Shown one piece after another: positions 1 through 64,000 of a stretch of DNA of 64,000 bases. The DNA is from Acidihalobacter aeolianus (GTDB lineage Bacteria > Pseudomonadota > Gammaproteobacteria > DSM-5130 > Acidihalobacteraceae): positions 824,462 to 888,461 of the forward strand of contig NZ_CP017448.1 of the NCBI RefSeq assembly GCF_001753165.1, read 5' to 3'. The position numbers and the translations under genes were made by a program. A model generated the notes under the pieces. The model worked only from the letters and a program-made list of their open reading frames with translations. It made no database searches and was not told where the DNA came from. Each line of letters starts with the position of its first letter. Position 1 is the first letter of the stretch.

Positions 1-1
1 G

Positions 2-2131
2 AGTGCGTCGCTCGACGAAGCCATCGCCCGTGACTATGCGCTTTCGGGCGAAGCCGATCTGATCGTCAACATCGTCGATGCGTCGAATCTCGAGCGTAAC
101 CTGTATCTCACCACCCAGCTGCTGGAAATGCGCGTGCCTGTCGTTCTCGCGCTCAACATGTGGGATGCGGCACGCGAGTTGGGCGTGAAGATCGATGTGC
201 AGGGTTTGGCCGAAGGTCTGGGTTGTCCCGTGGTCAAGATGGTGGCCGCCCGTGGCGAGGGGATAGACGACCTCAAGGCCGCGATTCTCGCCCAGTTGGA
301 TGCGGAGAAACATCGGGGTGCGGAGATCGAGTACGCACCTCTGGTCGAGAACGCGCTAAGCGACATCGAACCACTTCTGCAACCCGCAGCCGATGATCAT
401 CGGGTGGAGGCGCGCTGGTTGGGCGTCAAGCTGCTGGAAGGCGATGTCTTGGCTCGTTCATGGGTGCCGACGATTGCCCTCGATGCGATGGAAGAGCACC
501 AAAGGCGCATCGAGGAGCATCTTGGGGAACCTGCGGACGTATTCATTGCAGACGCTCGTTATACCTTCGTGCATACGCTGTTGGCGTCGGTCATGCGACG
601 CGAAGGCGTGGCACGCCGCAGCACCTCCGACAGGGTCGACCGTGTGGTACTCAATCGTTATCTTGGGATTCCGGTATTTCTGCTGGTGATGTACCTCCTG
701 TTCGTCATCAGCTTCAACGGGGGGAATATCTTTCTGGACTTCTTCGACGGCGCTTCGCATGCGATCTTTGTGGATGGTGTGGCGCGAACTCTGGAATCGC
801 TGCACAGCCCAGGTTGGCTGGTCAGCCTGCTTGCCTACTCCTTAGGCGGTTCGATACAGCTCGTATCCACCTTCATCGCGCCGATCGGGATGACCTTCCT
901 GTTTCTCTCGATCCTCGAGGATTCGGGCTATATGGCCCGCGCAGCCTTCGTGATGGACCGTTTCATGCGCCGCATCGGGCTGCCGGGCAAGGCCTTCGTA
1001 CCCATGATCGTGGGTTTCGGATGCAACGTGCCCGCGGTGATGGCGACACGCACCCTCGAGGAGCCACGCGAGCGTCTGGTTGCTGCCTTGATGCAGCCTT
1101 TCATGTCGTGCAGCGCGCGTCTGACGGTGTACATGGCCTTCGTCGCGGTGTTCTTCCGGGAGCATGGAGGACAGCTGGTGTTCGCGCTTTATATCCTCGG
1201 CATCGCCGTAGCCATCTTCACCGCATTCATCCTCAAGCGCACGGCCTTGCGCGGAGAGGCCAGCCCCTTCGTGATGGAGCTGCCGGCATATCGTTTGCCG
1301 ACGCTGCGCGGCATGTTGCGCAACACCTGGGACAGGTTGTCGGTATTTCTGTTGCGCGTCGGCAAGGTGATCATCATTGCATCGATGATCGTGACGGCGC
1401 TGGCCAGCATCAGCCCGCACGGCCGCGGCCTGGGCGATCATGAGGTCGGTGAATCGGTCCTTGCCGAGATCGGTCGAGGTGTGACACCGGTGTTCGCGCC
1501 CATGGGCATCAGCGAAGAAAACTGGCCGGCGACGGTCGGCTTGCTCTCGGGCGTGGTGGTCAAGGAGATCGTCATGGGTACGCTCAATGGAGTGTACGGA
1601 AAATACGATGCGGCCAACGCGGCATCTGCTGCGGGTGGGCGCCCGTATCTGTCGACCGAACTTGGCCATGCCGTGGCCACCATTCCCGCCAATGCGATGG
1701 CCTTTGCGCGCGGCTTCCTCGATCCGCTGGGTTTCGGAGGCCTACAGCGCGCTTCTGGCAGTATTGAGGCATCGGCTCAGGCTCAGGGGCTCCAGGTGAA
1801 TACGCTGACGCGCATGGGTGCGCTGTTCAGCGTGCCGGCCGCAGTGGCCTATCTAATCTTCATCCTGCTCTACATGCCATGCGTCAACACCGTGGCTGCG
1901 ATTCGCCGCGAAACCGGCAGTCGGGGATGGACCGCGTTCGCCGTGCTGTGGGGGGTGTTCTGGGCCTATGGTCTTGCGGTCGGCTATTACCAGCTGGCGA
2001 CCTTCGACGCACACCCGGTGGCCTCGCTGTCATGGCTGGGGGGATTGCTGCTGGCCCTGGCCATCGTGGTAGTGGGGCTGCGTGCCTATGGTTTGCGCCG
2101 CGTGCCCTCGCTGACGCCGCGAGGTGCGTAA
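2..2131 (+). CDS. feoB: Ferrous iron transporter FeoB, 5' end outside window
   Basis: The inner-membrane Fe(II) permease FeoB imports ferrous iron under GTPase control. The frame is open from base 2, so about 709 residues are visible and only the first 60-70 (P-loop and G3) are missing. The text begins just after G3 with the FeoB-typical run DEAIARDYALSGEADLIVNIVDA, followed by the G4 motif NMWD. The membrane part carries both Gate motifs, with conserved cysteines in GFGCNVPAVMATR and MSCSARLTVYMA, and many hydrophobic helices. The stop TAA shares its last base with the ATG of the next gene, so the two are translationally coupled. A feoA gene is expected upstream of the window but cannot be seen. 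Confidence 0.96.
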   Translation, partial: SASLDEAIARDYALSGEADLIVNIVDASNLERNLYLTTQLLEMRVPVVLALNMWDAARELGVKIDVQGLAEGLGCPVVKMVAARGEGIDDLKAAILAQLDAEKHRGAEIEYAPLVENALSDIEPLLQPAADDHRVEARWLGVKLLEGDVLARSWVPTIALDAMEEHQRRIEEHLGEPADVFIADARYTFVHTLLASVMRREGVARRSTSDRVDRVVLNRYLGIPVFLLVMYLLFVISFNGGNIFLDFFDGASHAIFVDGVARTLESLHSPGWLVSLLAYSLGGSIQLVSTFIAPIGMTFLFLSILEDSGYMARAAFVMDRFMRRIGLPGKAFVPMIVGFGCNVPAVMATRTLEEPRERLVAALMQPFMSCSARLTVYMAFVAVFFREHGGQLVFALYILGIAVAIFTAFILKRTALRGEASPFVMELPAYRLPTLRGMLRNTWDRLSVFLLRVGKVIIIASMIVTALASISPHGRGLGDHEVGESVLAEIGRGVTPVFAPMGISEENWPATVGLLSGVVVKEIVMGTLNGVYGKYDAANAASAAGGRPYLSTELGHAVATIPANAMAFARGFLDPLGFGGLQRASGSIEASAQAQGLQVNTLTRMGALFSVPAAVAYLIFILLYMPCVNTVAAIRRETGSRGWTAFAVLWGVFWAYGLAVGYYQLATFDAHPVASLSWLGGLLLALAIVVVGLRAYGLRRVPSLTPRGA

Positions 2132-2436
2132 TGGGGCCGCGTGCGATCAAGGCCTATCTGGAGGCGAGAGGCAGCGCGCCCATGCAGGACCTCATGCGTC
2201 GCTTCGACAGCGATGAGAGTGCGTTGGAAGGCGTTTTGGATTTCTGGATTCTGCGCGGACACGTGCGGCGCGTTGAGCTGACGGCAGGTGGATGCAAGGG
2301 CGGATGTACCGGCGGATGCCACGCAGACGGCATGCAGGCTGAGTCGGTAGTTTACGAATGGGTAGGCGCCGCAAGGCCGTTGCGGTTCATGCCGCCGTCG
2401 CTGCGCGGCGGCATGAAGAACGATTCGATCAGGTGA
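2131..2436 (+). CDS. FeoC-like small winged-helix protein with a Cys cluster
   Basis: A 101-residue protein that starts on the last base of the feoB stop codon. The first 50 residues look like the small winged helix of FeoC (helix at KAYLEARG, recognition-type segment at MRRFDSDESALEGVLDFWILRGHVRRV). They are followed by a glycine-rich loop with C55, C59 and C63 in a C-x3-C-x3-C arrangement. In FeoC family members such cysteines can hold an oxygen-sensitive iron-sulfur cluster and the protein protects or regulates FeoB; here that is inferred from position and motif. The 3' end overlaps the convergent PAP2 gene by 8 bases. Confidence 0.8.
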   Translation: MGPRAIKAYLEARGSAPMQDLMRRFDSDESALEGVLDFWILRGHVRRVELTAGGCKGGCTGGCHADGMQAESVVYEWVGAARPLRFMPPSLRGGMKNDSIR

Positions 2437-2968
2437 TCAGCCCACCGGAAAATGCATATAGGCTCGCGCTGGCCGTCAAGGTGCCGATCAACGCCCCGGC
2501 GATTACATCGCTCGGATAGTGCAGTCCGAGTACCAGTCGTGAGAGGGCGACCAGAATCGTGAATGGGATCACCAGGATCGCCCACATCGGGTAGTAGGCG
2601 ACGAGGATGATGCTGAAGGCGACGGCATGCATGGTGTGGCCGGACGGGAAGCTGAATTCGTCCAATGGCGGCACACTCTGCAGAATGCCGACCTCTGCCT
2701 GGCAGGGTCGTGGGCGGCTGGTGGTATGTTTGAGCCATCGGTAAAGCATCAGTGAGATGAGTCCGACGGCGACCATCTGCAGGCTGACGCGGGCAGCGGC
2801 GGCTCCGTGTATCAGCGGCAGAGTCAGGATGATGGTGTACCAGAGTACACCGTCGCCCAGGCGGCTGACCGCGGCAAACACCTTGGCTGGCAGCCGACGG
2901 TGATTGGCCCGGTTGAACAGATGGCAGACGTGCTGGTCGACCTCAGTCAGGCGTTCAAGCAGTCGCAT
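2429..2968 (-). CDS. PAP2-family membrane phosphatase
   Basis: A 179-residue integral membrane phosphatase of the PAP2/type 2 phosphatidic acid phosphatase family. All three signature motifs are present: K80-x6-R87-P88, PSGH at 108-111, and S143-R144-x5-H150 with D154. The start at 2968 was chosen because AGGAGG lies six bases upstream; a longer reading to 3016 would overlap the glycosyltransferase gene deeply and lacks this site. It is the last gene of a leftward operon with OlsB, OlsA and a glycosyltransferase. It may dephosphorylate phosphatidic acid to diacylglycerol for the glycosyltransferase; undecaprenyl-pyrophosphate phosphatase activity is an alternative for this family. Confidence 0.88.
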   Translation of the reverse strand: MRLLERLTEVDQHVCHLFNRANHRRLPAKVFAAVSRLGDGVLWYTIILTLPLIHGAAAARVSLQMVAVGLISLMLYRWLKHTTSRPRPCQAEVGILQSVPPLDEFSFPSGHTMHAVAFSIILVAYYPMWAILVIPFTILVALSRLVLGLHYPSDVIAGALIGTLTASASLYAFSGGLIT

Positions 2969-4220
2969 GGCAATCCTCCTCCGTAGACGGGGATCTATCG
3001 GGTAAGGCGTACTCATAGAGTAGCGCTTCGAGCTGGTCGGTGATATGGGACCAGTCCAAGGTTTCAGCGGTATGACGCGCGGCCAGCCGCAAGCGTTCCA
3101 ATTGCGTCGGTGCTTGCGCCAGGTTGGCCGCTATTTCCTCAAAGGTGTTTTCCTCGCCTAGCGGAGCAAGCAGTCCATTGATGCCTGATTTGATGTGCTC
3201 CCGGCCTGCAGCATAGTCGAAGCCGACCACTGCCAGGCCGCTGGCCATGGCTTCCAGTACCACGTTGCCGAAGGTTTCGCTGACGCTGGGGAACAGGAAA
3301 ATATCCGAACTGGCGTAATGTCGCGCGAGATCTTCACCGACCCGAGGTCCGGCAAAGATCAGGTCGGGGTTTTCACGTCGCAGGATTGCTTCATGCGGAC
3401 CATGTCCGACCAGAACGAAACGCAATTCCGGCGTACGTTGTTGCATGTGGCGAAAGGTGCTGACTGCCAGCGCGATGTTCTTTTCCGGGGCGAGCCTGCC
3501 GACATACAGCACGACGGGCGTATGCTCATCGGGTAATCCCCATGCACGGCGCAGTTCGCCATCCCTACGTTGTGGATTGAATAGCTGTGTGTTGACACCG
3601 CGGGATACGACCCGGGCATTGTGAAAGCCCTGTTCCATCAGTTTGTCCGCCAATTCCCGAGTGGGAACGAGGGTGCCCGTGGAACGGTTGTGGAATCGCA
3701 GCAATACCCTACGAATGGCGGGTTCGAGCCAGCCCAGACGATAATGCCGGCTGTAGTAGTCGAAGCGCGTGTGGAAACCGGTAATGGCGGGGATGCCCAG
3801 ACGGCGCGCGACACGTAGGGCGGCCATGCCCAGAGGTCCTTCGGTGGCAATGTAGACGATAGTGGGCCGGAATCGAGCCCAGTTGCGGCGTAGCGCGCGT
3901 GCCACCGGTAGGCCAAATCTCAAGCCGCGATAGCCGGGAATGGGGACTCCCGGTACCAGACATTCCTCCAGGCCGCCGACTTCGATCCGGCTGCGGTCGT
4001 GGTGGCCTTGCCGAGGTCTTGTCAGCTGGATGCGATGCCCTCGCTCCAGAAGGCCGCCTGCCCAATGCCGGAGCGTATTGGCAACGCCATTAATCTCGGG
4101 CGGCCAGGTTTCGGTGACCAGCGCGATGCGCAGAGGCTGGCGGGGCTCGGGGGGAAGATCTTCGGTGTCCGTCCAGACCTGGGGCTGCCCGGCCGTCAGC
4201 ATGTCCGCAAGGGCGTTCAC
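2955..4220 (-). CDS. GT4-family glycosyltransferase (probable lipid glycosyltransferase)
   Basis: A 421-residue GT-B fold glycosyltransferase. The N-terminal acceptor domain opens with RIALVTETWPPEINGVANT at about residue 31, a motif typical of GT4 enzymes related to diacylglycerol and phosphatidylinositol glycosyltransferases. The donor-binding half has VVLYVGRLAPEKN and the E-x7-E element in SETFGNVVLEAMASG. Its 5' end overlaps olsA by 4 bases and its 3' end overlaps the PAP2 gene by 14. The context suggests synthesis of a glycolipid (for example glycosyl-diacylglycerol) alongside ornithine lipid. The sugar and acceptor cannot be read from the sequence. Confidence 0.85.
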   Translation of the reverse strand: MNALADMLTAGQPQVWTDTEDLPPEPRQPLRIALVTETWPPEINGVANTLRHWAGGLLERGHRIQLTRPRQGHHDRSRIEVGGLEECLVPGVPIPGYRGLRFGLPVARALRRNWARFRPTIVYIATEGPLGMAALRVARRLGIPAITGFHTRFDYYSRHYRLGWLEPAIRRVLLRFHNRSTGTLVPTRELADKLMEQGFHNARVVSRGVNTQLFNPQRRDGELRRAWGLPDEHTPVVLYVGRLAPEKNIALAVSTFRHMQQRTPELRFVLVGHGPHEAILRRENPDLIFAGPRVGEDLARHYASSDIFLFPSVSETFGNVVLEAMASGLAVVGFDYAAGREHIKSGINGLLAPLGEENTFEEIAANLAQAPTQLERLRLAARHTAETLDWSHITDQLEALLYEYALPDRSPSTEEDCHATA

Positions 4221-5020
4221 GGATTCACCTCGTGTACGACGCCGCCATCTGGCCTTGTCGTGCTTGCGATATGGTTGAGAAACCCGGCAACGGCCTCGTG
4301 GGCGGATTCAGCCAGCGCACGACGTTCGACGCCTGCAGACTGCAGCGGCGCTAAAAACGCGATTTCCACCTCGATTCGAGGTTCTCCTAGCACCCGCCAC
4401 GCATGTGCGGGCAGTGTGTCGTCGTCAACGAAAGGCACAGTGGGGTGGTGCGCTTGGCGCGGAAATCCCGCAGGTGGGAGATAGCGTAGCGCTATCGGCT
4501 GTACCGGGACGTTGGCGCGAATGGCGGCGGAGAACAGCCTTGGGTGGAAGGGGCGAACCAGATCGCCGCGTGTCGTGGTGGCTTCGGGAAACAGGATCAC
4601 GCGCCGACCGCGGATCAAATGCCAAGTGATCTCTTCGGCGGCGGCGTCGGCGCCGCCGCGAGCACCGCGACGGATAAACAGGGTTCCTCCGCGTGCGGCC
4701 AGCCAGCCGATGATTGGCCAGCCGCGGACTTCAGATTTGGACAGGAAACTGACCGGTGCAACACCGCCGAGTGCAGCGATGTCGATCCAGGAAATGTGGT
4801 TGACAACCCAGAGCGCCGCTCCAGCTACAGGTTTGCCACGGATTTCCAAGCGCAAGCCCAGAATGCGGCCAATGCGGGCCCGCCACCAGCAGGCGATGGC
4901 ATCGAAAAGGGGGCTGGGGGTGGTCTGACGCGCTCGGGTGAAGACGAGCGTCAGCACCACGCCCAACGCGGCGTGGAGCAGCAGGCTGAGCAGTCTATAT
5001 GTGCGTCTCAGATTGCGCAT
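4217..5020 (-). CDS. olsA: Lyso-ornithine lipid / 1-acyl-glycerol-3-phosphate O-acyltransferase
   Basis: A 267-residue PlsC-superfamily acyltransferase with one N-terminal membrane helix. The catalytic H-x4-D box is NHISWID (H75, D80). The substrate motif is FPEAT (144-148), with Ala where PlsC usually has Gly. It starts inside the end of the OlsB gene (26-base overlap), the arrangement seen in olsBA operons, where OlsB makes lyso-ornithine lipid and OlsA adds the second acyl chain. Because of that neighbour OlsA is the best call; a general PlsC role is the alternative. Confidence 0.85.
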   Translation of the reverse strand: MRNLRRTYRLLSLLLHAALGVVLTLVFTRARQTTPSPLFDAIACWWRARIGRILGLRLEIRGKPVAGAALWVVNHISWIDIAALGGVAPVSFLSKSEVRGWPIIGWLAARGGTLFIRRGARGGADAAAEEITWHLIRGRRVILFPEATTTRGDLVRPFHPRLFSAAIRANVPVQPIALRYLPPAGFPRQAHHPTVPFVDDDTLPAHAWRVLGEPRIEVEIAFLAPLQSAGVERRALAESAHEAVAGFLNHIASTTRPDGGVVHEVNP

Positions 5021-5816
5021 CGGCAGATTGGCCCGGGCGGCGGCTCAGGTAGGAACCGGAAAGCGCACCCGTATGCAGGAAGTGCCGGCCATAGCGTGGG
5101 TTGAGCCGGTCGACTTCAAGCAGTATGAGCAGGTCGGCAACATTGAATGCCTTGTCCTCGCAAGGTTCTCCGCAAATCCAGGCGCCTAGACGGAGATAGG
5201 CCTTGAGCAATGGGGGGATGTTCAATGAGGATAGCGTACCATGCGATGCATCCATGGCTAGGGGATTGCGTGGCTGCACCCGTAGTTCGTCCGGCGAAAG
5301 GTGGCTACGGATGCGTGCCATGATGGCACGTGCCTCGTGTCCGCCATCACGCAAACCGATGCTGGCGCAACCGATCATGTAGTCGACTCGGTGGATACTC
5401 ATGAATCGGCCTAAGGCTGACCACAGAACACCGATCGCAGCACCCGTACGATAATCAGGATGAATGCAGGTACGCCCAATTTCGATGATGCGCCCAGGCA
5501 ATGCCAGGATGGGGCTGAGATCGAATTCGGATTCCGAGTAGAAACCACCGGACAGGCGAGACTGGGTGTCGGTCAGGATGCGCGTGCTACCGATAACCTC
5601 ACCCGTTCTTACATCCCGTACCAACAAATGATGGCAGTAAGGGTCATAGCCATCGGTTTCCAGCCCCGGTGCGGATGAATGGACCTGCGCCCCCATTTCC
5701 TCGGCGAATATCCTGTAGCGCAGCAGTTGCGACTCGTGGATCTGCGCTTCGTTCGTCGCCAGTTCCGCTACCAACTGAGCTTGCACGAAGCCTTTGCGGG
5801 CAAGGTTGTCACCCAT
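4995..5816 (-). CDS. olsB: L-ornithine N-alpha-acyltransferase (GNAT family)
   Basis: A 273-residue GNAT-type N-acyltransferase of the OlsB/PlsC-associated hemolysin-like family. Typical segments are QLLRYRIFAEEMGA near residue 33, the DPYCHHLLVRD beta strand with GEVIGSTRIL, and EIGRTCIHPDYRTGAAIGVLW, which forms the acyl-donor binding region. OlsB transfers a 3-hydroxyacyl group from acyl-ACP to ornithine, the first step of ornithine lipid synthesis at the inner membrane. The ATG at 5816 follows AGGAG by seven bases; an in-frame TTG two codons earlier sits too close to that site. It is the first gene of the leftward olsB-olsA-glycosyltransferase-PAP2 operon. Confidence 0.87.
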   Translation of the reverse strand: MGDNLARKGFVQAQLVAELATNEAQIHESQLLRYRIFAEEMGAQVHSSAPGLETDGYDPYCHHLLVRDVRTGEVIGSTRILTDTQSRLSGGFYSESEFDLSPILALPGRIIEIGRTCIHPDYRTGAAIGVLWSALGRFMSIHRVDYMIGCASIGLRDGGHEARAIMARIRSHLSPDELRVQPRNPLAMDASHGTLSSLNIPPLLKAYLRLGAWICGEPCEDKAFNVADLLILLEVDRLNPRYGRHFLHTGALSGSYLSRRPGQSADAQSETHI

Positions 5817-5913
5817 ATTCAATCTCCTTCCAGCATTTTGTTCATGCTAGGAGGCCTTGTTGTCAGCGCCGTGACCAGGGCGTGATGCTTCAGTTACATG
5901 CCTGTGATGCGTA

Positions 5914-6327
5914 TCAAGGCAATGGCAGGGTGTATTCCCCGGATTCTGTCGCATAGTCCTCTGCGTCCCACAGCTTGAGGCCGCCAGCAAGGTTTAGAAC
6001 ACGCGAGAAGCCCATTAGTTGCAGATTGTCGGCAGCCAGCGTACTGCGACCTCCGGTGTCACAATAGAGCACGATGGTTTTGTCACGCGCCTCACACAAT
6101 ACGGATACTCGCCGTGCGTTGTTCGGGTCGGCTGCACTCTCGATCAACCCTCGTGGAATCAACAGGGCCCCGGGTATGTGCGACCGTGCATATTCGTAGG
6201 GTTCGCGGGTGTCGATCAGGAGCAGCTCATCTACACGCTCCTCCAGCCATTCCGCCAGGTCGTCCGCGCTAACATCGGTTACGCGTGAACGCGCGTCTGT
6301 GATGAAATCTGCAAGCGTCTTGTGCAT
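5914..6327 (-). CDS. Rhodanese-domain sulfurtransferase
   Basis: A 137-residue single-domain rhodanese. The domain begins with LLLIDTREPYEYARSHIPGA (about residue 36). The active-site cysteine lies in LYCDTGGRS, giving the C-x5-R/S loop that carries a persulfide. The C-terminal GFSRVLNLAGGLKLW is the usual closing motif. ATG follows AAGGAG by five bases. It is divergent from the di-iron protein gene, so the 90-base gap holds both promoters. Its partner protein is unknown; these small rhodaneses usually relay sulfur or handle thiosulfate. Confidence 0.9.
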   Translation of the reverse strand: MHKTLADFITDARSRVTDVSADDLAEWLEERVDELLLIDTREPYEYARSHIPGALLIPRGLIESAADPNNARRVSVLCEARDKTIVLYCDTGGRSTLAADNLQLMGFSRVLNLAGGLKLWDAEDYATESGEYTLPLP

Positions 6328-6419
6328 GTGACTCCTTGTTCAATCCCGTATTATTTGAAGGGAAATGTTGATGTTGACGTTTGTTTGATAATTATGAATT
6401 GCTTATGGAGATTCGGCCA

Positions 6420-7196
6420 ATGTCGGTAGTGCTCTATCAGAACAACGAACATTTATGTGTGGCTTTCGGAGATTTGGTGGCAGGCGCGGGGGGCAGCGGT
6501 GTGCAGGCTAACCAGTTTCTTATCATCGACAATGACCAGAGCGCGATTCTCGATCCCGGCGGTGAGTTGACCTTCACTGCATTGACGGTGGAGCTGCGCA
6601 AGCATCTGAGCCTGGAGAAACTGACCTATCTGATCGCCTCGCACCAGGATCCGGACATCATCTCCTCGATGCAAAGCTGGGTGACACGTACGCAGGCGAC
6701 CGTGGTGTGTTCGAAGCTGTGGTCGCGTTTTCTTCCCCATCTGTTGCCGTCCTATCTGGGCGACAAGGTGGGGGGCAATTGCCTCCCTCTGCCGGATGAA
6801 GGTCTGGACATTCCCTTGGGCAAGAGTGTGCTGAAGGCGGTGCCCGCCCACTTTCTGCACTCGGTCGGCAACTTCCATTTCTACGACCCGGTCAGCAAGA
6901 TTCTGTTCTCGGGCGACATGGGAGCCTCCATCGGGGGTGGCGGTGTGGACCGTCCGGTTACCGACTTCGGGGCACATATCCCGTTGATGATCGATTTTCA
7001 CCAGCGCTACATGACCGGCAATCGCGCTTGCCGCCTATGGGCGGACATGATTCGCGGGCTGGATGTCGAGATGATCGTCCCCCAGCATGGACAGTCATTC
7101 AAGGGCAAGGCGATGATCGGTCGATTCCTCGACTGGATTTCCGAACTTCGCTGCGGCGTGGACCTGATGAAACCGAAGAATTACGCCATTCCCTGA
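6420..7196 (+). CDS. Oxygen-binding di-iron protein (metallo-beta-lactamase fold, ODP family)
   Basis: A 258-residue flavodiiron-like beta-lactamase domain without a flavodoxin part. Metal ligands are visible in order: SHQDPDI (H-x-D-x-D), a histidine in PAHFLHSVGNFHFYD, the bridging aspartate in ILFSGDMGAS, and the last histidine in VPQHGQS. Such proteins bind oxygen at a di-iron site and are proposed as redox or oxygen sensors, sometimes tied to chemotaxis or signalling. The ATG at 6420 follows GGAG by nine bases; upstream in-frame TTG (6381) and ATG (6405) codons are possible but have poorer sites. Confidence 0.85.
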   Translation: MSVVLYQNNEHLCVAFGDLVAGAGGSGVQANQFLIIDNDQSAILDPGGELTFTALTVELRKHLSLEKLTYLIASHQDPDIISSMQSWVTRTQATVVCSKLWSRFLPHLLPSYLGDKVGGNCLPLPDEGLDIPLGKSVLKAVPAHFLHSVGNFHFYDPVSKILFSGDMGASIGGGGVDRPVTDFGAHIPLMIDFHQRYMTGNRACRLWADMIRGLDVEMIVPQHGQSFKGKAMIGRFLDWISELRCGVDLMKPKNYAIP

Positions 7197-7317
7197 ACGC
7201 TCGGGAACTGATCCGACCCGTTTGACACCGAATATTCACGAACTCGACCCGGCCGGACGGGGTCTCTGGCGAGTGCGGGCGTTTGCCCGTATTCGAATTC
7301 CTGGATTGAGGTGCCTT

Positions 7318-8916
7318 ATGGGAAAGCCCGAAGATTTCGTCGACCGCGGCCGTCGTAGGCTGCTCCAGTCAGCCGGCGCCGCGGCCGGCATGGCTGTTGC
7401 CGCGCCGTGGTTGGCGCCGTTGGCCAAGGCGGCGGGCAAGGAGCCGCTGAGTGGGTTGCGCGACCGTATCGATCACATCATCGTGATCTATCAGGAGAAC
7501 CGCAGCTTCGATCACTATTTCGGCACATACCGGAACCCCAACGGGCATCCGGTGGCCAATCTGCTGGACGCATCGGGCGAACTCGACCGCCGCTTCGACG
7601 GCCTGCAGAAGGACCCCGCCGGCGTGGCCTACGGCGTGCTGCCGGTGCCGCTCGATATTCCTGCCTTCGACAGCGCGAGCCTGGCCAACCGGCCATTCCA
7701 TCTCGCGCCCTATATCCCCGCCGGCGACAACGTGCCTTGGGACCCCGCACATCATTTCTTTCGCATGTACGAGCAGGTCAATAGCGGCGCCATGGATCGT
7801 TTCGTCGGCCTCGCGCTGACGCGGCATGTGGCCGACATCGAGGCGCAGATCCGCAACATGCCCAAGGCTGGCACGGCCGCCTATCACGAACAGGTGGTCA
7901 AGCTGCTCACCGAGGCCTCCAAACCGTCCGGCGCGGTGATCGGGCATTACCGTCGCGAGGACATCCCGGCCTATCACGCGCTGGCCGACGAGTACGCGCT
8001 GTTCGACCATTTCTTCCAGGCCATGTCGGGCGGTTCCACGGGCAACGCCCTGTATCTGGCCGCGGCGCGCTCGTGCCAGTGGTCGCAGGCGCCCGCGAAG
8101 CTGGAGGGGCAGCTCGATCCGCCAATTCTCGATAAGCCCTACGACCGCCACGGCATCCTGATCAACGACCTGCCGCCGCTGCTCGGACCGACTGAGTCCT
8201 GGTATGGCGCGCTCAAGATCGCGCCGCCACCGGACGAACAGCACTTCGCCAACATCGGCGATCTGCTCAACCATGCCGGTCACGACTGGGCCTAGTATGC
8301 CGAGGGTTGGGACAAGGTCAAGCCATGGGCGCTGAAGACCGCCTTCGGCCCAGACGACGGCTCGGCGGTGGTGCAATCGGATCTCATCTATAACCCGCAC
8401 CACAACCCCTTCCAGTATTTTCCGCGCTGGCCGGGCTACGTGCGCGGGGGGCACATGCGCGACGTGGAGGATTTCCGCGCCGACGCGCGCGACGGCAAGC
8501 TGCCGCCGGTGAGTTTCATCAAGGCCAGCGCCGCGCATGACGAGCACCCGGAGAACTCCGCCCCGGCCGTGGGCATGCACTGGGTGATGGATCGCCTCAA
8601 GGAACTGGCGGCGAGTCCTGCGTGGAGCCGCTCCCTGGTGGTGATCACCTACGACGAGGGCGGCGGGTTCTGGGATCACGTGGCGCCGCCGCGCCCGGAT
8701 GCCTATGGTTGCGGCACGCGCATTCCGGCGCTGATGGTCGGTCCGTACGTGCGCCGCGGGTATGTAGACTCCCGCGTGGCCGACACTACCTCCGTGCTGC
8801 GCCTGATCGAACGGCGTTTCGGCTTGCCCAGCCTCACCGCCCGGGATGCCCATGCCTACGACCTGCTGGGCGCGCTGGACTTCACCCAGCGGCCGCGCGA
8901 ACCGGTATTCCTCTAA
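7318..8916 (+). pseudogene. Tat-exported phosphoesterase (phospholipase C / acid phosphatase family) with in-frame amber stop
   Basis: A 532-codon frame of the phosphoesterase family that includes bacterial phospholipase C and acid phosphatase AcpA. The N terminus has the twin-arginine run RGRRRLLQSAG and a hydrophobic stretch, followed by the family motif IDHIIVIYQENRSFDHYFGTY. Later, VITYDEGGGFWDHVAPP carries metal-binding acidic residues. Codon 326 (8293-8295) is TAG within GHDWA-stop-YAEGW; related enzymes usually have Trp there, so TGG to TAG is the simplest change. The frame continues cleanly to 8914-8916. It may be a recent pseudogene, a readthrough gene or a sequencing error. The start at 7318 follows a GAGG site; it is convergent with the next gene by 4 bases. 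Confidence 0.85.
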
Positions 8917-10997
8917 CTCGCAGCGGCCGGCTCGTCCGCGGCGAGGGCCGCGACGAGGGCCTCGAGGGCGTTGATCGGCGGTGCGCACGTCGCGCCGCGG
9001 CAATAGTAGGCACGCGGTGCATCGCCAGCCGGCTTGTCGGCGATGGCCGGCGGCAGGCCGGTTGCGCCGCCCGGCACCGCATAGGCCAGGCGCGCCGGTG
9101 CATAGGCCGCCAGGCAGCGCGCCAGCCATGCGCCCAGCGTTTCCTCCGGTCCGCGCAGGATCGCCAAGGCAGTGGGACGCAGCTGTTCCTCCAGGGCATC
9201 GAGCAGCGTGCAGTGTGCCGAGGGTGTCTGCGCGATGGCGCCGGAAGCGGCGGCCAGGGCGCGTTCGGCGGCTTCCAGGTAACGGGACTCTCCCGACAGA
9301 TGTCCGAGCCGGGTCAAGGCGAGGGTGGCTATGCCGTAGCCGGAGGGCATGGCTTCGTCCGCCATAGGCTGACTGCGTTGGATCAATGCCTCGTGATCGT
9401 CGGCGGTGAAGTAGAAACCACCGTGCTCACGGTCCTCGTAGTGTGCGAGCAGGGTATCCGCGAGCGCGCAGGCGAAGGCGAACTCCTCCTCGCGCCAGCG
9501 CAGCTGCAGCAGTTCGAGTACGCCCTCGAGCATGAAGGCGTAATCGTCGAGGTAGGCGGAAAGATGTGCGCGCCCGTCCTTGCAGGTCGCGAGCAGGCGT
9601 CCGTCCTCCCAGAGGGTGCTGCGCACGAAGTCGAGCGCGCGCGTCGCGCTTTGCGCATAGTCGTCGCGCTGCAGATGGCGCGCCGCGGCCGCCATGCCGC
9701 GGATCATGAGACCGTTCCAGGCGGTCAGGATCTTGTCGTCCAGGCCCGGCCGGATACGGGTCTCGCGCAGTGCGAACAGGCGCTCGCGGGCTGCGGCGAG
9801 ATGTGCCGCGGCGGTTGCCTCGTCGAGGCCAGCGATTGCGGCCGCTTCGGCCAGCGGGCGGGCGCCGACCAGATGCCAGCGGCCCTCGAAGTTGGGTGTC
9901 GAATCGAGACCGTAGCGCGCCGCGAACAGCGGGAAGTCGGTCTCGCCGACCGCTTCGCGCACCGCCTCGCGAGTCCAAACGTAGTAGCGGCCTTCCTCGC
10001 CCTCCGAGTCCGCGTCCAGCGACGAATAGAAACCGCCTTCCGGCGATTGCATCTCGCGCATGGCCCAGTCCGCGGTGGCCTCGGCCGTGGCGCGGAAATC
10101 CGCGCGCCCGGTGATCGCATGGGCCTGCGCATACAGGGCAAGCAGGGGGCCGTTGTCGTAGAGCATTTTCTCGAAGTGCGGGATCGCCCAGTGTTCGTCC
10201 ACCGAATAGCGCGCGAAGCCGCCGCCCAGGTGATCGAACAGACCGCCTTCGGCCATGCATTCCAGCGTGTGCAGGGCCATCTGCAGGGCCTGTTCGTCCT
10301 CGCGTCCGTCGAGCCGGGTGGCTGCCCAGTGACGCAGCAGGCGGTTGAGGCTTGCGGTATGCGGGAACTTGGGCGCCGACTCGAAGCCGCCGCTGACGCG
10401 GTCGTAGCGTTGCGCCAGTTCCGCGCGGGCACGATCCAGCGTCATCGCGCCGAGTGCGTTTGGGTCAGGGTCGTGACGGCCGAGACGACCGAGCATCTCG
10501 AGCAACTGTGCGTTCTGGCGGTCGATATCATCACGGCGTTCACGGTAGATTTCCGCGACGCGCTCGAGCAGTGCTGGGAAGCCGGGCAGGCCGTAGCGCG
10601 GGGATTTTGGGAAATACGTTCCGGCGAAGAAGGGGGCCTGTTCCGGTGTGAGGAACACGGTCAGCGGCCAGCCTCCGCCACGCTGACTGAGCAGATAGTG
10701 TGCGGTCTGGTAGATCCGGTCGATATCAGGCCGTTCCTCGCGGTCCACCTTGATGTTAATGAAATTCGCGTTCATGACGTCCGCAATGGCTCGGTCCTCG
10801 AACGACTCGTGCGCCATCACGTGACACCAGTGGCAGGCGGAATATCCGATAGAAAGCAGGATCGGCTTGTCCTCTTCGCGGGCACGGGTGAGGGCTTCCT
10901 CGCCCCAGGGATACCAGTCGACGGGGTTGTCGGCGTGCTGCTGCAGGTAGGGGCTGGTCTCGTCGGCAAGCCGGTTGCGCGGGGTGCTGGACATCAT
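8913..10997 (-). CDS. YyaL-like protein: thioredoxin domain plus (alpha/alpha)6 barrel (DUF255)
   Basis: A 694-residue protein of the DUF255/YyaL (spermatogenesis-associated protein 20-like) family. The start at 10997 is an ATG pair after AGGAC. The N-terminal thioredoxin-like domain has [26 protein letters not shown] and the redox motif CHWC in [16 protein letters not shown] at about residues 50-65. The rest is the glycan-hydrolase-like helical barrel typical of the family ([10 protein letters not shown] and [14 protein letters not shown]). The length fits the family. Its role is not established in bacteria. It probably stands alone, since both neighbours are on the other strand. Confidence 0.9.
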
Positions 10998-11106
10998 GGC
11001 GGTCCTGTTGGGGTTCGTCGCGCACTTTAGCCCAGCCGGCGGCTGGATGTCGCGGTCGGTATTGGCGACGGTTGCGTTGGCGATTGTCGACTGATATGAA
11101 GTGATC

Positions 11107-11847
11107 ATGGGTACGGAAAGGCCGGAAGCGGCCACTCTTGAAGGTGCGGCGCTTGACCTGGCGGTGGCCCAGGCCCTGCGGCTGTCCCCGGAATTCGTCG
11201 ACGGTGTGGTGTCCGTCGACGGCGTACGCTTTGCGCCTTCGCGCGACTGGGCTGACGGTGGTCCGCTGATCGAGCAGTTCCGCATGCGCATCCACGTTCT
11301 CGAACTTTCCTGGGGGCGGGGGCAGGCGCTATGGGCCGCCGAATTTCCCGGCTTCGGTTTCGAGGACAACGGTTTCGCGCACGGCTGGAGTTCCGGCCCG
11401 ACGCCGCTGCTTGCAGCCATGCGTGCGCTGGTCGCCGCGCGTGCCCTGCACCGTACGGCACCGGCCGATAACGAGTGGGAGGATGCGGGGCGCCGTGAGG
11501 CCGTGGCCCTGCTGGTCGAGCTGGTGCGACGCGCCGGCGTCGGCAGCCCGGCGACCCCGATGCGCGTGCAGCGGCTGGTCGAGCATCTGCAGCGCGACGG
11601 ACTGAATCTCGGTTATCGCTTCACCGAGCGCCCTTATGGGCAATACTGCGAAACCCTGGCCAGCGACCTGGCCCGCCTGACGGCGCTGGGGGTGCTGCGT
11701 CTCAAGCGCGAGGCGGCCGGTGTTTCGAGCTACATGCCAGGTGCCGAAGCGGGTGATTTCGTCGCTCGCGAGCGCGGTTATGTGGACCGCCATCGCTTGG
11801 CCCTGGATCACCTGCTGCGCGACGGTGGCGGCACTACTTCTGCCTGA
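11107..11847 (+). CDS. Two-domain protein: NinX-like N terminus and YwgA-like C terminus
   Basis: A 246-residue cytoplasmic protein. Residues 1-115 resemble the phage NinX/DUF2591 family ([24 protein letters not shown], then [18 protein letters not shown]). Residues 130-235 resemble the YwgA/winged-helix type domain ([55 protein letters not shown]). These matches are from memory of family patterns. Function is unknown. It starts at ATG 11107; a GTG at 11101 is possible and no strong ribosome site decides. It lies between the divergent YyaL-like gene and rlmI. High third-position GC shows it is native in base use. Confidence 0.7.
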
Positions 11848-11872
11848 GTCCGTCAGCGCTGGCGTCATGCCG

Positions 11873-11878
11873 TACAAT
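11873..11878 (+). promoter_or_regulatory. Possible -10 element for rlmI
   Basis: TACAAT lies 28 bases before the GTG start of rlmI, with no convincing -35 hexamer at 16-18 bases upstream. It would give a short leader of about 20 bases. Confidence 0.35.
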
Positions 11879-11906
11879 ACACCCTCTTTGCCGGAGGGGC
11901 CCCTCA

Positions 11907-13106
11907 GTGACCGATACCGAATTGCCCGCGCTGCGTCTCAAACGCGGCGAGGACCGCCGGCTGCGTGCAGGCCATCTCTGGGTGTTCAGCAACGAGATCG
12001 ACGTCAAGCACACACCACTCGATGCCTTCGCGCCTGGCGACCCGGTGACCATCGAGGACGCCCAGGGCCACGCGCTCGGTACCGGCTACGTCAATCCCCA
12101 TTCGCTGATCTGCGCCCGGCTATTGTCTCGCGATCGTCAGCACCCCTGGGGGCCGTCGCTGCTGGTGCACCGACTGAAGGTGGCCTTGAGTCTGCGCGAG
12201 CGCCTGTACGCAAGCCCCTACTACCGCCTCGTGCATGGCGAGGGCGATGGGCTGCCGGGTCTCGTGGTCGACCGCTACGGCGAGGTGCTCAGCGTGCAGG
12301 TGACCACCGCGGGCATAGAACGCCAGCTCGATGCCCTGCTGGCGGCGCTGGACAAGGTGGTACGACCGGCGACTGTGCTGCTGCGCAACGACACCGCGAT
12401 CCGCGAGCTTGAGGGACTGGAACGTTACGTCCGCGCGGCGCAGGGCGAGCCGCCGGCCGATATTGAGGTCGAGGAGGGCGGTCGGCACTTCGTCGCGCCG
12501 TTGGCATCCGGCCAGAAGACCGGCTGGTTCTACGATCAGCGCGACAACCGCGACCGCCTGGCGGACTTCGTCGCCGGGGCGCGCGTGCTCGACGTGTTCA
12601 GCTACGTCGGCGCCTGGGGCGTGCGCGCGGCGTTGAGCGGAGCGCGCGAGGCGCTGTGTGTGGACGAATCGCAGACGGCGCTCGATTATGCCGCGCGCAA
12701 CGCGGCACTCAACGGCGTGGACGATCGCGTGGCGACGCGGCGCGGCGATGCCTTCGAGGTCCTGCGGGAGCTGCGCGAGGCCGGCGAACGTTTCGACGTC
12801 GTGATCCTCGACCCGCCGGCCTTCATCAAGCGGCGCAAGGATCAGCGTGCCGGGGAACAGGCCTACCGGCGCCTGAATCAGGCCGGCATGCAACTGCTCG
12901 ATCGCGACGGTTTCCTGATTTCGTGCTCGTGCTCCTACCACCTGCCACGCGACACCCTGGTCGCGCAGATGCAGCAGGCGGCACGCCACCTAGACCGGGA
13001 ACTTCAGGTGTTGGTGCAGGGCTATCAGTCTGCCGATCATCCGATGCATCCGGCGATTCCGGAGACGGCCTATCTGAAGGTGGTGTACGGGCGCGTGCAT
13101 CGTTGA
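11907..13106 (+). CDS. rlmI: 23S rRNA (cytosine-5)-methyltransferase RlmI-like
   Basis: A 399-residue class I SAM-dependent methyltransferase. An N-terminal PUA-like RNA-binding domain (LKRGEDRRLRAGHLWVFSNEI, with DPVTIEDAQGHALGTGYVN) is followed by the central EEHI-type domain (LVHGEGDGLPGLVVDRYG). The C-terminal Rossmann domain has VLDVFSYVGAWG as SAM motif I, DPPAFIKRRKDQ, and the cysteine-rich SCSCSYHL near residue 342, which carries the catalytic cysteine. E. coli RlmI methylates C1962 of 23S rRNA. The GTG start is preceded by GGAGG at nine bases. Confidence 0.9.
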   Translation: MTDTELPALRLKRGEDRRLRAGHLWVFSNEIDVKHTPLDAFAPGDPVTIEDAQGHALGTGYVNPHSLICARLLSRDRQHPWGPSLLVHRLKVALSLRERLYASPYYRLVHGEGDGLPGLVVDRYGEVLSVQVTTAGIERQLDALLAALDKVVRPATVLLRNDTAIRELEGLERYVRAAQGEPPADIEVEEGGRHFVAPLASGQKTGWFYDQRDNRDRLADFVAGARVLDVFSYVGAWGVRAALSGAREALCVDESQTALDYAARNAALNGVDDRVATRRGDAFEVLRELREAGERFDVVILDPPAFIKRRKDQRAGEQAYRRLNQAGMQLLDRDGFLISCSCSYHLPRDTLVAQMQQAARHLDRELQVLVQGYQSADHPMHPAIPETAYLKVVYGRVHR

Positions 13107-13240
13107 TAGGGTTATCGGTAGCACGGCAAAGCGAAGCCTGCTCCCGGCGGTGTGGGGTGTTGCCCTGATCGGTGGGCGTAAGCTACTTTGCGGCGCGCAC
13201 CATCACGCCCTCCTGTTGTTCCTCGACGGTGATCAATCGC

Positions 13241-13714
13241 ATGGAAAAAGCACAAATCCTGGAAGCTCTGACGCCGATCGCGGTACTGCAGGCCATTACC
13301 CCAGAGGCCGTTCAGTCGATCCCTTATTGCCACGTGCGGCATAATTTAGTCGCGATCTACCAATTCCCATTCCATATAGGCCGTGACTCCCGGGTCAGGG
13401 TGGACGAGAAAACCGGCGAACTGCTCAGGATCGAACGCCAAAAGGTGGGTGTCAGTGACCCCAACAACGATCTATATCTGATAGACAGCGGCGGACTTCT
13501 CAACATCTCCAGAGCCCATCTGAAGATCGCGCGCCACGATAACAAATTCAAGATTGTCGACCGCGATAGCGCCTGTGGATGCCTTGTAAATGATGAGCAT
13601 TTTGGCGGCCAGGACGCGGGCGGTGAGCATCTTATCGAGGATGGCGATGAACTGGGTATCGGTACTCAGGACACACCTTACCGGTTCCGATTCATTGTTT
13701 TGGAAACCACGTGA
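13241..13714 (+). CDS. FHA-domain protein
   Basis: A 157-residue protein whose residues 45-150 form a forkhead-associated domain, a phosphothreonine-peptide binding module. Visible elements are FHIGRDSRVRV (GR of strand 3-4 loop), the S-x2-H motif in ISRAHLKI, the variant NDEH segment in DRDSACGCLVNDEHF, and LIEDGDELGIG. The first 40 residues are helical and unassigned. ATG 13241 was chosen because upstream codons in this frame do not add recognisable domain sequence. The partner kinase is not nearby. Third-position composition is less GC-rich than in the neighbours. Confidence 0.82.
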   Translation: MEKAQILEALTPIAVLQAITPEAVQSIPYCHVRHNLVAIYQFPFHIGRDSRVRVDEKTGELLRIERQKVGVSDPNNDLYLIDSGGLLNISRAHLKIARHDNKFKIVDRDSACGCLVNDEHFGGQDAGGEHLIEDGDELGIGTQDTPYRFRFIVLETT

Positions 13715-13887
13715 GAGGCTGACAAGCCAATAGGCGGCATTGCGCCCCAGCGGGTGCGAATAAGACCTGGGTAATCGCGAGTGTATTCGGATTGCGAGCG
13801 CGCTAAGTCTGCAATGACAGCAAAAGGGCAAAGCCTCAGCTCGCATTGGTCCCCTTATGTGGCGAGAGCAATGATGCACGCGAAACG

Positions 13888-13921
13888 CGTCATGCAGATC
13901 ATGTCAGTTAATTGCATGACG
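13888..13921. repeat. 9-bp inverted repeat in the gap before lgt
   Basis: In the 293-base gap 13715-14007 the arms CGTCATGCA (13888-13896) and TGCATGACG (13913-13921) form a perfect inverted repeat with a 16-base loop. There is no T-run after it, so it is not a clear terminator. Nothing else was recognised in the gap apart from a possible weak -10 (TAGCAT near 13996) before lgt. Confidence 0.5.
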
Positions 13922-14007
13922 TACCGCTGCATGTGCTTGTAAACGCAAGTCGCAACAACACCAATCCGCACCACAACACCACGAACGCTCTGCTAGCATA
14001 GCCAACC

Positions 14008-14801
14008 ATGATCCCTTACCCGCATATCGATCCGATCGCCTTCGCCATCGGCCCCGTGAAGGTGCACTGGTACGGCATCATGTATCTCGCCGGCTTCGCC
14101 GCTTATCTCGCGCTCGGCACTTATCGCGCGCGCAAGCCGGAATACCCGCTCAACCCCGAGCAGGTCGGCGATGCCCTGTTCTACGGCGCGCTCGGTGTGG
14201 TGCTCGGCGGGCGCATCGGCTATGTGCTGTTCTACAACTTCCCAATATATCTCGCGCATCCGCTCCAGGTGTTTGCCGTGTGGGACGGCGGCATGAGTTT
14301 TCACGGCGGCATGGTGGGTGTGATCCTGGCAATGGCTTGGTATGCCCGACGCATCGGCCTGAAGCTGTTCCAGGTGACCGACTTCATCGCGCCGATGGTG
14401 CCGATCGGTCTGGCCTGCGGGCGCATCGGCAACTTCATCAACGGCGAGCTGTGGGGCAAGGTCACCACGCTGCCCTGGGGTATGGTGTTCCCCAACGCGG
14501 GCCCTCTGCCACGCCAGCCGAGCCAGCTTTACGAGTTCTTTTTCGAGGGCGTGGTGCTGTTCAGCACCTTGTGGCTGTTTTCCAGGAAACCGCGCCCGCT
14601 CGGCGCCGTGTCCGGGCTGTTCCTGCTGCTCTACGGGACATTCCGTTTCCTGGTCGAATTCGTGCGCGAGCCCGACCCCCAGCTCGGCTATCTCGCCTTC
14701 GGCTGGGTGACCATGGGGCAGGTGCTCAGCCTGCCGATGATCCTGCTCGGCGCGGGTCTGCTGATGTGGGCCTATCGCGCGCGCAACCAAGGGGTAAGGG
14801 C

Positions 14802-14805
<4 letters not shown>
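14008..14805 (+). CDS. lgt: Prolipoprotein diacylglyceryl transferase
   Basis: A 265-residue inner-membrane enzyme that moves diacylglycerol from phosphatidylglycerol to the lipobox cysteine of prolipoproteins. Several membrane helices are visible. The conserved [11 protein letters not shown] motif (around residue 70), [10 protein letters not shown], and the Lgt signature [15 protein letters not shown] are present. The stop TGA overlaps the ATG of thyA (ATGA), as in many gammaproteobacterial lgt-thyA pairs. Confidence 0.97.
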
Positions 14806-15592
<787 letters not shown>

Positions 15593-15596
<4 letters not shown>

Positions 15597-16096
15597 GTCG
15601 GCCGATCGTTTCGCTGGTGGTTGCGGTCGCGCGCAATGGCGTGATCGGCCGCGACAACGATCTGCCCTGGCGACTGCCCGACGACCTCAAGCGGTTCAAG
15701 GCGGTCACTCTGGGCAAGCCGGTGGTGATGGGGCGCAAGACCTTCGAGTCCATCGGCCGGCCGCTGCCGGGGCGGGAGAACCGTATCGTCACGCGCCAAC
15801 CGGGCCTGCGCATCGAGGGATGCCGCGTGTTCCAGCGTCTGGAGGACGCGCTTGCCGGTCCCGACGAGGAGATCATGGTGATCGGCGGCGCGCAGATCTA
15901 TGCCGAGGCGCTGCCCCTGGCGGAGCGTCTGTATCTCACTGAGGTCGACGTCGAAGCCGAGGGCGATGCGCGCTTTCCGGTCATCAATCCGTTGCTGTGG
16001 CGTGAGCTCAGCCGCGAAGAACATGCGGCCGATGCTCGTCATGCCCACGGATTCGTATATCGTGTGCTGGAACGCGCGGGTGAGGAGATCGTCTGA
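15593..16096 (+). CDS. folA: Dihydrofolate reductase
   Basis: A 167-residue DHFR that reduces dihydrofolate to tetrahydrofolate with [38 protein letters not shown] is the classic N terminus with the substrate-binding acidic residue after [28 protein letters not shown] and [13 protein letters not shown] complete the signature. It begins with GTG overlapping the thyA stop (GTGA). It is the last gene of lgt-thyA-folA. Confidence 0.97.
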
Positions 16097-16178
16097 GCCC
16101 GTGATTGCAGTCGGATTGCCTGAAAAACGAACGGCGGCCGAAGAATGCAAAGCTAGTAGCGATATTGGGGCGCCAGCC

Positions 16179-17018
16179 ATGAGCGACGGAGATATCATCG
16201 CGGAACCGATAGGCCACGCGACGAAGGAAGAGACCACTACCAATAAACGGGTGTTCTCGTTCTGGGACGATCTCAGCGATTTCGGCCCTGAGTCAGTCGA
16301 CGACGCGATGCATTACTGCATGGGGCGGCTCAGTGCCTGGATCGGCGCGCAAAACGCCTATTGGATTGGCACGATACGCATGGTAGACGGCCGGGATGCC
16401 TCCCTCGACGCCCTGAGCGGTTGGCGCCTGAGGGCGTTGCACACCCTCTACCCGCATCTGACCCACCCTCGGCGGTTGAAACAGGCGCGCAAGGTGTTCG
16501 ACTCGACCGATCCTGGGATGTCCACCCTGGCAGCCCTAGCCAGTGCCGGGCAATTCCGTTCATATAGTCTGGGTACGGGAATGCTGGATCTAGAGCAGTA
16601 CCGGCAGACGGATCATTACGATTACTTTTATCGCAAACCCGGCATCTGTGATCGCATTTGGGTGGTGTTTCCGGTGAATGTGGATGCCGAGTCCTGCTTC
16701 TGCTTCGACCGGATCGGCGACGATGTCTGGTTCAGTGCCGAGGATATCGAAGTCGTTACCCAGGCCCTGCGCGGCATCAAGTGGTTTCATCGTCAGCTGT
16801 TGCTGAGCCATGGTCTGGGTTTGGCCAGCGAAAAGCTCATGCCGGCCGAACGGCGCATGGCCCAGGCCCTGCTCAGCGGCGCGTCGGAAAAGGTCATCGC
16901 AGAACGCCTAGGGCTGACGCCGGCGAGCGCTCACCAGTATGCCAGTATGGTGTATCGGAAATATGGTGTTCGCGGTCGCTCGGAATTCATGTCCTTGTGG
17001 GTCAACAACCGCTTCTAA
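16179..17018 (+). CDS. LuxR-family transcriptional regulator
   Basis: A 279-residue regulator. The C-terminal 60 residues form a LuxR/FixJ-type HTH (LMPAERRMAQALLSGASEKVIAERLGLTPASAHQYASMVYRKYGVRGRSEF). The N-terminal 210 residues form an unassigned sensor domain, perhaps GAF/PAS-like (DRIWVVFPVNVDAESCFCFDR, then EDIEVVTQALRGIKWFHRQ). They do not match the acyl-homoserine-lactone pocket clearly, so the ligand is unknown. ATG 16179 has a GGGGCG site; codons upstream overlap folA and look non-coding. A 22-bp palindrome lies 51 bases after its stop. Confidence 0.85.
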   Translation: MSDGDIIAEPIGHATKEETTTNKRVFSFWDDLSDFGPESVDDAMHYCMGRLSAWIGAQNAYWIGTIRMVDGRDASLDALSGWRLRALHTLYPHLTHPRRLKQARKVFDSTDPGMSTLAALASAGQFRSYSLGTGMLDLEQYRQTDHYDYFYRKPGICDRIWVVFPVNVDAESCFCFDRIGDDVWFSAEDIEVVTQALRGIKWFHRQLLLSHGLGLASEKLMPAERRMAQALLSGASEKVIAERLGLTPASAHQYASMVYRKYGVRGRSEFMSLWVNNRF

Positions 17019-17068
17019 CCCCGTCCCGCGCTGCGTCCTGTTGGCGTACCCAGTGTTGCTCAGCCTAT

Positions 17069-17090
17069 ACCCTTGCTAATTCGCAAGGGT
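17069..17090. promoter_or_regulatory. 22-bp palindrome, possible LuxR-type operator
   Basis: ACCCTTGC (17069-17076) and GCAAGGGT (17083-17090) are perfect 8-bp arms around a 6-base centre. The size and symmetry fit a lux-box-like operator between the LuxR-type gene and the next gene. No T-run follows, so it is a poor terminator. Confidence 0.45.
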
Positions 17091-17151
17091 TCCCATCCTG
17101 GACTACATAAATATCATTACATCAGCGCATCCTGATGGATGAGCCGTTGCT

Positions 17152-17874
17152 TTGTTCGGGGCCCTGTCGAGACAAGACTGCGCCGGCGTAATCGGTGCGG
17201 TGTTTCGGCAAGTGCCCGAACAACCTTTCGTCGACCATGGAGAGGGCATAGCCGATGCAAAGGACGTACTGGTGTCGAGCGAGTGCTGCGTCATGTTGAC
17301 GGGACCGGTCGAGGTGCCGGCGGTGAAGCCCGTTACGGATACCTGGGGCTTCTTCGGGCATGACGGGATGATGGCCGGCGGCGTGGTGACCTTCCGTCCG
17401 GGCGCAACCCGATTCATTTCGTTCACGGCGCATTTCAGCGACGCGGAACTCAGGGTGGAAAGCGCCCTGGATTGCTCTTCATGGAGCCGCTGTGCCTGGA
17501 ACGGGGGTGCGATGCACGATCTTTCATCGCATCTGCGCTTTTCTAGTCCACCCGGCAACTCGGACCTGTTTTACGTTGGCTACGCTGCGGCGAGCGGGAA
17601 CATACTGGCAAAGCACCTTGCGTTGACCGCTTTCCGCTTCCATGGCGGGCAAAAAAACGGGTCATTCATAGCCTATGTATCCGATTGCCCTTCCCGGTGT
17701 GAGTCATCAGGCACGACTTACGTACAGCATGGTTCTCCATCCCCGATTGATCGTTTTTTCCTGCACCTCCCTCCCTTGGGAGCTGTAGCGATATTTGCAT
17801 GCGGATTCTTGCTGTTGGCAGCGTTATACGTTCGTATTTCGATGCCGAATCAGTACGCTCGATCCCCCGATTGA
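17152..17874 (+). CDS. Unknown protein with a C-terminal membrane anchor
   Basis: A frame of up to 240 residues with GC-rich third positions, which supports real coding. No family was recognised. It has several cysteines (SSECC, CSSWSRC, SDCPSRCES), glycine- and aromatic-rich beta-like segments, and one strong hydrophobic helix near the C terminus (about residues 205-228, FFLHLPPLGAVAIFACGFLLLAALYV) followed by a short basic tail. No signal peptide is clear from the TTG at 17152, so the start is uncertain; ATG 17293 is an alternative. It precedes the exported cupredoxin-like gene by 58 bases and may be co-transcribed with it. A competing reverse-strand frame (17103-17558) looks like a shadow. 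Confidence 0.5.
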   Translation: MFGALSRQDCAGVIGAVFRQVPEQPFVDHGEGIADAKDVLVSSECCVMLTGPVEVPAVKPVTDTWGFFGHDGMMAGGVVTFRPGATRFISFTAHFSDAELRVESALDCSSWSRCAWNGGAMHDLSSHLRFSSPPGNSDLFYVGYAAASGNILAKHLALTAFRFHGGQKNGSFIAYVSDCPSRCESSGTTYVQHGSPSPIDRFFLHLPPLGAVAIFACGFLLLAALYVRISMPNQYARSPD

Positions 17875-17932
17875 GTGCTCGTTCGTAGCCGGGGCGATGT
17901 GTATAAGCCGACCGTCGTACAGAGGTGAAGCG

Positions 17933-18907
17933 ATGAGTAAATTCCTGGAGCGGTTTTCGAAGAGCACTGCGGCAACGCGGTCGGTTCGTCATACCATCGG
18001 AATGTCGATGGTGTTAGCACTCGTGGTTTCAGCCGGGTCTGCTGCCGCTGCTCAGGCTGGCGACGGAATGACCCATACATGCGGACGCTTGTGTCGGGAT
18101 GGTGTGGTGGCACCCGACGGTCTGGGTTTCGACGTCATGAACGTCCAACTCGTATTGGGCACGCATTTGCGTTTCGACAATTCAGGGCGAAAGACGCTCA
18201 AGGTCGATATCGATACCTGGCGCGGCATCCGTGTGCGTCAGCTTTCCGTGCCGGCGCACGGAACGGCCGAATGGACCCCTGAACACTATGGGGTTTACGA
18301 CTATTTCAATGCCGGCACGACGGATTTTTCCGGTGTGAAAATCGATGATGGTCGCGGTGGCAAGGTCTACCAGGTCGTTGCCAGACATCGCTCTGCGAAT
18401 TTCCCGGACCCGGGTTACGGTGTCGTTGTCGTCACCAATAGGAGGGGCGGGGGCATCCCGCTCAGTGCGGACTATGGTTCGGCGGAGGTGCCGGATCCAA
18501 GACAGGGCCGAACCGTGCATGCCTTCATGGACAGGCCGCGTGCCTGGATGGAGATTTCCTCATACACGATGACCTTCAAGCCCTGGGTGCTCGTGGTCAG
18601 GGCCGGGCAACCGATCGGCCTGTATAACGAGGACGGCATGAATCACGCCTTTTTCCCCGGCAGCTATCCCGTGATGTACGACGACCGCGGGCACCTGCGC
18701 TGGTATCGCGACCACTTTCGCGGATTCGTGCTGCACAAGGACGGTGGGCATCGCGTCGTGAGGTTCTACCGTCCGGGGGTTCACCATGTGTTCTGCATAC
18801 TGCATGCCTCCCCCTGGCGTCACACCTACAGGCCGCACCGGATGGCGGGTAATTTCCCCTACGTCATGGATGCGGTCATCGTGGTCGAACCGCGGCCGAG
18901 CGTTTGA
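17933..18907 (+). CDS. Exported cupredoxin-like protein
   Basis: A 324-residue periplasmic protein with an N-terminal signal (hydrophobic core around 22-36, likely cleavage after AQA at 42). The C-terminal 110 residues look like a cupredoxin: H238 in GMNHAFFPGSYP, then C288, H291 and further H297 and M304 in VHHVFCILHASPWRHTYR and following, ending in the beta strand DAVIVVE. The spacing after the cysteine is longer than in plastocyanin or rusticyanin, so a type 1 copper site is plausible but not certain. Residues 60-150 may be a second degenerate beta-barrel. AGAGG lies before ATG 17933. Function is unknown; electron transfer or copper handling is likely. Confidence 0.72.
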   Translation: MSKFLERFSKSTAATRSVRHTIGMSMVLALVVSAGSAAAAQAGDGMTHTCGRLCRDGVVAPDGLGFDVMNVQLVLGTHLRFDNSGRKTLKVDIDTWRGIRVRQLSVPAHGTAEWTPEHYGVYDYFNAGTTDFSGVKIDDGRGGKVYQVVARHRSANFPDPGYGVVVVTNRRGGGIPLSADYGSAEVPDPRQGRTVHAFMDRPRAWMEISSYTMTFKPWVLVVRAGQPIGLYNEDGMNHAFFPGSYPVMYDDRGHLRWYRDHFRGFVLHKDGGHRVVRFYRPGVHHVFCILHASPWRHTYRPHRMAGNFPYVMDAVIVVEPRPSV

Positions 18908-18956
18908 GGGCGTGATCCGGACGGATTGGCCCAGTGAATAAACGGGAGCGGGTCGT

Positions 18957-19898
18957 TCAATAGCCACGGCGGCGATCCACGGCATAGTCTGGCGCCTCGC
19001 CGGACAGGGCACGGCGGCAGTTGGCCACGATCTGGCGGGCGGCCGTCTCCGGCACGGCCACGCTGGCGAGATGGGGCGTGATCGTGACCTGCGGCATATC
19101 CCAGAAAGGGTGCTCTGGCGGGAGCGGCTCGCGTTCGAATACGTCCAGCGTCGCCTCGGCGATCTGCCCGTCGCGCAGCGCCGCGAGCAGGGCGGGCTCG
19201 TCCACCGTCGAGCCCCGGCCGACATTCACGAAGCTGGCGCCGCGGGGGAGCGCGTAGAGCGCCTCGCGGTCGATGAGGCGGTGCGTGTCCGGCGTGGCGG
19301 GCAGCAGGGCCACGAGGATGTCCGTCTGCGCGAGGAATGCCTGCCGCTGATCCGGACCCGCGAAGGTCTCTATCCCGGGGAGTGTTTTCGGGTTGCGCGA
19401 CCAGCCTGAGACGCGAAAGCCCTGTGCCGCCAGCGACTGGGCGGCGTGGGCGCCCAGGTAGCCCAGGCCCATCAACCCGACGCGCGTGTGCGCATGCGGT
19501 TTGGGGTGGATGTAGGTCCAGCGGTGTGCGCGCTTCGCTTCCTCGAAGCGGTGCAGATTGCGGTGGTAACGGAGTACGGCGAGGAGCACGTAGCCGCTCA
19601 TCATCTCGGCCTGGCCCTCGTCCGCCAGCCGGACGATGGGAATGCCTTCAGGCAGCGTCTCGTCGGCCGCGATGGCGTCGATGCCGGCGCCGAGATTGAT
19701 AATGAGCCGAAGGTTGCGGAAGGTGCGCAGGGCACCGGGTTCGGGCTTCCAGACGAGCGCGAAATCGACGTCGTCGGGATGGCCTGCATCCGGCCAGACG
19801 CGCACCTTCAGCTCGGGCCAGGCCCGCTGCAGTGCGGGTACCCATTCGGCCGGATCGTCCAGCGCGCTCATGAAGAGCAGGGTAGGCGCACGGCTCAT
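18957..19898 (-). CDS. D-2-hydroxyacid dehydrogenase (GhrA-like)
   Basis: A 313-residue NAD(P)-dependent dehydrogenase of the glyoxylate/hydroxypyruvate reductase A type. The nucleotide-binding motif is VGLMGLGYLGAHAAQ (about residue 140). ATPDTHRLIDREALYALPRGASFVNVGRGSTVDEPALLAAL has the conserved Arg. LDVFEREPLPPEHPFWDMPQVTITPHLAS carries the catalytic Glu and His. The ATG at 19898 overlaps the aldolase gene by 4 bases. It is the last gene of the leftward catabolic cluster and probably reduces a 2-oxoacid such as glyoxylate or hydroxypyruvate made by the pathway. Confidence 0.88.
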   Translation of the reverse strand: MSRAPTLLFMSALDDPAEWVPALQRAWPELKVRVWPDAGHPDDVDFALVWKPEPGALRTFRNLRLIINLGAGIDAIAADETLPEGIPIVRLADEGQAEMMSGYVLLAVLRYHRNLHRFEEAKRAHRWTYIHPKPHAHTRVGLMGLGYLGAHAAQSLAAQGFRVSGWSRNPKTLPGIETFAGPDQRQAFLAQTDILVALLPATPDTHRLIDREALYALPRGASFVNVGRGSTVDEPALLAALRDGQIAEATLDVFEREPLPPEHPFWDMPQVTITPHLASVAVPETAARQIVANCRRALSGEAPDYAVDRRRGY

Positions 19899-20638
19899 CG
19901 GTCGTAGCCTGGGTTGACGGCGTCCAGACGGCGCAGCATGGCGGCAAAGTGGATCGCCTTGGCCATTCGTTTCTCCTCGATCATCTGTTCGGCGGTGCGC
20001 GCGACGACGGCCTCGGGAATCAGCCGGGGCGGCTGGCCGGAGGCATACACAAGGTACTGGTCGCGGCAGGCCCATTCCAGGTAATGCAGGTCGTACACGC
20101 AGCCCTCGATGTCGTCGCCGATGACGGTGACTCCGTGGTTGGCCATCAGCAGGACATCATACCGGGCAAGCGCCTCCACGATCCGGTTCGCCTCGCCGTC
20201 GTCAAGCACCAGGCCGCCGTAATCTTCCAGGTAGGCTGTTCTGCGGACGAAGCGCAGACTGCTCTGGTTGACCGGCAGCAGGCGCATGTCGGCCAGGGAG
20301 GCGAGGGCCGTCGCGTAGGGCATGTGCGTGTGGAAGATGCAGCGCGCCCTCGGCACGCCGGCATGGATGCGGGCGTGGATGTGGAAGGCGGTCGGTTCCC
20401 ATTCGCCTTCGCCCGCGACCACGCTTCCTTCCGCATCGACCTTGATCAATCCGCTGGCGGTGACCTCCGAGAACAGCGGCCCGAAGGGCTTGAGCAGAAA
20501 GTGCTGCGGTTCGCCGGGCACGGCGCAGGAAAAATGGTTGAAGACGCCGTCGTCCATGCCTTCGAGCGCGGAGATCCGATAGGCCGCGGCCAGCCGGACT
20601 CGCTGGGACCATTCTGCATCTGTCATCGGTATGGGCAT
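19895..20638 (-). CDS. Class II aldolase/adducin-family protein
   Basis: A 247-residue cytoplasmic protein of the zinc-dependent class II aldolase/adducin fold. Metal-binding histidines are visible in CIFHTHMPYATALASL and LLMANHGVTVIGDD, and the N terminus has MDDGVFNHFSCAVPG, the usual phosphate or substrate loop region. Related enzymes cleave or decarboxylate hydroxyacids. It is coupled to the hydroxyacid dehydrogenase downstream (ATGA overlap) and follows the solute-binding protein gene by 52 bases, so these three genes are likely one unit. Confidence 0.87.
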   Translation of the reverse strand: MPIPMTDAEWSQRVRLAAAYRISALEGMDDGVFNHFSCAVPGEPQHFLLKPFGPLFSEVTASGLIKVDAEGSVVAGEGEWEPTAFHIHARIHAGVPRARCIFHTHMPYATALASLADMRLLPVNQSSLRFVRRTAYLEDYGGLVLDDGEANRIVEALARYDVLLMANHGVTVIGDDIEGCVYDLHYLEWACRDQYLVYASGQPPRLIPEAVVARTAEQMIEEKRMAKAIHFAAMLRRLDAVNPGYDR

Positions 20639-20690
20639 TGGGGCGATAGTGGCAGGCGACTGCCCGGTCGGGCGGTCGCCTGCGCGTTGG

Positions 20691-21671
20691 TCAGGACGTG
20701 TGGGTCATGGCGTCCACGTAATGCGGGTTCACGAACATCTTCCAGTCGGGGCTGTACGCCATGGGTACCTCCTTCTGGAATTTCATGACCTGTAGCACGT
20801 CGCCGATGCTGACCTTGTACGACATGGCGCCCATGCCGGAGAACATGGTCTTCATTTCGGGCAGCGTTACGTTATGCACGCCGAGGTAGATGCTCTTCGC
20901 GAGCTTGGGGCTCACGCCCATCCTGTCGCCCATGATCCTGTAGGCGGCCTCCGGGTGGGTCTTGATGAACTTCAAGCCCGCCAGATAGCCCTCGATGATG
21001 TGCTTGACGACCATGGGGTGCGCCTTGGCGTAGCCCTGCGCGAACACGATGTTGTCCGTCACCAGCCCCGGCACGTCGTGCGACGAGAAGATCACGCGGA
21101 CGTTCTTGTCCTTGCTCAGTGCGACGCTGACATTGGGCTGCCAGGTCACGCCGACCTTGACCGTGTGCGACATCAGCGCGGTCGGGACGGCGTTGGCCTC
21201 CATGTTGACCTGGGAGACATCATGCAGGTTGAGGCCCGCGTGCTTGAGCGCGCCCAGCAGCAGGAGTTCGGAGTAGGACATCGTGTTCAGGGCGATTTTC
21301 TGACCCTTGAACATCTTGACCGACTTGATGCTCTTGTCCGCGAGGATCGCATCCGCACCGTCGGAATAATCCATCGGCAGCACGATGGGGGTCTTGTAGC
21401 CCTTGCGGTAATTTTCGATGACCTGATTCATGCTGAGGTTGGTGGAGTCCAGCTTGCCTGCGAGCAGCAGCGCATCGCGGCCGGATTCCATGTTGATGTA
21501 TTTGAATTCTATGCCCTTGAAGAAATGCTCCTTTTCCGCCACCCAGATCGGGGCGAAACCGGGCCATGAGTCGCCCGCGAACGTGAATTTCGTGAGCTGG
21601 GCGGCATGGGCCGGCGACTCGAATGCCAATAGGCCGAGCAGTGCGAATATGGCGTACGTAAATTTTTTCAC
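20691..21671 (-). CDS. NMT1/THI5-type ABC solute-binding protein
   Basis: A 326-residue periplasmic binding protein of the SsuA/TauA/NMT1 superfamily: FTFAGDSWPGFAPIWVAEKEHFFKGIEFKYINM, GRDALLLAGKLDSTNLSMNQVIENY, and EANAVPTALMSHTVKVGVTWQPN. The start is placed at GTG 21671 because GGAG lies six bases upstream and this gives a standard signal peptide (KKFTYAIFALLGLLAFESPAHA); the ATG six codons earlier lacks a ribosome site. No permease or ATPase of the matching type is next to it, so it is an orphan component here. Ligands of this family include sulfonates, pyrimidine precursors and aromatic acids. Confidence 0.87.
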   Translation of the reverse strand: MKKFTYAIFALLGLLAFESPAHAAQLTKFTFAGDSWPGFAPIWVAEKEHFFKGIEFKYINMESGRDALLLAGKLDSTNLSMNQVIENYRKGYKTPIVLPMDYSDGADAILADKSIKSVKMFKGQKIALNTMSYSELLLLGALKHAGLNLHDVSQVNMEANAVPTALMSHTVKVGVTWQPNVSVALSKDKNVRVIFSSHDVPGLVTDNIVFAQGYAKAHPMVVKHIIEGYLAGLKFIKTHPEAAYRIMGDRMGVSPKLAKSIYLGVHNVTLPEMKTMFSGMGAMSYKVSIGDVLQVMKFQKEVPMAYSPDWKMFVNPHYVDAMTHTS

Positions 21672-21710
21672 CGTGATCTCCGTTGTCATGTTGATGGGTC
21701 AGAAATGACC

Positions 21711-21727
21711 TGACGGCTGGGCCGTCA
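21711..21727. repeat. 7-bp inverted repeat upstream of the solute-binding protein gene
   Basis: TGACGGC (21711-21717) and GCCGTCA (21721-21727) pair perfectly around TGG, 40 bases before the GTG start. No T-run follows on the minus strand, so it could be an operator or leader hairpin. The rest of the gap 21672-21894 is AT-rich and may hold a promoter, but no clear -35/-10 pair was found. Confidence 0.45.
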
Positions 21728-21894
21728 TGGGACGCAATGCATATTCAACGGCCGGCTGTTCCTGCGTATTCCATGCGTGTTTTTATTGGTATGGATTTTC
21801 ATGCGAAATCATTTGTTGGGCTTGAATAGTTCTTGGCGGAATTTATCCATGCTTAGCAAGCTGCGAATGGGTTGCGTGTCGGGGTGTGGTCTCA

Positions 21895-23070
21895 TCACGC
21901 ATCCCCGTCGCCCGCCATCCCATACAGGGCTGCCGGGTGGGCGGCGATGCCGAACCCGACCAGTCCGCGCACGCCCTGCGTATCCAACGCGGCCAGGCAG
22001 ACGCCCGGCAGGTGTGTCGGCGTGACCCGTGTCGCATCCAGGCCGACCTTGCGCCCGAGGACGGGGTGGCGGGCGAGCAGCACGGCGTTCGCCGTTTCGG
22101 CCAGTGCCGCGACCCGTGCCGGATCGAAATTCGCCGCGTGCGCCGGCGCGGCGTCCAGGGCCATGGCGCCCAGACCCAGCGCATCGATCAGGGCGCTGTC
22201 GCCGATGGCGGGGAGCCTCTCGAGCGTGGGCGGCATGTCGGGCAGCGTTGGGCCGAGGGGCGGCGATGCGGGCGCTGCGATCCACTCGTCCGGCGCGCCG
22301 GAACGCTGGATGCCGAAGGTCCTGCCGTTGCCGCCCGCGGCGATCACCAGATCGCCCTTGCCGTAGTCGCGCGCGGCCGAGAGCATGCACAGACACGCGG
22401 CCATCCACGCGTTCAGGAACAGGTGGGTGTGGGCGCGCAGAAAGGACGCCGACGCCTCGTCGAGCCGGTCCGGGTGCAACCGGTCCGCCAGCAGGCCCGA
22501 GGCGATGCCGACGCGGGCATGCAGTTCGTCTCCCTGCGCCAGCGCCTCGGCGGCGAGCGGGAGCAGTTCGATCGCTTCGGGCAGATCGGCGAGGGCGGGC
22601 GCGAGCGTGCCGTGGACCCAGCGCAGTCTTGCCACGACCTCGGGCGTTGCCAGGCCGAAGCGCAGTGCCGGGCCCGGGCCCTCGTTCAACGGGGCGTAGG
22701 CCACGCGCCCGGGGTGCGCGGTATCGACCACCGCATGCAGCCACATGGACGATGAAACGACGGCGGCGAGCGGCGTGGCGACGCCAAGATCCTGCGCCGG
22801 CCGCAGCCGGACCTTCCCCGCCGCGAGTAGTGCATCCGCCGCCTCAAGGTCCGCAGCCAGGCCTTCGAACACCAGGGCGGCGCAGACCGCATGGCGCAGC
22901 GGTGGGCAGAGGTCCTCGGGCGTATCGATGGGCGGACCGGCGTGCAGCAGTTCGCCCTCGCGCAGACCGAGGGTCGGGCCGGCGGGCACCGTATTGCGCC
23001 ATTCGGGCCTGACGCCCGCGACGCGTTCGGCGGCGGTCAGGGTATCCGGGGTGCTGGTGGCGGCGGTCAT
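21895..23070 (-). CDS. DUF1116 protein (oxamate carbamoyltransferase subunit AllG/YlbE-like)
   Basis: A 391-residue DUF1116 protein. Typical segments are ERVAGVRPEWRNTVPAGPTLGLREGELLHAGPPI, PLNEGPGPALRFG and KGDLVIAAGGNGRTFGIQRSGAPDEWIAAPASPP. In E. coli the DUF1116 protein YlbE works with FdrA and YlbF in anaerobic allantoin/oxamate use. Neither partner is seen here, so a different carbamoyl or amide reaction is possible. ATG 23070 overlaps the MarR stop by 4 bases. A long reading upstream of this start is only a shadow of the MarR gene. Confidence 0.8.
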   Translation of the reverse strand: MTAATSTPDTLTAAERVAGVRPEWRNTVPAGPTLGLREGELLHAGPPIDTPEDLCPPLRHAVCAALVFEGLAADLEAADALLAAGKVRLRPAQDLGVATPLAAVVSSSMWLHAVVDTAHPGRVAYAPLNEGPGPALRFGLATPEVVARLRWVHGTLAPALADLPEAIELLPLAAEALAQGDELHARVGIASGLLADRLHPDRLDEASASFLRAHTHLFLNAWMAACLCMLSAARDYGKGDLVIAAGGNGRTFGIQRSGAPDEWIAAPASPPLGPTLPDMPPTLERLPAIGDSALIDALGLGAMALDAAPAHAANFDPARVAALAETANAVLLARHPVLGRKVGLDATRVTPTHLPGVCLAALDTQGVRGLVGFGIAAHPAALYGMAGDGDA

Positions 23071-23573
23071 GACAGCTTGATCGGCGCGCGCGAGTAGTGG
23101 TTGTTGGCCTCGACCAGACGGATCAGGTAGTCCGTGAAGCGCGCCCGATCCTCCGCGCCGAGGTGGGCGACGGTGCGCTCGTGCGCACGGCGTGCGAAAC
23201 GGTCGATGTCCTGCAGCAGGGTCGTGCCGGTGTCCGTGAGCTGGACGATGCGCTGACGGCGGTCGTCGGCGTTGCGGGTCCGGGTAATCCAGCCGCGCGC
23301 CTCGATGCGCTTCAGCACATGCGTGGTGGTGGCGAGGTCCATGCCGACCCGGTTGGCGAGGCCGGTCTGATCCAGCGCGCCCTCGTGCAGCGCTGTGAGC
23401 ATACTGTACTGCACGGGGGTGATGCCGAATTCCCGGCATTCCTCGAGAAACAGGGCGACGTGGATCTGGTGCAACCGCCGGATCAGGAAGCCGGGCCGGG
23501 AGGCGAGCTGGGCGTAGTTGCCGTCGATCGCGTCTTCGCTGTCGTCCTGGATGTCGGGTTCATGCATCTGCAC
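23067..23573 (-). CDS. MarR-family transcriptional regulator
   Basis: A 168-residue winged-helix regulator. The HTH lies in GITPVQYSMLTALHEGALDQTGLANRVGMDLATTTHVLKRIEARGWITRTRNADDRRQRIVQLTDTG, with the wing basic motif DDRR. MarR dimers usually repress nearby operons and respond to aromatic or other small ligands. It sits inside the cluster between the amidohydrolase and DUF1116 genes and probably controls it. GTG 23573 follows AGGAGG by four bases; ATG 23567 is the alternative with a 10-base spacing. Confidence 0.9.
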   Translation of the reverse strand: MQMHEPDIQDDSEDAIDGNYAQLASRPGFLIRRLHQIHVALFLEECREFGITPVQYSMLTALHEGALDQTGLANRVGMDLATTTHVLKRIEARGWITRTRNADDRRQRIVQLTDTGTTLLQDIDRFARRAHERTVAHLGAEDRARFTDYLIRLVEANNHYSRAPIKLS

Positions 23574-23601
23574 GCGTCCTCCTGTTGCATCCGTGCCCGT
23601 T

Positions 23602-24870
23602 TCAGTGGAGATGTTCGGGGCGTACCACCACCGGGCTGTCGACCTCGATGGGCCGGCCGTCCTTCAGCGTCAGCGCGGGCACGAACAGGGCTGCGGCCGT
23701 CGCCTCGGCTCCACCGTTGTCGCGCAGGCGGAATTCGCCTTCGACGAGATCGAGCACGCTGACGTCGGCGCGCAATCCGGGCTGCAGGCTGCCGATCTCG
23801 TCGGACAGGCCCAGCAGCGCCGCCGCGTTTTGCGTGACCGTGGCGACGACGTCGTGCAGCGGCATGCCGAGCGCCAGCAGCTCGCTCATGGCCAGCGTGA
23901 GGCAGAAGCGCTGGGCGCCGTAGAAGGGATTGCTCTCGCGGTCGTCCGCGCCGTCCTCGCCGGCGTAGGTGTTGTAGCCGTGCATGTCGGCGCCGAGCGT
24001 GTAGGGCCGGATGCCGTGGGCGAGCACCTTCTCCGCCATCTCGAAGCTGAAGTGCGAGCCGTGGCCCACGTCCACGCGGATGCCTTGCGCCAACGCCGCC
24101 TCCACGATCGGATGCACCTCGCCGGTCCTGGTGGAGATGAAACCGCCGGGGTGGCGCGTGAAGGGGTGCGCGAGCACGTCGCCGGGCCGCATGATGGGCA
24201 CCAGTTCCTCGATCACGCTGTCCGGGTCGACCACGCCCTTCTCGCGCTCCGGCCACAGCTGGCCGAGGTGGATGTAGAGCGGCACGTCGATGCCGACGGC
24301 GATCTCGGCCGCCTGCTTGATCACGTCCATGCCCCAGCGCGACTTGCCGCCGATCTCGGCATGCGCCTTGATGCCCTTGACCAGATCGCGGTTCTCGCGG
24401 CCGATCTTGATCGTGCGCTTCACGTCGACCATCTCGGGGCCGTAGAGCTGCGCGTAGTGGTGACCCTCCAGCCCGCCGACCAGGTAGGCCGAGAGGAAGC
24501 ACAGCACACTGCTGTCGGCGGGTTCCGAGACGTAGTGGCGGAAAGCGGGCAGGGTCATCAGGCTGGGGCCGCCCTGGTCGACCAGGGTGGTGACGCCCGA
24601 GCGCACGCCGCACAGATCGGGGTTCAGGCCGAAGCGTCCGGTGACGTGCTGGAACACGTGCGCATGGGTATCGATCAGGCCGGCGGTCACGAGCTTGCCG
24701 CCGACGTCGATCACCCGCGCGCCGGGCGTGGCCTCGAGGTGCGGCGCCAGGGCGGCGATGCGCCCGTCGCGGATCGCGAGGTCCGCCACGGCGTCGAATC
24801 CGCTGGCGGTGTCGATCACGCGTCCGCCGCGCAGGATGAGGTCGTAGTCGTCGGTGCTGGTCTGGTTCAC
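23602..24870 (-). CDS. Metal-dependent amidohydrolase (dihydroorotase/deacetylase type)
   Basis: A 422-residue amidohydrolase-superfamily enzyme. The metal site is complete: HAH in LIDTHAHVFQH (about residue 69), a carboxylated-lysine candidate in GIKAHAEIGG, histidines in PLYIHLG and VGHGSHFS, and the aspartate in LGADMHGYN. The overall pattern matches amidohydrolase/deacetylase metallohydrolases related to dihydroorotases and adenine deaminases. The small beta domain (DLILRGGRVIDTASGFD, then LRADVSVLDLVEGEFRLRD) is split around the barrel as expected. It probably opens a cyclic amide or removes an acyl group in the cluster's pathway. Confidence 0.88.
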   Translation of the reverse strand: MNQTSTDDYDLILRGGRVIDTASGFDAVADLAIRDGRIAALAPHLEATPGARVIDVGGKLVTAGLIDTHAHVFQHVTGRFGLNPDLCGVRSGVTTLVDQGGPSLMTLPAFRHYVSEPADSSVLCFLSAYLVGGLEGHHYAQLYGPEMVDVKRTIKIGRENRDLVKGIKAHAEIGGKSRWGMDVIKQAAEIAVGIDVPLYIHLGQLWPEREKGVVDPDSVIEELVPIMRPGDVLAHPFTRHPGGFISTRTGEVHPIVEAALAQGIRVDVGHGSHFSFEMAEKVLAHGIRPYTLGADMHGYNTYAGEDGADDRESNPFYGAQRFCLTLAMSELLALGMPLHDVVATVTQNAAALLGLSDEIGSLQPGLRADVSVLDLVEGEFRLRDNGGAEATAAALFVPALTLKDGRPIEVDSPVVVRPEHLH

Positions 24871-24913
24871 GGGGCGTCCCTTGGCGTGGATGTGTGGCCT
24901 TTGGTGTGCGGAA

Positions 24914-26065
24914 TCAGGTGTTGCTAAGGCGCAACCATTTCAGCAGGCGCGCCCACAGTCCTTCCGCTGCCGGCGTGGTGGCGTCGGGCGGTGTGCCGGC
25001 GAGCAGGCGTTCGAGGTTGTGCGCGAAGTCGGCGGTCAGCCTGTCGGCGAAGCGCTCCGCCAAGGCGCCGCGCGCGAACTGCGCAAGGCGTCCCGACAGG
25101 CCGTAGCGCACCTCGATGTCGACGCGCGTGTCCGCGTCGGCCGCGTGCAGGGCATAGGCGATCTCGGCGGTCACGCGCGTGCCGGTCAGCCGGTCGCGGC
25201 CCTGCCCGACGAGGCGTCCGCTCCGTTCGGCGGGCTCTGTCGTCTGGCGCGCGCTGGCCTCGAAGGCGGCGCGCACGGGGCCGAACTTTACGTGCAGGCG
25301 GCCGTGCAGCATGCCCTGCGCGTCGGGGGCGCCGAACTCGGCGCCGGGCAGGCAGCGCGACAGGGCGACGACGTCGGCGAACTGCGCCCACACGGCATCC
25401 ACGGGCGCGGCCACGGCCAGGTTGCGTGCGAGCGCGTGCTGCGGCGCGGGGCCGTCCGTAGGTGCGGAAGCGGCGGGAAGCGGTGCGACCTTGGCAACGG
25501 TTTCGGGCGTCGTCGCGATGGGTGCCGGCGGCACCGCGGCCTGCGCGCAGGGGCGGGCGCCCACCGGCCCGAGCCGCTCGGCGGGCAGCAGGGGTGCGAC
25601 CTCGCCGCGTGCGTCGACCACCTGCTTCACGGCCTGAATCACGCCGAGATAGCCCGTGCAGCGACACAGGTTGCCGGCCAGTTCGAGCCGGATGCGGTCG
25701 CTGTCGGCGCCCGGCAGGCGGGCGACGATGTCGCGCGCGGTGATCAGCATGCCCGGCGTGCAGAAGCCGCACTGCAGGGCGTGCTGCTCGCGGAAGGCGG
25801 CGCGCAGTTCGGCGGCCAGCGGATCGTTGTCCAGACCCTCGACGGTGACCACGTCGGCGCCGTCGCAGGCGACCGCGTAGGTGATGCAGGCGCGTGCCGG
25901 GGCACCGTCCACGAGCACCGTGCAGGCGCCGCAGATGCCGTGCTCGCAGCCGAGATGGGTGCCGGTGAGCAGCGCCTTGTCGCGCAGCAGTTCGGCGAGC
26001 TGGGTGCGCGGGGAGACGTCGGCCTCGAAGCGTCGGCCGTTGAGGTTGATCGCGATGGCGGTCAT
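24914..26065 (-). CDS. Molybdenum hydroxylase [2Fe-2S] subunit fused to a CoxG (SRPBCC) domain
   Basis: A 383-residue two-part protein. Residues 1-160 are the small subunit of xanthine dehydrogenase/CO dehydrogenase-type enzymes, with the plant-ferredoxin cluster in GCEHGICGACTVLVDG and the second cluster in QCGFCTPGM with NLCRCTGY. After an Ala/Pro-rich linker, residues about 205-355 resemble CoxG (LARNLAVAAPVDAVWAQFADVVALSRCLPGAEF, then GRLVGQGRDRLTGTRVTAEIAYAL), a carbon-monoxide-dehydrogenase accessory domain of the SRPBCC fold. The start overlaps the FAD-subunit stop (ATGA). CoxG is normally a separate membrane-tethering protein, so the fusion ties it to the enzyme. Confidence 0.88.
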   Translation of the reverse strand: MTAIAINLNGRRFEADVSPRTQLAELLRDKALLTGTHLGCEHGICGACTVLVDGAPARACITYAVACDGADVVTVEGLDNDPLAAELRAAFREQHALQCGFCTPGMLITARDIVARLPGADSDRIRLELAGNLCRCTGYLGVIQAVKQVVDARGEVAPLLPAERLGPVGARPCAQAAVPPAPIATTPETVAKVAPLPAASAPTDGPAPQHALARNLAVAAPVDAVWAQFADVVALSRCLPGAEFGAPDAQGMLHGRLHVKFGPVRAAFEASARQTTEPAERSGRLVGQGRDRLTGTRVTAEIAYALHAADADTRVDIEVRYGLSGRLAQFARGALAERFADRLTADFAHNLERLLAGTPPDATTPAAEGLWARLLKWLRLSNT

Positions 26066-26895
26066 GCGCAGGCCCTCTCTACGGCGCGGCGCAGCACCAC
26101 GCGGTGCATCTGCCGGGCGATGGGGTCGTCGATGCCGCGCGACTGCAGCAGCGCGTCGACCGCGTCGGGATCGAAGCGTTCGCTCAGGCGGCTGCCGCTG
26201 CGGCCGAACAGTGTGCTCGCGTCGTCGAGCGCGCAGGGGGCGTCGTCGAGCGCCCCGAGGGTGACGCGCAGGATGTCGCGCTCGGGGTCCCACAGCACCG
26301 CGGCCATGGCCTCGGCCAGTTCGCCGGGCTTGCGGCAGTGCTTGTAGTAGCCCCAGCGCGCGGCTGGGGACAGGGTCGGGAGACGCATGCCGGCAATGAG
26401 TTCGCCGGGCGCGAGCGCGGGTTCGAAGGCGGCGCGCAGCAGGGCGCCGGCCGGCAGCTCTCGCGTGCTGCGGCCGTCGTCGATCTGCAGTACGGCACCC
26501 AGCGTGGGCAGTACGCAGGGCCAGTCGCCGGCGGGATCGCCGTGCGCCAGACTGCCGCCGAGCGTGCCGCGGTTGCGTACCGCGCGGTAGGCGATGCCGC
26601 CCGCGATCCGGGCGAGGATGCCGCCGGTGGCATCGGGCACGCGGCCGTCCTCGACGTTGGCGTGGGTCACGCAGGCGCCGAGGTAGACTCCGTCCGCGGT
26701 CCGTTCGGCGGCGAGCAGTTCCGGCACGCCGGTGATGTCCACGAGCAGGCCGGGTTGCGCCAGGCGCAGGTTCAGCATGGGCCCGAGCGACTGGCCGCCG
26801 GCGAGCAGCCGCGCGTCGAGGTCGCCGCGGCGCAGCAGCTCGGCCGCCTCGCCCAGGCTGGCGGCGCGGACGTATTCGAACGGCGCCGGTTTCAT
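26062..26895 (-). CDS. Molybdenum hydroxylase FAD-binding subunit
   Basis: A 277-residue CoxM/XdhB-type flavoprotein. The two FAD motifs are LLAGGQSLGPMLNLRLAQP (about residue 30) and RNRGTLGGSLAHGDPAGDWP (about residue 108). It carries electrons from the iron-sulfur subunit to the acceptor. It overlaps the large-subunit gene and the small-subunit gene by 4 bases each, giving the order large-FAD-small in the direction of transcription. Confidence 0.92.
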   Translation of the reverse strand: MKPAPFEYVRAASLGEAAELLRRGDLDARLLAGGQSLGPMLNLRLAQPGLLVDITGVPELLAAERTADGVYLGACVTHANVEDGRVPDATGGILARIAGGIAYRAVRNRGTLGGSLAHGDPAGDWPCVLPTLGAVLQIDDGRSTRELPAGALLRAAFEPALAPGELIAGMRLPTLSPAARWGYYKHCRKPGELAEAMAAVLWDPERDILRVTLGALDDAPCALDDASTLFGRSGSRLSERFDPDAVDALLQSRGIDDPIARQMHRVVLRRAVERACA

Positions 26896-29243
26896 GTGCC
26901 TGTCTCCGTGTCGGGTTGCGTGGCGCGGGTGATCGCCGCGAGGATGCGCCGGGGCGTCATCGGGGTCTCGGTGATCTCGGCGCCGACGAAGCGCAGCGCG
27001 TCGTTCACCGCATTGCCGATGGCGGCAGGCGGGGCGATGGCGCCGCCCTCGCCGACGCCCTTGACCCCGAAGCGGGTGTAGGGCGAGGGCGTTTCCATGT
27101 GTTCGATGCGGATGTCCGGCATCTCGCAGGCGCCGGGCAGGAGGTAGTCGGAGAAGGTCGAGGCCAGCGGCTGGCCGGCGCTGTCGAACGCCATTTCCTC
27201 GTACAGCGCGGTGCCGATGCCCTGGGCCGTGCCGCCGATGATCTGGCCGTCGACCACCATCGGGTTCACCAGCACGCCGCCGTCCTCGACGATCGCGTAG
27301 TCCAGCAGTTCGACCGTGCCCAGCTCGGGGTCGACGGCGACCGCAACGGCGTGCGCCGCATAACTGAACACGCCGTGGTCGTGCACGGGCTTGTAGGCGG
27401 CATTCGTCTCCAGGCTGGTGACCCCGAGACCGCGCGGCAGGTCCTGCGGGCGGCGATACCAGAGGTAGGCCAGCTCGCGCAGCGACAGGCTGCCGCCCTG
27501 GCTGCGGGCCTCGCCGTCGGCCAGGACGATGCCCTCGGGCTCGACGCCGAGCATGCTCGCCGCGACGGTCCTGAGGCGTGCCGCCAGCGCGTCGCAGGCG
27601 GTGGCCACCGCGCCGCCGGCCATCACCATCGAGCGCGAGCCCCAGGTGCCGGTGGAGTAGGCGGTGTCGGCGGTGTCGCCGTGCATCACGCGCACGCGGT
27701 CGGTATCCACCCCGAGAATTTCATGCGCGAGCTGGGCGAAGGTGGTTTCCATGCTCTGTCCGTGCGACTGCACGCCGACGCGAATGTCCAGACCGCCGTT
27801 CGGGGTGACGCGCACGAAGGCCTCCTCGTAGCCGGGGATCATGGGGATGCCCCAGCCCGAGTACACCGAGGTGCCGTGCGCGCTCTGCTCGCAGTAGATC
27901 GAGAAGCCGACGCCGATCAGGCGGCCGTCGGGTTCCGGAGTGCGCTGGCGCTCGCGCCAGGCGTCCAGATCGATGGCCTGAACCGCCCGGCGCATGCATT
28001 CGGGATAGTCCCCGCTGTCGAAGTGCTTGCGGGTGATGTTGTCGAACGGCATCTTTTCGGGCGGCACCAGGTTCGCCATGCGCACCTGCCAGGGTTCCAG
28101 TCCGAGCTCGCGGGCGAGCGCGTCCAGGGTCAGCTCCATGGCGTAGCAGACGCCGGTACGGGCCACGCCGCGGTAGGGCAGGATGGCGCATTTGTTGGTG
28201 GCGGCGGAAAAGGTGCGGCAGCGGTAGCCGCTGAAGTCGTACGGGCCGGGCAGGATGCTCGCCACCTGGGCGGCCTCCAGGCAGGCGGAAAACGGATAGG
28301 CCGAATAGGCGCCGGAGTCGACCGTGACCTCGGCGTCGAGCGCGAGCAGCTTGCCGTTCGCGTCGGCGTGCGCGGTGATGCGGTAGTGATGCTCCCGGCA
28401 GTCGGCGTTGCCGATGAGGTGTTCGCGCCGGTCCTCGATCCAGCGGACGGGGCGGCCGAGGCGCAGGGTCAGCCAGGCGAGGCAGACCTCCTCGGCGAGC
28501 AGGATGCCCTTGTAGCCGAAACCGCCGCCGACGTCGGGCGCGATCACGCGGATGGCGTCCTCCTCCAGGCCGAGGCATTCCGACAGGCCGGAGCGCACCA
28601 CGTGCGGCATCTGCGTGGAGGTGTAGACGGTCAGCAGGTTCTTGCGGCTGTCCCAGTAGGCCACCACGCCGCGGCCCTCGATGGGGGCCATGCACTGGCG
28701 GGCGGTGCGGTATTCGCGGGTGACGCTCGCGGCCGCGTGTGCGGCGGGCGTCTCGATGTCGCCGTCGACGAAGGTCTCCAGGAACACGTTGCGGTCCCAG
28801 TTCTCGTGCAGCAGCGGGCTGTCCGGTTCGCGCGCCTGCAGCATGTCGTGCACGGCGGGCAGTTCCTCGAAGTCGACGTCGACGAGGCCGACGGCGTCCT
28901 CGGCGGCGGCGCGGTCCTCGGCAAAGCACAGCGCGAGCGGTTCGCCCACGTGCCGGACCTTGTCGGCGGCCAGCACGGGCTGCTCGGAGACCCGGAAGCC
29001 GGGCAGCTTGGAGACGGCGCGGATGGCCAGCACGTCCGCGAGATCGGCCGCGGTGAAGGTCTGCGCGGCGATCGCCTCAGGCACGTGGATGCCGCGGATG
29101 CGCGCATGCGCCAGCGGGCTGCGCAGGAACGCGACTTCGCACTGGCCGGGCAGGACGATGTCGGCGATGAACTCGCCGCGTCCGCGCAGATAGCGGTCGT
29201 CCTCCTTGCGCAGCAGTCGCGCGCCGATGCCTTGTTGCTTCAT
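26892..29243 (-). CDS. Molybdenum hydroxylase catalytic (molybdopterin) subunit
   Basis: A 783-residue CoxL/XdhA-type large subunit. Typical parts are GIGARLLRKEDDRYLRGRGEFIADI at the N terminus, VAPDVGGGFGYKG, PYRGVARTGVCYAMELTLDALA (in CO dehydrogenases this loop is different, with the catalytic Cys-Sec type motif absent here), and KGVGEGGAIAPPAAIGNAVNDAL with the conserved Glu acting as base. It should hydroxylate an N-heterocycle or aldehyde using water. The lack of a clear CO-dehydrogenase VAYRC-type motif argues against CO oxidation. Substrate is unknown. Confidence 0.9.
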   Translation of the reverse strand: MKQQGIGARLLRKEDDRYLRGRGEFIADIVLPGQCEVAFLRSPLAHARIRGIHVPEAIAAQTFTAADLADVLAIRAVSKLPGFRVSEQPVLAADKVRHVGEPLALCFAEDRAAAEDAVGLVDVDFEELPAVHDMLQAREPDSPLLHENWDRNVFLETFVDGDIETPAAHAAASVTREYRTARQCMAPIEGRGVVAYWDSRKNLLTVYTSTQMPHVVRSGLSECLGLEEDAIRVIAPDVGGGFGYKGILLAEEVCLAWLTLRLGRPVRWIEDRREHLIGNADCREHHYRITAHADANGKLLALDAEVTVDSGAYSAYPFSACLEAAQVASILPGPYDFSGYRCRTFSAATNKCAILPYRGVARTGVCYAMELTLDALARELGLEPWQVRMANLVPPEKMPFDNITRKHFDSGDYPECMRRAVQAIDLDAWRERQRTPEPDGRLIGVGFSIYCEQSAHGTSVYSGWGIPMIPGYEEAFVRVTPNGGLDIRVGVQSHGQSMETTFAQLAHEILGVDTDRVRVMHGDTADTAYSTGTWGSRSMVMAGGAVATACDALAARLRTVAASMLGVEPEGIVLADGEARSQGGSLSLRELAYLWYRRPQDLPRGLGVTSLETNAAYKPVHDHGVFSYAAHAVAVAVDPELGTVELLDYAIVEDGGVLVNPMVVDGQIIGGTAQGIGTALYEEMAFDSAGQPLASTFSDYLLPGACEMPDIRIEHMETPSPYTRFGVKGVGEGGAIAPPAAIGNAVNDALRFVGAEITETPMTPRRILAAITRATQPDTETGT

Positions 29244-29341
29244 GTGCCTCTCGTGCCTCTTCGTGGTTCCCTGGCGTCAGGGATGTCGTTTGCCGGTCCG
29301 GGCGGCGACGGCTTCACGCCGCGCCGCCCGGCCACTGCCGC

Positions 29342-30157
29342 TTACGGTGCGAGCAGCGTGCTGACCGGCAGGCCCCAGCGTTTCGCATCCGCCCTGGCGG
29401 CGGCCGAACCGAGATACCAGTGCATCTGCTTCTGCACCTCGGCCACCAGCGGGCTGCCCTTCTTCAGCACGATGCCGGCGTTGGTGGTGTCGGGGTCGAT
29501 GACGGCGATGTGGAACTTGCCCGGATTCTGTGTCTCGACGTAGCCCAGCGTGCTGACGCTCTCGAAGATGCCGCCGAGACGGCCGTTCTCCAGCTGCGGC
29601 AGTTCCTGCGCCACGGCGGGATAGGAGCGTGCCTTGATGGCCGGCTTGCCCTTGGAGGTGCAGTTCGCCTCGCTGGCGGCCTGGACCGCCTGCAGCTCGG
29701 GGGCGCTGCCGGTCAGGACGCCCATGTCCATGCCGCACAGGTCGGCGTAGGACTTGATTTTGCCGGCGTTGGCCGCGCTGACCATGACGCCGAAGCCGTT
29801 CTTCAGGTAATCGACGAAGTCGACGATCTTCTGACGGGCCTCGGTGTGGTACACGTCGGACACGACCATGTCGACTCGACCGCTCTGCACGGCCGGGATC
29901 AGGCCGCTGAAGTCGCTGGTCACGATCTTGTATTTCCAGCCGGCGTGCTTGGCGATGGACTTGATCATGTCCATCTCGAAACCGACGATCTTCGCCGGGT
30001 CATCGGGCGAGCGGAAGCTCAGCGGCGGGAAGTCCGCCGAGGTGGCGATCACGTAGGTCTTTGCGGCCTGCGCAGGCATCGAGTAGGCGCCCAGCCCCAG
30101 ACCGATCAGGGCGAGCGTGCCGGCGACGATGCGTTGTGTGCGTTTGTTGATCCTCAT
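29342..30157 (-). CDS. Polar amino-acid type ABC solute-binding protein
   Basis: A 271-residue family 3 periplasmic binding protein with a signal peptide ending near AQAA (residue 32). Motifs are YVIATSADFPPLSFRSPDDPAKIVGFEMDMIKSIAKHAG, FSGLIPAVQSGRVDMVVSDVYHTEARQKIVDFVDY and GVLTGSAPELQAVQAAS. It precedes the Mo-hydroxylase genes and follows DUF1989 and the permease-ATPase fusion, so it most likely feeds that transporter with the pathway substrate, probably an amino-acid-like or nitrogen-rich compound. Confidence 0.9.
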   Translation of the reverse strand: MRINKRTQRIVAGTLALIGLGLGAYSMPAQAAKTYVIATSADFPPLSFRSPDDPAKIVGFEMDMIKSIAKHAGWKYKIVTSDFSGLIPAVQSGRVDMVVSDVYHTEARQKIVDFVDYLKNGFGVMVSAANAGKIKSYADLCGMDMGVLTGSAPELQAVQAASEANCTSKGKPAIKARSYPAVAQELPQLENGRLGGIFESVSTLGYVETQNPGKFHIAVIDPDTTNAGIVLKKGSPLVAEVQKQMHWYLGSAAARADAKRWGLPVSTLLAP

Positions 30158-30256
30158 GGGTGTCTCCGCGATGCAATTGAATGAGTCGATGCGTAGGTTT
30201 GGGTTTTCTCTGTATAGATCGGGAACAACTCCACCTGGGCGATGCGCTTTGAGTAG

Positions 30257-30856
30257 TTATGAAACGGTGATGCCGAGCGGTTTCAGGTGCCCGGCATTGC
30301 AGGGGTTGAGATCCTGCGGGCAGTTGGAGATCGCCAGCAGGACGTCGGTCTCGACGGCGAAGCGGATGAAGTCGCCGGGCTTGGAGGCCGGTTCGGCAAT
30401 GCGCCACTCTCCGCTTGCGGCGACGGGGCAGTTCATGAACACGTTGAAGGACATCGGAATGTCCGCCCGCGTCAGGCCCCAGGGGGACAGGGCCTCGACG
30501 AAGTTCTCGACGCAGCCGTGGTGGCCGTCGACGCCGTAGCGCACCTTGTCGATTTCCGCGTTGCAGGAGCCGGCGAGGATGTCGTGCTGGCCGCAGGTGT
30601 CCTCGACGATGCGCAGCAGCGGCCGGCTGAGATCCGAATAGAGCACGTGCCCGGCGGTCAGGAACACGGTGCCGTTCAGGCGCACGGTGTTCGAGACCCA
30701 CAGGCGGTCGTCAAGCTCGGGGCGCGTGAAGGCGACGATGTCCGCGACCTGCTGGCCTTCCAGGTCGGTGATCTGCAGCGACTGGCCCGCGCGCAGCGCC
30801 AGGGCGACGCAGCCTGCGGGCGCGAGTACGAAGTCTCCGGGTTCTGCGACGTTCAT
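30257..30856 (-). CDS. DUF1989 (urea carboxylase-associated) protein
   Basis: A 199-residue DUF1989 protein. Family features are AGQSLQITDLEGQQVADIVAFTR, a GTVFLTAGHVLYSD segment, CGQHDILAGSCNAE, and FNVFMNCPVAASGEWRIAEPASKPGDFIRFAVETDVLLAISNCPQDLNPCN with cysteines that may bind metal. Relatives lie beside urea carboxylase/allophanate hydrolase genes and amine-use operons; their chemistry is not settled. It overlaps the transporter gene by 4 bases. Confidence 0.85.
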   Translation of the reverse strand: MNVAEPGDFVLAPAGCVALALRAGQSLQITDLEGQQVADIVAFTRPELDDRLWVSNTVRLNGTVFLTAGHVLYSDLSRPLLRIVEDTCGQHDILAGSCNAEIDKVRYGVDGHHGCVENFVEALSPWGLTRADIPMSFNVFMNCPVAASGEWRIAEPASKPGDFIRFAVETDVLLAISNCPQDLNPCNAGHLKPLGITVS

Positions 30857-32442
30857 TGCGCGGCCTCGATGGGAGTGGGTTCGGTGTGGTGGCCCAGACG
30901 GCCTTCGACAAGTTCGATGAAGGCGCGAGTGCGGGCGCTTTTCGGGCGGTTGAAGAGCTCGCTCGGGCTGCCCTGTTCGACGATCTGACCGTCTTCCATG
31001 AACACGATCCGGTCCGCCCAGTCGCGCGCGAACACGATTTCGTGGCTCACGATGACCATCGTCATGCCGGCAGCGGCCAGCTTGCGCATCAGCACCAGCA
31101 CCTCGTTGACCAGTTCGGGGTCGAGCGCCGAGGTCGGTTCGTCGAACAGGATCAGCTTCGGATGCGTGGCGACGGCGCGGATGATCGCGATGCGCTGCTG
31201 CTGACCGCCGGAGAGCTGATGCGGATAACGCTGTTCGTGCTCGCTCAGGCCGGCCCAGGCGAGCAGTTCGCGCGCCTCGCGGTAGGCCGTGGCGCGGTCG
31301 ATGCCGTGTACCCGGATCGGCGCTTCGACGATGTTTTCGAGCACGGTCATGTGGTCGAACAGGTTGAAATGCTGGAACACCATGCCAACGCCGACCCGCG
31401 CGCGGTCGCGGGCAGCGCTACGCGAGGGACGCAGGCCGGCGGACGTCTGGCGATAGCCGATGTGCTGGCCGTTGACCAGGATCTCGCCGCTGTCGATGGA
31501 TTCGAGGTGATTGATCGTGCGCAGCAGGGTCGTCTTGCCCGAACCGCTCGGGCCGATGAGAAAGACCATTTCGCCCTGGTCGAGCTTCAGCGTGATGTCG
31601 CGCAGGATCAGGTTGCCGTGGAAGGATTTGCGGACGTGCCTGATCTCCACGAAGGTCTGGCCGGACGGTGCCGGTCGTGCCGCGGGATGCGGGGCTTCGG
31701 ACAAGGGGAGCCTCGCTTGGGCGGTGCTCGCCGTGCCCACGGCATCCGCCGTCGGGGCACTGGAGCGAGGGCCCAGCGGGGTCGTGTGGCGTTCGTAGTT
31801 GAGGCGGTTTTCGAAATATCGCTGCGCGAGGGAGATCGCGGTGGTGGCCAGCAGATAGAGCAGCCCGGCCGCGGTGAACACCTCGACATACTCGAAGTTC
31901 GTCGACACGACCTGTTCGCTGGTCAGCGTGAGTTCGCCGACCGTGATGACCGAGGCCAGCGAGGTGTTTTTCAGGACCGTGATCGCCTCGTTGCCCATGG
32001 CCGGCGCGATCGCCCTGAGCGCCTGCGGCAGCACGACGCGGGCCATCACCATGAACGGCGTCAGTCCGAGCGCCGCGGCGGCGTCGCGCTGCGTGCGCTT
32101 CACCGACTGCAGCCCGCCGCGGAAGATTTCCGCCATGAAGGCGACCTCGTTGAGCGCGAGGCCGAGGATCGCGGTCATGAGTGCGCTCAGGCGCAGGCCG
32201 AGCAATGGCAGGACGTTGTACCAGAACAGCAGCTGCAGCAGCACGGGCGTGCCGCGCATGACCCAGATGAAGGGTGTGGGCAGCCCGCGCAGCAGCGCAT
32301 TGTTGGACATGCGCGCAATCGCCACGAGCAGTGCCGGCACGAGCGCAGCGCCGAACGAGCAGACGGCGATGACGACGGCCAGCCAAAGCCCGTGCCACAA
32401 CACCGGCATGGTGAGGTAATGCAGCAGGTGATCGTAGTTCAT
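30853..32442 (-). CDS. Amino-acid-type ABC transporter, permease fused to ATPase
   Basis: A 529-residue protein joining both inner-membrane functions. Residues 1-225 form a His/Glu/Gln-type permease (VPALLVAIARMSNNALLRGLPTPFIWVMRGTPVLLQLLFWYN, with the EAA-like loop AAAALGLTPFMVMARVVLPQALRAIAP). After a roughly 50-residue linker, the ABC domain has GPSGSGKTT (Walker A), LSGGQQQR (signature) and LILFDEPTSALDP (Walker B). ATG 32442 fits the usual short permease N terminus; ATG 32481 is also possible. It is the first gene of the block and probably works with the family 3 binding protein. Confidence 0.9.
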   Translation of the reverse strand: MNYDHLLHYLTMPVLWHGLWLAVVIAVCSFGAALVPALLVAIARMSNNALLRGLPTPFIWVMRGTPVLLQLLFWYNVLPLLGLRLSALMTAILGLALNEVAFMAEIFRGGLQSVKRTQRDAAAALGLTPFMVMARVVLPQALRAIAPAMGNEAITVLKNTSLASVITVGELTLTSEQVVSTNFEYVEVFTAAGLLYLLATTAISLAQRYFENRLNYERHTTPLGPRSSAPTADAVGTASTAQARLPLSEAPHPAARPAPSGQTFVEIRHVRKSFHGNLILRDITLKLDQGEMVFLIGPSGSGKTTLLRTINHLESIDSGEILVNGQHIGYRQTSAGLRPSRSAARDRARVGVGMVFQHFNLFDHMTVLENIVEAPIRVHGIDRATAYREARELLAWAGLSEHEQRYPHQLSGGQQQRIAIIRAVATHPKLILFDEPTSALDPELVNEVLVLMRKLAAAGMTMVIVSHEIVFARDWADRIVFMEDGQIVEQGSPSELFNRPKSARTRAFIELVEGRLGHHTEPTPIEAAQ

Positions 32443-32855
32443 GCTGCCCGCGATGCCCGGTGTGCCGGGCGGTCGGAGCATGGCATGCGGCGATGCCTCA
32501 TCATGAGTAGGTCGATGTCCTGAGTACTTAGTACGCTAAGCAATGGAGCATGTTTTATGCCATGACGGCGCTAGCCATCACGCCGGACGCAGGTTCGGCC
32601 TTTAACCCACTTATTTGCTTGGATATATTTTTTCGAGGGTAGGGATGCGCGCTGCGGTGTCGTCCGTGCGTTGTCCGCGGTGATGGGGCGTGCGCGCACC
32701 ATAATCGCGAGGACGTGCAGGTTCGCGCACCGATGTGGAGCTTGTGTGCATACCGTATTCGGAGTCCTCTGCTGGCGCAGGTCGAGCTCGCGAGCGCACG
32801 CCAGCCGGCGCGGCTCGTGACTCGTTTCGGAACGGCGTTACTGCCTGCGCGGCGT
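32443..32855. other. Intergenic region upstream of the transporter operon
   Basis: About 410 bases without a convincing gene. It is locally AT-rich (for example TATATTTTTT near 32623) and holds the palindromes described at 32524-32540. A leftward promoter for the ABC-DUF1989-Mo-hydroxylase block is expected here, but no clean -35/-10 pair was found. Confidence 0.5.
32524..32540. promoter_or_regulatory. Overlapping palindromes, possible MarR operator
   Basis: GTACT-T-AGTAC (32524-32534) and CTTAG-TACG-CTAAG (32527-32540) are two perfect inverted repeats sharing bases, 80 bases before the permease-ATPase start. MarR-type operators are short TTAG/CTAA-rich palindromes of this size. The link to the cluster's MarR gene is inference. 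Confidence 0.45.
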
Positions 32856-33572
32856 TCAGAATTTTTCCACGTCGGGGCGCAGGTCGATCTCCTGCGTCCA
32901 GGCGGAGCGGTCCTGGTGAATGAGTGCCAGATAGGTGCGGGCGATGGCATCCGGGTCCAGGGTGTTGTCCGCGGTGACGCCGGGCCGGCCGCAATTTTTG
33001 GGCGTCAGGATCATGCCGTCGATGATCACGTGCGCGACGTGGATGCCCTGCGGGCCGAGTTCGCGGGCCATGGACTGGGCCATGCCGCGCAGCGCGAACT
33101 TGGCGGCGCCGAAGGCGGCAAAACGGGCGGCCGGCTTGGTCGCGGCGCTGGCGCCGGTGAATAGGATGCAGCCCCGGCCGCGGGCCAGCATGGCCGGCAC
33201 GACCTCGCGTGCGCACAGGAAGGCCCCGCGGCAGTTGATCGCCCACAGGCGGTCGAAATCCTCCACGGGCGTCTCGGCGAAGGCGTGCATGGCGATGGCC
33301 CCGGCGTTGTAGATCAGCACCTCGGGCGGGCCGAAGCGTTCCACGGCCTCGCCCAGCGCCGTGCGCACCGCCGTTTCGTCGGTGAGATCGCAGGCCAGCA
33401 TGAGCGCGTCGGCGCCGCGCGCCTGGAGTTCCGCAGCCAGTTCGTCGGTGTAGTGGCGGGTGCGCGCGAGGCCGACCACGGCATAGCCGTCCGCGCTGAG
33501 CTGTCGGCACAGTGCGGCGCCAAGGCCGGGGCCCACGCCGGCGACGATGGCCAGGGGTTGGGTTTCGCTCAT
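32856..33572 (-). CDS. SDR-family protein lacking the catalytic tyrosine
   Basis: A 238-residue short-chain dehydrogenase/reductase fold. The nucleotide loop is AGVGPGLGAALCRQ (11-24). NAGAIAMHAFAE follows at about 89. The catalytic serine is S142. The usual Y-x3-K is F154-x3-K158, so the proton-donating tyrosine is replaced by phenylalanine. Some divergent SDR subgroups have this feature. GGAGGATCGCC precedes the ATG. The gene is separated from the transporter by about 410 bases, so it may be outside the operon. Confidence 0.85.
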   Translation of the reverse strand: MSETQPLAIVAGVGPGLGAALCRQLSADGYAVVGLARTRHYTDELAAELQARGADALMLACDLTDETAVRTALGEAVERFGPPEVLIYNAGAIAMHAFAETPVEDFDRLWAINCRGAFLCAREVVPAMLARGRGCILFTGASAATKPAARFAAFGAAKFALRGMAQSMARELGPQGIHVAHVIIDGMILTPKNCGRPGVTADNTLDPDAIARTYLALIHQDRSAWTQEIDLRPDVEKF

Positions 33573-33615
33573 GGGGCGATCCTCCTTGGTTTGGACGTGT
33601 CGGCCCCGCCGCGCC

Positions 33616-35631
33616 TCATTTCACGCGCATGCCCGGTTCCGCGCCTTCGTCCGGATTGAGAACGAACAGGTCCTTTCCACCGGGGCCGGCGGCCAGCACC
33701 ATGCCCTCGGAGACGCCGAAGCGCATCTTGCGCGGGGCGAGGTTGGCGACCATGACGGTGAGCCGCCCTTCCAGGTCTTCGGGGGCATAGGCGGATTTGA
33801 TGCCGGCGAACACGTTGCGCGTCTCGCCGCCGAGATCGAGGGTCAGGCGCAGCAGCTTTTCGGCGCCCTCGACGTGCTCGGCCTTGAGGATGCGCACGAC
33901 GCGCAGGTCGAGCTTGGCGAAGTCGTCGTAGGCGATCTCGTCACGGATCGGATCGTCGGCCAGCGGCCCGGTGGGCTTGGGCGCGGCGGCCTGCAGGTCT
34001 TCCCTGGAGGCCTCGACCATGGCCTCGATGGCGGCGGGCTCGATGCGGGTCATGAGCGGCTCGAAGGCGTTGATGCGGCGCGCGAGCAGCGGCTCGGCGA
34101 TGTCGTCCCAGGCCAGTTCGCCGGCGCCGAAGAAGGCCTCGGTCTTCCCGGCGACGCGCGGCAGCACGGGCTTGAGGAAGCTCACGATCACGCGGAACAG
34201 GTTGAGCCCCTGGGTGCAGATGCCCTGGACCGAGGCGGCCCGCTCCGGGTCCTTGATCAGCACCCACGGCTTGTTTTCGTCGATGTACTGGTTGGCGCGG
34301 TCGGCCAGCCCCATGATCTTACGCATGGCCTGACCGAATTCGCGACGTTCGTAGTGTTCGGCGATCTCGTCGCGCGAGGCGGCGAACGAGGCGTACATGT
34401 CGGGTTCGGGCAGGGTGTCGGACAGCTTGCCGTCGAAGCGCTTGGCGATGAACGAGGCGGTGCGGCTGGCGATGTTGACCACTTTGCCGACGAGGTCGGC
34501 GTTTACGCGCGCGGTGAAGTCCTCGAGATTGAGGTCGAGGTCATCGACGCCGGCGCCGAGCTTGGCCGCGAAATAGTAGCGCAGGTACTCGGCGTCGAGG
34601 TGATCCAGATAGGTGCGCGCCTTGATGAAGGTGCCGCGCGACTTGGACATTTTCTGCCCGTCCACGGTGAGGAAGCCGTGCGCGTAGATGGCGGTCGGTA
34701 TGCGCAGCCCGGCGCCCTTGAGCATGGCCGGCCAGAACAGGGTGTGGAAACGCAGGATGTCCTTGCCGATGAAGTGATAGAGCTCGGATTTGGCGTCAGC
34801 CTTCCACCAGTCGTCGAATTCCAGCCCCAGCCGCGCGCAGAGCTGCTTGAAGCTCGCCATGTAGCCGATGGGCGCATCCAGCCAGACGTAGAAATACTTG
34901 CCCGGCGCATCGGGAATCTCGAAGCCGAAGTAGGGTGCGTCGCGCGAGATGTCCCAGTCGTTCAGGCCGGTGGACAGCCACTCGTTCATCTTGTTCGCGA
35001 CTTCGGTCTGCGTGGCGCCGCGCACGAACTTGCGCAACATGTCCTCGAAATCGGACAGCCGGAAGAAATAATGCTCCGAGTCCTTCTTAACCGGCGTGGC
35101 GCCGCTGAGCACCGAGCGCGGGTCCTTGAGTTCGGCGGCGTCGTAGGTCGCGCCGCAGACCTCGCAGTTGTCGCCATACTGGTCCGGCGCGCCGCAGCGC
35201 GGGCAACCGCCCTTGATGAAGCGGTCGGGCAGAAACATCTTCTGCTCGGGATCGTAGAACTGGCTGATGGTGCGCCGCGCGATATGTCCGGCGTCGCGCA
35301 GCTTCAGATAGATGTCGGAGGCGAAGGCGCGGTTTTCGGGCGAGTGGGTGCTGTAGTAGTTGTCGAAGCTGATGCCGAAATCGTCGAAGTCCGCGCGGTG
35401 TTCCGCACCGACGCGTTCGATCAGCGCCTCGGGCGTGATGCCCTCGCCCTGGGCGCGCAGCATGATCGGGGTGCCGTGAGCGTCGTCTGCGCCGACATAG
35501 AAACAGCGGTGTCCGCGCATGCGCTGGAAGCGTACCCAGATGTCGGTCTGGATGTATTCCACCAGATGACCGATATGGATCGATCCGTTGGCGTAGGGCA
35601 GGGCGCTGGTGACCAGGATGTCGCGCGTCAT
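33616..35631 (-). CDS. metG: Methionyl-tRNA synthetase
   Basis: A 671-residue MetRS, the length of the E. coli-type enzyme with a C-terminal OB-fold tRNA-binding domain. [18 protein letters not shown] contains HIGH. The zinc knuckle is [30 protein letters not shown] contains KMSKS. The C terminus ([42 protein letters not shown]) is the Trbp111-like domain. It charges tRNA-Met in the cytoplasm and is divergent from mrp. Confidence 0.98.
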
Positions 35632-35822
35632 GGGGTGGCTCGTCCGCGTTTCGAAAAGCCTGTAAACATATCAGGTCCGGCGCCCCCGGGCCATGCATGC
35701 ATGGCCGCAAATCCCCTATCTCCCGCATTTGTCGCTGCGCGTCGGATGCACGTGCGCAACAGTTTTTCGGCCGGAGGGAAGGCCTAGTTAACCGCGTGGT
35801 TTTACGCGGGGTGGCGGCCTAG

Positions 35823-35828
35823 TACAAT
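35823..35828 (+). promoter_or_regulatory. Possible -10 element for mrp/apbC
   Basis: TACAAT lies 55 bases before the mrp start, between the divergent metG and mrp genes. A small hairpin with arms CCGCGT and ACGCGG lies just upstream. No strong -35 is seen. Confidence 0.35.
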
Positions 35829-35882
35829 CCGCGGCAAAGCGCCGATTGCGCATCACCGAATTGTTCCGGAGGTTCAGGGCTC

Positions 35883-36974
35883 ATGGCTGAGTTGTCGCGT
35901 TTACAGGTCGAAACCGCCCTCAAGGGCGTGCAGGACCGCTACCTGGAGAAGGATCTGGTGGCGGCCGGAGAGGTCAAGGATATCCGCATCGAGGGCGGCA
36001 AGGTCGCGGTGGACATCGCCTTCGGTTACCCCGCCAAGGGCTACGCCGACGAGGTCGTCGCGGCCGTGCGCGAGCAGGTGGGTCGGATCGACGGCGTCGA
36101 TTCGGTCGAGGTGGAAACGCGGTCGCAGATCGTCTCGCATGCCGTACAACGCAACCTCAAGCCGCTGGCCGGAATCAAGAACATCATTGCCGTCGCCTCC
36201 GGCAAGGGCGGCGTGGGCAAGTCCACCACTGCGGTGAACCTGGCTCTGGCCCTGGCCGCCGAAGGCGCCAGCGTGGGCTTGCTCGACGCGGACATCTACG
36301 GCCCCAGCCAGCCGCGCATGCTGGGCATTGAGGGCAAGCCGGAGACCAAGGACGGGCGCATGCTCGAACCGATGGAGAACTACGGCATCAAGGCCATGTC
36401 CATCGGCTTCCTCATCGAGGATGAAACGCCGATGATCTGGCGCGGCCCGATGGTGACCCAGGCGCTGGAGCAGTTGCTTTCCGAAACCCGCTGGGGCGAG
36501 CTCGACTACCTCGTGATCGACCTGCCGCCGGGCACCGGCGACATCCAGCTCACGCTGTCACAGAAGATTCCGGTCAGCGGCGCGGTCATCGTCACCACGC
36601 CGCAGGACATCGCCCTGCTGGATGCACGCAAGGGTCTGAAGATGTTCGAGAAGGTCGAGGTGCCGGTGCTCGGCATCGTGGAGAACATGAGCATCCACAT
36701 CTGTTCGAACTGCGGCCACGAGGAGCACATCTTCGGCGAAGGCGGCGGCCAGCGCATGTCTGAGGACTACAACGTCGAACTGCTGGGCGCGCTGCCGCTC
36801 GACATCCGTATCCGCGAGCAGGCGGACGGCGGCAAGCCGACCGTGGTCGCCGATCCGGACGGACGCGTTGCCGAGATCTATCGCGACATCGCACGTCGCA
36901 CGGCCGCGCAGCTTGCCCGCCAGTCCAAGGACTACAGCAGCAAGTTCCCCAACATCGTGATCCAGAACAGCTGA
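35883..36974 (+). CDS. apbC: Iron-sulfur cluster carrier ATPase Mrp/ApbC
   Basis: A 363-residue Mrp/NBP35-type P-loop ATPase that carries Fe-S clusters to target proteins. An N-terminal MIP18/DUF59-like domain (residues 5-80) precedes the deviant Walker A in [56 protein letters not shown] and the cluster-binding C-x2-C in [14 protein letters not shown] follow. GGAGG lies before the ATG. metG-mrp-dcd order is common in gammaproteobacteria. Confidence 0.96.
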
Positions 36975-37017
36975 GCCGGCAGGGGCCCAGGCCCCGCCGG
37001 GACCGGAGTCCCCGAGC

Positions 37018-37584
37018 ATGTCCATAAAGTCCGACCGCTGGATTCGCCGCATGGCCACGCAGCACGGCATGATCGAGCCCTTCGAGCCCGGTCAGGTGCG
37101 CCACAGCGGCGAACAGCGGATCGTATCCTATGGCACCTCCAGCTACGGCTACGACGTGCGCTGCGCCGACGAGTTCAAGATCTTCACCAACATCAACTCG
37201 GCCATCGTCGATCCCAAGGGCTTCGACCAGAACAGCTTCGTCGACGTGCAGTCCGACGTGTGCATCATCCCGCCCAACTCCTTCGCGCTCGCGCGCACGG
37301 TCGAGTACTTCCGCATCCCGCGTAACGTGCTCACCATCTGCCTCGGCAAGTCGACCTACGCGCGCTGCGGCATCATCGTCAACGTCACCCCGCTCGAACC
37401 CGAGTGGGAGGGCCACGTGACCCTGGAGTTTTCCAACACCACGCCGTTGCCGGCCAAGATCTACGCCAACGAAGGCGTCGCCCAGATGCTCTTTCTGGAG
37501 TCGGACGAGGTCTGCGAGGTGTCGTACAAGGATCGCGGCGGCAAGTACCAGGGCCAGCGAGGCGTCACGCTGCCTCAGACCTGA
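37018..37584 (+). CDS. dcd: dCTP deaminase
   Basis: A 188-residue enzyme that deaminates dCTP to dUTP for dTMP supply. The signature [94 protein letters not shown] holds the conserved Arg, Ser and catalytic Glu. It lies 43 bases after mrp in the same direction. Confidence 0.97.
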
Positions 37585-38039
37585 ACGCGCCCCAAGTGGG
37601 TGCGCACCAGGTCGGCGCGATGCGCCGTTTGGGATTCGCCCGGCGATAGCAACCCCGCGATGCGCGGCTTGGCCGTGGTGGGCCGAACCCAGAATCAGCG
37701 CGCGATGCTCCCGGTTGCCCCAGGCTGGTGCGATGCCCGCTCGCCAGCTTCAGCAACCCCGCGTAAAAATCCCGCATGCCTCGAATATTCGGGGCTAATC
37801 ATCGAATCCCCTTTCATGCATTGAAGGCGGGGCTTCAAGCCTGCCTATGTCACCAGGACGGGAGCCTTAATGCCCGGAATGGGTATCGACCCTGCCGGGC
37901 TTGCCGAGCCAGCGAGTGATCGTCGCAATCTCTCGTTGGTGGTGTGGATATAAAGTTCATGCGTGCTGTCTAACGAACGCTTAGAGGCATTTCCAGACAT
38001 GAATTGGCAATGCCCGATATCCACCCAGGAGATTCAGTT
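37585..38039. other. Intergenic region without a recognisable gene
   Basis: A 455-base gap. It contains a near-perfect palindrome at 37779-37794 (core CGAATATTCG), two copies of AGCAACCCCGCG near 37651 and 37752, and GGAG before the next start. Short open frames here have no coding character that I can support. Confidence 0.5.
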
Positions 38040-38561
38040 ATGCCCGGTAATTTCTCCCTCGTGAAATGGGGTGCCTTCCTGATTTCGTTGCTGGTTGTCG
38101 GCTTGCTGGGCGCAGAGCCTGCGTTCGCAGCGAAAGTGACTCATATCGATATCCCGGCCACGGTCGTCAAACTGCCTTTGGCGAAGGGTGTCACACCGAG
38201 TGAAGCCATCCAGTCCATGAAGCTGCGCGCCAATTTTCTCAACTTCAAACTGGTCGCGCACCAGGACCTGTCCGCCCAGCTAAAGGCCATGGGCGCTAAG
38301 CATGTGCGCACGCTGGACATCTACCAGTTTTGCAAACCCACGGTGGCCTATGAAATGGTCTCCTTCAATATGGCCTATGCCGCTTATCTGCCCTGTCGCA
38401 TCGCCGTGGTTCAAGGCAAGCACGGCCATTACTGGCTGACCATGCTGAACCCCAAATTGCTGCTGTCCCGCAAGATGCCTCCGGCGCTCAAGAAGAGTGC
38501 CGATTCGGTGATTGCCGGCTTGATGAAAATCATCAAGGCAGGCGCCGACGGCGCGCTCTGA
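38040..38561 (+). CDS. Exported DUF302 protein
   Basis: A 173-residue protein with a signal peptide (KWGAFLISLLVVGLLGAEPAFA, residues 9-30). The mature part has the DUF302 pattern: HQDLSAQLKAMGAKHVRTLDIYQFCKPTVAYEMVSFNMAYAAYLPCRIAVVQGKHGHYWLTML. DUF302 proteins are small alpha/beta proteins, often periplasmic and found near sulfur or redox genes; function is unknown. ATG 38040 follows AGGAG by eight bases. Confidence 0.82.
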   Translation: MPGNFSLVKWGAFLISLLVVGLLGAEPAFAAKVTHIDIPATVVKLPLAKGVTPSEAIQSMKLRANFLNFKLVAHQDLSAQLKAMGAKHVRTLDIYQFCKPTVAYEMVSFNMAYAAYLPCRIAVVQGKHGHYWLTMLNPKLLLSRKMPPALKKSADSVIAGLMKIIKAGADGAL

Positions 38562-38910
38562 CGGATTTGGAATTAAGGCGATATTCTTCAGCCCCATGCG
38601 TTATCTGAGAGCAATGCATGGGGTGCTTGATGTCTCAAACAAATGACTGGTTTGAATTATCGAGACTTCCGAAATCGGCCACATCCGGCCATTCATGCTC
38701 CTTCCATATCAGTCCGATGGACGACAGGTGTGCAGCGAGAACCAGTCGTTCGACTAACTCTGGTTGGGCATCAGCTTCATGTCCTCGTTTTCATACATGC
38801 ATATAGAGACAAAGAAATGATAAAGTGGTGGAAAATCATCTGGTTAATCGCTGTTTTTGTGGGTCTCTGTATAAAAGAATGTCAGGATCCGTCGGTCTCT
38901 ATATTTACTG
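38562..38910. other. Left flank of the cassette array
   Basis: About 350 bases. It holds an 8-bp inverted repeat (CCCCATGC 38592-38599 and GCATGGGG 38616-38623) and a sharp fall in GC from about 38800. A 10-bp inverted pair (ATATAGAGAC 38801-38810, GTCTCTATAT 38895-38904) ends five bases before the cassette boundary and might be part of a degenerate recombination site. No integrase gene is visible. A 48-codon frame (38818-38963) crosses the boundary and is probably not a gene. Confidence 0.5.
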
Positions 38911-38932
38911 TTAGATTCTCTCGAGAGGAAAC

Positions 38933-39529
38933 TTGGAAGCGTTTTACGAAAGCACAACTGTGAAAGTAGTAACTTTCATCATAGCTGCTATGGTTTTCTT
39001 AATTATTCCGCTAATTAATAGCGCAATAAATCAGCGGATTCCTGTGGCAATGAGGGCTCAGCACGCAAAACGGGCGGAAGATGCTTGGATGAAAACAGTT
39101 ATTCTTTTTTCCACTTCAATCGCCGCCGGGTTTCTTGTCTTCTTTCGTGGTGGTTTTGATGAAGCAATTACGCAGGCATTTTTCGGAATGTGTCTATTTT
39201 CTTCCCTTGCATCATTTTGGACAGTCAAGAAGACAAAAACGCTAATTCAAGAGGCTAAGGTACTTTCTCTCGCTGGCAATCGTGCGACTCGAATTCATGA
39301 TGTTGAAAGAGTGAACAGAGAAAAGGCCACTAAAGCAACATTGGTCAGCTTCACGATTGGTCTATTAGGCTTTCTGTATGTCGCGCTTGCCTTTGACACA
39401 TATAGATTTTCCTGGCTTTGGTTTGCGGGCTTCATTTCCACAGCATTCGCGATCCTGTCAGCAGGGTGGAGTGATGCGGCGAATTTTGCGATTGCAAAAT
39501 ACGCCTCGGATCCAAATCATGGGAAATGA
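38933..39529 (+). CDS. Cassette 1: multi-pass membrane protein of unknown function
   Basis: A 198-residue hydrophobic protein with about four or five membrane helices (roughly residues 12-30, 53-71, 78-96, 135-153 and 159-177) and a basic loop around 97-135 (TVKKTKTLIQEAKVL, then RIHDVERVNREKATK). No family was recognised. The TTG start lies 22 bases inside the cassette after AGAGG, typical for cassette genes, and the stop TGA ends one base inside the start of attC1. AT-rich codons differ strongly from the chromosomal neighbours. Confidence 0.75.
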   Translation: MEAFYESTTVKVVTFIIAAMVFLIIPLINSAINQRIPVAMRAQHAKRAEDAWMKTVILFSTSIAAGFLVFFRGGFDEAITQAFFGMCLFSSLASFWTVKKTKTLIQEAKVLSLAGNRATRIHDVERVNREKATKATLVSFTIGLLGFLYVALAFDTYRFSWLWFAGFISTAFAILSAGWSDAANFAIAKYASDPNHGK

Positions 39530-39600
39530 ATCTAACACGTCGCTCAAGCCGACCACAAAATCGCTGCGCGCTTTTCGGTCGGCTTAGCTAGGCGTTAGCG
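39530..39600 (+). repeat. attC site 1 (59-base element)
   Basis: R'' ATCTAAC (39530-39536) and R' GTTAGCG (39594-39600). The inner arms GCTCAAGCCGACC and GGTCGGCTTAGC pair perfectly except for one extra C, the extrahelical base typical of attC bottom-strand hairpins. It closely resembles the attC of aadA cassettes. Confidence 0.93.
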
Positions 39601-39616
39601 ATGGAAGCGCACATAC

Positions 39617-40030
39617 ATGATTGACCCAGTCATCATATCGATAGTTGCTCTTTGCATTTCAATTGCAGGTTTCGGTTTTTCGATATATCAGTGGAAAAAG
39701 AACAGCTTCATAAAAAGTGCAGAAAAAGCTCATGAAGTGACGTTAGAAGCATTCGAGTTGCGTCGCTCATCGCAAGATCTCAGAGATTTAATCGCAGTCA
39801 CTGATGACATTGATGACATGGAGGGGTTTCTACGAGCAATAGACAAAGTATCCGAGGAGCTGTTAAATGCATTGCGCAATCCAAGAATTAGCCTTGTCGA
39901 TGCTTACAAAGCGCAGCAAAAAATTTCAGATTTGAGACTAGAACTCGATCTTCTGCACAAACAAGTATTAGAGGTAAAAAGGCTTAATAATGAGGTTGCA
40001 GAACATGAACGATCAAAAAATAATCGCTAA
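39617..40030 (+). CDS. Cassette 2: membrane-anchored coiled-coil protein
   Basis: A 137-residue protein with one N-terminal membrane helix (residues 5-24, VIISIVALCISIAGFGFSIY) followed by a basic WKK stop-transfer and about 105 residues of predicted helix or coiled coil rich in Glu, Leu and Lys. No family was recognised. The ATG lies 22 bases inside the cassette and the stop TAA lies within R'' of attC2. The cytoplasmic helix suggests an oligomerising partner protein, but this is inference. Confidence 0.75.
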   Translation: MIDPVIISIVALCISIAGFGFSIYQWKKNSFIKSAEKAHEVTLEAFELRRSSQDLRDLIAVTDDIDDMEGFLRAIDKVSEELLNALRNPRISLVDAYKAQQKISDLRLELDLLHKQVLEVKRLNNEVAEHERSKNNR

Positions 40031-40096
40031 CAAGGCGCTCGTTCGGATGCAAACTACGCTGCGCTTCGTTTGCGCCGCACAGCTTCAACGTTATGC
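40025..40096 (+). repeat. attC site 2
   Basis: R'' CGCTAAC (40025-40031) and R' GTTATGC (40090-40096). Inner arms GCTCGTTCGGATGCAAAC and GTTTGCGCCGCACAGC pair with one extra C and two mismatches. The variable loop is short (TACGCTGCGCTTC). Confidence 0.92.
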
Positions 40097-40117
40097 GTCA
40101 AAATAAACGGGGATTAG

Positions 40118-40651
40118 ATGACTGCCACTGAAGGGGCAACAGAGGAAGAACTTACGCGGGCACTCACCTACGCGGGGTTCGTTCTAGTTGCATTCGAGCT
40201 AGTCAAAGACATTATAGTTAACCCTATCAAGGCTTTTTATCAAGATACGACCTTCGATGAAGGAATGCCGTTCAAATCGTACGAAGAAGATGTATTGTCT
40301 CGGCATAAGAATCAATTTGAAGCATGCCTTCTATATCTTCGCGATTTTATGGAGGCTATAGACTCTGAGGACGTTCTAACCATTCAAGCGTTAAGAAAAC
40401 ACCGAAATGACTTGGCGCATGATCTTCCCAATATGCTCGGAAACATAGATGTAGAGGATCATCTGCCTCTATTGCAAAAAACTGATAAGGCCTTATTCAA
40501 ACTCAGTAATTATCGCACATATATAGAAATTGGCTCCGATCCTGCCTTCCAGAACAAGGGCATTGACTGGGATACTATAAAAGGACCTGAGTACGAGCTT
40601 TTTGAAGAAATAATTAATAAGGTAAAAACATTGCGGGGCGTCAGAAAATGA
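40118..40651 (+). CDS. Cassette 3: HEPN-like protein
   Basis: A 177-residue soluble, mainly helical acidic protein. It has R96-N97-D98-L99-A100-H101 (in ALRKHRNDLAHDLPNML), the R-x4-H motif of HEPN ribonucleases and toxins, in the usual place at the start of a C-terminal helix. The rest has no recognised family. HEPN proteins are often toxins or defence effectors, but some are only regulatory. No antitoxin such as an MNT nucleotidyltransferase is in the same cassette. ATG 40118 lies 27 bases inside the cassette. Confidence 0.72.
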   Translation: MTATEGATEEELTRALTYAGFVLVAFELVKDIIVNPIKAFYQDTTFDEGMPFKSYEEDVLSRHKNQFEACLLYLRDFMEAIDSEDVLTIQALRKHRNDLAHDLPNMLGNIDVEDHLPLLQKTDKALFKLSNYRTYIEIGSDPAFQNKGIDWDTIKGPEYELFEEIINKVKTLRGVRK

Positions 40652-40652
40652 C

Positions 40653-40724
40653 GCATAACAAGACACTCCACCGGACGAAAATTACGCTACGCTTCATTTG
40701 CGCCTGTGAGTTTGGTCGTTGAAC
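40653..40724 (+). repeat. attC site 3
   Basis: R'' GCATAAC (40653-40659) and R' GTTGAAC (40718-40724). Inner arms CTCCACCGGACG and CGCCTGTGAG pair with bulges as in other attC sites. A downstream cassette should end in an attC with R'' GTTCAAC; none was found, so attC3 is probably the last. R' overlaps a 15-bp palindrome GGTCGTT-G-AACGACC (40714-40728). Confidence 0.88.
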
Positions 40725-40914
40725 GACCGCTGTTGGGCTTGGTGCCGACAGCGGGTTAACGATACGCGAATGGCAGGATTGGGTCGAACTGAGACTCGCG
40801 GTCAGTGGGCTAGAACCCCGGGGGACTTGTCGACCATTTTGAGATAATGGGTACAGAGTCATACAGCTTTAGTACGTCAAAGACTTGCAATTGTTCCAGA
40901 GGTGGCTTGTAGCG

Positions 40915-41685
40915 ATGAATTACACACCAATCCTCAATGAGGTGTTCAGGCTCTGGTGGTTTATCCCTATCCTGCTGGTCATCGCGGTATTCAAAACACC
41001 TTGGGTAAAGGGTTGGCTCGGAGAGTCCTTAGTCAAATTTGCAGCTTGGCTAAGGCTTCCCGCCAATACCTACCATCCATTACACAATGTCACCCTGCCC
41101 ACACCTGATGGGACTACGCAGATCGATCATATCTTCGTGTCCCGGTTTGGCGTCTTTGTCGTAGAAACGAAAAACATGAAGGGCTGGATTTTTGGGGGTG
41201 AACATCAGCCCCAGTGGACACAGCAGAGATTCAAGAGATCCTTCAAGTTCCAAAATCCGCTCCTACAGAACTACAAACACGTAAAAGCACTGGAGACGGC
41301 GCTTGATGTTCCGGCTGAGACCATCCACTCGGTAGTCGTATTTGTAGGAGAATGTTCGTTCAAATCTCCCATGCCAACAAATGTCACAAAGGGTGGCGGT
41401 TACATCACGCATATCAAGTCTTTCGGCGAGCCGGTTCTCAGCGAGTCGCAAGTCCATGCTGCTCTATCTCAAATACAGTCAGGTCGGCTAGAGCCAACTC
41501 GAAAAACACACCATCAGCACGTCCAGCATCTCAAAGCTCGTTCCGATCTCTCAACAAGGCGCAGGTGCCCCAAATGTGGGAGCCTCATGGTTTTGCGCAC
41601 AGCCAAAAAGGGAGCAAATGCTGGTAAACAATTCTGGGCGTGTTCAGCTTATCCAACATGCAGGACAGTACAAAATACCTCCTAA
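40915..41685 (+). CDS. NERD-domain protein with topoisomerase-type zinc finger
   Basis: A 256-residue protein. One membrane helix (residues about 11-27) is followed by a NERD nuclease-related domain (WLGESLVKFAAWLRL, DGTTQIDHIFVSRFGVFVVETKNMKGWIFGG, with the D-x(n)-E-x-K pattern). The C terminus is a zinc ribbon of the topoisomerase I type (RRCPKCGSLM, then FWACSAYPTCRTV). NERD proteins are membrane-tethered PD-(D/E)XK-like nucleases of unclear role, often in accessory regions. It lies 190 bases after attC3. An upstream TTG (40885) is possible; ATG 40915 has GAGGTGG nearby. Confidence 0.85.
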   Translation: MNYTPILNEVFRLWWFIPILLVIAVFKTPWVKGWLGESLVKFAAWLRLPANTYHPLHNVTLPTPDGTTQIDHIFVSRFGVFVVETKNMKGWIFGGEHQPQWTQQRFKRSFKFQNPLLQNYKHVKALETALDVPAETIHSVVVFVGECSFKSPMPTNVTKGGGYITHIKSFGEPVLSESQVHAALSQIQSGRLEPTRKTHHQHVQHLKARSDLSTRRRCPKCGSLMVLRTAKKGANAGKQFWACSAYPTCRTVQNTS

Positions 41686-41798
41686 GGGTCCTGCAGGAAT
41701 TTTCATCGGGCACAATGTCTTATTGATGATGTGAATCAGGACGACTGCTGTGATCAAAATACCGGTCACTAATACCAATAATGACTGACTGGCTGCAT

Positions 41799-41906
41799 GG
41801 GGTCGTGTGCTGCCAATCCTGACTAGTACCAAGAGCCGAGTGCCTTTGTGCGTTGCATCGCAACTACAGGGGTCGTGTGCTGCCAATCCTGACTAGTACC
41901 AAGAGC
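41799..41906. repeat. Two 38-bp perfect direct repeats, 70-bp period
   Basis: Copies at 41799-41836 and 41869-41906 begin GGGGTCGTGTGCTGCC and end CTAGTACCAAGAGC, separated by 32 bases. There are only two copies and no cas gene, so it is not a CRISPR array. The gap 41686-42104 holds no gene that I can support; short reverse-strand frames run through the repeats. Confidence 0.85.
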
Positions 41907-42030
41907 GGTCACTACAGCCATGTGCGTGGTCAATCGCCATCCGAGATCCTTCAGTCCTCGATGAACGAATCCGCTGGCGGTATCCATCTTCAACGCCCAT
42001 GTAGGTATCGCAACGACGCAGATCCGGGAT

Positions 42031-42047
42031 TGCACTTAATCTGTGCA
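42031..42047. promoter_or_regulatory. NtrC-box-like site upstream of amt
   Basis: TGCAC-N7-GTGCA matches the NtrC enhancer consensus exactly, 58 bases before the amt ATG. Confidence 0.55.
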
Positions 42048-42059
42048 AGCTAACGTCTA

Positions 42060-42076
42060 TGCACTAAGATAGTGCG
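42060..42076. promoter_or_regulatory. Second NtrC-box-like site upstream of amt
   Basis: TGCAC-N7-GTGCG matches the NtrC consensus with one mismatch, 29 bases before the amt ATG and 29 bases from the first site. It also forms a small hairpin followed by GCTTTT, so a weak terminator is an alternative reading. Confidence 0.45.
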
Positions 42077-42104
42077 CTTTTGGGCGGCTATCGGTGCATA
42101 TGCG

Positions 42105-43301
42105 ATGAACAACCTCACCCCGGCTCTGGATACCTTGTTTCTGTTGCTCGGCGCCGTCCTCGTGCTGGCCATGCATGCGGGCTTCGCCTTCCTTGAGGTG
42201 GGCACGGTCAGACGCAAGAATCAGGTCAACGCCCTGGTCAAGATTCTGGCCGACTTTTCGATATCGACGCTGGCCTATTTCTTCATCGGCTACGCGATTG
42301 CCTATCACACCAATTTCCTGCATGCAGCCGGCGAGCTTTCCCTGGACAACGGCCGGGCGCTGGTGCGTTTCTTCTTCCTGCTCACCTTCGCCGCTGCGAT
42401 TCCGGCCATCGTTTCCGGCGGGATCGCCGAGCGCGCACGCTTCTATCCGCAGCTCGCCGCCACCTTCGTTCTGGTGGCGCTGGTGTATCCCTTCTACGAG
42501 GGGCTGACGTGGGGCGACAACCTGGGCTTCCAGGCCTGGCTCACGGCGCACTTCGGCCATCCGTTCCACGACTTTGCGGGCTCCGTGGTGGTGCATGCCA
42601 TGGGCGGCTGGATCGCGCTGGCGGCGGTGCTCATGCTCGGCCCGCGCCACGGTCGCTACGGCAACGAGGGCGAGATCTATGCGCATCCGCCGTCGAACAT
42701 CCCCTTCCTCGCGCTGGGTGCGTGGATACTCACCGTCGGCTGGTTCGGCTTCAACGTGATGTCGGCGCAGAACATCCAGGACATCAGCGGTCTGGTCGCG
42801 GTCAACAGCCTGATGGCGATGGTCGGCGGTACGCTGGCGGCCCTGCTCGCCGGACGCAACGATCCGGGTTTCGTGCACAACGGCCCGCTCGCGGGGCTGG
42901 TGGCCGTGTGTGCCGGCTCCAACCTGATGCATCCCATCGGCGCCCTGATCACCGGCGCCGTGGCCGGGGGGCTTTTCGTCTGGCTGTTCACGCTGACGCA
43001 GAACCGTTGGCGCATCGACGACGTGCTCGGCGTCTGGCCGCTGCACGGGCTGTGCGGCGCCTGGGGCGGGATCGCCGCCGGCATCTTCGGCCTCAAGGCG
43101 CTGGGCGGCACCGGCGGTGTGAGTTTCTGGTCGCAGCTCGTGGGAACCGGGCTAGGCGTCGCCATCGCCTTCGGAGGAGGGCTGGCGGTCTATGGTGCGC
43201 TGAAGCTGACCGTCGGCATTCGTCTGACCCAGGAACAGGAGTACCTGGGCGCGGACCTGAGCATCCACCGTATCAGCGCGACGCCGAAGTACGACGACTA
43301 G
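42105..43301 (+). CDS. amt: Ammonium transporter
   Basis: A 398-residue Amt/Rh-family channel with about 11 membrane helices. MQAGFAFLE-type start (AMHAGFAFLEVGTVRRKNQVNALVKILADF), GGIAERARFY, the pore histidines in FAGSVVVHAMGGW and GVWPLHGLCGAWGG, and NPGxTG-like GPRHGRYG are seen. It imports ammonium across the inner membrane. ATG 42105 was chosen over GTG 42072 because it fits the family N terminus. No glnK gene is adjacent. The NtrC-like sites upstream suggest control by nitrogen supply. Confidence 0.95.
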   Translation: MNNLTPALDTLFLLLGAVLVLAMHAGFAFLEVGTVRRKNQVNALVKILADFSISTLAYFFIGYAIAYHTNFLHAAGELSLDNGRALVRFFFLLTFAAAIPAIVSGGIAERARFYPQLAATFVLVALVYPFYEGLTWGDNLGFQAWLTAHFGHPFHDFAGSVVVHAMGGWIALAAVLMLGPRHGRYGNEGEIYAHPPSNIPFLALGAWILTVGWFGFNVMSAQNIQDISGLVAVNSLMAMVGGTLAALLAGRNDPGFVHNGPLAGLVAVCAGSNLMHPIGALITGAVAGGLFVWLFTLTQNRWRIDDVLGVWPLHGLCGAWGGIAAGIFGLKALGGTGGVSFWSQLVGTGLGVAIAFGGGLAVYGALKLTVGIRLTQEQEYLGADLSIHRISATPKYDD

Positions 43302-43307
43302 CGTCGC

Positions 43308-43907
43308 TCAGTAGTCCGCGATGCCGGCCATGCCGACGTAGCCGGGCAGGCGCTGCACGCGGCCCAGCCAGGCGCGGATTGCGGGGTATGCGCCCAGCGG
43401 CAGGTCGCCTTCGGGGGCGAGGGCGACATAGGGGTAGCAGGCCACGTCCGCGATGGTCGGGTGGCCTTCGGAGGCCAGCCAGTCGCGCCCGGCGAGCTGG
43501 GCCTCCATCACGGTCAGCGCCTGCCGGCCCATTTGCTGACATTCCTCTAGATTGAAGGGGCGGCCCATCTTGACCACGGCGCGCGCACGGGCGAGGCCGT
43601 AGAGAATTTCGTTTTCCGACACGGCCAGCCACTGCATCACGCGGGCGAGTGCGAGCGGTTCCTCGGGCAGCCATTGCGGGCCGGCGTAGCGGCGTGCCAG
43701 ATAGACCAGGATGGCCATCGAGTCCCATACGATCTCGCCGGCGTCTTCCAGCACCGGCACCTGCCCGCGGGGATTGATGGCACGGAAGGATTCGCTGACG
43801 GTGTCCTCGCGCTGCAGCGAGTGCAGCGTATAGTCGAGGGAGAGCAGGCCCAGCATGAGGCGGATCTTGTGGCAGTTGCCGGATACGTCGAGATCGTAGA
43901 GTCGCAT
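43308..43907 (-). CDS. Glutathione S-transferase family protein
   Basis: A 199-residue cytosolic GST. The thioredoxin-fold N terminus has MRLYDLDVSGNCHKIRLMLGLL, INPRGQVPVLEDAGEIVWDSMAILVYLARRY with the conserved cis-proline and glutathione-binding Asp-Ser. The helical C terminus has GHPTIADVACYPYVALAPEGD. It is convergent with amt (6-base gap). Substrate is unknown. Confidence 0.92.
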   Translation of the reverse strand: MRLYDLDVSGNCHKIRLMLGLLSLDYTLHSLQREDTVSESFRAINPRGQVPVLEDAGEIVWDSMAILVYLARRYAGPQWLPEEPLALARVMQWLAVSENEILYGLARARAVVKMGRPFNLEECQQMGRQALTVMEAQLAGRDWLASEGHPTIADVACYPYVALAPEGDLPLGAYPAIRAWLGRVQRLPGYVGMAGIADY

Positions 43908-43937
43908 GTGGCCTCTCAGGGGTAGGCGCCGCGGACC

Positions 43938-44501
43938 CTAGCCGTGGTAGTAGTAGGCGTCCACCCGCGCGGGGGGCAGGTTCAGCGGTACGAAGCTATG
44001 GTGACAGGGGACGAAGTCCATCGGCAACCGCCTGCACGCGCTGCGGAAATGATACGTGAACTGCACGAAGACCGTACTCGCTTCCGCGACCTTGCGCAGC
44101 TCGCCGAAGATCGCCTGCACGGTGTTCTTGGGCAGGCTGCGCAGCGGCAGGCTGGAGACGATGGCGCGAATGCGTTCGTGATGCGGTCCCAGCAGCTTCG
44201 ACAGATGGCAGGCATCGCCCTCGATCACGCGCACGCCGGGGAAACGGCGCCGTAGTTGTGCCGCCAGACGCGGCGAGTATTCGATGGCCCAGATCTGTTC
44301 GGGAGGAATGCCGCGGGCGAGCAGGGCGGCGGTCACCGAGCCCAGGCCGGGACCCAGTTCAACGACGATGCCGTCGCCTTCGGGGACCTGGCCGGCCATG
44401 CGCCGTGCGAGTGCCCGAGAGCTGGGGAAGAGGGCGCCGGTCTGGCGCGGGTGTGCGATGAATTCACGTGCGAATTGCCAGATTCCTCGGCTTTGGGTCA
44501 T
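43938..44501 (-). CDS. SAM-dependent methyltransferase, PmtA-like
   Basis: A 187-residue class I methyltransferase. WQFAREFIAHPRQTGALFPSSRALARRMA is followed by SAM motif I VVELGPGLGSVTAALLARG, motif II IWAIEYSPRLAAQLRRRFPGVRVIEGDA, and IRAIVSSLPLRSLPKN. The pattern is that of bacterial phospholipid N-methyltransferases (PmtA) and rRNA dimethylase-like proteins. A lipid substrate is therefore plausible, but it lacks confirmation. The start at 44501 gives a family-like N terminus; longer readings add poor sequence. Confidence 0.82.
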   Translation of the reverse strand: MTQSRGIWQFAREFIAHPRQTGALFPSSRALARRMAGQVPEGDGIVVELGPGLGSVTAALLARGIPPEQIWAIEYSPRLAAQLRRRFPGVRVIEGDACHLSKLLGPHHERIRAIVSSLPLRSLPKNTVQAIFGELRKVAEASTVFVQFTYHFRSACRRLPMDFVPCHHSFVPLNLPPARVDAYYYHG

Positions 44502-44598
44502 GCGCTCATCTGCCTCGTTGTCATGTGCCCGCTCAGGCTTTGCCTCGTTATGCGTGCGTGAGCCGCCGATTGGCAATAAGCCCTGGTTAATGGCGGCA

Positions 44599-47500
44599 TT
44601 AGGATAGCAGTTCCTCCGGCTTGCCGTGCAAGACACGGCTGAAGATGACCGGCACGGCGATCAGTACCAGCGGCATCTGCACCGCCAGGCCGGCGATGAT
44701 GGCCACCGCCAGCGGCTGTTGCATGGCTGAGCCCTGGCCGATGCCGAGCGCGAGCGGCAGTAGCGCGAGGATGGCGGCCAAGGTGGTCATGGCGATCGGC
44801 CGCAGTCGATTGACGCCGGCTTCGATCAACGCCTCGGCCGACGGCAGGCTGGCGCTGAGCAGGACCAGCTCGGAGAAATAGAAAATGGCGACCTCGGTGA
44901 CGATGCCGAGGATCATGGTCATGCCCATGAGCGCCGTGATGTTGAGTGTCTGCCCGGCGATCCACAGGCCGGTGAACACGCCGAACACTGCGAGCAGGGG
45001 GGCGGAGATGATCGCCAGCGCGACGCGGAAGCGTTCGTACTGGAACAGCAGGGCGAGGAACAGCAGGGCTGCTGCGGCGACGAACACCACGCCGAGGGCA
45101 TGGAAGGCGATCTGCTGCTGCTTGTACAACCCGCCGAGGGTGTAATAGACGTGCTTGGGTAGCAGCCCCGGTGTGGCCAGGGCCTGGCGCACGTCGGCGA
45201 TGGCGCCGCCGTACCCGCGCCCCTCGATGCGCGCGGAGACGGCGACCATCGGCTTGAGGTTGTAGCGCGTGATCTCGGGCACGCCTGTCACGCGGCGGAT
45301 GGTGGCGATGCGCGACAGCGGCACCAGGTGCCCGTCCGGCGCGCGTAACAGCAGGCGCTCGATGCGCGCGCGGCTGCTGCGCAGCGCGGACGAGGTCCAC
45401 ACCCGCACGCCGATCACCTGTTGGCCCTGCTGGATATGTGTGGTGACCACGCCGCTGAGATAGGCGTCGAGCTGAGCGGTCACCTCAGCGGGCGTCAGGC
45501 CCTCCAGCGCCGCCTTGATGCGGTCGACGCGGATATTGAGCGCATCGCCTGCGATCACCAGCCCGTCCTGCACTTCCTTGAGCCCGCGGATCTGCCGGAT
45601 GCGTGCCGCCACCTTCGGCGCCAGCTTGACGAGCTGCTGCCAGTCGTCACCGAACAGGCGGATGACCACCGGTCGTGGCGAACCGGTCAGGTCGCCGATC
45701 AGGTCCTGCATCGGCTGGTTCATGTCCTGCACCGTGAGACCCGGCACGTCGTCGTGAATGCGTCGGGCGATGCGGTCCATCACCGCCTGCTGTCCGCGCG
45801 GGCTCTTGAGGCGTACAAAGAAGTCGCCCTGGTTGGCCTCGGTCACCCCGCCGCCGAGCTGGGTGCCGGTACGCCGCGACCAGGTGTCGACCTGGGGCGT
45901 GGTGCGCAGGATGTGCGCGACCTGGTCGAGCAGCCGGTCGGTCTCTGCCAGCGAGGTACCGGGCGGCGTTTGATAGTCGAGCACGAAGCCGCCTTCGTTC
46001 ATCTGTGGCATGAAGCCGGAGGGCACGTGCTCGAAGGAGATCGCGCCGGCGACGAGCAGGGGGATCAGTCCGGCGAGCAGCCACAGCGGGCGACGCATCA
46101 AACCCTGCATCAGACGTCGGTATATCTGTTGGGTGGCGCGGGTGATGCGCCCGCCGGCGTCGTGCTGGGCGTCCTTCGGGCCGAGCAGGCGGGCGGCGAT
46201 CAGCGGCAGGGCCAGCCAGGCGAACAGGAAGGAGATGACCAGCGAGGTGGCCATGGTCAGGGCCAGTGCCTTGAAGAAGGCGCCGGTCACGCCGGAGAGG
46301 AAGGCCAGCGGCACGAAGATGATGACCGTCGCGGTGCTTGACCCGGCCAGCGGCTGAGTGAATTCGCGTGCCGCGTCGAGCACCGTGCGCGGCCCGTGGC
46401 CCTGCTGGATTAGACGCCGGACGAGGTGCTCGAGCATCACGATCACGTCGTCGATGATCAGGCCGACCGCAGCGGCCATGCCGCCTAGGGTCATGATGTT
46501 GAAGCTCATGCCCAGGGCGTAGAGCAAAGCGCTGGCGGCGGCGAGCACGCCCGGCACCACCAGCAGCGCGATCAGGGTGAGCTTCCAGTTGCGCAGGAAG
46601 ATGAATAGCACCAGGGTCGCGAACACTACGCCGAGGATGATGGCGTCGCGCACCGACCCTGCCGAGTCGAGGATCAGCCCACTCTGGTTGTACCACTGGT
46701 GGATGTGCAGATCGGCCGGCAGGCGCGGCTCGATGGATTTCAGTCGCGCCTGGATCGCCCGATCGATGGCCACGGTGTTGCCGCCGAGCTGCTGGTAGAC
46801 GGTCACCAGCACGGCCTGATGGCCGTTTGCGGTGACCGTGATCCATTGCGGGCGAGTGGCCAGTCGCACGGTGGCCACGTCGTCGAGCGTCACCACGCCG
46901 TCCTTGCCGGTGCGTAGCACCGTGTGGCGGATCTCGGCGAGGTCCTTGAAGCGGGTGTCGGAGAGTAGCAGGAACAGCTTGTAGTGGGCCTGCAGCCGGC
47001 CGACCGCGCGGATGATGTTGGCGGCGGTAAGTGCGCGTTCGACATCGCCCATGGACAGGCCGAGGGCAGCCAGGCGTGCGGGATCGACGGTGACACGGTA
47101 TTCGGCCGTCTGCCCGCCCATCACTCCGATGTGGCGCACGCCCTGAACGCTGGAAAGCAGCGGCACCAGCTGGTAGCGCGCGATATCGCGCAGCTGCACT
47201 TGGCTCAGGTGCGTGGAGGTCAGGCTGTAGGCCAGCACCGGGAACTTGGTCGGGTCCATGCGATGGACCTCGAAGTGGGTGCCGGCCGGCAGCCGCGGCA
47301 GCACCTGATTGAGCGCCGCCTCCACCTGCAGGACCGCGCGCGGCATGTCGGTGCCCCAGTTGAAGCGGACATCGACGTCGGCCGAGCCGCGGCTGGTGGC
47401 CGAGCTGATGGCGGTGACCTTGGGCACACCGCGCAGTGCCCGTTCAACTACGCGCGTGACTTCCAACTCCATCTGGCTGGCCGGGCGGTCGCCGGCGTCG

Positions 47501-47661
47501 AGATAGACCACCACGCGCGGGAAGGCGATGGCGGGGAACAGGGAAACAGGCATGCGCAGGGCGGAATAAATGCCGCCGAGTACGAGCAGCAGCATCAGGA
47601 ACAGCACCGAACGGCGGTGGGCCTGCAGCCAGGCCGCGAAGCTGCGTTCGCGAGGGGTCAT
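44599..47661 (-). CDS. RND efflux transporter permease
   Basis: A 1020-residue inner-membrane proton-driven pump of the HAE/RND superfamily. Twelve helices in the usual 1+5+1+5 layout are visible, with large periplasmic loops. Signature segments include RMPVSLFPAIAFPRVVVYLDAGDRPASQMELEVTRVVERALRG, GGMAAAVGLIIDDVIVMLEHLVRR in helix 4 (acidic residues of the proton relay), and ALMGMTMILGIVTEVAIFYFSEL in the second half. Substrate could be drugs, solvents or metals. It is translationally coupled to the adaptor gene. Confidence 0.93.
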   Translation of the reverse strand: MTPRERSFAAWLQAHRRSVLFLMLLLVLGGIYSALRMPVSLFPAIAFPRVVVYLDAGDRPASQMELEVTRVVERALRGVPKVTAISSATSRGSADVDVRFNWGTDMPRAVLQVEAALNQVLPRLPAGTHFEVHRMDPTKFPVLAYSLTSTHLSQVQLRDIARYQLVPLLSSVQGVRHIGVMGGQTAEYRVTVDPARLAALGLSMGDVERALTAANIIRAVGRLQAHYKLFLLLSDTRFKDLAEIRHTVLRTGKDGVVTLDDVATVRLATRPQWITVTANGHQAVLVTVYQQLGGNTVAIDRAIQARLKSIEPRLPADLHIHQWYNQSGLILDSAGSVRDAIILGVVFATLVLFIFLRNWKLTLIALLVVPGVLAAASALLYALGMSFNIMTLGGMAAAVGLIIDDVIVMLEHLVRRLIQQGHGPRTVLDAAREFTQPLAGSSTATVIIFVPLAFLSGVTGAFFKALALTMATSLVISFLFAWLALPLIAARLLGPKDAQHDAGGRITRATQQIYRRLMQGLMRRPLWLLAGLIPLLVAGAISFEHVPSGFMPQMNEGGFVLDYQTPPGTSLAETDRLLDQVAHILRTTPQVDTWSRRTGTQLGGGVTEANQGDFFVRLKSPRGQQAVMDRIARRIHDDVPGLTVQDMNQPMQDLIGDLTGSPRPVVIRLFGDDWQQLVKLAPKVAARIRQIRGLKEVQDGLVIAGDALNIRVDRIKAALEGLTPAEVTAQLDAYLSGVVTTHIQQGQQVIGVRVWTSSALRSSRARIERLLLRAPDGHLVPLSRIATIRRVTGVPEITRYNLKPMVAVSARIEGRGYGGAIADVRQALATPGLLPKHVYYTLGGLYKQQQIAFHALGVVFVAAAALLFLALLFQYERFRVALAIISAPLLAVFGVFTGLWIAGQTLNITALMGMTMILGIVTEVAIFYFSELVLLSASLPSAEALIEAGVNRLRPIAMTTLAAILALLPLALGIGQGSAMQQPLAVAIIAGLAVQMPLVLIAVPVIFSRVLHGKPEELLS

Positions 47662-48710
47662 GAATGGCCGGCGGCTAGACGCACGGCCATGCCGTTGCGA
47701 AGTTCGTAATTGCCGACGGTGACCACGGTTTCGCCAGCGTGCAGGTTGGGTGCGCGGACCGCGATGCGGCCATCGCGACTGATGCCGGTGGCGATGTCGA
47801 GGCGTTGGGCGTGTCCTTCCGCGACCACGAACAGATAGGCACCGTTGGCGTCGTGCAGCACGGCGGAAGACGGCACGGTCAGCGTTTCATGCTGCTGCAG
47901 GTCGATATGGCCACGCATCCACATGCCCGGGATGAGGCCGAGGGTTGCGCTGCCGGAAAGCGGTACCACGGCGTCGACCAGATGCGTGGATGGGTTGATC
48001 ACCGCGTGGACCTGGCTCAGGTCGGCGTGCAGCGGCTGATTGCGGGCAAACACCGGGCGAAGGACCACCGGCATGCCGGGGTGTAGCCGGGTGACGTCCT
48101 CGGGCTCGATGCCGAGGGTGACCCACAGGCGTTCGCGCGCGCCGAGCGACAGCAGCGGGGCGCCGGCCTGCACGCGGTCTCCTGGGGCCACGTCGAGGCG
48201 GGTGACGATGGCCGGCTGCGGCGCGCGGATGATCTGTTCGGCGTGATCGGTGCCGAGGCGCCGCTCGGCGCGCAGGGCGCCCTGCGCGTTGACCAGGGAT
48301 TGTTCGGCCTTGGCCAGCTCGGCCCGGGTGGCGAGCTGTTCGGCATACAGGCTCTTGACCTGGGTCAGATTGCGACGGGCGTACGCGACCTGGGCGCGGG
48401 CCTGTTCGTAAGCCAGCCGTGCGGTGGGGTCGGTGGTCAGCGTCAACAGTGGCTGGCCTGCCGCCACCTGCTGGCCGAGCCCGACCCACAGGCGCGCGAT
48501 TTGCCCGCCATGGGCGGCGCTGATGCCGGTTACGTGTTCCGGATCGGGTACGATCTGTCCGTAGACCGTCAGCCGCTGGCCGATGCGCTCGCGGTGCACG
48601 GTGCCGGTTTCAATCAACACGCTCGGGCCTTGTGCGGCGGCCCAGGCATGGCCGGTCAGCAGCAAGGCGGCCACGGTCAGCGCGGCGCTGAAGATGCGTC
48701 GGCGGATCAT
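47658..48710 (-). CDS. RND efflux periplasmic adaptor
   Basis: A 350-residue membrane-fusion protein with a signal peptide (about residues 1-25, cleavage near AWAAA). GISAAHGGQIARLWVGLGQQVAAGQPLLTLTTDP is the lipoyl/barrel-sandwich half motif. A helical hairpin spans about 100-155, and the second lipoyl half is APQPAIVTRLDVAPGDRVQAGAPLLSLG. It links the RND pump to the TolC-type channel. Overlaps both neighbours by 4 bases. Confidence 0.93.
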   Translation of the reverse strand: MIRRRIFSAALTVAALLLTGHAWAAAQGPSVLIETGTVHRERIGQRLTVYGQIVPDPEHVTGISAAHGGQIARLWVGLGQQVAAGQPLLTLTTDPTARLAYEQARAQVAYARRNLTQVKSLYAEQLATRAELAKAEQSLVNAQGALRAERRLGTDHAEQIIRAPQPAIVTRLDVAPGDRVQAGAPLLSLGARERLWVTLGIEPEDVTRLHPGMPVVLRPVFARNQPLHADLSQVHAVINPSTHLVDAVVPLSGSATLGLIPGMWMRGHIDLQQHETLTVPSSAVLHDANGAYLFVVAEGHAQRLDIATGISRDGRIAVRAPNLHAGETVVTVGNYELRNGMAVRLAAGHS

Positions 48711-50029
48711 ACGCCGGACGCCTTGGCGGGTACGCCCGTGGGCACATGTCCGAGCAGGGTGTCGAGAGCGATCGCGCCGTCGAGGTGCTGCTGGTTCAGG
48801 CGGATGGCCTCAAGCTCGCGTTCGATCAGGCTGGACTGGATGTCCACATAGCTCGCGCCGCCGAGGTCGCCTGCGGCGAAGGCGCGGTCGGCGTTCTTGG
48901 CTAGGCGACGCAGTTCGGGTAGGCGCGTTTCAAGCGTACGGCGAGTGGCGTCGATGGTGTGCAGGCGTGCTGCAAGCGCGAGGGCCTGATTGGCAGCCGT
49001 GTCGAGACGCGCCTGATACTCGGCGCGCAGCTCGCGTCGGGTGGCGCGGGTGATCGCAATCTGGCCTCGATTGCCATTGAAGAAGGGCAGGCTGAGGGTG
49101 ATGCCGATGCCCTCGGTCTTGATGCCCGAGGTGTCCGACGCCTGGGTCAGTCCCACGTTGAGCGTGGGGAACTGTCCGAGAATGGCCGCCCGGTAGCGCG
49201 CGTCGGCGCTGCGGTAGCCTGCGCGCAGGGCGAGCAGGTCGGGACGCCGGCGCGGCAGTGCCTGCAGGGCCGCGGTCAGTGCCTGGCTATTCAGCAGCGT
49301 CACGGGTGGCGGACTCTGCAGCACCCAGTGCGCATCGGCTTGCAGGCCGAGCAGCCCGTTGAGCTGGCTGCGCGCGTCGATGATGGATTCGCGTACCTGG
49401 GCCAGTCGGGCTTCGGTGCTGGTCAAGGTCACGAGGTCGGCCGCCGCCGTGTTGAGCGTTACGTCGCCCCGCTGCAGCGCATGTTCCACCCGCTTCTGGC
49501 GGGTGCGGTAGAGGACGATGTCGCGTTCGAGCAGTGTCGCCTCCTGCTGCAGCGACCATAGTTGCACATAGAGTTGCTGGGCGCGCTCGCTGGTCTGCCA
49601 GGACTGCCAGGCGACATCCAGCACCTGCTGCAGGCGTGCCGCGCGTGCTGCGTCGATGCGGTCGCCACGGGTAAACAGCCAGTGCAGATCCGCCGACAGT
49701 CCGGCGCTGTAGGCATTGACCAGCCCAGGTCCGGACGAGGTCACGCGATCGAAGTTGTAGCCCAGGCTGGGATCTGGGATCAGACCCGCTTCGTAGAGCG
49801 AGGCGGTCGCGATTCCGATCTTCAGTCGCGCGGCGCGCAGTGTCGGGTCGTCGGCCACTGCACGGCGTGCGGCCTGGGCGAGGCTCAGGGTCTTAACCGG
49901 CGCGCCCGCGTTCGTCGGCGCAGCCGCAAGATCCGGCTGCGTGGGCAGGGGGGCCGCGTGATAGGTCGCGCAGCCGCCGAGCAATACGGCGGCCAGCGCA
50001 GTGGGCATGAAACGGGAGACTCGCCTCAT
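48707..50029 (-). CDS. TolC-family outer-membrane lipoprotein
   Basis: A 440-residue outer-membrane channel with a lipobox (VLLGGC, Cys20) and two outer-membrane efflux protein repeats, each with long helices (LSLAQAARRAVADDPTLRAARLKIGIATASLYEAGLIPDPSLGYNF and RRPDLLALRAGYRSADARYRAAILGQFPTLNVG). The ATG shares a base with the stop of the cytochrome b gene (TGATG). It completes the tripartite pump. Confidence 0.92.
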   Translation of the reverse strand: MRRVSRFMPTALAAVLLGGCATYHAAPLPTQPDLAAAPTNAGAPVKTLSLAQAARRAVADDPTLRAARLKIGIATASLYEAGLIPDPSLGYNFDRVTSSGPGLVNAYSAGLSADLHWLFTRGDRIDAARAARLQQVLDVAWQSWQTSERAQQLYVQLWSLQQEATLLERDIVLYRTRQKRVEHALQRGDVTLNTAAADLVTLTSTEARLAQVRESIIDARSQLNGLLGLQADAHWVLQSPPPVTLLNSQALTAALQALPRRRPDLLALRAGYRSADARYRAAILGQFPTLNVGLTQASDTSGIKTEGIGITLSLPFFNGNRGQIAITRATRRELRAEYQARLDTAANQALALAARLHTIDATRRTLETRLPELRRLAKNADRAFAAGDLGGASYVDIQSSLIERELEAIRLNQQHLDGAIALDTLLGHVPTGVPAKASGV

Positions 50030-50652
50030 CAGCGTCCGAGGCGGAACATGCCGCGCAGGGTGTCGTGTCCGAGAAGCTGATGCAGGATCGCGATCAGGCC
50101 GTGGCCGATCCAGTAGGCCCACATGAGATTGGCCAGCGTGCCGTGGATAAAGGCGGCAGTGTGATAGCCGGCGCTTTCCATGCGGCCGGCCTGGAGCATG
50201 AAATACATGACCGTGCCGGTGAAGCCCATGGCGGTTGCGAGCAGCAGCCCGAGGCCGTGGATGAAGCCGGCAAGCCCGCCCTGTTCGCTTTCGTCGGGCA
50301 GGCGCAGGCGCAGCAGACCGCCGAGTTCGCCGAAGACCTCGCCGATACCCCGGCCGGTCCAGGGGAAGAGATGTTCGAAGGTGACGCGTTCCGCAGCGGC
50401 GAGGTAAACCCAGTGGATCAGGATGATCGCCGCAGCAAGCAGGCCGACGTATTCGTGGGTGATCAGCGTGGCGTGCTGGATGAATGTCTGGTGCTTGTCG
50501 TCCGGTCCGGCCATCACCAGGCTCAGAAAGAGCTGTGCGGTGATGGTCAGAAACAGCCCGAGGTGAAGCCAGCGTATGGGGCGACTCCATTTCGTCGTTG
50601 AACTCAATGAGATCATCCTTTGAGAGATGGTTCTAGTTGCTGAATGTAGCAT
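50029..50652 (-). CDS. Cytochrome b561-type membrane protein
   Basis: A 207-residue protein with four membrane helices of the di-heme cytochrome b561/Ni-hydrogenase b type. Candidate heme histidines lie in WSRPIRWLHLGLFL, HATLITHEYVGLLAAAIILIHW, GFIHGLGLLLATAMGFTG and AAFIHGTLANLMWAYWIGHGLIAILHQLLGH. It likely passes electrons in the inner membrane. It is the first gene of the pump operon. The start may be ATG 50652 or ATG 50616 (neither has a good ribosome site). Confidence 0.83.
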   Translation of the reverse strand: MLHSATRTISQRMISLSSTTKWSRPIRWLHLGLFLTITAQLFLSLVMAGPDDKHQTFIQHATLITHEYVGLLAAAIILIHWVYLAAAERVTFEHLFPWTGRGIGEVFGELGGLLRLRLPDESEQGGLAGFIHGLGLLLATAMGFTGTVMYFMLQAGRMESAGYHTAAFIHGTLANLMWAYWIGHGLIAILHQLLGHDTLRGMFRLGR

Positions 50653-50780
50653 GCATGCGCTTGCCGTAGGCTGTGATTGATTTACAACGCAAGTTTGCCA
50701 TCGAATGCGCAGCGCCGTGCATTACAGAATTATTAACAGATTGCAATGCGTAGCTGTGGGCGCTTGAGTAAAATACGCCG
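50653..50780. promoter_or_regulatory. Divergent promoter region of the pump and regulator operons
   Basis: A 128-base AT-rich gap between the divergent cytochrome b and response regulator genes. TAAAAT lies at 50767-50772 close to the regulator start. Autoregulation by the adjacent OmpR-type regulator is likely but no clear repeat box was identified. Confidence 0.4.
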
Positions 50781-51464
50781 ATGCGTGTTCTCGTTATTGA
50801 AGATGACCGTGAGGCCGCGATCTATCTTGCGCGGGGGCTCCGGGAAAGCGGCTACGAGGTCGATCACATGGCCGACGGCAGCGAGGGTCTGGTGGCTGCC
50901 GTAAGCGGCGACTATGACCTGTTGGTCGTCGATCTCATGTTGCCGGGCACGGACGGAATTTCGTTGATCGCGGCCCTGCGTGCCGCCGGCCGGGCGACGC
51001 CGGTGCTGATTCTGTCGGCACTCGGCGAGGTGGACGATCGCGTCGCCGGGCTCAAGGCCGGCGGCGACGACTATCTGACCAAGCCGTATGCCTTTGCCGA
51101 TCTGCTGGCCCGGCTCGAGGCATTGCAGCGGCGCGGCCGGGCCGATCAGACGGTCGATGACCGGCTCGAAGTGGCGGATCTGGTGCTGGACCGCGCGCGT
51201 CATCGCGTGACCCGTGCCGGACAGACGATCCACCTGCAGCCGCGCGAGTTCAGGTTGCTTGAATACCTGATGCGGCACGCCGGACATGTGGTCACTCGCA
51301 CCATGTTGCTGGAACACGTCTGGGATTATCATTTCGATCCGCAGACGAACGTGATCGATGTCCATGTGTCTCGCCTGCGGGCGAAAATGGATCGTGACTT
51401 CGATATTCCTCTGCTGCACACCGTCAGGGGTGCAGGTTACCGCTTGGGTTATGGCGATCCTTGA
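50781..51464 (+). CDS. OmpR-family response regulator
   Basis: A 227-residue two-domain regulator. The receiver has VLVIEDD, the phospho-acceptor D51 in DLLVVDLMLPGTDG, and K in DDYLTKPYAFADLLARL. The DNA-binding winged helix is LQPREFRLLEYLMRHAGHVVTRTMLLEHVWDYHFDPQTNVIDVHVSRLRAKMD. The usual kinase gene does not follow directly; the likely partner is at 55834-57240, after three genes for glucan synthesis. Confidence 0.95.
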   Translation: MRVLVIEDDREAAIYLARGLRESGYEVDHMADGSEGLVAAVSGDYDLLVVDLMLPGTDGISLIAALRAAGRATPVLILSALGEVDDRVAGLKAGGDDYLTKPYAFADLLARLEALQRRGRADQTVDDRLEVADLVLDRARHRVTRAGQTIHLQPREFRLLEYLMRHAGHVVTRTMLLEHVWDYHFDPQTNVIDVHVSRLRAKMDRDFDIPLLHTVRGAGYRLGYGDP

Positions 51465-51486
51465 CCCCGGGGGTCGTGCCCGCCGC

Positions 51487-51906
51487 ATGGAATCAATCTC
51501 GCCCATGGATGACATTGTCGTAGCGCCCGCCCCGACTTCGCGCGTGCGCAAAGCCGATCTGGACGAACCGCCAGGGCCGCGCCTGGAACAGCGTCTGCGC
51601 CGCTATCTCGCAGCGCTTGCCCTGCCAGAGTCCCTGGTGGACGCATGGGTTGAAGAGGCCTCCCGGGAGGAGGCCGATGGCGCCGAGGCCTTCTCACGGC
51701 TGCGTAGCCTGATGGCTGCGCATTGGCGGGAGCAGGTCGGCGACGCGACGATGAATGATGCCGCCGCTGCAGCACGGTTTCGGGTCTGCCGCGTATTCGC
51801 CTCTGAGGCCGATGGGTCACGCGGCTGCGCGCCGCGCGTCGATGTCCTGTTCGCGCTGCCCGACATAGACCGTCGCACCATGGTGCCGGAGGCTTGGGGC
51901 GAATGA
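51487..51906 (+). CDS. Small protein resembling the OpgH N-terminal cytoplasmic region
   Basis: A 139-residue soluble protein from ATG 51487 (alternatives 51451 and 51505). No enzyme domain is seen. The C-terminal DIDRRTMVPEAWGE resembles the segment just before the first membrane helix of E. coli OpgH (RSSMFPDPW). The stop lies only four bases before the opgH start. It therefore looks like the OpgH N-terminal cytoplasmic region encoded as its own gene. That link is inference from a short match; some species simply have short OpgH proteins. Confidence 0.6.
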   Translation: MESISPMDDIVVAPAPTSRVRKADLDEPPGPRLEQRLRRYLAALALPESLVDAWVEEASREEADGAEAFSRLRSLMAAHWREQVGDATMNDAAAAARFRVCRVFASEADGSRGCAPRVDVLFALPDIDRRTMVPEAWGE

Positions 51907-51910
51907 AGCC

Positions 51911-54007
51911 ATGAGCGGCGTGCCGGCACCTCATGCCTACCCCTGGGCCAGATCGGCGCTCTGGCGACGTGCGCTGCTGGGCTTGCTGGTCCTAATTCCC
52001 AGTGTGGTCGCCAGCGAATTTATGGTAGGCATCCTGCCGCATCCGGGCTTTGATGTGATCGACGATGCCCTGGCGATCGTGTTCGGCTTGTTGTTCGGCT
52101 GGGTGTCGATCGGCCTCTGGACTTCGGTGTTCGGAGCTCTGGTTCTCCTGTTCGGCTCGCGGCGCTGGGTGTCCTTGCCCTCACCGGAATCAGGTACCCA
52201 GGCAAAACCCGGCGAACGCACGGCGGTGATCATGCCGATCTACCGCGAGGAACCGGAGCGGGTGACTGCCGCAGTGGAGGTGATGTACCGCGCTCTGGAT
52301 GAGATCGGCCGGCTCGACGAGTTCGACTTCTTCCTGCTGAGCGACAGCGACGATCCCGACGCCTGGGTGAACGAGGAGGTTGCCTGGGTCAACCTGCGTC
52401 AGCGCCTGGGGGGCGGGGCGAGGGTCTATTACCGGCGTCGGCGCAACAACATCAAGCGCAAGAGCGGCAACGTGGCCGACTTCTGTCGCCGTTGGGGCGC
52501 ACGCTATGGCTACATGGTGGTGCTGGACGCGGACAGTCTGATGAGCGGTGAAACCCTGGCCAGCCTGGCCGACGCCATGCGCGCCAACCCGGGCGTGGGT
52601 CTGATCCAGACCGTGCCGTCGACCGTCCATCAGAACACGCTGTTCGGTCGTCTCCAGCAGTTCGCCAACCGCCTGTACGGCCCTGTTTTCTCCGCCGGGC
52701 TGCATTTTTGGCAGCTTGGCGAGGGGCATTATTGGGGGCACAACGCGATCATTCGCATCGCCCCCTTCATGCAGCATTGTGCGTTGCCTCGGCTGCCGGG
52801 CGGGGGCATGCTCGGCGGCGACATTCTCAGCCACGACTTCGTCGAAGCGGCGCTGATGCGTCGTGCCGGCTGGAGCGTATGGCTGGCGCACGATCTACCG
52901 GGCAGCTACGAGGAAGCCCCGCCGACCCTGCTCGACGAACTCAAGCGCGACCGGCGGTGGGCGCAAGGCAATCTGCAGCACGTGCGGCTGGTGTTCGCGC
53001 GCGGGCTGAACTCCGCGCATCGGGTCGTGTTCGTTAACGGCATCATGGCCTACGTTTCATCCTTGCTGTGGTTCGTGTTCCTGTTGCTGTCGAGCCTGGA
53101 GGCGGTGCTGCACGCGCTGATCCCGCCGGATTACTTCCCCGACAAACACGTGCTGTTCCCTGTGTGGCCGGTGTGGCATCCGCACTGGGCGATTACCCTG
53201 GCGGGCTTCACCCTGGCGGTACTTTTTCTGCCCAAGGTGCTGGCGGTGCTGCTGGCCGTGCTGAGCGGTCGCGCCCGGGAGTTCGGCGGCGTGGTTCGGC
53301 TGATTGCGGGGGCGCTGGTGGAAAGTGCGTTCTCGGTGATTCTGGCGCCGGTGCGCATGCTCTTCCACACCCTGTTCGTGCTCGCCATCCTACTGGGGCG
53401 TCAGGTCCGTTGGGGCAGGCAAACGCGTGGCGACGCCAGTACCGGATGGGGTGACGCACTGCGCCATCACGGTCCTGGGACCCTGCTCGGCGTGGCCTGG
53501 GCCAGCGCGGTCTATCTGCTCAATCCAGGTTACTTCTGGTGGCTGATCCCGGTGATGGGGGCTTGGGTGATCGCGATTCCGGTCTCGGTGTGGACCAGTC
53601 GGGTGCAGGCCGGTACGGCGTTGCGTCGCGCGGGTTTGCTGCTGACGCCGGAGGAGGTTGCGCCGCCGCCGCTATTGCAGGCCTTTCAGGGCGCGATGTC
53701 GGCCCAGGCGGGCGATGCGTCCAGGGCGCGCGGGTTCATCGCGGCGGTGGTCGACCCCGGAGTCAATGCCATGCATTGCGCCCTGTTGCGGGATCGGGTC
53801 GGCAGCGTCAGCGAGGAGGTGGCGCTCAGTCGTCGCCGCCTGCTGCTGGATGCGCTCAAGCTGGGACCGCAGGCGCTGGATCGTCGGCAGCGCATGATGC
53901 TGCTGACGGATGGCGAGGCACTCACGGAACTGCACTGGCGAGTCTGGTCGCTGCGCGAGGAACTGGCGCGGCGCTGGGGTTTGGCTGTTACACGGGAGGC
54001 AGGATGA
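51911..54007 (+). CDS. opgH: Osmoregulated periplasmic glucan glucosyltransferase
   Basis: A 698-residue inner-membrane GT2-family glucosyltransferase that makes linear beta-1,2 glucan from UDP-glucose. Two N-terminal helices are followed by the catalytic domain with RTAVIMPIYREEPERV, DSD (145-147), DADS (206-209) and the Q/R-x2-RW motif in DRRWAQGN at about 350. Several C-terminal helices follow. It is about 150 residues shorter than E. coli OpgH at the N terminus. It overlaps opgG by 4 bases. Confidence 0.93.
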   Translation: MSGVPAPHAYPWARSALWRRALLGLLVLIPSVVASEFMVGILPHPGFDVIDDALAIVFGLLFGWVSIGLWTSVFGALVLLFGSRRWVSLPSPESGTQAKPGERTAVIMPIYREEPERVTAAVEVMYRALDEIGRLDEFDFFLLSDSDDPDAWVNEEVAWVNLRQRLGGGARVYYRRRRNNIKRKSGNVADFCRRWGARYGYMVVLDADSLMSGETLASLADAMRANPGVGLIQTVPSTVHQNTLFGRLQQFANRLYGPVFSAGLHFWQLGEGHYWGHNAIIRIAPFMQHCALPRLPGGGMLGGDILSHDFVEAALMRRAGWSVWLAHDLPGSYEEAPPTLLDELKRDRRWAQGNLQHVRLVFARGLNSAHRVVFVNGIMAYVSSLLWFVFLLLSSLEAVLHALIPPDYFPDKHVLFPVWPVWHPHWAITLAGFTLAVLFLPKVLAVLLAVLSGRAREFGGVVRLIAGALVESAFSVILAPVRMLFHTLFVLAILLGRQVRWGRQTRGDASTGWGDALRHHGPGTLLGVAWASAVYLLNPGYFWWLIPVMGAWVIAIPVSVWTSRVQAGTALRRAGLLLTPEEVAPPPLLQAFQGAMSAQAGDASRARGFIAAVVDPGVNAMHCALLRDRVGSVSEEVALSRRRLLLDALKLGPQALDRRQRMMLLTDGEALTELHWRVWSLREELARRWGLAVTREAG

Positions 54008-55809
54008 ATCGGAATCAATGGCGGATCGGTCGCGGTTTGCGCGGATGCGGCGCACTTGCGCTCCTGGCAGGCGTTCTGACGCTGGGCGGCTGTGCCACCC
54101 CGCAGGCGGTGAAACAGGCTTCGGGGGATGCCCAGGATGCGCTGGCGCGTAGCGAGACGAACAGCAGCCAGTTGGCGGCGGAACGCAAGGCACGCGAGGC
54201 GCTGGCGGCCGACCTCAACGCCAGACTCAAATCACTGGGCGAGAGCCAGGCTACCCTGCGTCAACAGTTGGCGGCAACGGATGCGCGCTTGGCGAGCGAC
54301 GAAGCAAAATACCGTCGCCAGTTCGCTCAGTTGCGCACCGACACCCCCGCCCTGGTGACGGCAGCTGCAAAACCCGCATCCACCCATGATTTCATGACCG
54401 AGCTGACCCAACGCGTGCGCGAGGCGGCCAAGCACCCATACCAGTCGCAGCAGACGGTTCCGCAGCCCCTGATTTCCCTGAATTTTCCCGCCTACCAACG
54501 GCTGAAGTTCCACGGCAAGGTGCCGGGCTGGCCTTCCGCATCGCCCTTGCGGATGAGTTTCTACCCGGCCGGTTATCTGTTCCATCATCCGGTAGGCATT
54601 TATTTGCTGGAGAATGGCAAACCGGTCGCGTTGAAATTCTCTCCCGCCGATTTCAATTTCGGGGCCGACACGGCGAAGCAGCTGACCGGCGACGTACCAC
54701 TGGCTGGGTTCAGTCTGTACTACCCGTTCACACCGGGGCACGGCGTAGACGAATTCCTGTCCTTCCTCGGCGCCAGCTATTTCCGCGCCCTGGGCGAGGG
54801 GCAGGCCTGGGGACTGTCCGCACGCGGTCTGGCGGTGGATACGGCGGTCGCCCATCATGCCGAGGAGTTCCCCTACTTCCGCGATTTCTGGATCGTGCCG
54901 CCGAAGCCCGGCAGCGACACCCTGAGTTTTTATGCGCGTCTCGACAGCCCCAGTTTCACGGGGGCCTACCACTTCGTGGTGCATCCCGGCCGTGAGACCA
55001 CGGTCGACGTCAATATGGTTTTGTTCGTGCGCAAATCCGTGAAAAGACTGGGCATCGCGCCGCTGACCAGCATGTATCTTCAGGGTCGTGACGGCGGACC
55101 GCGCTACGATCCCTTGATCCGTGCGGCACACGACTCGGATGGCCTGTCCATCGAAACCCTGGGTGGGCGCTGGCTGTGGGTCCCATTGCGGGATCCCAAG
55201 CGACTGCAGGTCGACCGGATGTCCATGGAGGGCATCAAGGGTTTTGGTCTGATGCAGCGGTCGAGACGTTACGACGATTATCAGGCCTGGGGCATGGAGT
55301 ACCAGAAGCGCCCCAGTGCGTGGGTGACGCCGACGGGAGGCGACTGGGGCAAGGGGCACATCGTGCTGGTCGAGCTGCCGACGCGCACCCAGACCAACGA
55401 CAACATCACCGCGTTCTGGACGCCGGCATCTGCGCCCAAGCCGGGACAGAGCCTGAGTTTCAGCTATCGCATTGCCTGGCAGGGCGACCGTCAGACCGAA
55501 CCGCCGCTGGGACACGTCGTCAGTACGCGCTACGGCAAGGCCGATGGCAATCTGACCTATGTCGTCAATTTCCGCGGCGGCGACCTCGACAACCTGCCGG
55601 CCTGGATCAAGCTCGATCCAGAGGTTCACATCGACGGACCCGGCCAAATCACCAAGGCCTGGGCGGCCAAGAACTCAGCCACCGGTGTCTGGCGATTGGA
55701 GTTCACCGTAAAGCCCAAGGGCGATGAGCCGGTCAGGGTGAAGGCCGATTTGGCCTACGACAAGCGGCCGCTGACCGAAACCTGGGAGGCGGTGCTGCCG
55801 CATGACTGA
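54004..55809 (+). CDS. opgG: Periplasmic glucan biosynthesis protein OpgG, lipoprotein with coiled coil
   Basis: A 601-residue OpgG/MdoG protein, longer than the usual 510-530 residues. The N terminus has a lipobox (LTLGGC, Cys32 region) instead of a simple signal. A coiled coil of about 80 residues (35-115, rich in Ala, Glu, Arg and Gln) follows. The MdoG domain starts near residue 127 (FMTELTQRVREAAKHPY, SLNFPAYQRLKF, FNFGADTAKQL, then the C-terminal Ig-like part). OpgG shapes or branches the glucan made by OpgH in the periplasm. A membrane anchor and coiled coil could hold it near OpgH. Confidence 0.92.
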   Translation: MNRNQWRIGRGLRGCGALALLAGVLTLGGCATPQAVKQASGDAQDALARSETNSSQLAAERKAREALAADLNARLKSLGESQATLRQQLAATDARLASDEAKYRRQFAQLRTDTPALVTAAAKPASTHDFMTELTQRVREAAKHPYQSQQTVPQPLISLNFPAYQRLKFHGKVPGWPSASPLRMSFYPAGYLFHHPVGIYLLENGKPVALKFSPADFNFGADTAKQLTGDVPLAGFSLYYPFTPGHGVDEFLSFLGASYFRALGEGQAWGLSARGLAVDTAVAHHAEEFPYFRDFWIVPPKPGSDTLSFYARLDSPSFTGAYHFVVHPGRETTVDVNMVLFVRKSVKRLGIAPLTSMYLQGRDGGPRYDPLIRAAHDSDGLSIETLGGRWLWVPLRDPKRLQVDRMSMEGIKGFGLMQRSRRYDDYQAWGMEYQKRPSAWVTPTGGDWGKGHIVLVELPTRTQTNDNITAFWTPASAPKPGQSLSFSYRIAWQGDRQTEPPLGHVVSTRYGKADGNLTYVVNFRGGDLDNLPAWIKLDPEVHIDGPGQITKAWAAKNSATGVWRLEFTVKPKGDEPVRVKADLAYDKRPLTETWEAVLPHD

Positions 55810-55833
55810 TCGTGAAGGTCGGGGGTAGTAGCG

Positions 55834-57240
55834 ATGTTGCCGAACCCGCGGCGCAGGCGCTATACCCTGTTCCAGACCACGGCCTTCCGGCTGTCGTTGT
55901 TCTATGCGTTGCTTTACAGCCTGATCACGGCCGTGACCCTGGGCGTGATCTACTGGTCGACCACGCGCTACATCACCGCTCAGGTGGACGCGGCCCTGGC
56001 CATCGAGCGGAGCGCACTGCTGCATGACTATCGCAAGGGTGGCTTGTCGGCGCTTGCAATCACGGTGAATAAGCGGGCGCGCAACGACGTCAGCGGGGGG
56101 CATTTCTGGTTGCTTCTTGGGGGGGGCGATCACAAGCTCGCGGGCAACTTTCTCGCCTGGCCGAAAGGATTGGGACGCAGTGCGGGCTTCGGCTATATCA
56201 ACCTCGATAGTCGCAGCATCCCCAAGCCGCAGCGCTCAGATGATGACGATGTTGATGTACGTACGCTGGCTACCTCACTCAAACCGGGTGTGACCCTGCT
56301 CATCGGCCAGGCCCTGAGCAACGAGGAACAGCTGGCCGATCACACCTTCGAACTGGTGGCCTGGGGGGTCGGCGTGATTGCCTTGCTGTCGTTGCTCGGT
56401 GGCGTGCTGATGGGGCGGAACGTACTGCGTCGGCTGGAGGCGGTCAGCGAGACGGCGGGAGAAATCATGGCCGGGCGCCTGTCGCAGCGCATCCCGGTCG
56501 CCGGACGCGGCGACGAATTCGACGAACTGGCCGAACGGCTCAACACCATGCTCAGCCGCATCGATCAGCTCGTCTGCGGCATGCGCGAGGTGACCGACAA
56601 TGTCGCGCACGATCTGCGCAGTCCATTGACGCGGTTGCGCAACCGGCTGGATGTTGCCCTGCTGGAGGCGCGCGAGCCGGCGGAGTATCGCGAGGTGATC
56701 GAGGGTGCGGTGGCGGATCTCGAGGGCATCATCCAGACCTTCAATGCCCTGCTCAGCATCGCGCAGGCCGAGGCCGGCATGCGCCGCAGGGATTTCTCGC
56801 CGGTCGACCTGGTTGCGCTGACCTCCGATCTGGGCGAGCTGTACGGCGCGCTCGCAGAGGAAGCCGGTCTTGTCCTCGACATCGAGGCCGTGGCCGAGGC
56901 GCGCGTCGATGGGCACCGGGATCTGATCGCCCAGGCCGTGGGCAATCTGCTCGACAATGCGATCAAGTACACGCCGGCCGGCGGGCATGTGCGACTGACG
57001 CTGGCACGCGAGGTCGGGCGCGTGAAACTGACGGTCAGCGACAGCGGGCCGGGCATCCCTAGCTCCGAATACGAACGGGTGATGCAACGCTTCGTGCGCC
57101 TCGACGCCGCGCGCAGTTCGCCCGGCAATGGGCTGGGGCTGGCCTTGGTCAAGGCCGTTGCCCAGCTGCATGGTGCCACGGTGAGCCTGGGCGATGCGGG
57201 GCCCGGACTCGCGGTGACGCTGGATTTCCCGGCGCTCTGA
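55834..57240 (+). CDS. Sensor histidine kinase
   Basis: A 468-residue kinase with two membrane helices (about 20-42 and 174-194) framing a periplasmic domain of about 130 residues that holds an acidic run (SDDDDVDV, 135-142), reminiscent of cation-sensing PhoQ-like domains. HAMP follows (RNVLRRLEAVSETAGEIMAGRLSQRIPV). The phospho-histidine is H259 in NVAHDLRSPLTRLRNRLD. The ATPase has NLLDNAIKYTPAGG (N box), DSGPGIP (G1) and NGLGLALVKAVAQLHGA (G2). It most likely pairs with the response regulator at 50781. Confidence 0.93.
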   Translation: MLPNPRRRRYTLFQTTAFRLSLFYALLYSLITAVTLGVIYWSTTRYITAQVDAALAIERSALLHDYRKGGLSALAITVNKRARNDVSGGHFWLLLGGGDHKLAGNFLAWPKGLGRSAGFGYINLDSRSIPKPQRSDDDDVDVRTLATSLKPGVTLLIGQALSNEEQLADHTFELVAWGVGVIALLSLLGGVLMGRNVLRRLEAVSETAGEIMAGRLSQRIPVAGRGDEFDELAERLNTMLSRIDQLVCGMREVTDNVAHDLRSPLTRLRNRLDVALLEAREPAEYREVIEGAVADLEGIIQTFNALLSIAQAEAGMRRRDFSPVDLVALTSDLGELYGALAEEAGLVLDIEAVAEARVDGHRDLIAQAVGNLLDNAIKYTPAGGHVRLTLAREVGRVKLTVSDSGPGIPSSEYERVMQRFVRLDAARSSPGNGLGLALVKAVAQLHGATVSLGDAGPGLAVTLDFPAL

Positions 57241-57271
57241 CGCCGGCGCCGCGGCTCGCTACAATCGGCGC

Positions 57272-58759
57272 ATGAATCTGACCCCTCGTTTACGTCAGTT
57301 GCTCGCGCTCGGCCTCCTGCTGGTGCTGCTGCTGGCGCTCCTGCTGTCGCTGGCGATCACCGATCTCGCACTGCGGGTCTGGCAACGCCTGTCGGCCCTG
57401 CCGCCCTGGGTCTACGTGACCTACGGGGTGCTGCTGGTGGTCTTCCTCGGCGCTGGTTTTTGGCTGCTCTACCGTCTGCTGCGTTCGCCCCGCCGTGCGT
57501 CCGCCGACTTGTCGGATGCACCGTTGGACGAGACCGGCCTGGAGGCGCGTCTGCAGGCCGCCGAGGCGCGTGGTATCGATGTCGCCGCAGCGCGTTCGGA
57601 GCTTGCCGAACTCGGTGCGCGCCGTGCCACGGGCCATCTGTATGTGGCCTTGTTCGGGGAGGTCAGCGTCGGCAAGAGCAGCCTGATCCGCGCGCTGATT
57701 CCGGGTGCCGAGGCGGAGGTCGGCGTCGAGGCGGGCGTCACCCGCGAGGTGCGGCACTACCGATGGCAAAGCCCGGCTGGCGACGCGCTGGTGCTGGCCG
57801 ACGTGCCCGGCATCGGCGAGGTCGGCGGCGAGCTGGACGAGCTGGCCGCGGAAGAGGCGAGGCGCGCGCAACTGGTGGTTTACGTGACCGACGGCGACCT
57901 CACGCGCAGCCAGCAGACCGTGCTCGAACGCCTGGCCGCGCTGCGCAAGCCGCTGTTGCTCGCGCTCAACAAGAGCGACCGCTACAGTGCGGCCGAGCTG
58001 GAGACCGTGGCCGCGCGTCTGCGCGAGCGCCTCGCCGCGGCTGACGTGGCGGCGCCGGTCGTTGCGGTCAGCGCGGGCGCGCAACGAGAGGTGCTGCGGG
58101 CCTTGCCGGACGGCGGCGAGACGCGCGAGCTGCGCACTGGGCCACCGGAGGTCGAGGCGTTGCGCGATGCGCTGCAGCGTGCGGTCGACGGCGATCCGCA
58201 ACTGCTGGAACGGCTGCGCGACGGTGCGATCTTCGCCCTCGCCGCCGAAAGACTGGCGGTGGCGGAGCGCGACTGGCGCCGGCAGGCGGCCGACCGGGTG
58301 ATCCGATCCAGTTCGCGCAAGGCCGCCCTCGCGGCGCTGGCCACGGTGGCGCCGGGGGCGGACGTGCTGGTGCAGGGTTACATCGGCACGGCACTGGTGC
58401 GCGAGCTGTGCGAGCTGTACGAGATTCCCGTGCAGACGATCGACATCCAGCAGTTTCTCAAGAGCGTGCAGACCCGCGTCGGGCGGGTGATGCCGCTGGT
58501 GCTGAGCGTGGTGGGTAATGGCCTGAAGGCCTTTCCCGGCCTCGGCACGGTGGTCGGCGGCGTGGTGCAGGCGATTGCCTACGGGTTGATCTTCGATGCG
58601 CTGGGGCGTGCACTGGCGCGTACACTGGAAACCCGCGGTCGCCTGAATCAGACCGCGGTCGACCAGGCATTCAGGGAGGTGCTCGGTGAAGATCTGGAAG
58701 CGCGTGCGCGGCGTCTGGCCGAGTGGCTGGTCAAGAATCAGCGCGGACGCGGAGACTGA
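57272..58759 (+). CDS. Membrane GTPase with DUF697 domain (first of a pair)
   Basis: A 495-residue protein with two N-terminal membrane helices (10-36 and 46-68). The GTPase domain has G1 GEVSVGKSS (129-137), a Thr in VEAGVTREVRHY (G2), DVPGIGEV (G3) and NKSD (G4). The C-terminal part has a DUF697-like hydrophobic segment (VQGYIGTALVRELCELYEIPVQTIDIQQFLKSV). Related YcjF/YcjX-type and Era-like proteins act at membranes; the role here is unknown. The 3' end overlaps the next GTPase gene by 74 bases. Confidence 0.85.
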   Translation: MNLTPRLRQLLALGLLLVLLLALLLSLAITDLALRVWQRLSALPPWVYVTYGVLLVVFLGAGFWLLYRLLRSPRRASADLSDAPLDETGLEARLQAAEARGIDVAAARSELAELGARRATGHLYVALFGEVSVGKSSLIRALIPGAEAEVGVEAGVTREVRHYRWQSPAGDALVLADVPGIGEVGGELDELAAEEARRAQLVVYVTDGDLTRSQQTVLERLAALRKPLLLALNKSDRYSAAELETVAARLRERLAAADVAAPVVAVSAGAQREVLRALPDGGETRELRTGPPEVEALRDALQRAVDGDPQLLERLRDGAIFALAAERLAVAERDWRRQAADRVIRSSSRKAALAALATVAPGADVLVQGYIGTALVRELCELYEIPVQTIDIQQFLKSVQTRVGRVMPLVLSVVGNGLKAFPGLGTVVGGVVQAIAYGLIFDALGRALARTLETRGRLNQTAVDQAFREVLGEDLEARARRLAEWLVKNQRGRGD

Positions 58760-60080
58760 GGGGGCAGACGTAACCTCGGGGCAGGGCGGCGAGCGCCATC
58801 TGGCGCTGGCGCGCGAAAGCCTGCGCGAACTGCTTGAGGACGAGCGCGTGCCTCCCGGTGTGCGCGAGGAACTGGCCGAGGACTACGCGCGCGTCCAGCG
58901 CCTGCTGAACAAGATCGAACACGGTCATGTGCACGTGGCCGTGTTCGGGCGGGTGAGTGTGGGCAAATCCGCCCTGCTCAACGCATTGCTCGGCGAGCAG
59001 CGCTTTGCGACCAGCCCGTTGCACGGCGAAACCCGGCGCAGCGAGGAGGCCTGCTGGGAGTCCTTCGACGCCGGTGGCGTCTATCTCATCGACACGCCCG
59101 GCATCAACGAGGTGGCCGGCGAGGCGCGGGAGCGCTTGGCGCGTGAGGTGGCCACCGAGTCCGATCTGGTGCTGTTCGTGGTCGACGGTGACATCACCGC
59201 GGCCGAGCACGAGGCTCTGGGCTGGGTGATGCACGAGCAGAGCGCGGTGATTCTGGTGCTGAACAAGGCCGACCGCTATACCGAAGCCGAGCGCGCGACC
59301 CTGCGTCAGGTATTGCTGTCGCGTCTGCAGGGCCGCCTGCCCGAGGAGCGGCTGGTGCTTACCTCCGCCGCACCCGCCGAACGCATCCGCATCCGCGTGG
59401 ATGCGCAGGGACACGAAACCGAGGAACGCGTGTGTCCGCCGGTCGACGTCGACGAACTCAAGCTGCGCCTGTGGGCGGTGCTCGAGGCCGAAGGCAAGAC
59501 CCTGGCGGCGCTCAACGCCGGTCTCTTCGCCGGTCGCCTGAGCGAACGGGTGGCCGAACGCATCCTCGCGACCAAGCAGGCGATCGGCGAGCGGGTGATC
59601 CGCCTGTATTGCCTGTCCAAGGGGGTGGCCGTCGGTTTCAATCCGATCCCGGGCGCCGATCTGGTGGCGGCGGTGATGCTGGATGTCGGCATGGTGGTGC
59701 ATCTGAGCCGGGTCTATGGCATGCCGTTCTCGCGGGTGGAGGCGGGCCGTCTGGTGGCGGTGATTTCAGCACAGCTCGCGGCGCTGATGGGTACGGCGTG
59801 GACGCTTAACCTCGTGGCCGGACTGCTCAAGCTCGGCAGCGGCGGCCTCTCCACGCTGGCCACGGGTACCGCGCAGGGCGCGGTGGCCTATTTTGCAACC
59901 TACGTCGTTGGCCGCGCGGCAGAACGTTATCTGGCGGCCGGCAAGTCCTGGGGCGAGGGCGGGCCCAAGCGCATGGTGCGCGAGATCCTCGATTCGCTGG
60001 ATCGCGACTCGATGCTGCGCGAGGCGCGCGTGGAGATTATGGCGCGGCTCAAGGGGCGTAAGCCCGCAGGTGAAAAATAA
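58686..60080 (+). CDS. GTPase with DUF697 domain (second of a pair)
   Basis: A 464-residue GTPase without an N-terminal membrane helix. G1 is FGRVSVGKSALLNAL (P-loop around 88-96), G3 DTPGINEV, and G4 NKAD. The C-terminal DUF697 domain has SKGVAVGFNPIPGADLVAAVMLDVGMVVHLSRVYG and later hydrophobic helices. The GTG start inside the previous gene is supported by GGGAGG seven bases upstream. The two proteins share layout and may form a heterodimer. Confidence 0.85.
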   Translation: MKIWKRVRGVWPSGWSRISADAETEGADVTSGQGGERHLALARESLRELLEDERVPPGVREELAEDYARVQRLLNKIEHGHVHVAVFGRVSVGKSALLNALLGEQRFATSPLHGETRRSEEACWESFDAGGVYLIDTPGINEVAGEARERLAREVATESDLVLFVVDGDITAAEHEALGWVMHEQSAVILVLNKADRYTEAERATLRQVLLSRLQGRLPEERLVLTSAAPAERIRIRVDAQGHETEERVCPPVDVDELKLRLWAVLEAEGKTLAALNAGLFAGRLSERVAERILATKQAIGERVIRLYCLSKGVAVGFNPIPGADLVAAVMLDVGMVVHLSRVYGMPFSRVEAGRLVAVISAQLAALMGTAWTLNLVAGLLKLGSGGLSTLATGTAQGAVAYFATYVVGRAAERYLAAGKSWGEGGPKRMVREILDSLDRDSMLREARVEIMARLKGRKPAGEK

Positions 60081-60093
60081 CCGACTAAATCGC

Positions 60094-60099
60094 TATAAT
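60094..60099 (+). promoter_or_regulatory. Perfect -10 hexamer upstream of the cytochrome b/Mo oxidoreductase gene
   Basis: TATAAT lies 65 bases before the ATG at 60164, in an AT-rich patch just after the GTPase stop. No good -35 hexamer is seen at standard distance. Confidence 0.45.
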
Positions 60100-60163
60100 A
60101 TTTTCCCCGTTCAAACGTCTAAGGATTGAACGCGGCCATGCGGCCGTCACCCGGGGGAATCCA

Positions 60164-61402
60164 ATGAGCGTGCCGTCACCTGTTTATCTCTGGGGTCTTG
60201 TCCCGCTCGGTCTGCTGGGCATCGGCCTGCTGGCGCACAAATTCCTGGCCGTTCGCTGGCCGGCGCTCGGCGATTGGTTGCGACGGCGCACCTGGCCATG
60301 GACGCTGCGCATCGTCCACGTGTTTCTGCTGGCGTCCTTCATCGAGTTGATGCTCAGCGGCGTGGCGATCTATCTGCCCGATCTGCATGCGGTGCTGTTG
60401 CCCTGGCTACAGACCATCTACGCGCTGCACGTGTGGCTGGGGACGGCCTTTCTGGTTGCCCTGCTGTTTTCGCTGCTGTCGTCGCCGCGGCTGGTGCGGC
60501 GCGTGCGACTGATCGACTGGACGCTGGTGTCTGCAGGAAGCCTGTTTCTCGGCGTTAGCGGCTACGTGCTGTGGTTCGACACGACCTTCCCCGTGTACTG
60601 GAATGCCATCGCGTTTAGCTGGCACGGCTGGGTGGCGTACGCGCTGTTGGCGTGGCTGCTGGTGCATGCGTTTCTGCGCACCTTCTCGTTCCAGCGCAGC
60701 AGCCATCCGCTGAACTGGCGGGTCGATTTCACCCGGCGTCGTTTCCTATCCATGGGCGTGTCGTTGGTGGGCGCCAGTTTTGGCCTGCTGGGGCTGGCGG
60801 GTCTGCGGCGCAGGCCGGATCCGACATCCGGCGGGGCCGACAGCATGGCCACCAGTGATGCGGCTGCGCAATGGGCCTTTCCCGAGCATTACAGCTATAC
60901 CGGCGCCTACCCCGAGGTCGATCCGGTGGGCTTTCGGCTGTCCATAGGCGGGCTGGTCGAGCATCCGACGGCGCTGAGTCTCGACCAGATCAAAGCGCTG
61001 CGGCCAACGCACGCGCGCAGCAGCTTTCACTGCGTTACCGGCTGGAGTGTCCCCGATGTCCCGTGGGACGGTGTGACCATGGATGCGCTGTTCGCGCAGG
61101 CGGGTTTGCGACCGGAGGCGAGATACCTTGTCTTCTATTCGGCAGACGGCGTGTACGTTGACTGCCTCAGTCTGGCGCAGGCGCATGCGCAGGGCGCGCT
61201 GCTCGCTTACGGCATAGCCGGTACGCCGCTGCCGACGCGTGGAGGTTTCCCGCTGCGGCTGGTAGTACCTGGCATGTATGGTTACAAGTCTGTCAAATGG
61301 GTCGATCGGGTCGTTGCCACGGCGCATCCGGTTGCGGGCACATGGGAACAACAGGGTTATCCGGCTGCTGCCTATCTGGGCAGCGTGAAGACGGGGTTTT
61401 GA
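60164..61402 (+). CDS. Cytochrome b561-like membrane domain fused to a YedY-type molybdopterin domain
   Basis: A 412-residue fusion. Residues 10-172 form a membrane domain with about four helices and histidines at 52, 89, 154 and 168 suited to heme b, like MsrQ/b561 proteins. Residues 190-213 have TRRRFLSMGVSLVGASFGLLGLAG, a twin-arginine-like anchor. Residues 235-400 form an oxidoreductase of the sulfite oxidase/YedY fold with the molybdenum-binding C290 in SSFHCVTGWSVPDVPWDGV and PLRLVVPGMYGYKSVKWV. The likely reaction is periplasmic reduction or oxidation using quinol electrons. Substrate is unknown. Confidence 0.88.
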   Translation: MSVPSPVYLWGLVPLGLLGIGLLAHKFLAVRWPALGDWLRRRTWPWTLRIVHVFLLASFIELMLSGVAIYLPDLHAVLLPWLQTIYALHVWLGTAFLVALLFSLLSSPRLVRRVRLIDWTLVSAGSLFLGVSGYVLWFDTTFPVYWNAIAFSWHGWVAYALLAWLLVHAFLRTFSFQRSSHPLNWRVDFTRRRFLSMGVSLVGASFGLLGLAGLRRRPDPTSGGADSMATSDAAAQWAFPEHYSYTGAYPEVDPVGFRLSIGGLVEHPTALSLDQIKALRPTHARSSFHCVTGWSVPDVPWDGVTMDALFAQAGLRPEARYLVFYSADGVYVDCLSLAQAHAQGALLAYGIAGTPLPTRGGFPLRLVVPGMYGYKSVKWVDRVVATAHPVAGTWEQQGYPAAAYLGSVKTGF

Positions 61403-61519
61403 CGATGGCCTGGTAGTCGATCAATCCCCGTTATCCTTGAATCCAGCATATCTATTGTTCATCATCCGACGCATGCGTGGATGGAACCCTTTTGGCGTTG
61501 CCGGCGTGTCGATTAGGTG

Positions 61520-62161
61520 ATGAACAGTCAACGACTCAGCAAATGGTTCACCCGGCCGCTGCCGCCTGACGACTTCGAGGCGCTGATGGCGCCGCACGTC
61601 GAGACCTTGTATCGCGTCGCCTACCGGTTTACCGGACACCAGGAAGATGCTGAGGATCTGGTACAGGATCTGTTGATCAAGCTGTACCCGAAATCGGCGG
61701 AACTGGCCAGTATCGATGTCCTCCGTCCCTGGCTGATGCGCGCATTGTACAACCTGTTCGTAGATGGGCGCCGGCGCCACGCGCGCAGCCCCCATGGACA
61801 CCTGGATGCGCATGCGGAACACGAGGAAGACGGTGGGTGCACCGGCGTCTGGGATCGGATCGCCAGCGATGAAGCAGGGCCCGAGACAAGCGTGGAGCAT
61901 GGCTTGCTTGGCCAGCACATCATGGAGGCCATGGAGGCGCTCAACGAAGAACAGAAGGCAGTCCTCATGTTGCACGATGTCGAGGGCTACAGCCTGGTCG
62001 AACTGTCGGAAACGCTGGACGTGCCGGTCGGGACGTTGAAGTCGAGATTGTTTCGGGCGCGTCGCGCGCTCAAGGACAGCCTGATGGCCCGCAAGGTGGG
62101 ACAGAGGGATCTCTATTTTTTGGACGAGGTGATGACCGATGAACTGCCCAGTCTATCGTAG
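61520..62161 (+). CDS. ECF-type sigma factor
   Basis: A 213-residue sigma-70 family protein with only regions 2 and 4. Region 2 is MAPHVETLYRVAYRFTGHQEDAEDLVQDLLIKLYP; region 4 is EALNEEQKAVLMLHDVEGYSLVELSETLDVPVGTLKSRLFRARRALKDSL. GTG 61517 is an alternative start. It overlaps the anti-sigma gene by 23 bases and probably directs transcription of its own cluster. Confidence 0.92.
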   Translation: MNSQRLSKWFTRPLPPDDFEALMAPHVETLYRVAYRFTGHQEDAEDLVQDLLIKLYPKSAELASIDVLRPWLMRALYNLFVDGRRRHARSPHGHLDAHAEHEEDGGCTGVWDRIASDEAGPETSVEHGLLGQHIMEAMEALNEEQKAVLMLHDVEGYSLVELSETLDVPVGTLKSRLFRARRALKDSLMARKVGQRDLYFLDEVMTDELPSLS

Positions 62162-62780
62162 GCGTTTTGATCGGTATCTGGATGGCACGCTGGCGGCCGA
62201 GGAGCGTCGCGACGTCGATGAGCATCTGGCCTTTTGCCCCGCCTGCCGTGAGCATCTGAGTTGGGAGCGGCGGGTGTGGAACGAACTCCGTCAGCTGCCT
62301 GTGCCGCCGATGCGCAAGGCTTTTGCCAGTGAGGTCCTTGCCGCTGCCGTGAAGCAGCAGCCGCAGCGTAAACCGCTGCGCCAGCGGATGATGGGCTTGG
62401 CCATCGCCGCTAGCCTGTTGGCCGGTATTGGCATCGGCATCGGCGTGCAGCGTGAGGCCCAGCACAATAGTGCTTCTGTGGTTCAGCTCGCCGAGGGTAA
62501 GGATACGATCCGACTCGTGTTCAATGCCTCCAAGCAGGTGGAGGGCGTGCGCTTTACGGTCATTCTCCCGGCGGGCGTCGAGATTGCAGGCCATCCCGGC
62601 GAACGTGAGATCGTCTGGCACGGTCGGCTTAAACAGGGCAGGAACCTGTTGAGCCTGCCGTTGGTTGCGGACCGACCTGGCCATGGTGTCTTGAGGGCTG
62701 AAGTGCAGTACGGACAGTATGCGAGGGAAATCCAAATCGGCGTGCACGTTAAGGGGCACAGCACATTGTCGAAGATTTGA
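62139..62780 (+). CDS. Membrane anti-sigma factor with zinc-finger-like N terminus
   Basis: A 213-residue protein. The N terminus has a zf-HC2 pattern (C3, H28, C32, C35 in LDGTLAAEERRDVDEHLAFCPACREHL), which binds the sigma factor. One membrane helix lies at about 84-104 (MMGLAIAASLLAGIGIGIGV). A periplasmic domain of about 105 residues follows, with beta-rich sequence, probably the sensor. GAGG precedes the ATG by eight bases. Confidence 0.88.
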   Translation: MNCPVYRRRFDRYLDGTLAAEERRDVDEHLAFCPACREHLSWERRVWNELRQLPVPPMRKAFASEVLAAAVKQQPQRKPLRQRMMGLAIAASLLAGIGIGIGVQREAQHNSASVVQLAEGKDTIRLVFNASKQVEGVRFTVILPAGVEIAGHPGEREIVWHGRLKQGRNLLSLPLVADRPGHGVLRAEVQYGQYAREIQIGVHVKGHSTLSKI

Positions 62781-62821
62781 TACGGCGCTGAGGGTGGCGG
62801 TGGATTGGAAGGGATTAAGGA

Positions 62822-63241
62822 ATGGGTTTGATGCATCATTACACTAAGAATTCACATCGACCGCACCATGTCGCCTGCTTGCTACTGCTTGGTGGGGCAT
62901 TGGTGTACGCATTACCCTGTTTTGCTGCTGGCCAGGGACTAGATGTTACGATAAGCGTCGCCGGACCATCGCAGGATCTTCCAGCAATGATCGAGCATGA
63001 AATTGCACTACCTGAATCGGCAAGGCGGGTGCAAGGTGATTTGCTCCATAGAGACGGTCACCATGAAGGGGGAGATGTGCGTGGTGATGCCGGTTCCGAT
63101 GCCGATCCGTCAAAAGTAATCGGGCAATCTGAAAGCCTGCATCAGGAAACCGGCCCAGTGGAGCAACAATCACAGGAATTGCTGAACCAGGCTCAACAAA
63201 GTGCACAGACGATGGATGACCAGGGAGGTGATTCAGACTAA
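62822..63241 (+). CDS. Small exported acidic protein of unknown function
   Basis: A 139-residue protein with a signal peptide (HVACLLLLGGALVYALPCFAAG, about 16-37). The mature part is low-complexity, rich in Asp, Gln, Glu, Ser and His (GDLLHRDGHHEGGDVRGDAGSDADPS, then ETGPVEQQSQELLNQAQQSAQTMDDQGGDSD). No family is recognised. ATG 62822 or 62831 may be used; both have a purine-rich site. It sits between the anti-sigma and the TPR gene and may be part of the same regulon. Confidence 0.72.
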   Translation: MGLMHHYTKNSHRPHHVACLLLLGGALVYALPCFAAGQGLDVTISVAGPSQDLPAMIEHEIALPESARRVQGDLLHRDGHHEGGDVRGDAGSDADPSKVIGQSESLHQETGPVEQQSQELLNQAQQSAQTMDDQGGDSD

Positions 63242-63350
63242 GCTGCAACAGTTGAATATAATCAAAGCTTAGTCTAAACATGGCCGGGCGGATCGAATGC
63301 GGTCAGATTTCCGTGTTTGCGTGCCAGTCCGTCTGCACAGGGAGTGTTTA

Positions 63351-64000
63351 ATGCGCCTCAAGCTTGCGTCGGCAGCTTTGTCGATTTGCATGTTACTGTC
63401 GGTAGATGCTGCGCAGGCATCGACGATAGGTATGAATGCCTTTAGTAAAGGTGTCACGGCGTTTCGTTCTGGAGACTACCAAATCGCGTTGTCGGAATTT
63501 CTGCATGCGCGTGTTGCGGGTATCCAGTCGAATAACCTTACCTATGATCTTGGCTCGACCTATTTCAAGCTTGGGCGGTATGACGAAGCCGCTCGTGAGT
63601 TCGAGTTATTGGGCCGAGATCCATCGCTAACAGCTCTGGCCCACTACAATTTGGGCCTGATTGCCTTGCGCAAGGGTGTAAAACCAAAAGCCGAGACTGA
63701 ATTTAAGCTCGCCGCAAAAACGGCTACCTCGAGCAAGATTCGTGCGCTTGCTTACGAGCAGTTGCAGCGCATCCATCCTACCTCAGCCCCTGTTGCGCGC
63801 TGGGTGGGTTTCGCCAATCTGGGCGGCGGTTACGACAACAACGTGTCTTTGTTGTCACGTTCGAGCTTGATCGCAGCGGCCGGTCAGGGTTCTTCCTTCG
63901 TACAATTCCTGGCTGGGGCGATAGGTCAGATCACAGGGACACCCGATCATGGTTTGAAAGTGATCGGGACGGTTTATCATGTCAGCTATCCCGCACTGAA
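63351..64000 (+). CDS. Exported TPR/outer-membrane protein, 3' end outside window
   Basis: An open frame of 216 codons runs off the window end. A signal peptide (residues 1-24, ending DAAQA) is followed by three TPR-like repeats (NAFSKGVTAFRSGDYQIALSEFLHAR, TYDLGSTYFKLGRYDEAAREFELLG, AHYNLGLIALRKGVKPKAETEFKLAA). From residue 151 the text (RWVGFANLGGGYDNNVSLLSRSS) resembles the start of an outer-membrane beta-barrel of the TPR-barrel type. GGGAG lies six bases before ATG 63351. Secretion or surface-protein assembly is possible; this cannot be tested without the rest. Confidence 0.82.
   Translation, partial: MRLKLASAALSICMLLSVDAAQASTIGMNAFSKGVTAFRSGDYQIALSEFLHARVAGIQSNNLTYDLGSTYFKLGRYDEAAREFELLGRDPSLTALAHYNLGLIALRKGVKPKAETEFKLAAKTATSSKIRALAYEQLQRIHPTSAPVARWVGFANLGGGYDNNVSLLSRSSLIAAAGQGSSFVQFLAGAIGQITGTPDHGLKVIGTVYHVSYPAL

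Follow-up and report, generated by a model that had tools for sequence, protein, structure and literature searches.

A repeated leader with a fixed end heads integrase-free integron cassette arrays in Acidihalobacter aeolianus and two sister species

Introduction

Arrays in which at least two attC sites share an orientation and no intI gene is close by are termed CALIN. Off-target insertion, loss of intI and rearrangement are the three origins proposed for them in PMC8618304, and CALINs of Xanthomonas are reported at conserved loci away from intI (PMC12444791). Off-target activity of the integron integrase IntI at attI-like sites has also been described (PMC10127599).

Here we analysed a window of 64 kb, the whole stretch of DNA under study (C1:824462-888461), from the genome of Acidihalobacter aeolianus (G000, contigs of 3,363,634 and 162,484 bases). 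The window contains three attC sites and no match to the integron integrase family TIGR02249. A first-pass annotation had proposed a CALIN-type array produced by integron-style insertion, and the three attC sites without an integrase nearby support this; no intI adjoins the array as it does in a complete integron. The array begins at a leader (LE) which is repeated at ten other loci of the genus; the passages of PMC12444791 and PMC8618304 on ordinary CALINs mention no leader of this kind. With the sedentary chromosomal integron of the genus, present beside argH in the sister species G001 and G002, the array has in common the kind of cassettes and attC sites and the G|TTA junction, but it lacks intI, and LE shows no significant similarity to the attI site of that integron. 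As in attG insertions, cassettes lie outside an intact integron and entry is between G and TT; attG sites are scattered short matches, whereas the window system uses one fixed base in a repeated leader of 235 bp. MITE-like integron units (integron mobilization units) likewise have short repeats flanking an integron segment and no movement gene of their own to be seen, but the terminal inverted repeats of LE and of the 3′ element RE are not significant overall and no target duplication was demonstrated. Literature searches brought up no paper about repeated attI-like leaders scattered without intI, which is no proof of absence.

Materials and methods

Two models were used for attC sites. R1 includes the three sites of the window and four sites of a sister genus. 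Since R1 scores of its own training sites are circular, R3, a covariance model from seven plasmid attC sites without any sequence of the window's genus, was built as an independent test. The R1 tally of A. aeolianus comprises 150 of 2341 first-look candidates, so that weak sites may be missing from it. The RE profile was built from four copies (window, G002a, G000b, G002b). The scan for cassette cargo covered 15 of the 32 cassette ORFs across loci. Both sister species, G001 and G002, carry an intact intI. The context names XerD/XerC, DsbC and HslV are readings of translations.

Results

Three attC sites separate AT-rich cassettes

The first-pass annotation had described three attC sites with AT-rich cassettes and an exact complement of R″ and R′ at each boundary. 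Both descriptions were borne out: R3 detects exactly these three sites in 64 kb, and the complement rule is satisfied in 7/7 bases at all three cassette boundaries.

38676..38910, + strand: LE, repeated leader, putatively attI-like, 235 bp; 11 copies in three species; the final base is the G of the G|TT junction
38862..38873, + strand: LE direct repeat 1 (GGTCTCTGTATA), 12-bp repeat
38894..38905, + strand: LE direct repeat 2 (GGTCTCTATATT), adjoins the junction
38911..39594, + strand: cassette 1; ORF 38933-39529, 198 aa; without a match in Pfam, NCBIfam or PADLOC
39530..39600, + strand: attC1; R3 47.5 bits
39595..40090, + strand: cassette 2; ORF 39617-40030, 137 aa; weak SLATT_5 match, E 0.0043, below cut-off
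40025..40096, + strand: attC2; R3 69.6 bits; the related pTBH13 attC belongs to the R3 training set
40091..40718, + strand: cassette 3; ORF 40118-40651, 177 aa; weak PDC-M25A match, E 0.0083
40653..40724, + strand: attC3, the last attC; R3 65.9 bits; its R′ GTTGAAC is common to RE
40719..40786, + strand: RE, repeated 3′ element directly 3′ of the last attC
Boundary 1: GTTAGAT 38910-38916 / ATCTAAC 39530-39536, complement 7/7
Boundary 2: GTTAGCG 39594-39600 / CGCTAAC 40025-40031, complement 7/7
Boundary 3: GTTATGC 40090-40096 / GCATAAC 40653-40659, complement 7/7

An exact complement is expected by chance in about 1/256 per cassette, as GTT/AAC is fixed and four bases are free. Covariance scores below threshold had been named as the result that would speak against the array; what R3 returned were three matches with E 7e-17 to 1e-10 (7.1e-17, 7.8e-16 and 1.2e-10), the next-best matches in the window having E 0.9. 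Among the matches listed, those of attC1 to attC sites from resistance integrons on plasmids have 82-84% identity, and attC2 shows 95.5% identity to one attC of the Thiolapillus brandeum plasmid pTBH13. Evidence on the other side came from folding of the bottom strands, proposed as a further check: by plain folding energy attC1 alone was better than its shuffles (z -3.94), and attC2 (+0.63) and attC3 (-0.24) were not. The GC content is 0.44-0.46 at 39-41 kb of the window versus 0.62-0.71 at 33-38 and 42-47 kb. A consensus promoter was not found in 38560-39000.

In G001 and G004 the dcd-side gene adjoins amtB and, according to this, about 37585-42016 of the window is extra DNA. The designation as main accessory island is thus roughly right for this region, while the integron unit occupies just 38676-40786 of it. 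Between RE and amtB lies a gene at 40885-41685, without an attC, whose protein combines a NERD domain (Pfam NERD 1.2e-32) with a zinc ribbon of the topoisomerase type; it is missing from the orthologous site of G002. The sequence GGTCGTGTGCTGCCAATCCTGACTAGTACCAAGAGC is present twice, about 78 bp apart, at 41793-41907 of the window, and once in G002, directly 3′ of RE.

LE ends at the same base in all copies

LE is present in four copies in A. aeolianus (window, C1:927387, C1:510267, C2:32027), four in G001 (C1:3262852, 3289508, 1640617 and a diverged copy at 1492059, L084) and three in G002 (C2:488182, C3:176266, C6:872064). All 11 copies end with the same terminal G followed by TTA, and the first cassette enters at this G|TT junction in each of them, as is expected of an attI site; among the copies detected by R2 the junction follows every one (four in G000, three in G002). 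Pairwise homology of LE loci ends at the junction, mostly at +3 to +12 and at most at +39. Mean pairwise identity, taken over seven full copies, reaches 0.89 across the first 20 bp, falls to 0.59 between -95 and -55 and peaks at 0.96 over the final 15 bp. The left end is common to 9/11 copies in the alignment; in the diverged copy the alignment with the profile starts at position 2, and of the copy at C1:510267 just about the last 136 bp are alike by BLAST. One direct repeat together with the spacer is missing from two of the 11 copies (G002a, G000p). For an RNA structure of LE the covariation term was unfavourable, with a double change in 3/30 pairs.

The cassette start has an exact 7/7 R″ complement at seven of the 11 LE loci (window, G002a, G001a, G002b, G001b, G001c, G000p) and a 6/7 complement at two (G000b, G002c). 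At G000c all 6/6 readable bases are complementary, the rest being cut by a group II intron, and at the diverged copy (L084) a 7/7 complement is present without a convincing attC after the first cassette start. The attC of G001b is without its 3′ half and was not detected by R1. At the other LE loci R3 found strong attC sites in L102, L058 and L054; L059 gave one weak site (E 0.1), and L041, L055, L056, L057, L060 and L084 gave no match at E<=1. The attC sites of R3-negative LE loci are based on R1 (by construction for L041, L055 and L057) and on the complement rule. A 922-bp segment with 99.6% identity is common to the arrays in L102 (G000 C1:497001-512000) and L087 and fits a group II intron inside an attC. 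On a Citrobacter plasmid, too, an attC interrupted in a similar way lies next to a gene annotated as group II intron maturase.

None of the 11 copies is a full-length LE that is empty or crosses the junction (G001 covered by BLAST and selected loci), and no uninterrupted target where no cassette had landed, as expected of an attG site, was found among them. No TIGR02249 match lies beside any LE copy in G000, G001 or G002. Comparison of LE with the attI of the genus gave a best-pair shuffle p of 0.07-0.24. In a search of 369 genomes of the class LE was clear in two (G000, G002); two further matches at E 0.005 are about the chance expectation over 369 genomes, and G001, being in neither list of this search, was probably not drawn. 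No LE match was obtained in plasmids and phages, nor in a pattern scan of genome contigs, a set from which near records are perhaps absent. The first 97 bp of LE occur alone, without junction or cassette, at L112:1806-1902 (G000 C1:1032806-1032902).

RE and the orthologous loci

RE follows the array at 7/11 LE loci, four by construction (window, G002a, G000b, G002b) as well as G000c, G002c and G001d; the LE loci without RE are G001a, G001b, G001c and G000p. It was also found behind both full leaders of another family, T4 (see below), at the G002 locus orthologous to G000b and, in further copies, in L081, L095, L097 and L113. Terminal inverted repeats of LE and RE gave shuffle p values of 0.03, 0.20, 0.23 and 0.51 in four pairs.

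The window and G002 are syntenic around the array, with 93-95% identity in the left and 86% in the right flank. Between LE and RE at this orthologous site the window has three cassettes, while G002 has one unrelated cassette with a Shedu defence gene. At the G002 locus corresponding to G000b homology reaches 4-5 bp into LE and is followed by transposase-like and other ORFs and by RE; R1 found no attC there. A clean empty site or a target duplication was not found, and the compared homology breaks lie outside LE/RE.

The integrase locus is absent from A. aeolianus

A search for intI elsewhere in the genome, as suggested by the first-pass annotation, yielded no TIGR02249 match over the cut-off in A. 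aeolianus. The fullest matches were rejected as intI, since their contexts are XerD-like, with a DsbC-like ORF next door, and XerC-like, with an HslV-like ORF following. G001 and G002 have one intact intI each (472.9 and 474.4 bits, 352 aa) adjoining an argH-like ORF, named from sequence reading. The corresponding site of A. aeolianus is empty: the end of the argH-like ORF is about 0.1 kb from the block that in G001 comes after the array, and the 7.1 kb between these two in G001 are missing. Since the intI locus is gone from A. aeolianus, its arrays should be frozen. The alternative that the window array was detached from a larger integron is not supported: the array comes with a leader (LE) and a 3′ element (RE) of its own, each of which recurs at other loci, and the intI integron of the genus sits beside argH, at another locus that is empty in this species. 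In G003 and G004 there was no TIGR02249 match over the cut-off.

A 55-aa ORF at G000 C1:530690-530806 (L012:4664-4831) resembles the C-terminus of IntI and is a possible remnant; TIGR02249 is its best match of eight families (E 4.3e-14), with 71% identity over 35 residues to IntI of G002. ORFs near it resemble HipA/HipB, as read from sequence. In G001 an IntI-like scrap of 107 aa is located at C1:855745.

Genome tally and other leaders

R1 gave 11 matches at E<=1 in A. aeolianus, nine of them in five loci. The four LE copies account for seven of these nine credible attC sites, which lie behind them, and an orphan genus attI (C1:2980096) likewise for two; the other two matches (E 0.61, 0.85) belong to a palindromic repeat. 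G003 has one R1 match (E 0.32). A GCCCAAC...GTTGGGC cluster at G000 C1:2050477-2055914 (L010) was rejected as a chromosomal attC array, because its elements match both strands and repeat, as a palindromic repeat imitating the attC consensus does; a backwards control of the search pattern gave 48 matches per strand versus 37.

Copies of the genus attI stand at both intI loci as well as at four loci that lack intI. An intI-less attI locus is orthologous in G000, G001 (L096) and G002 (L093), with differing arrays. Like LE, this attI and two further leaders, T3 and T4, end at G|TTA.

L098:7445-7618 and L099:8367-8540 (G004): T3 leader, two arrays; 89% identity over 188 bp
L082:8576-8917 (G004) and L083:11040-11381 (G001): T4 leader, 90% identity over 347 bp, then cassettes and RE
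L097:5189-5331 (G001): start of T4, 144 bp

The dcd-amtB DNA of G001 and G004, which represent two genera, is just 76-79% identical; compared with the 90% identity of T4 this points to a spread of leaders from locus to locus and from genus to genus. Arrays without a recognised leader occur in L081, L094, L095 and L100 (G001/G004). Within T3 lies an inverted repeat about 80 bp long. In L096 two attI cores (5315 and 10776-10848), about 5.5 kb apart, are present in one array region.

Cassettes of the window and their relatives

No Pfam match over the cut-off was obtained for the proteins of the three window cassettes. Cassette 3 has an RNDLAH motif, which may resemble that of HEPN proteins. This cassette recurs boundary to boundary on the contig L116, whose bin carries the label Chloroflexota, with 82% amino acid identity of the protein. 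The attC-like end G|TTATGCGTCAAAA 5′ of the gene has 14 identical bases in L116 and the window, and the match stops at R″ (ACATAAC in L116, GCATAAC in the window). With pN 0.11 and pS 0.74 between the two, the protein is under purifying selection. Since R1 found no attC in L116 and R3 merely a 22-base match (E 0.48), its attC sites were assigned by sequence reading. A structure prediction for cassette 3 from the single sequence reached pLDDT 47 and was set aside. Plasmid relatives were not found for cassette 1, and for cassette 3 there was one, which is weak.

Discussion

Together, these data are best accommodated by a model to which we give qualified preference and which we think is probably correct: LE would be an attI-like platform at several loci, loaded in trans by one chromosomal IntI and now frozen in A. 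aeolianus. Such a docking site, with paired direct repeats, a strongly conserved end and the junction after its final G, would have multiplied within the genus to several sites on chromosomes and one on a plasmid. IntI, encoded once beside argH in the two sister species, would insert circular cassettes in trans between G and TT of LE, arrays would run from LE to RE, and an empty LE-RE joint would read ATTTACTG directly followed by TTGAACGACC. The G|TTA end common to all 11 copies, the R″ complements behind most of them, the peak of identity at the junction, the unrelated cassettes between LE and RE at the orthologous loci of window and G002, the position of nine of the 11 R1 matches of A. aeolianus behind LE or attI, and the intact intI of G001 and G002 together with the empty argH site of A. 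aeolianus argue for this model. Nevertheless, some observations point the other way: 4/11 LE loci have no RE, several arrays of G001 and G004 are leaderless, L084 has no convincing attC, and G004 carries T3 and T4 arrays though it has no intI over the cut-off. Moreover, in view of the lack of significant similarity between LE and the genus attI, the action of IntI on LE is inferred and not observed, as is the status of LE as an attI-like site instead of a chance target.

LE could instead be the attI region of a second, lost integrase, whole integrons having been duplicated or transferred and each having shed its intI, so that the arrays would be ordinary CALIN fossils. Loss of intI is one of the proposed CALIN origins (PMC8618304), the genus attI itself stands at four loci without intI, and IntI-like scraps do exist at G000 C1:530690 (C-terminal) and G001 C1:855745 (107 aa). 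We nevertheless consider this unlikely, since none of the three genomes has a TIGR02249 match adjoining LE and since random intI deletions are not expected to leave a left end common to 9/11 copies. Furthermore, different cassettes at the same LE locus in sister species indicate that an integrase acted after their split.

Off-target insertion of the attG type into a pre-existing dispersed repeat that offers a good G|TT appears more improbable still. That IntI can place cassettes at attG sites, which are non-classical, is known (PMC12444791), and the truncated LE in L112 stands alone once. However, no full LE is empty or crosses the junction, the G|TTA end is present in 11/11 copies and conservation is maximal exactly there. 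In E. coli the attG insertions reported in PMC12444791 are spread over many loci, whereas here one base of one repeat is used. An LE carried by an unusual cassette that ends in attI-like instead of attC sequence and is spread by IntI itself is very improbable: excisable cassettes of this delta-attI type exist in class 1 and 2 integrons (PMC12901181), but the alignment shows no common G|TT cassette start at the left end of LE and the copies have no ORF in common.

The leader common to these CALINs marks where cassettes enter, and it suggests a further, testable origin of such arrays: dispersed attI-like sites served in trans. With an intact integrase missing from one species and present in two, the different cassettes at the same sites amount to a natural before-and-after comparison. 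It is a more tentative idea, and in our estimate a doubtful one, that LE...RE as a whole forms a non-autonomous mobile integron platform, an attI-like site moving through genomes as a short unit and filled in trans by the single IntI, often with phage-defence cassettes. If it were true, many docking sites would be served by one integrase, and several independent leader families (LE, intI-less attI copies, T3, T4) would have arisen in this way in one bacterial family.

As judged from their sequence relatives, several cassettes at these loci are probably phage-defence genes. SduA (Shedu) was identified at G002a (PADLOC E 9.5e-115; Pfam SduA_C 1.6e-09), a type II methyltransferase (E 4.6e-122) and an HNH protein at G000c, AIPR/AbiU-like and HNH proteins at G002b and a PDC-S11 match (E 4.5e-09) at G000b. 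Defence-type genes at several sites would mean a distributed defence store. In the small T. brandeum plasmid pTBH13 (L030) a row of genes is split by attC-like sites and includes HicAB, RelE/HigA, FRG, TIR and caspase-family proteins.
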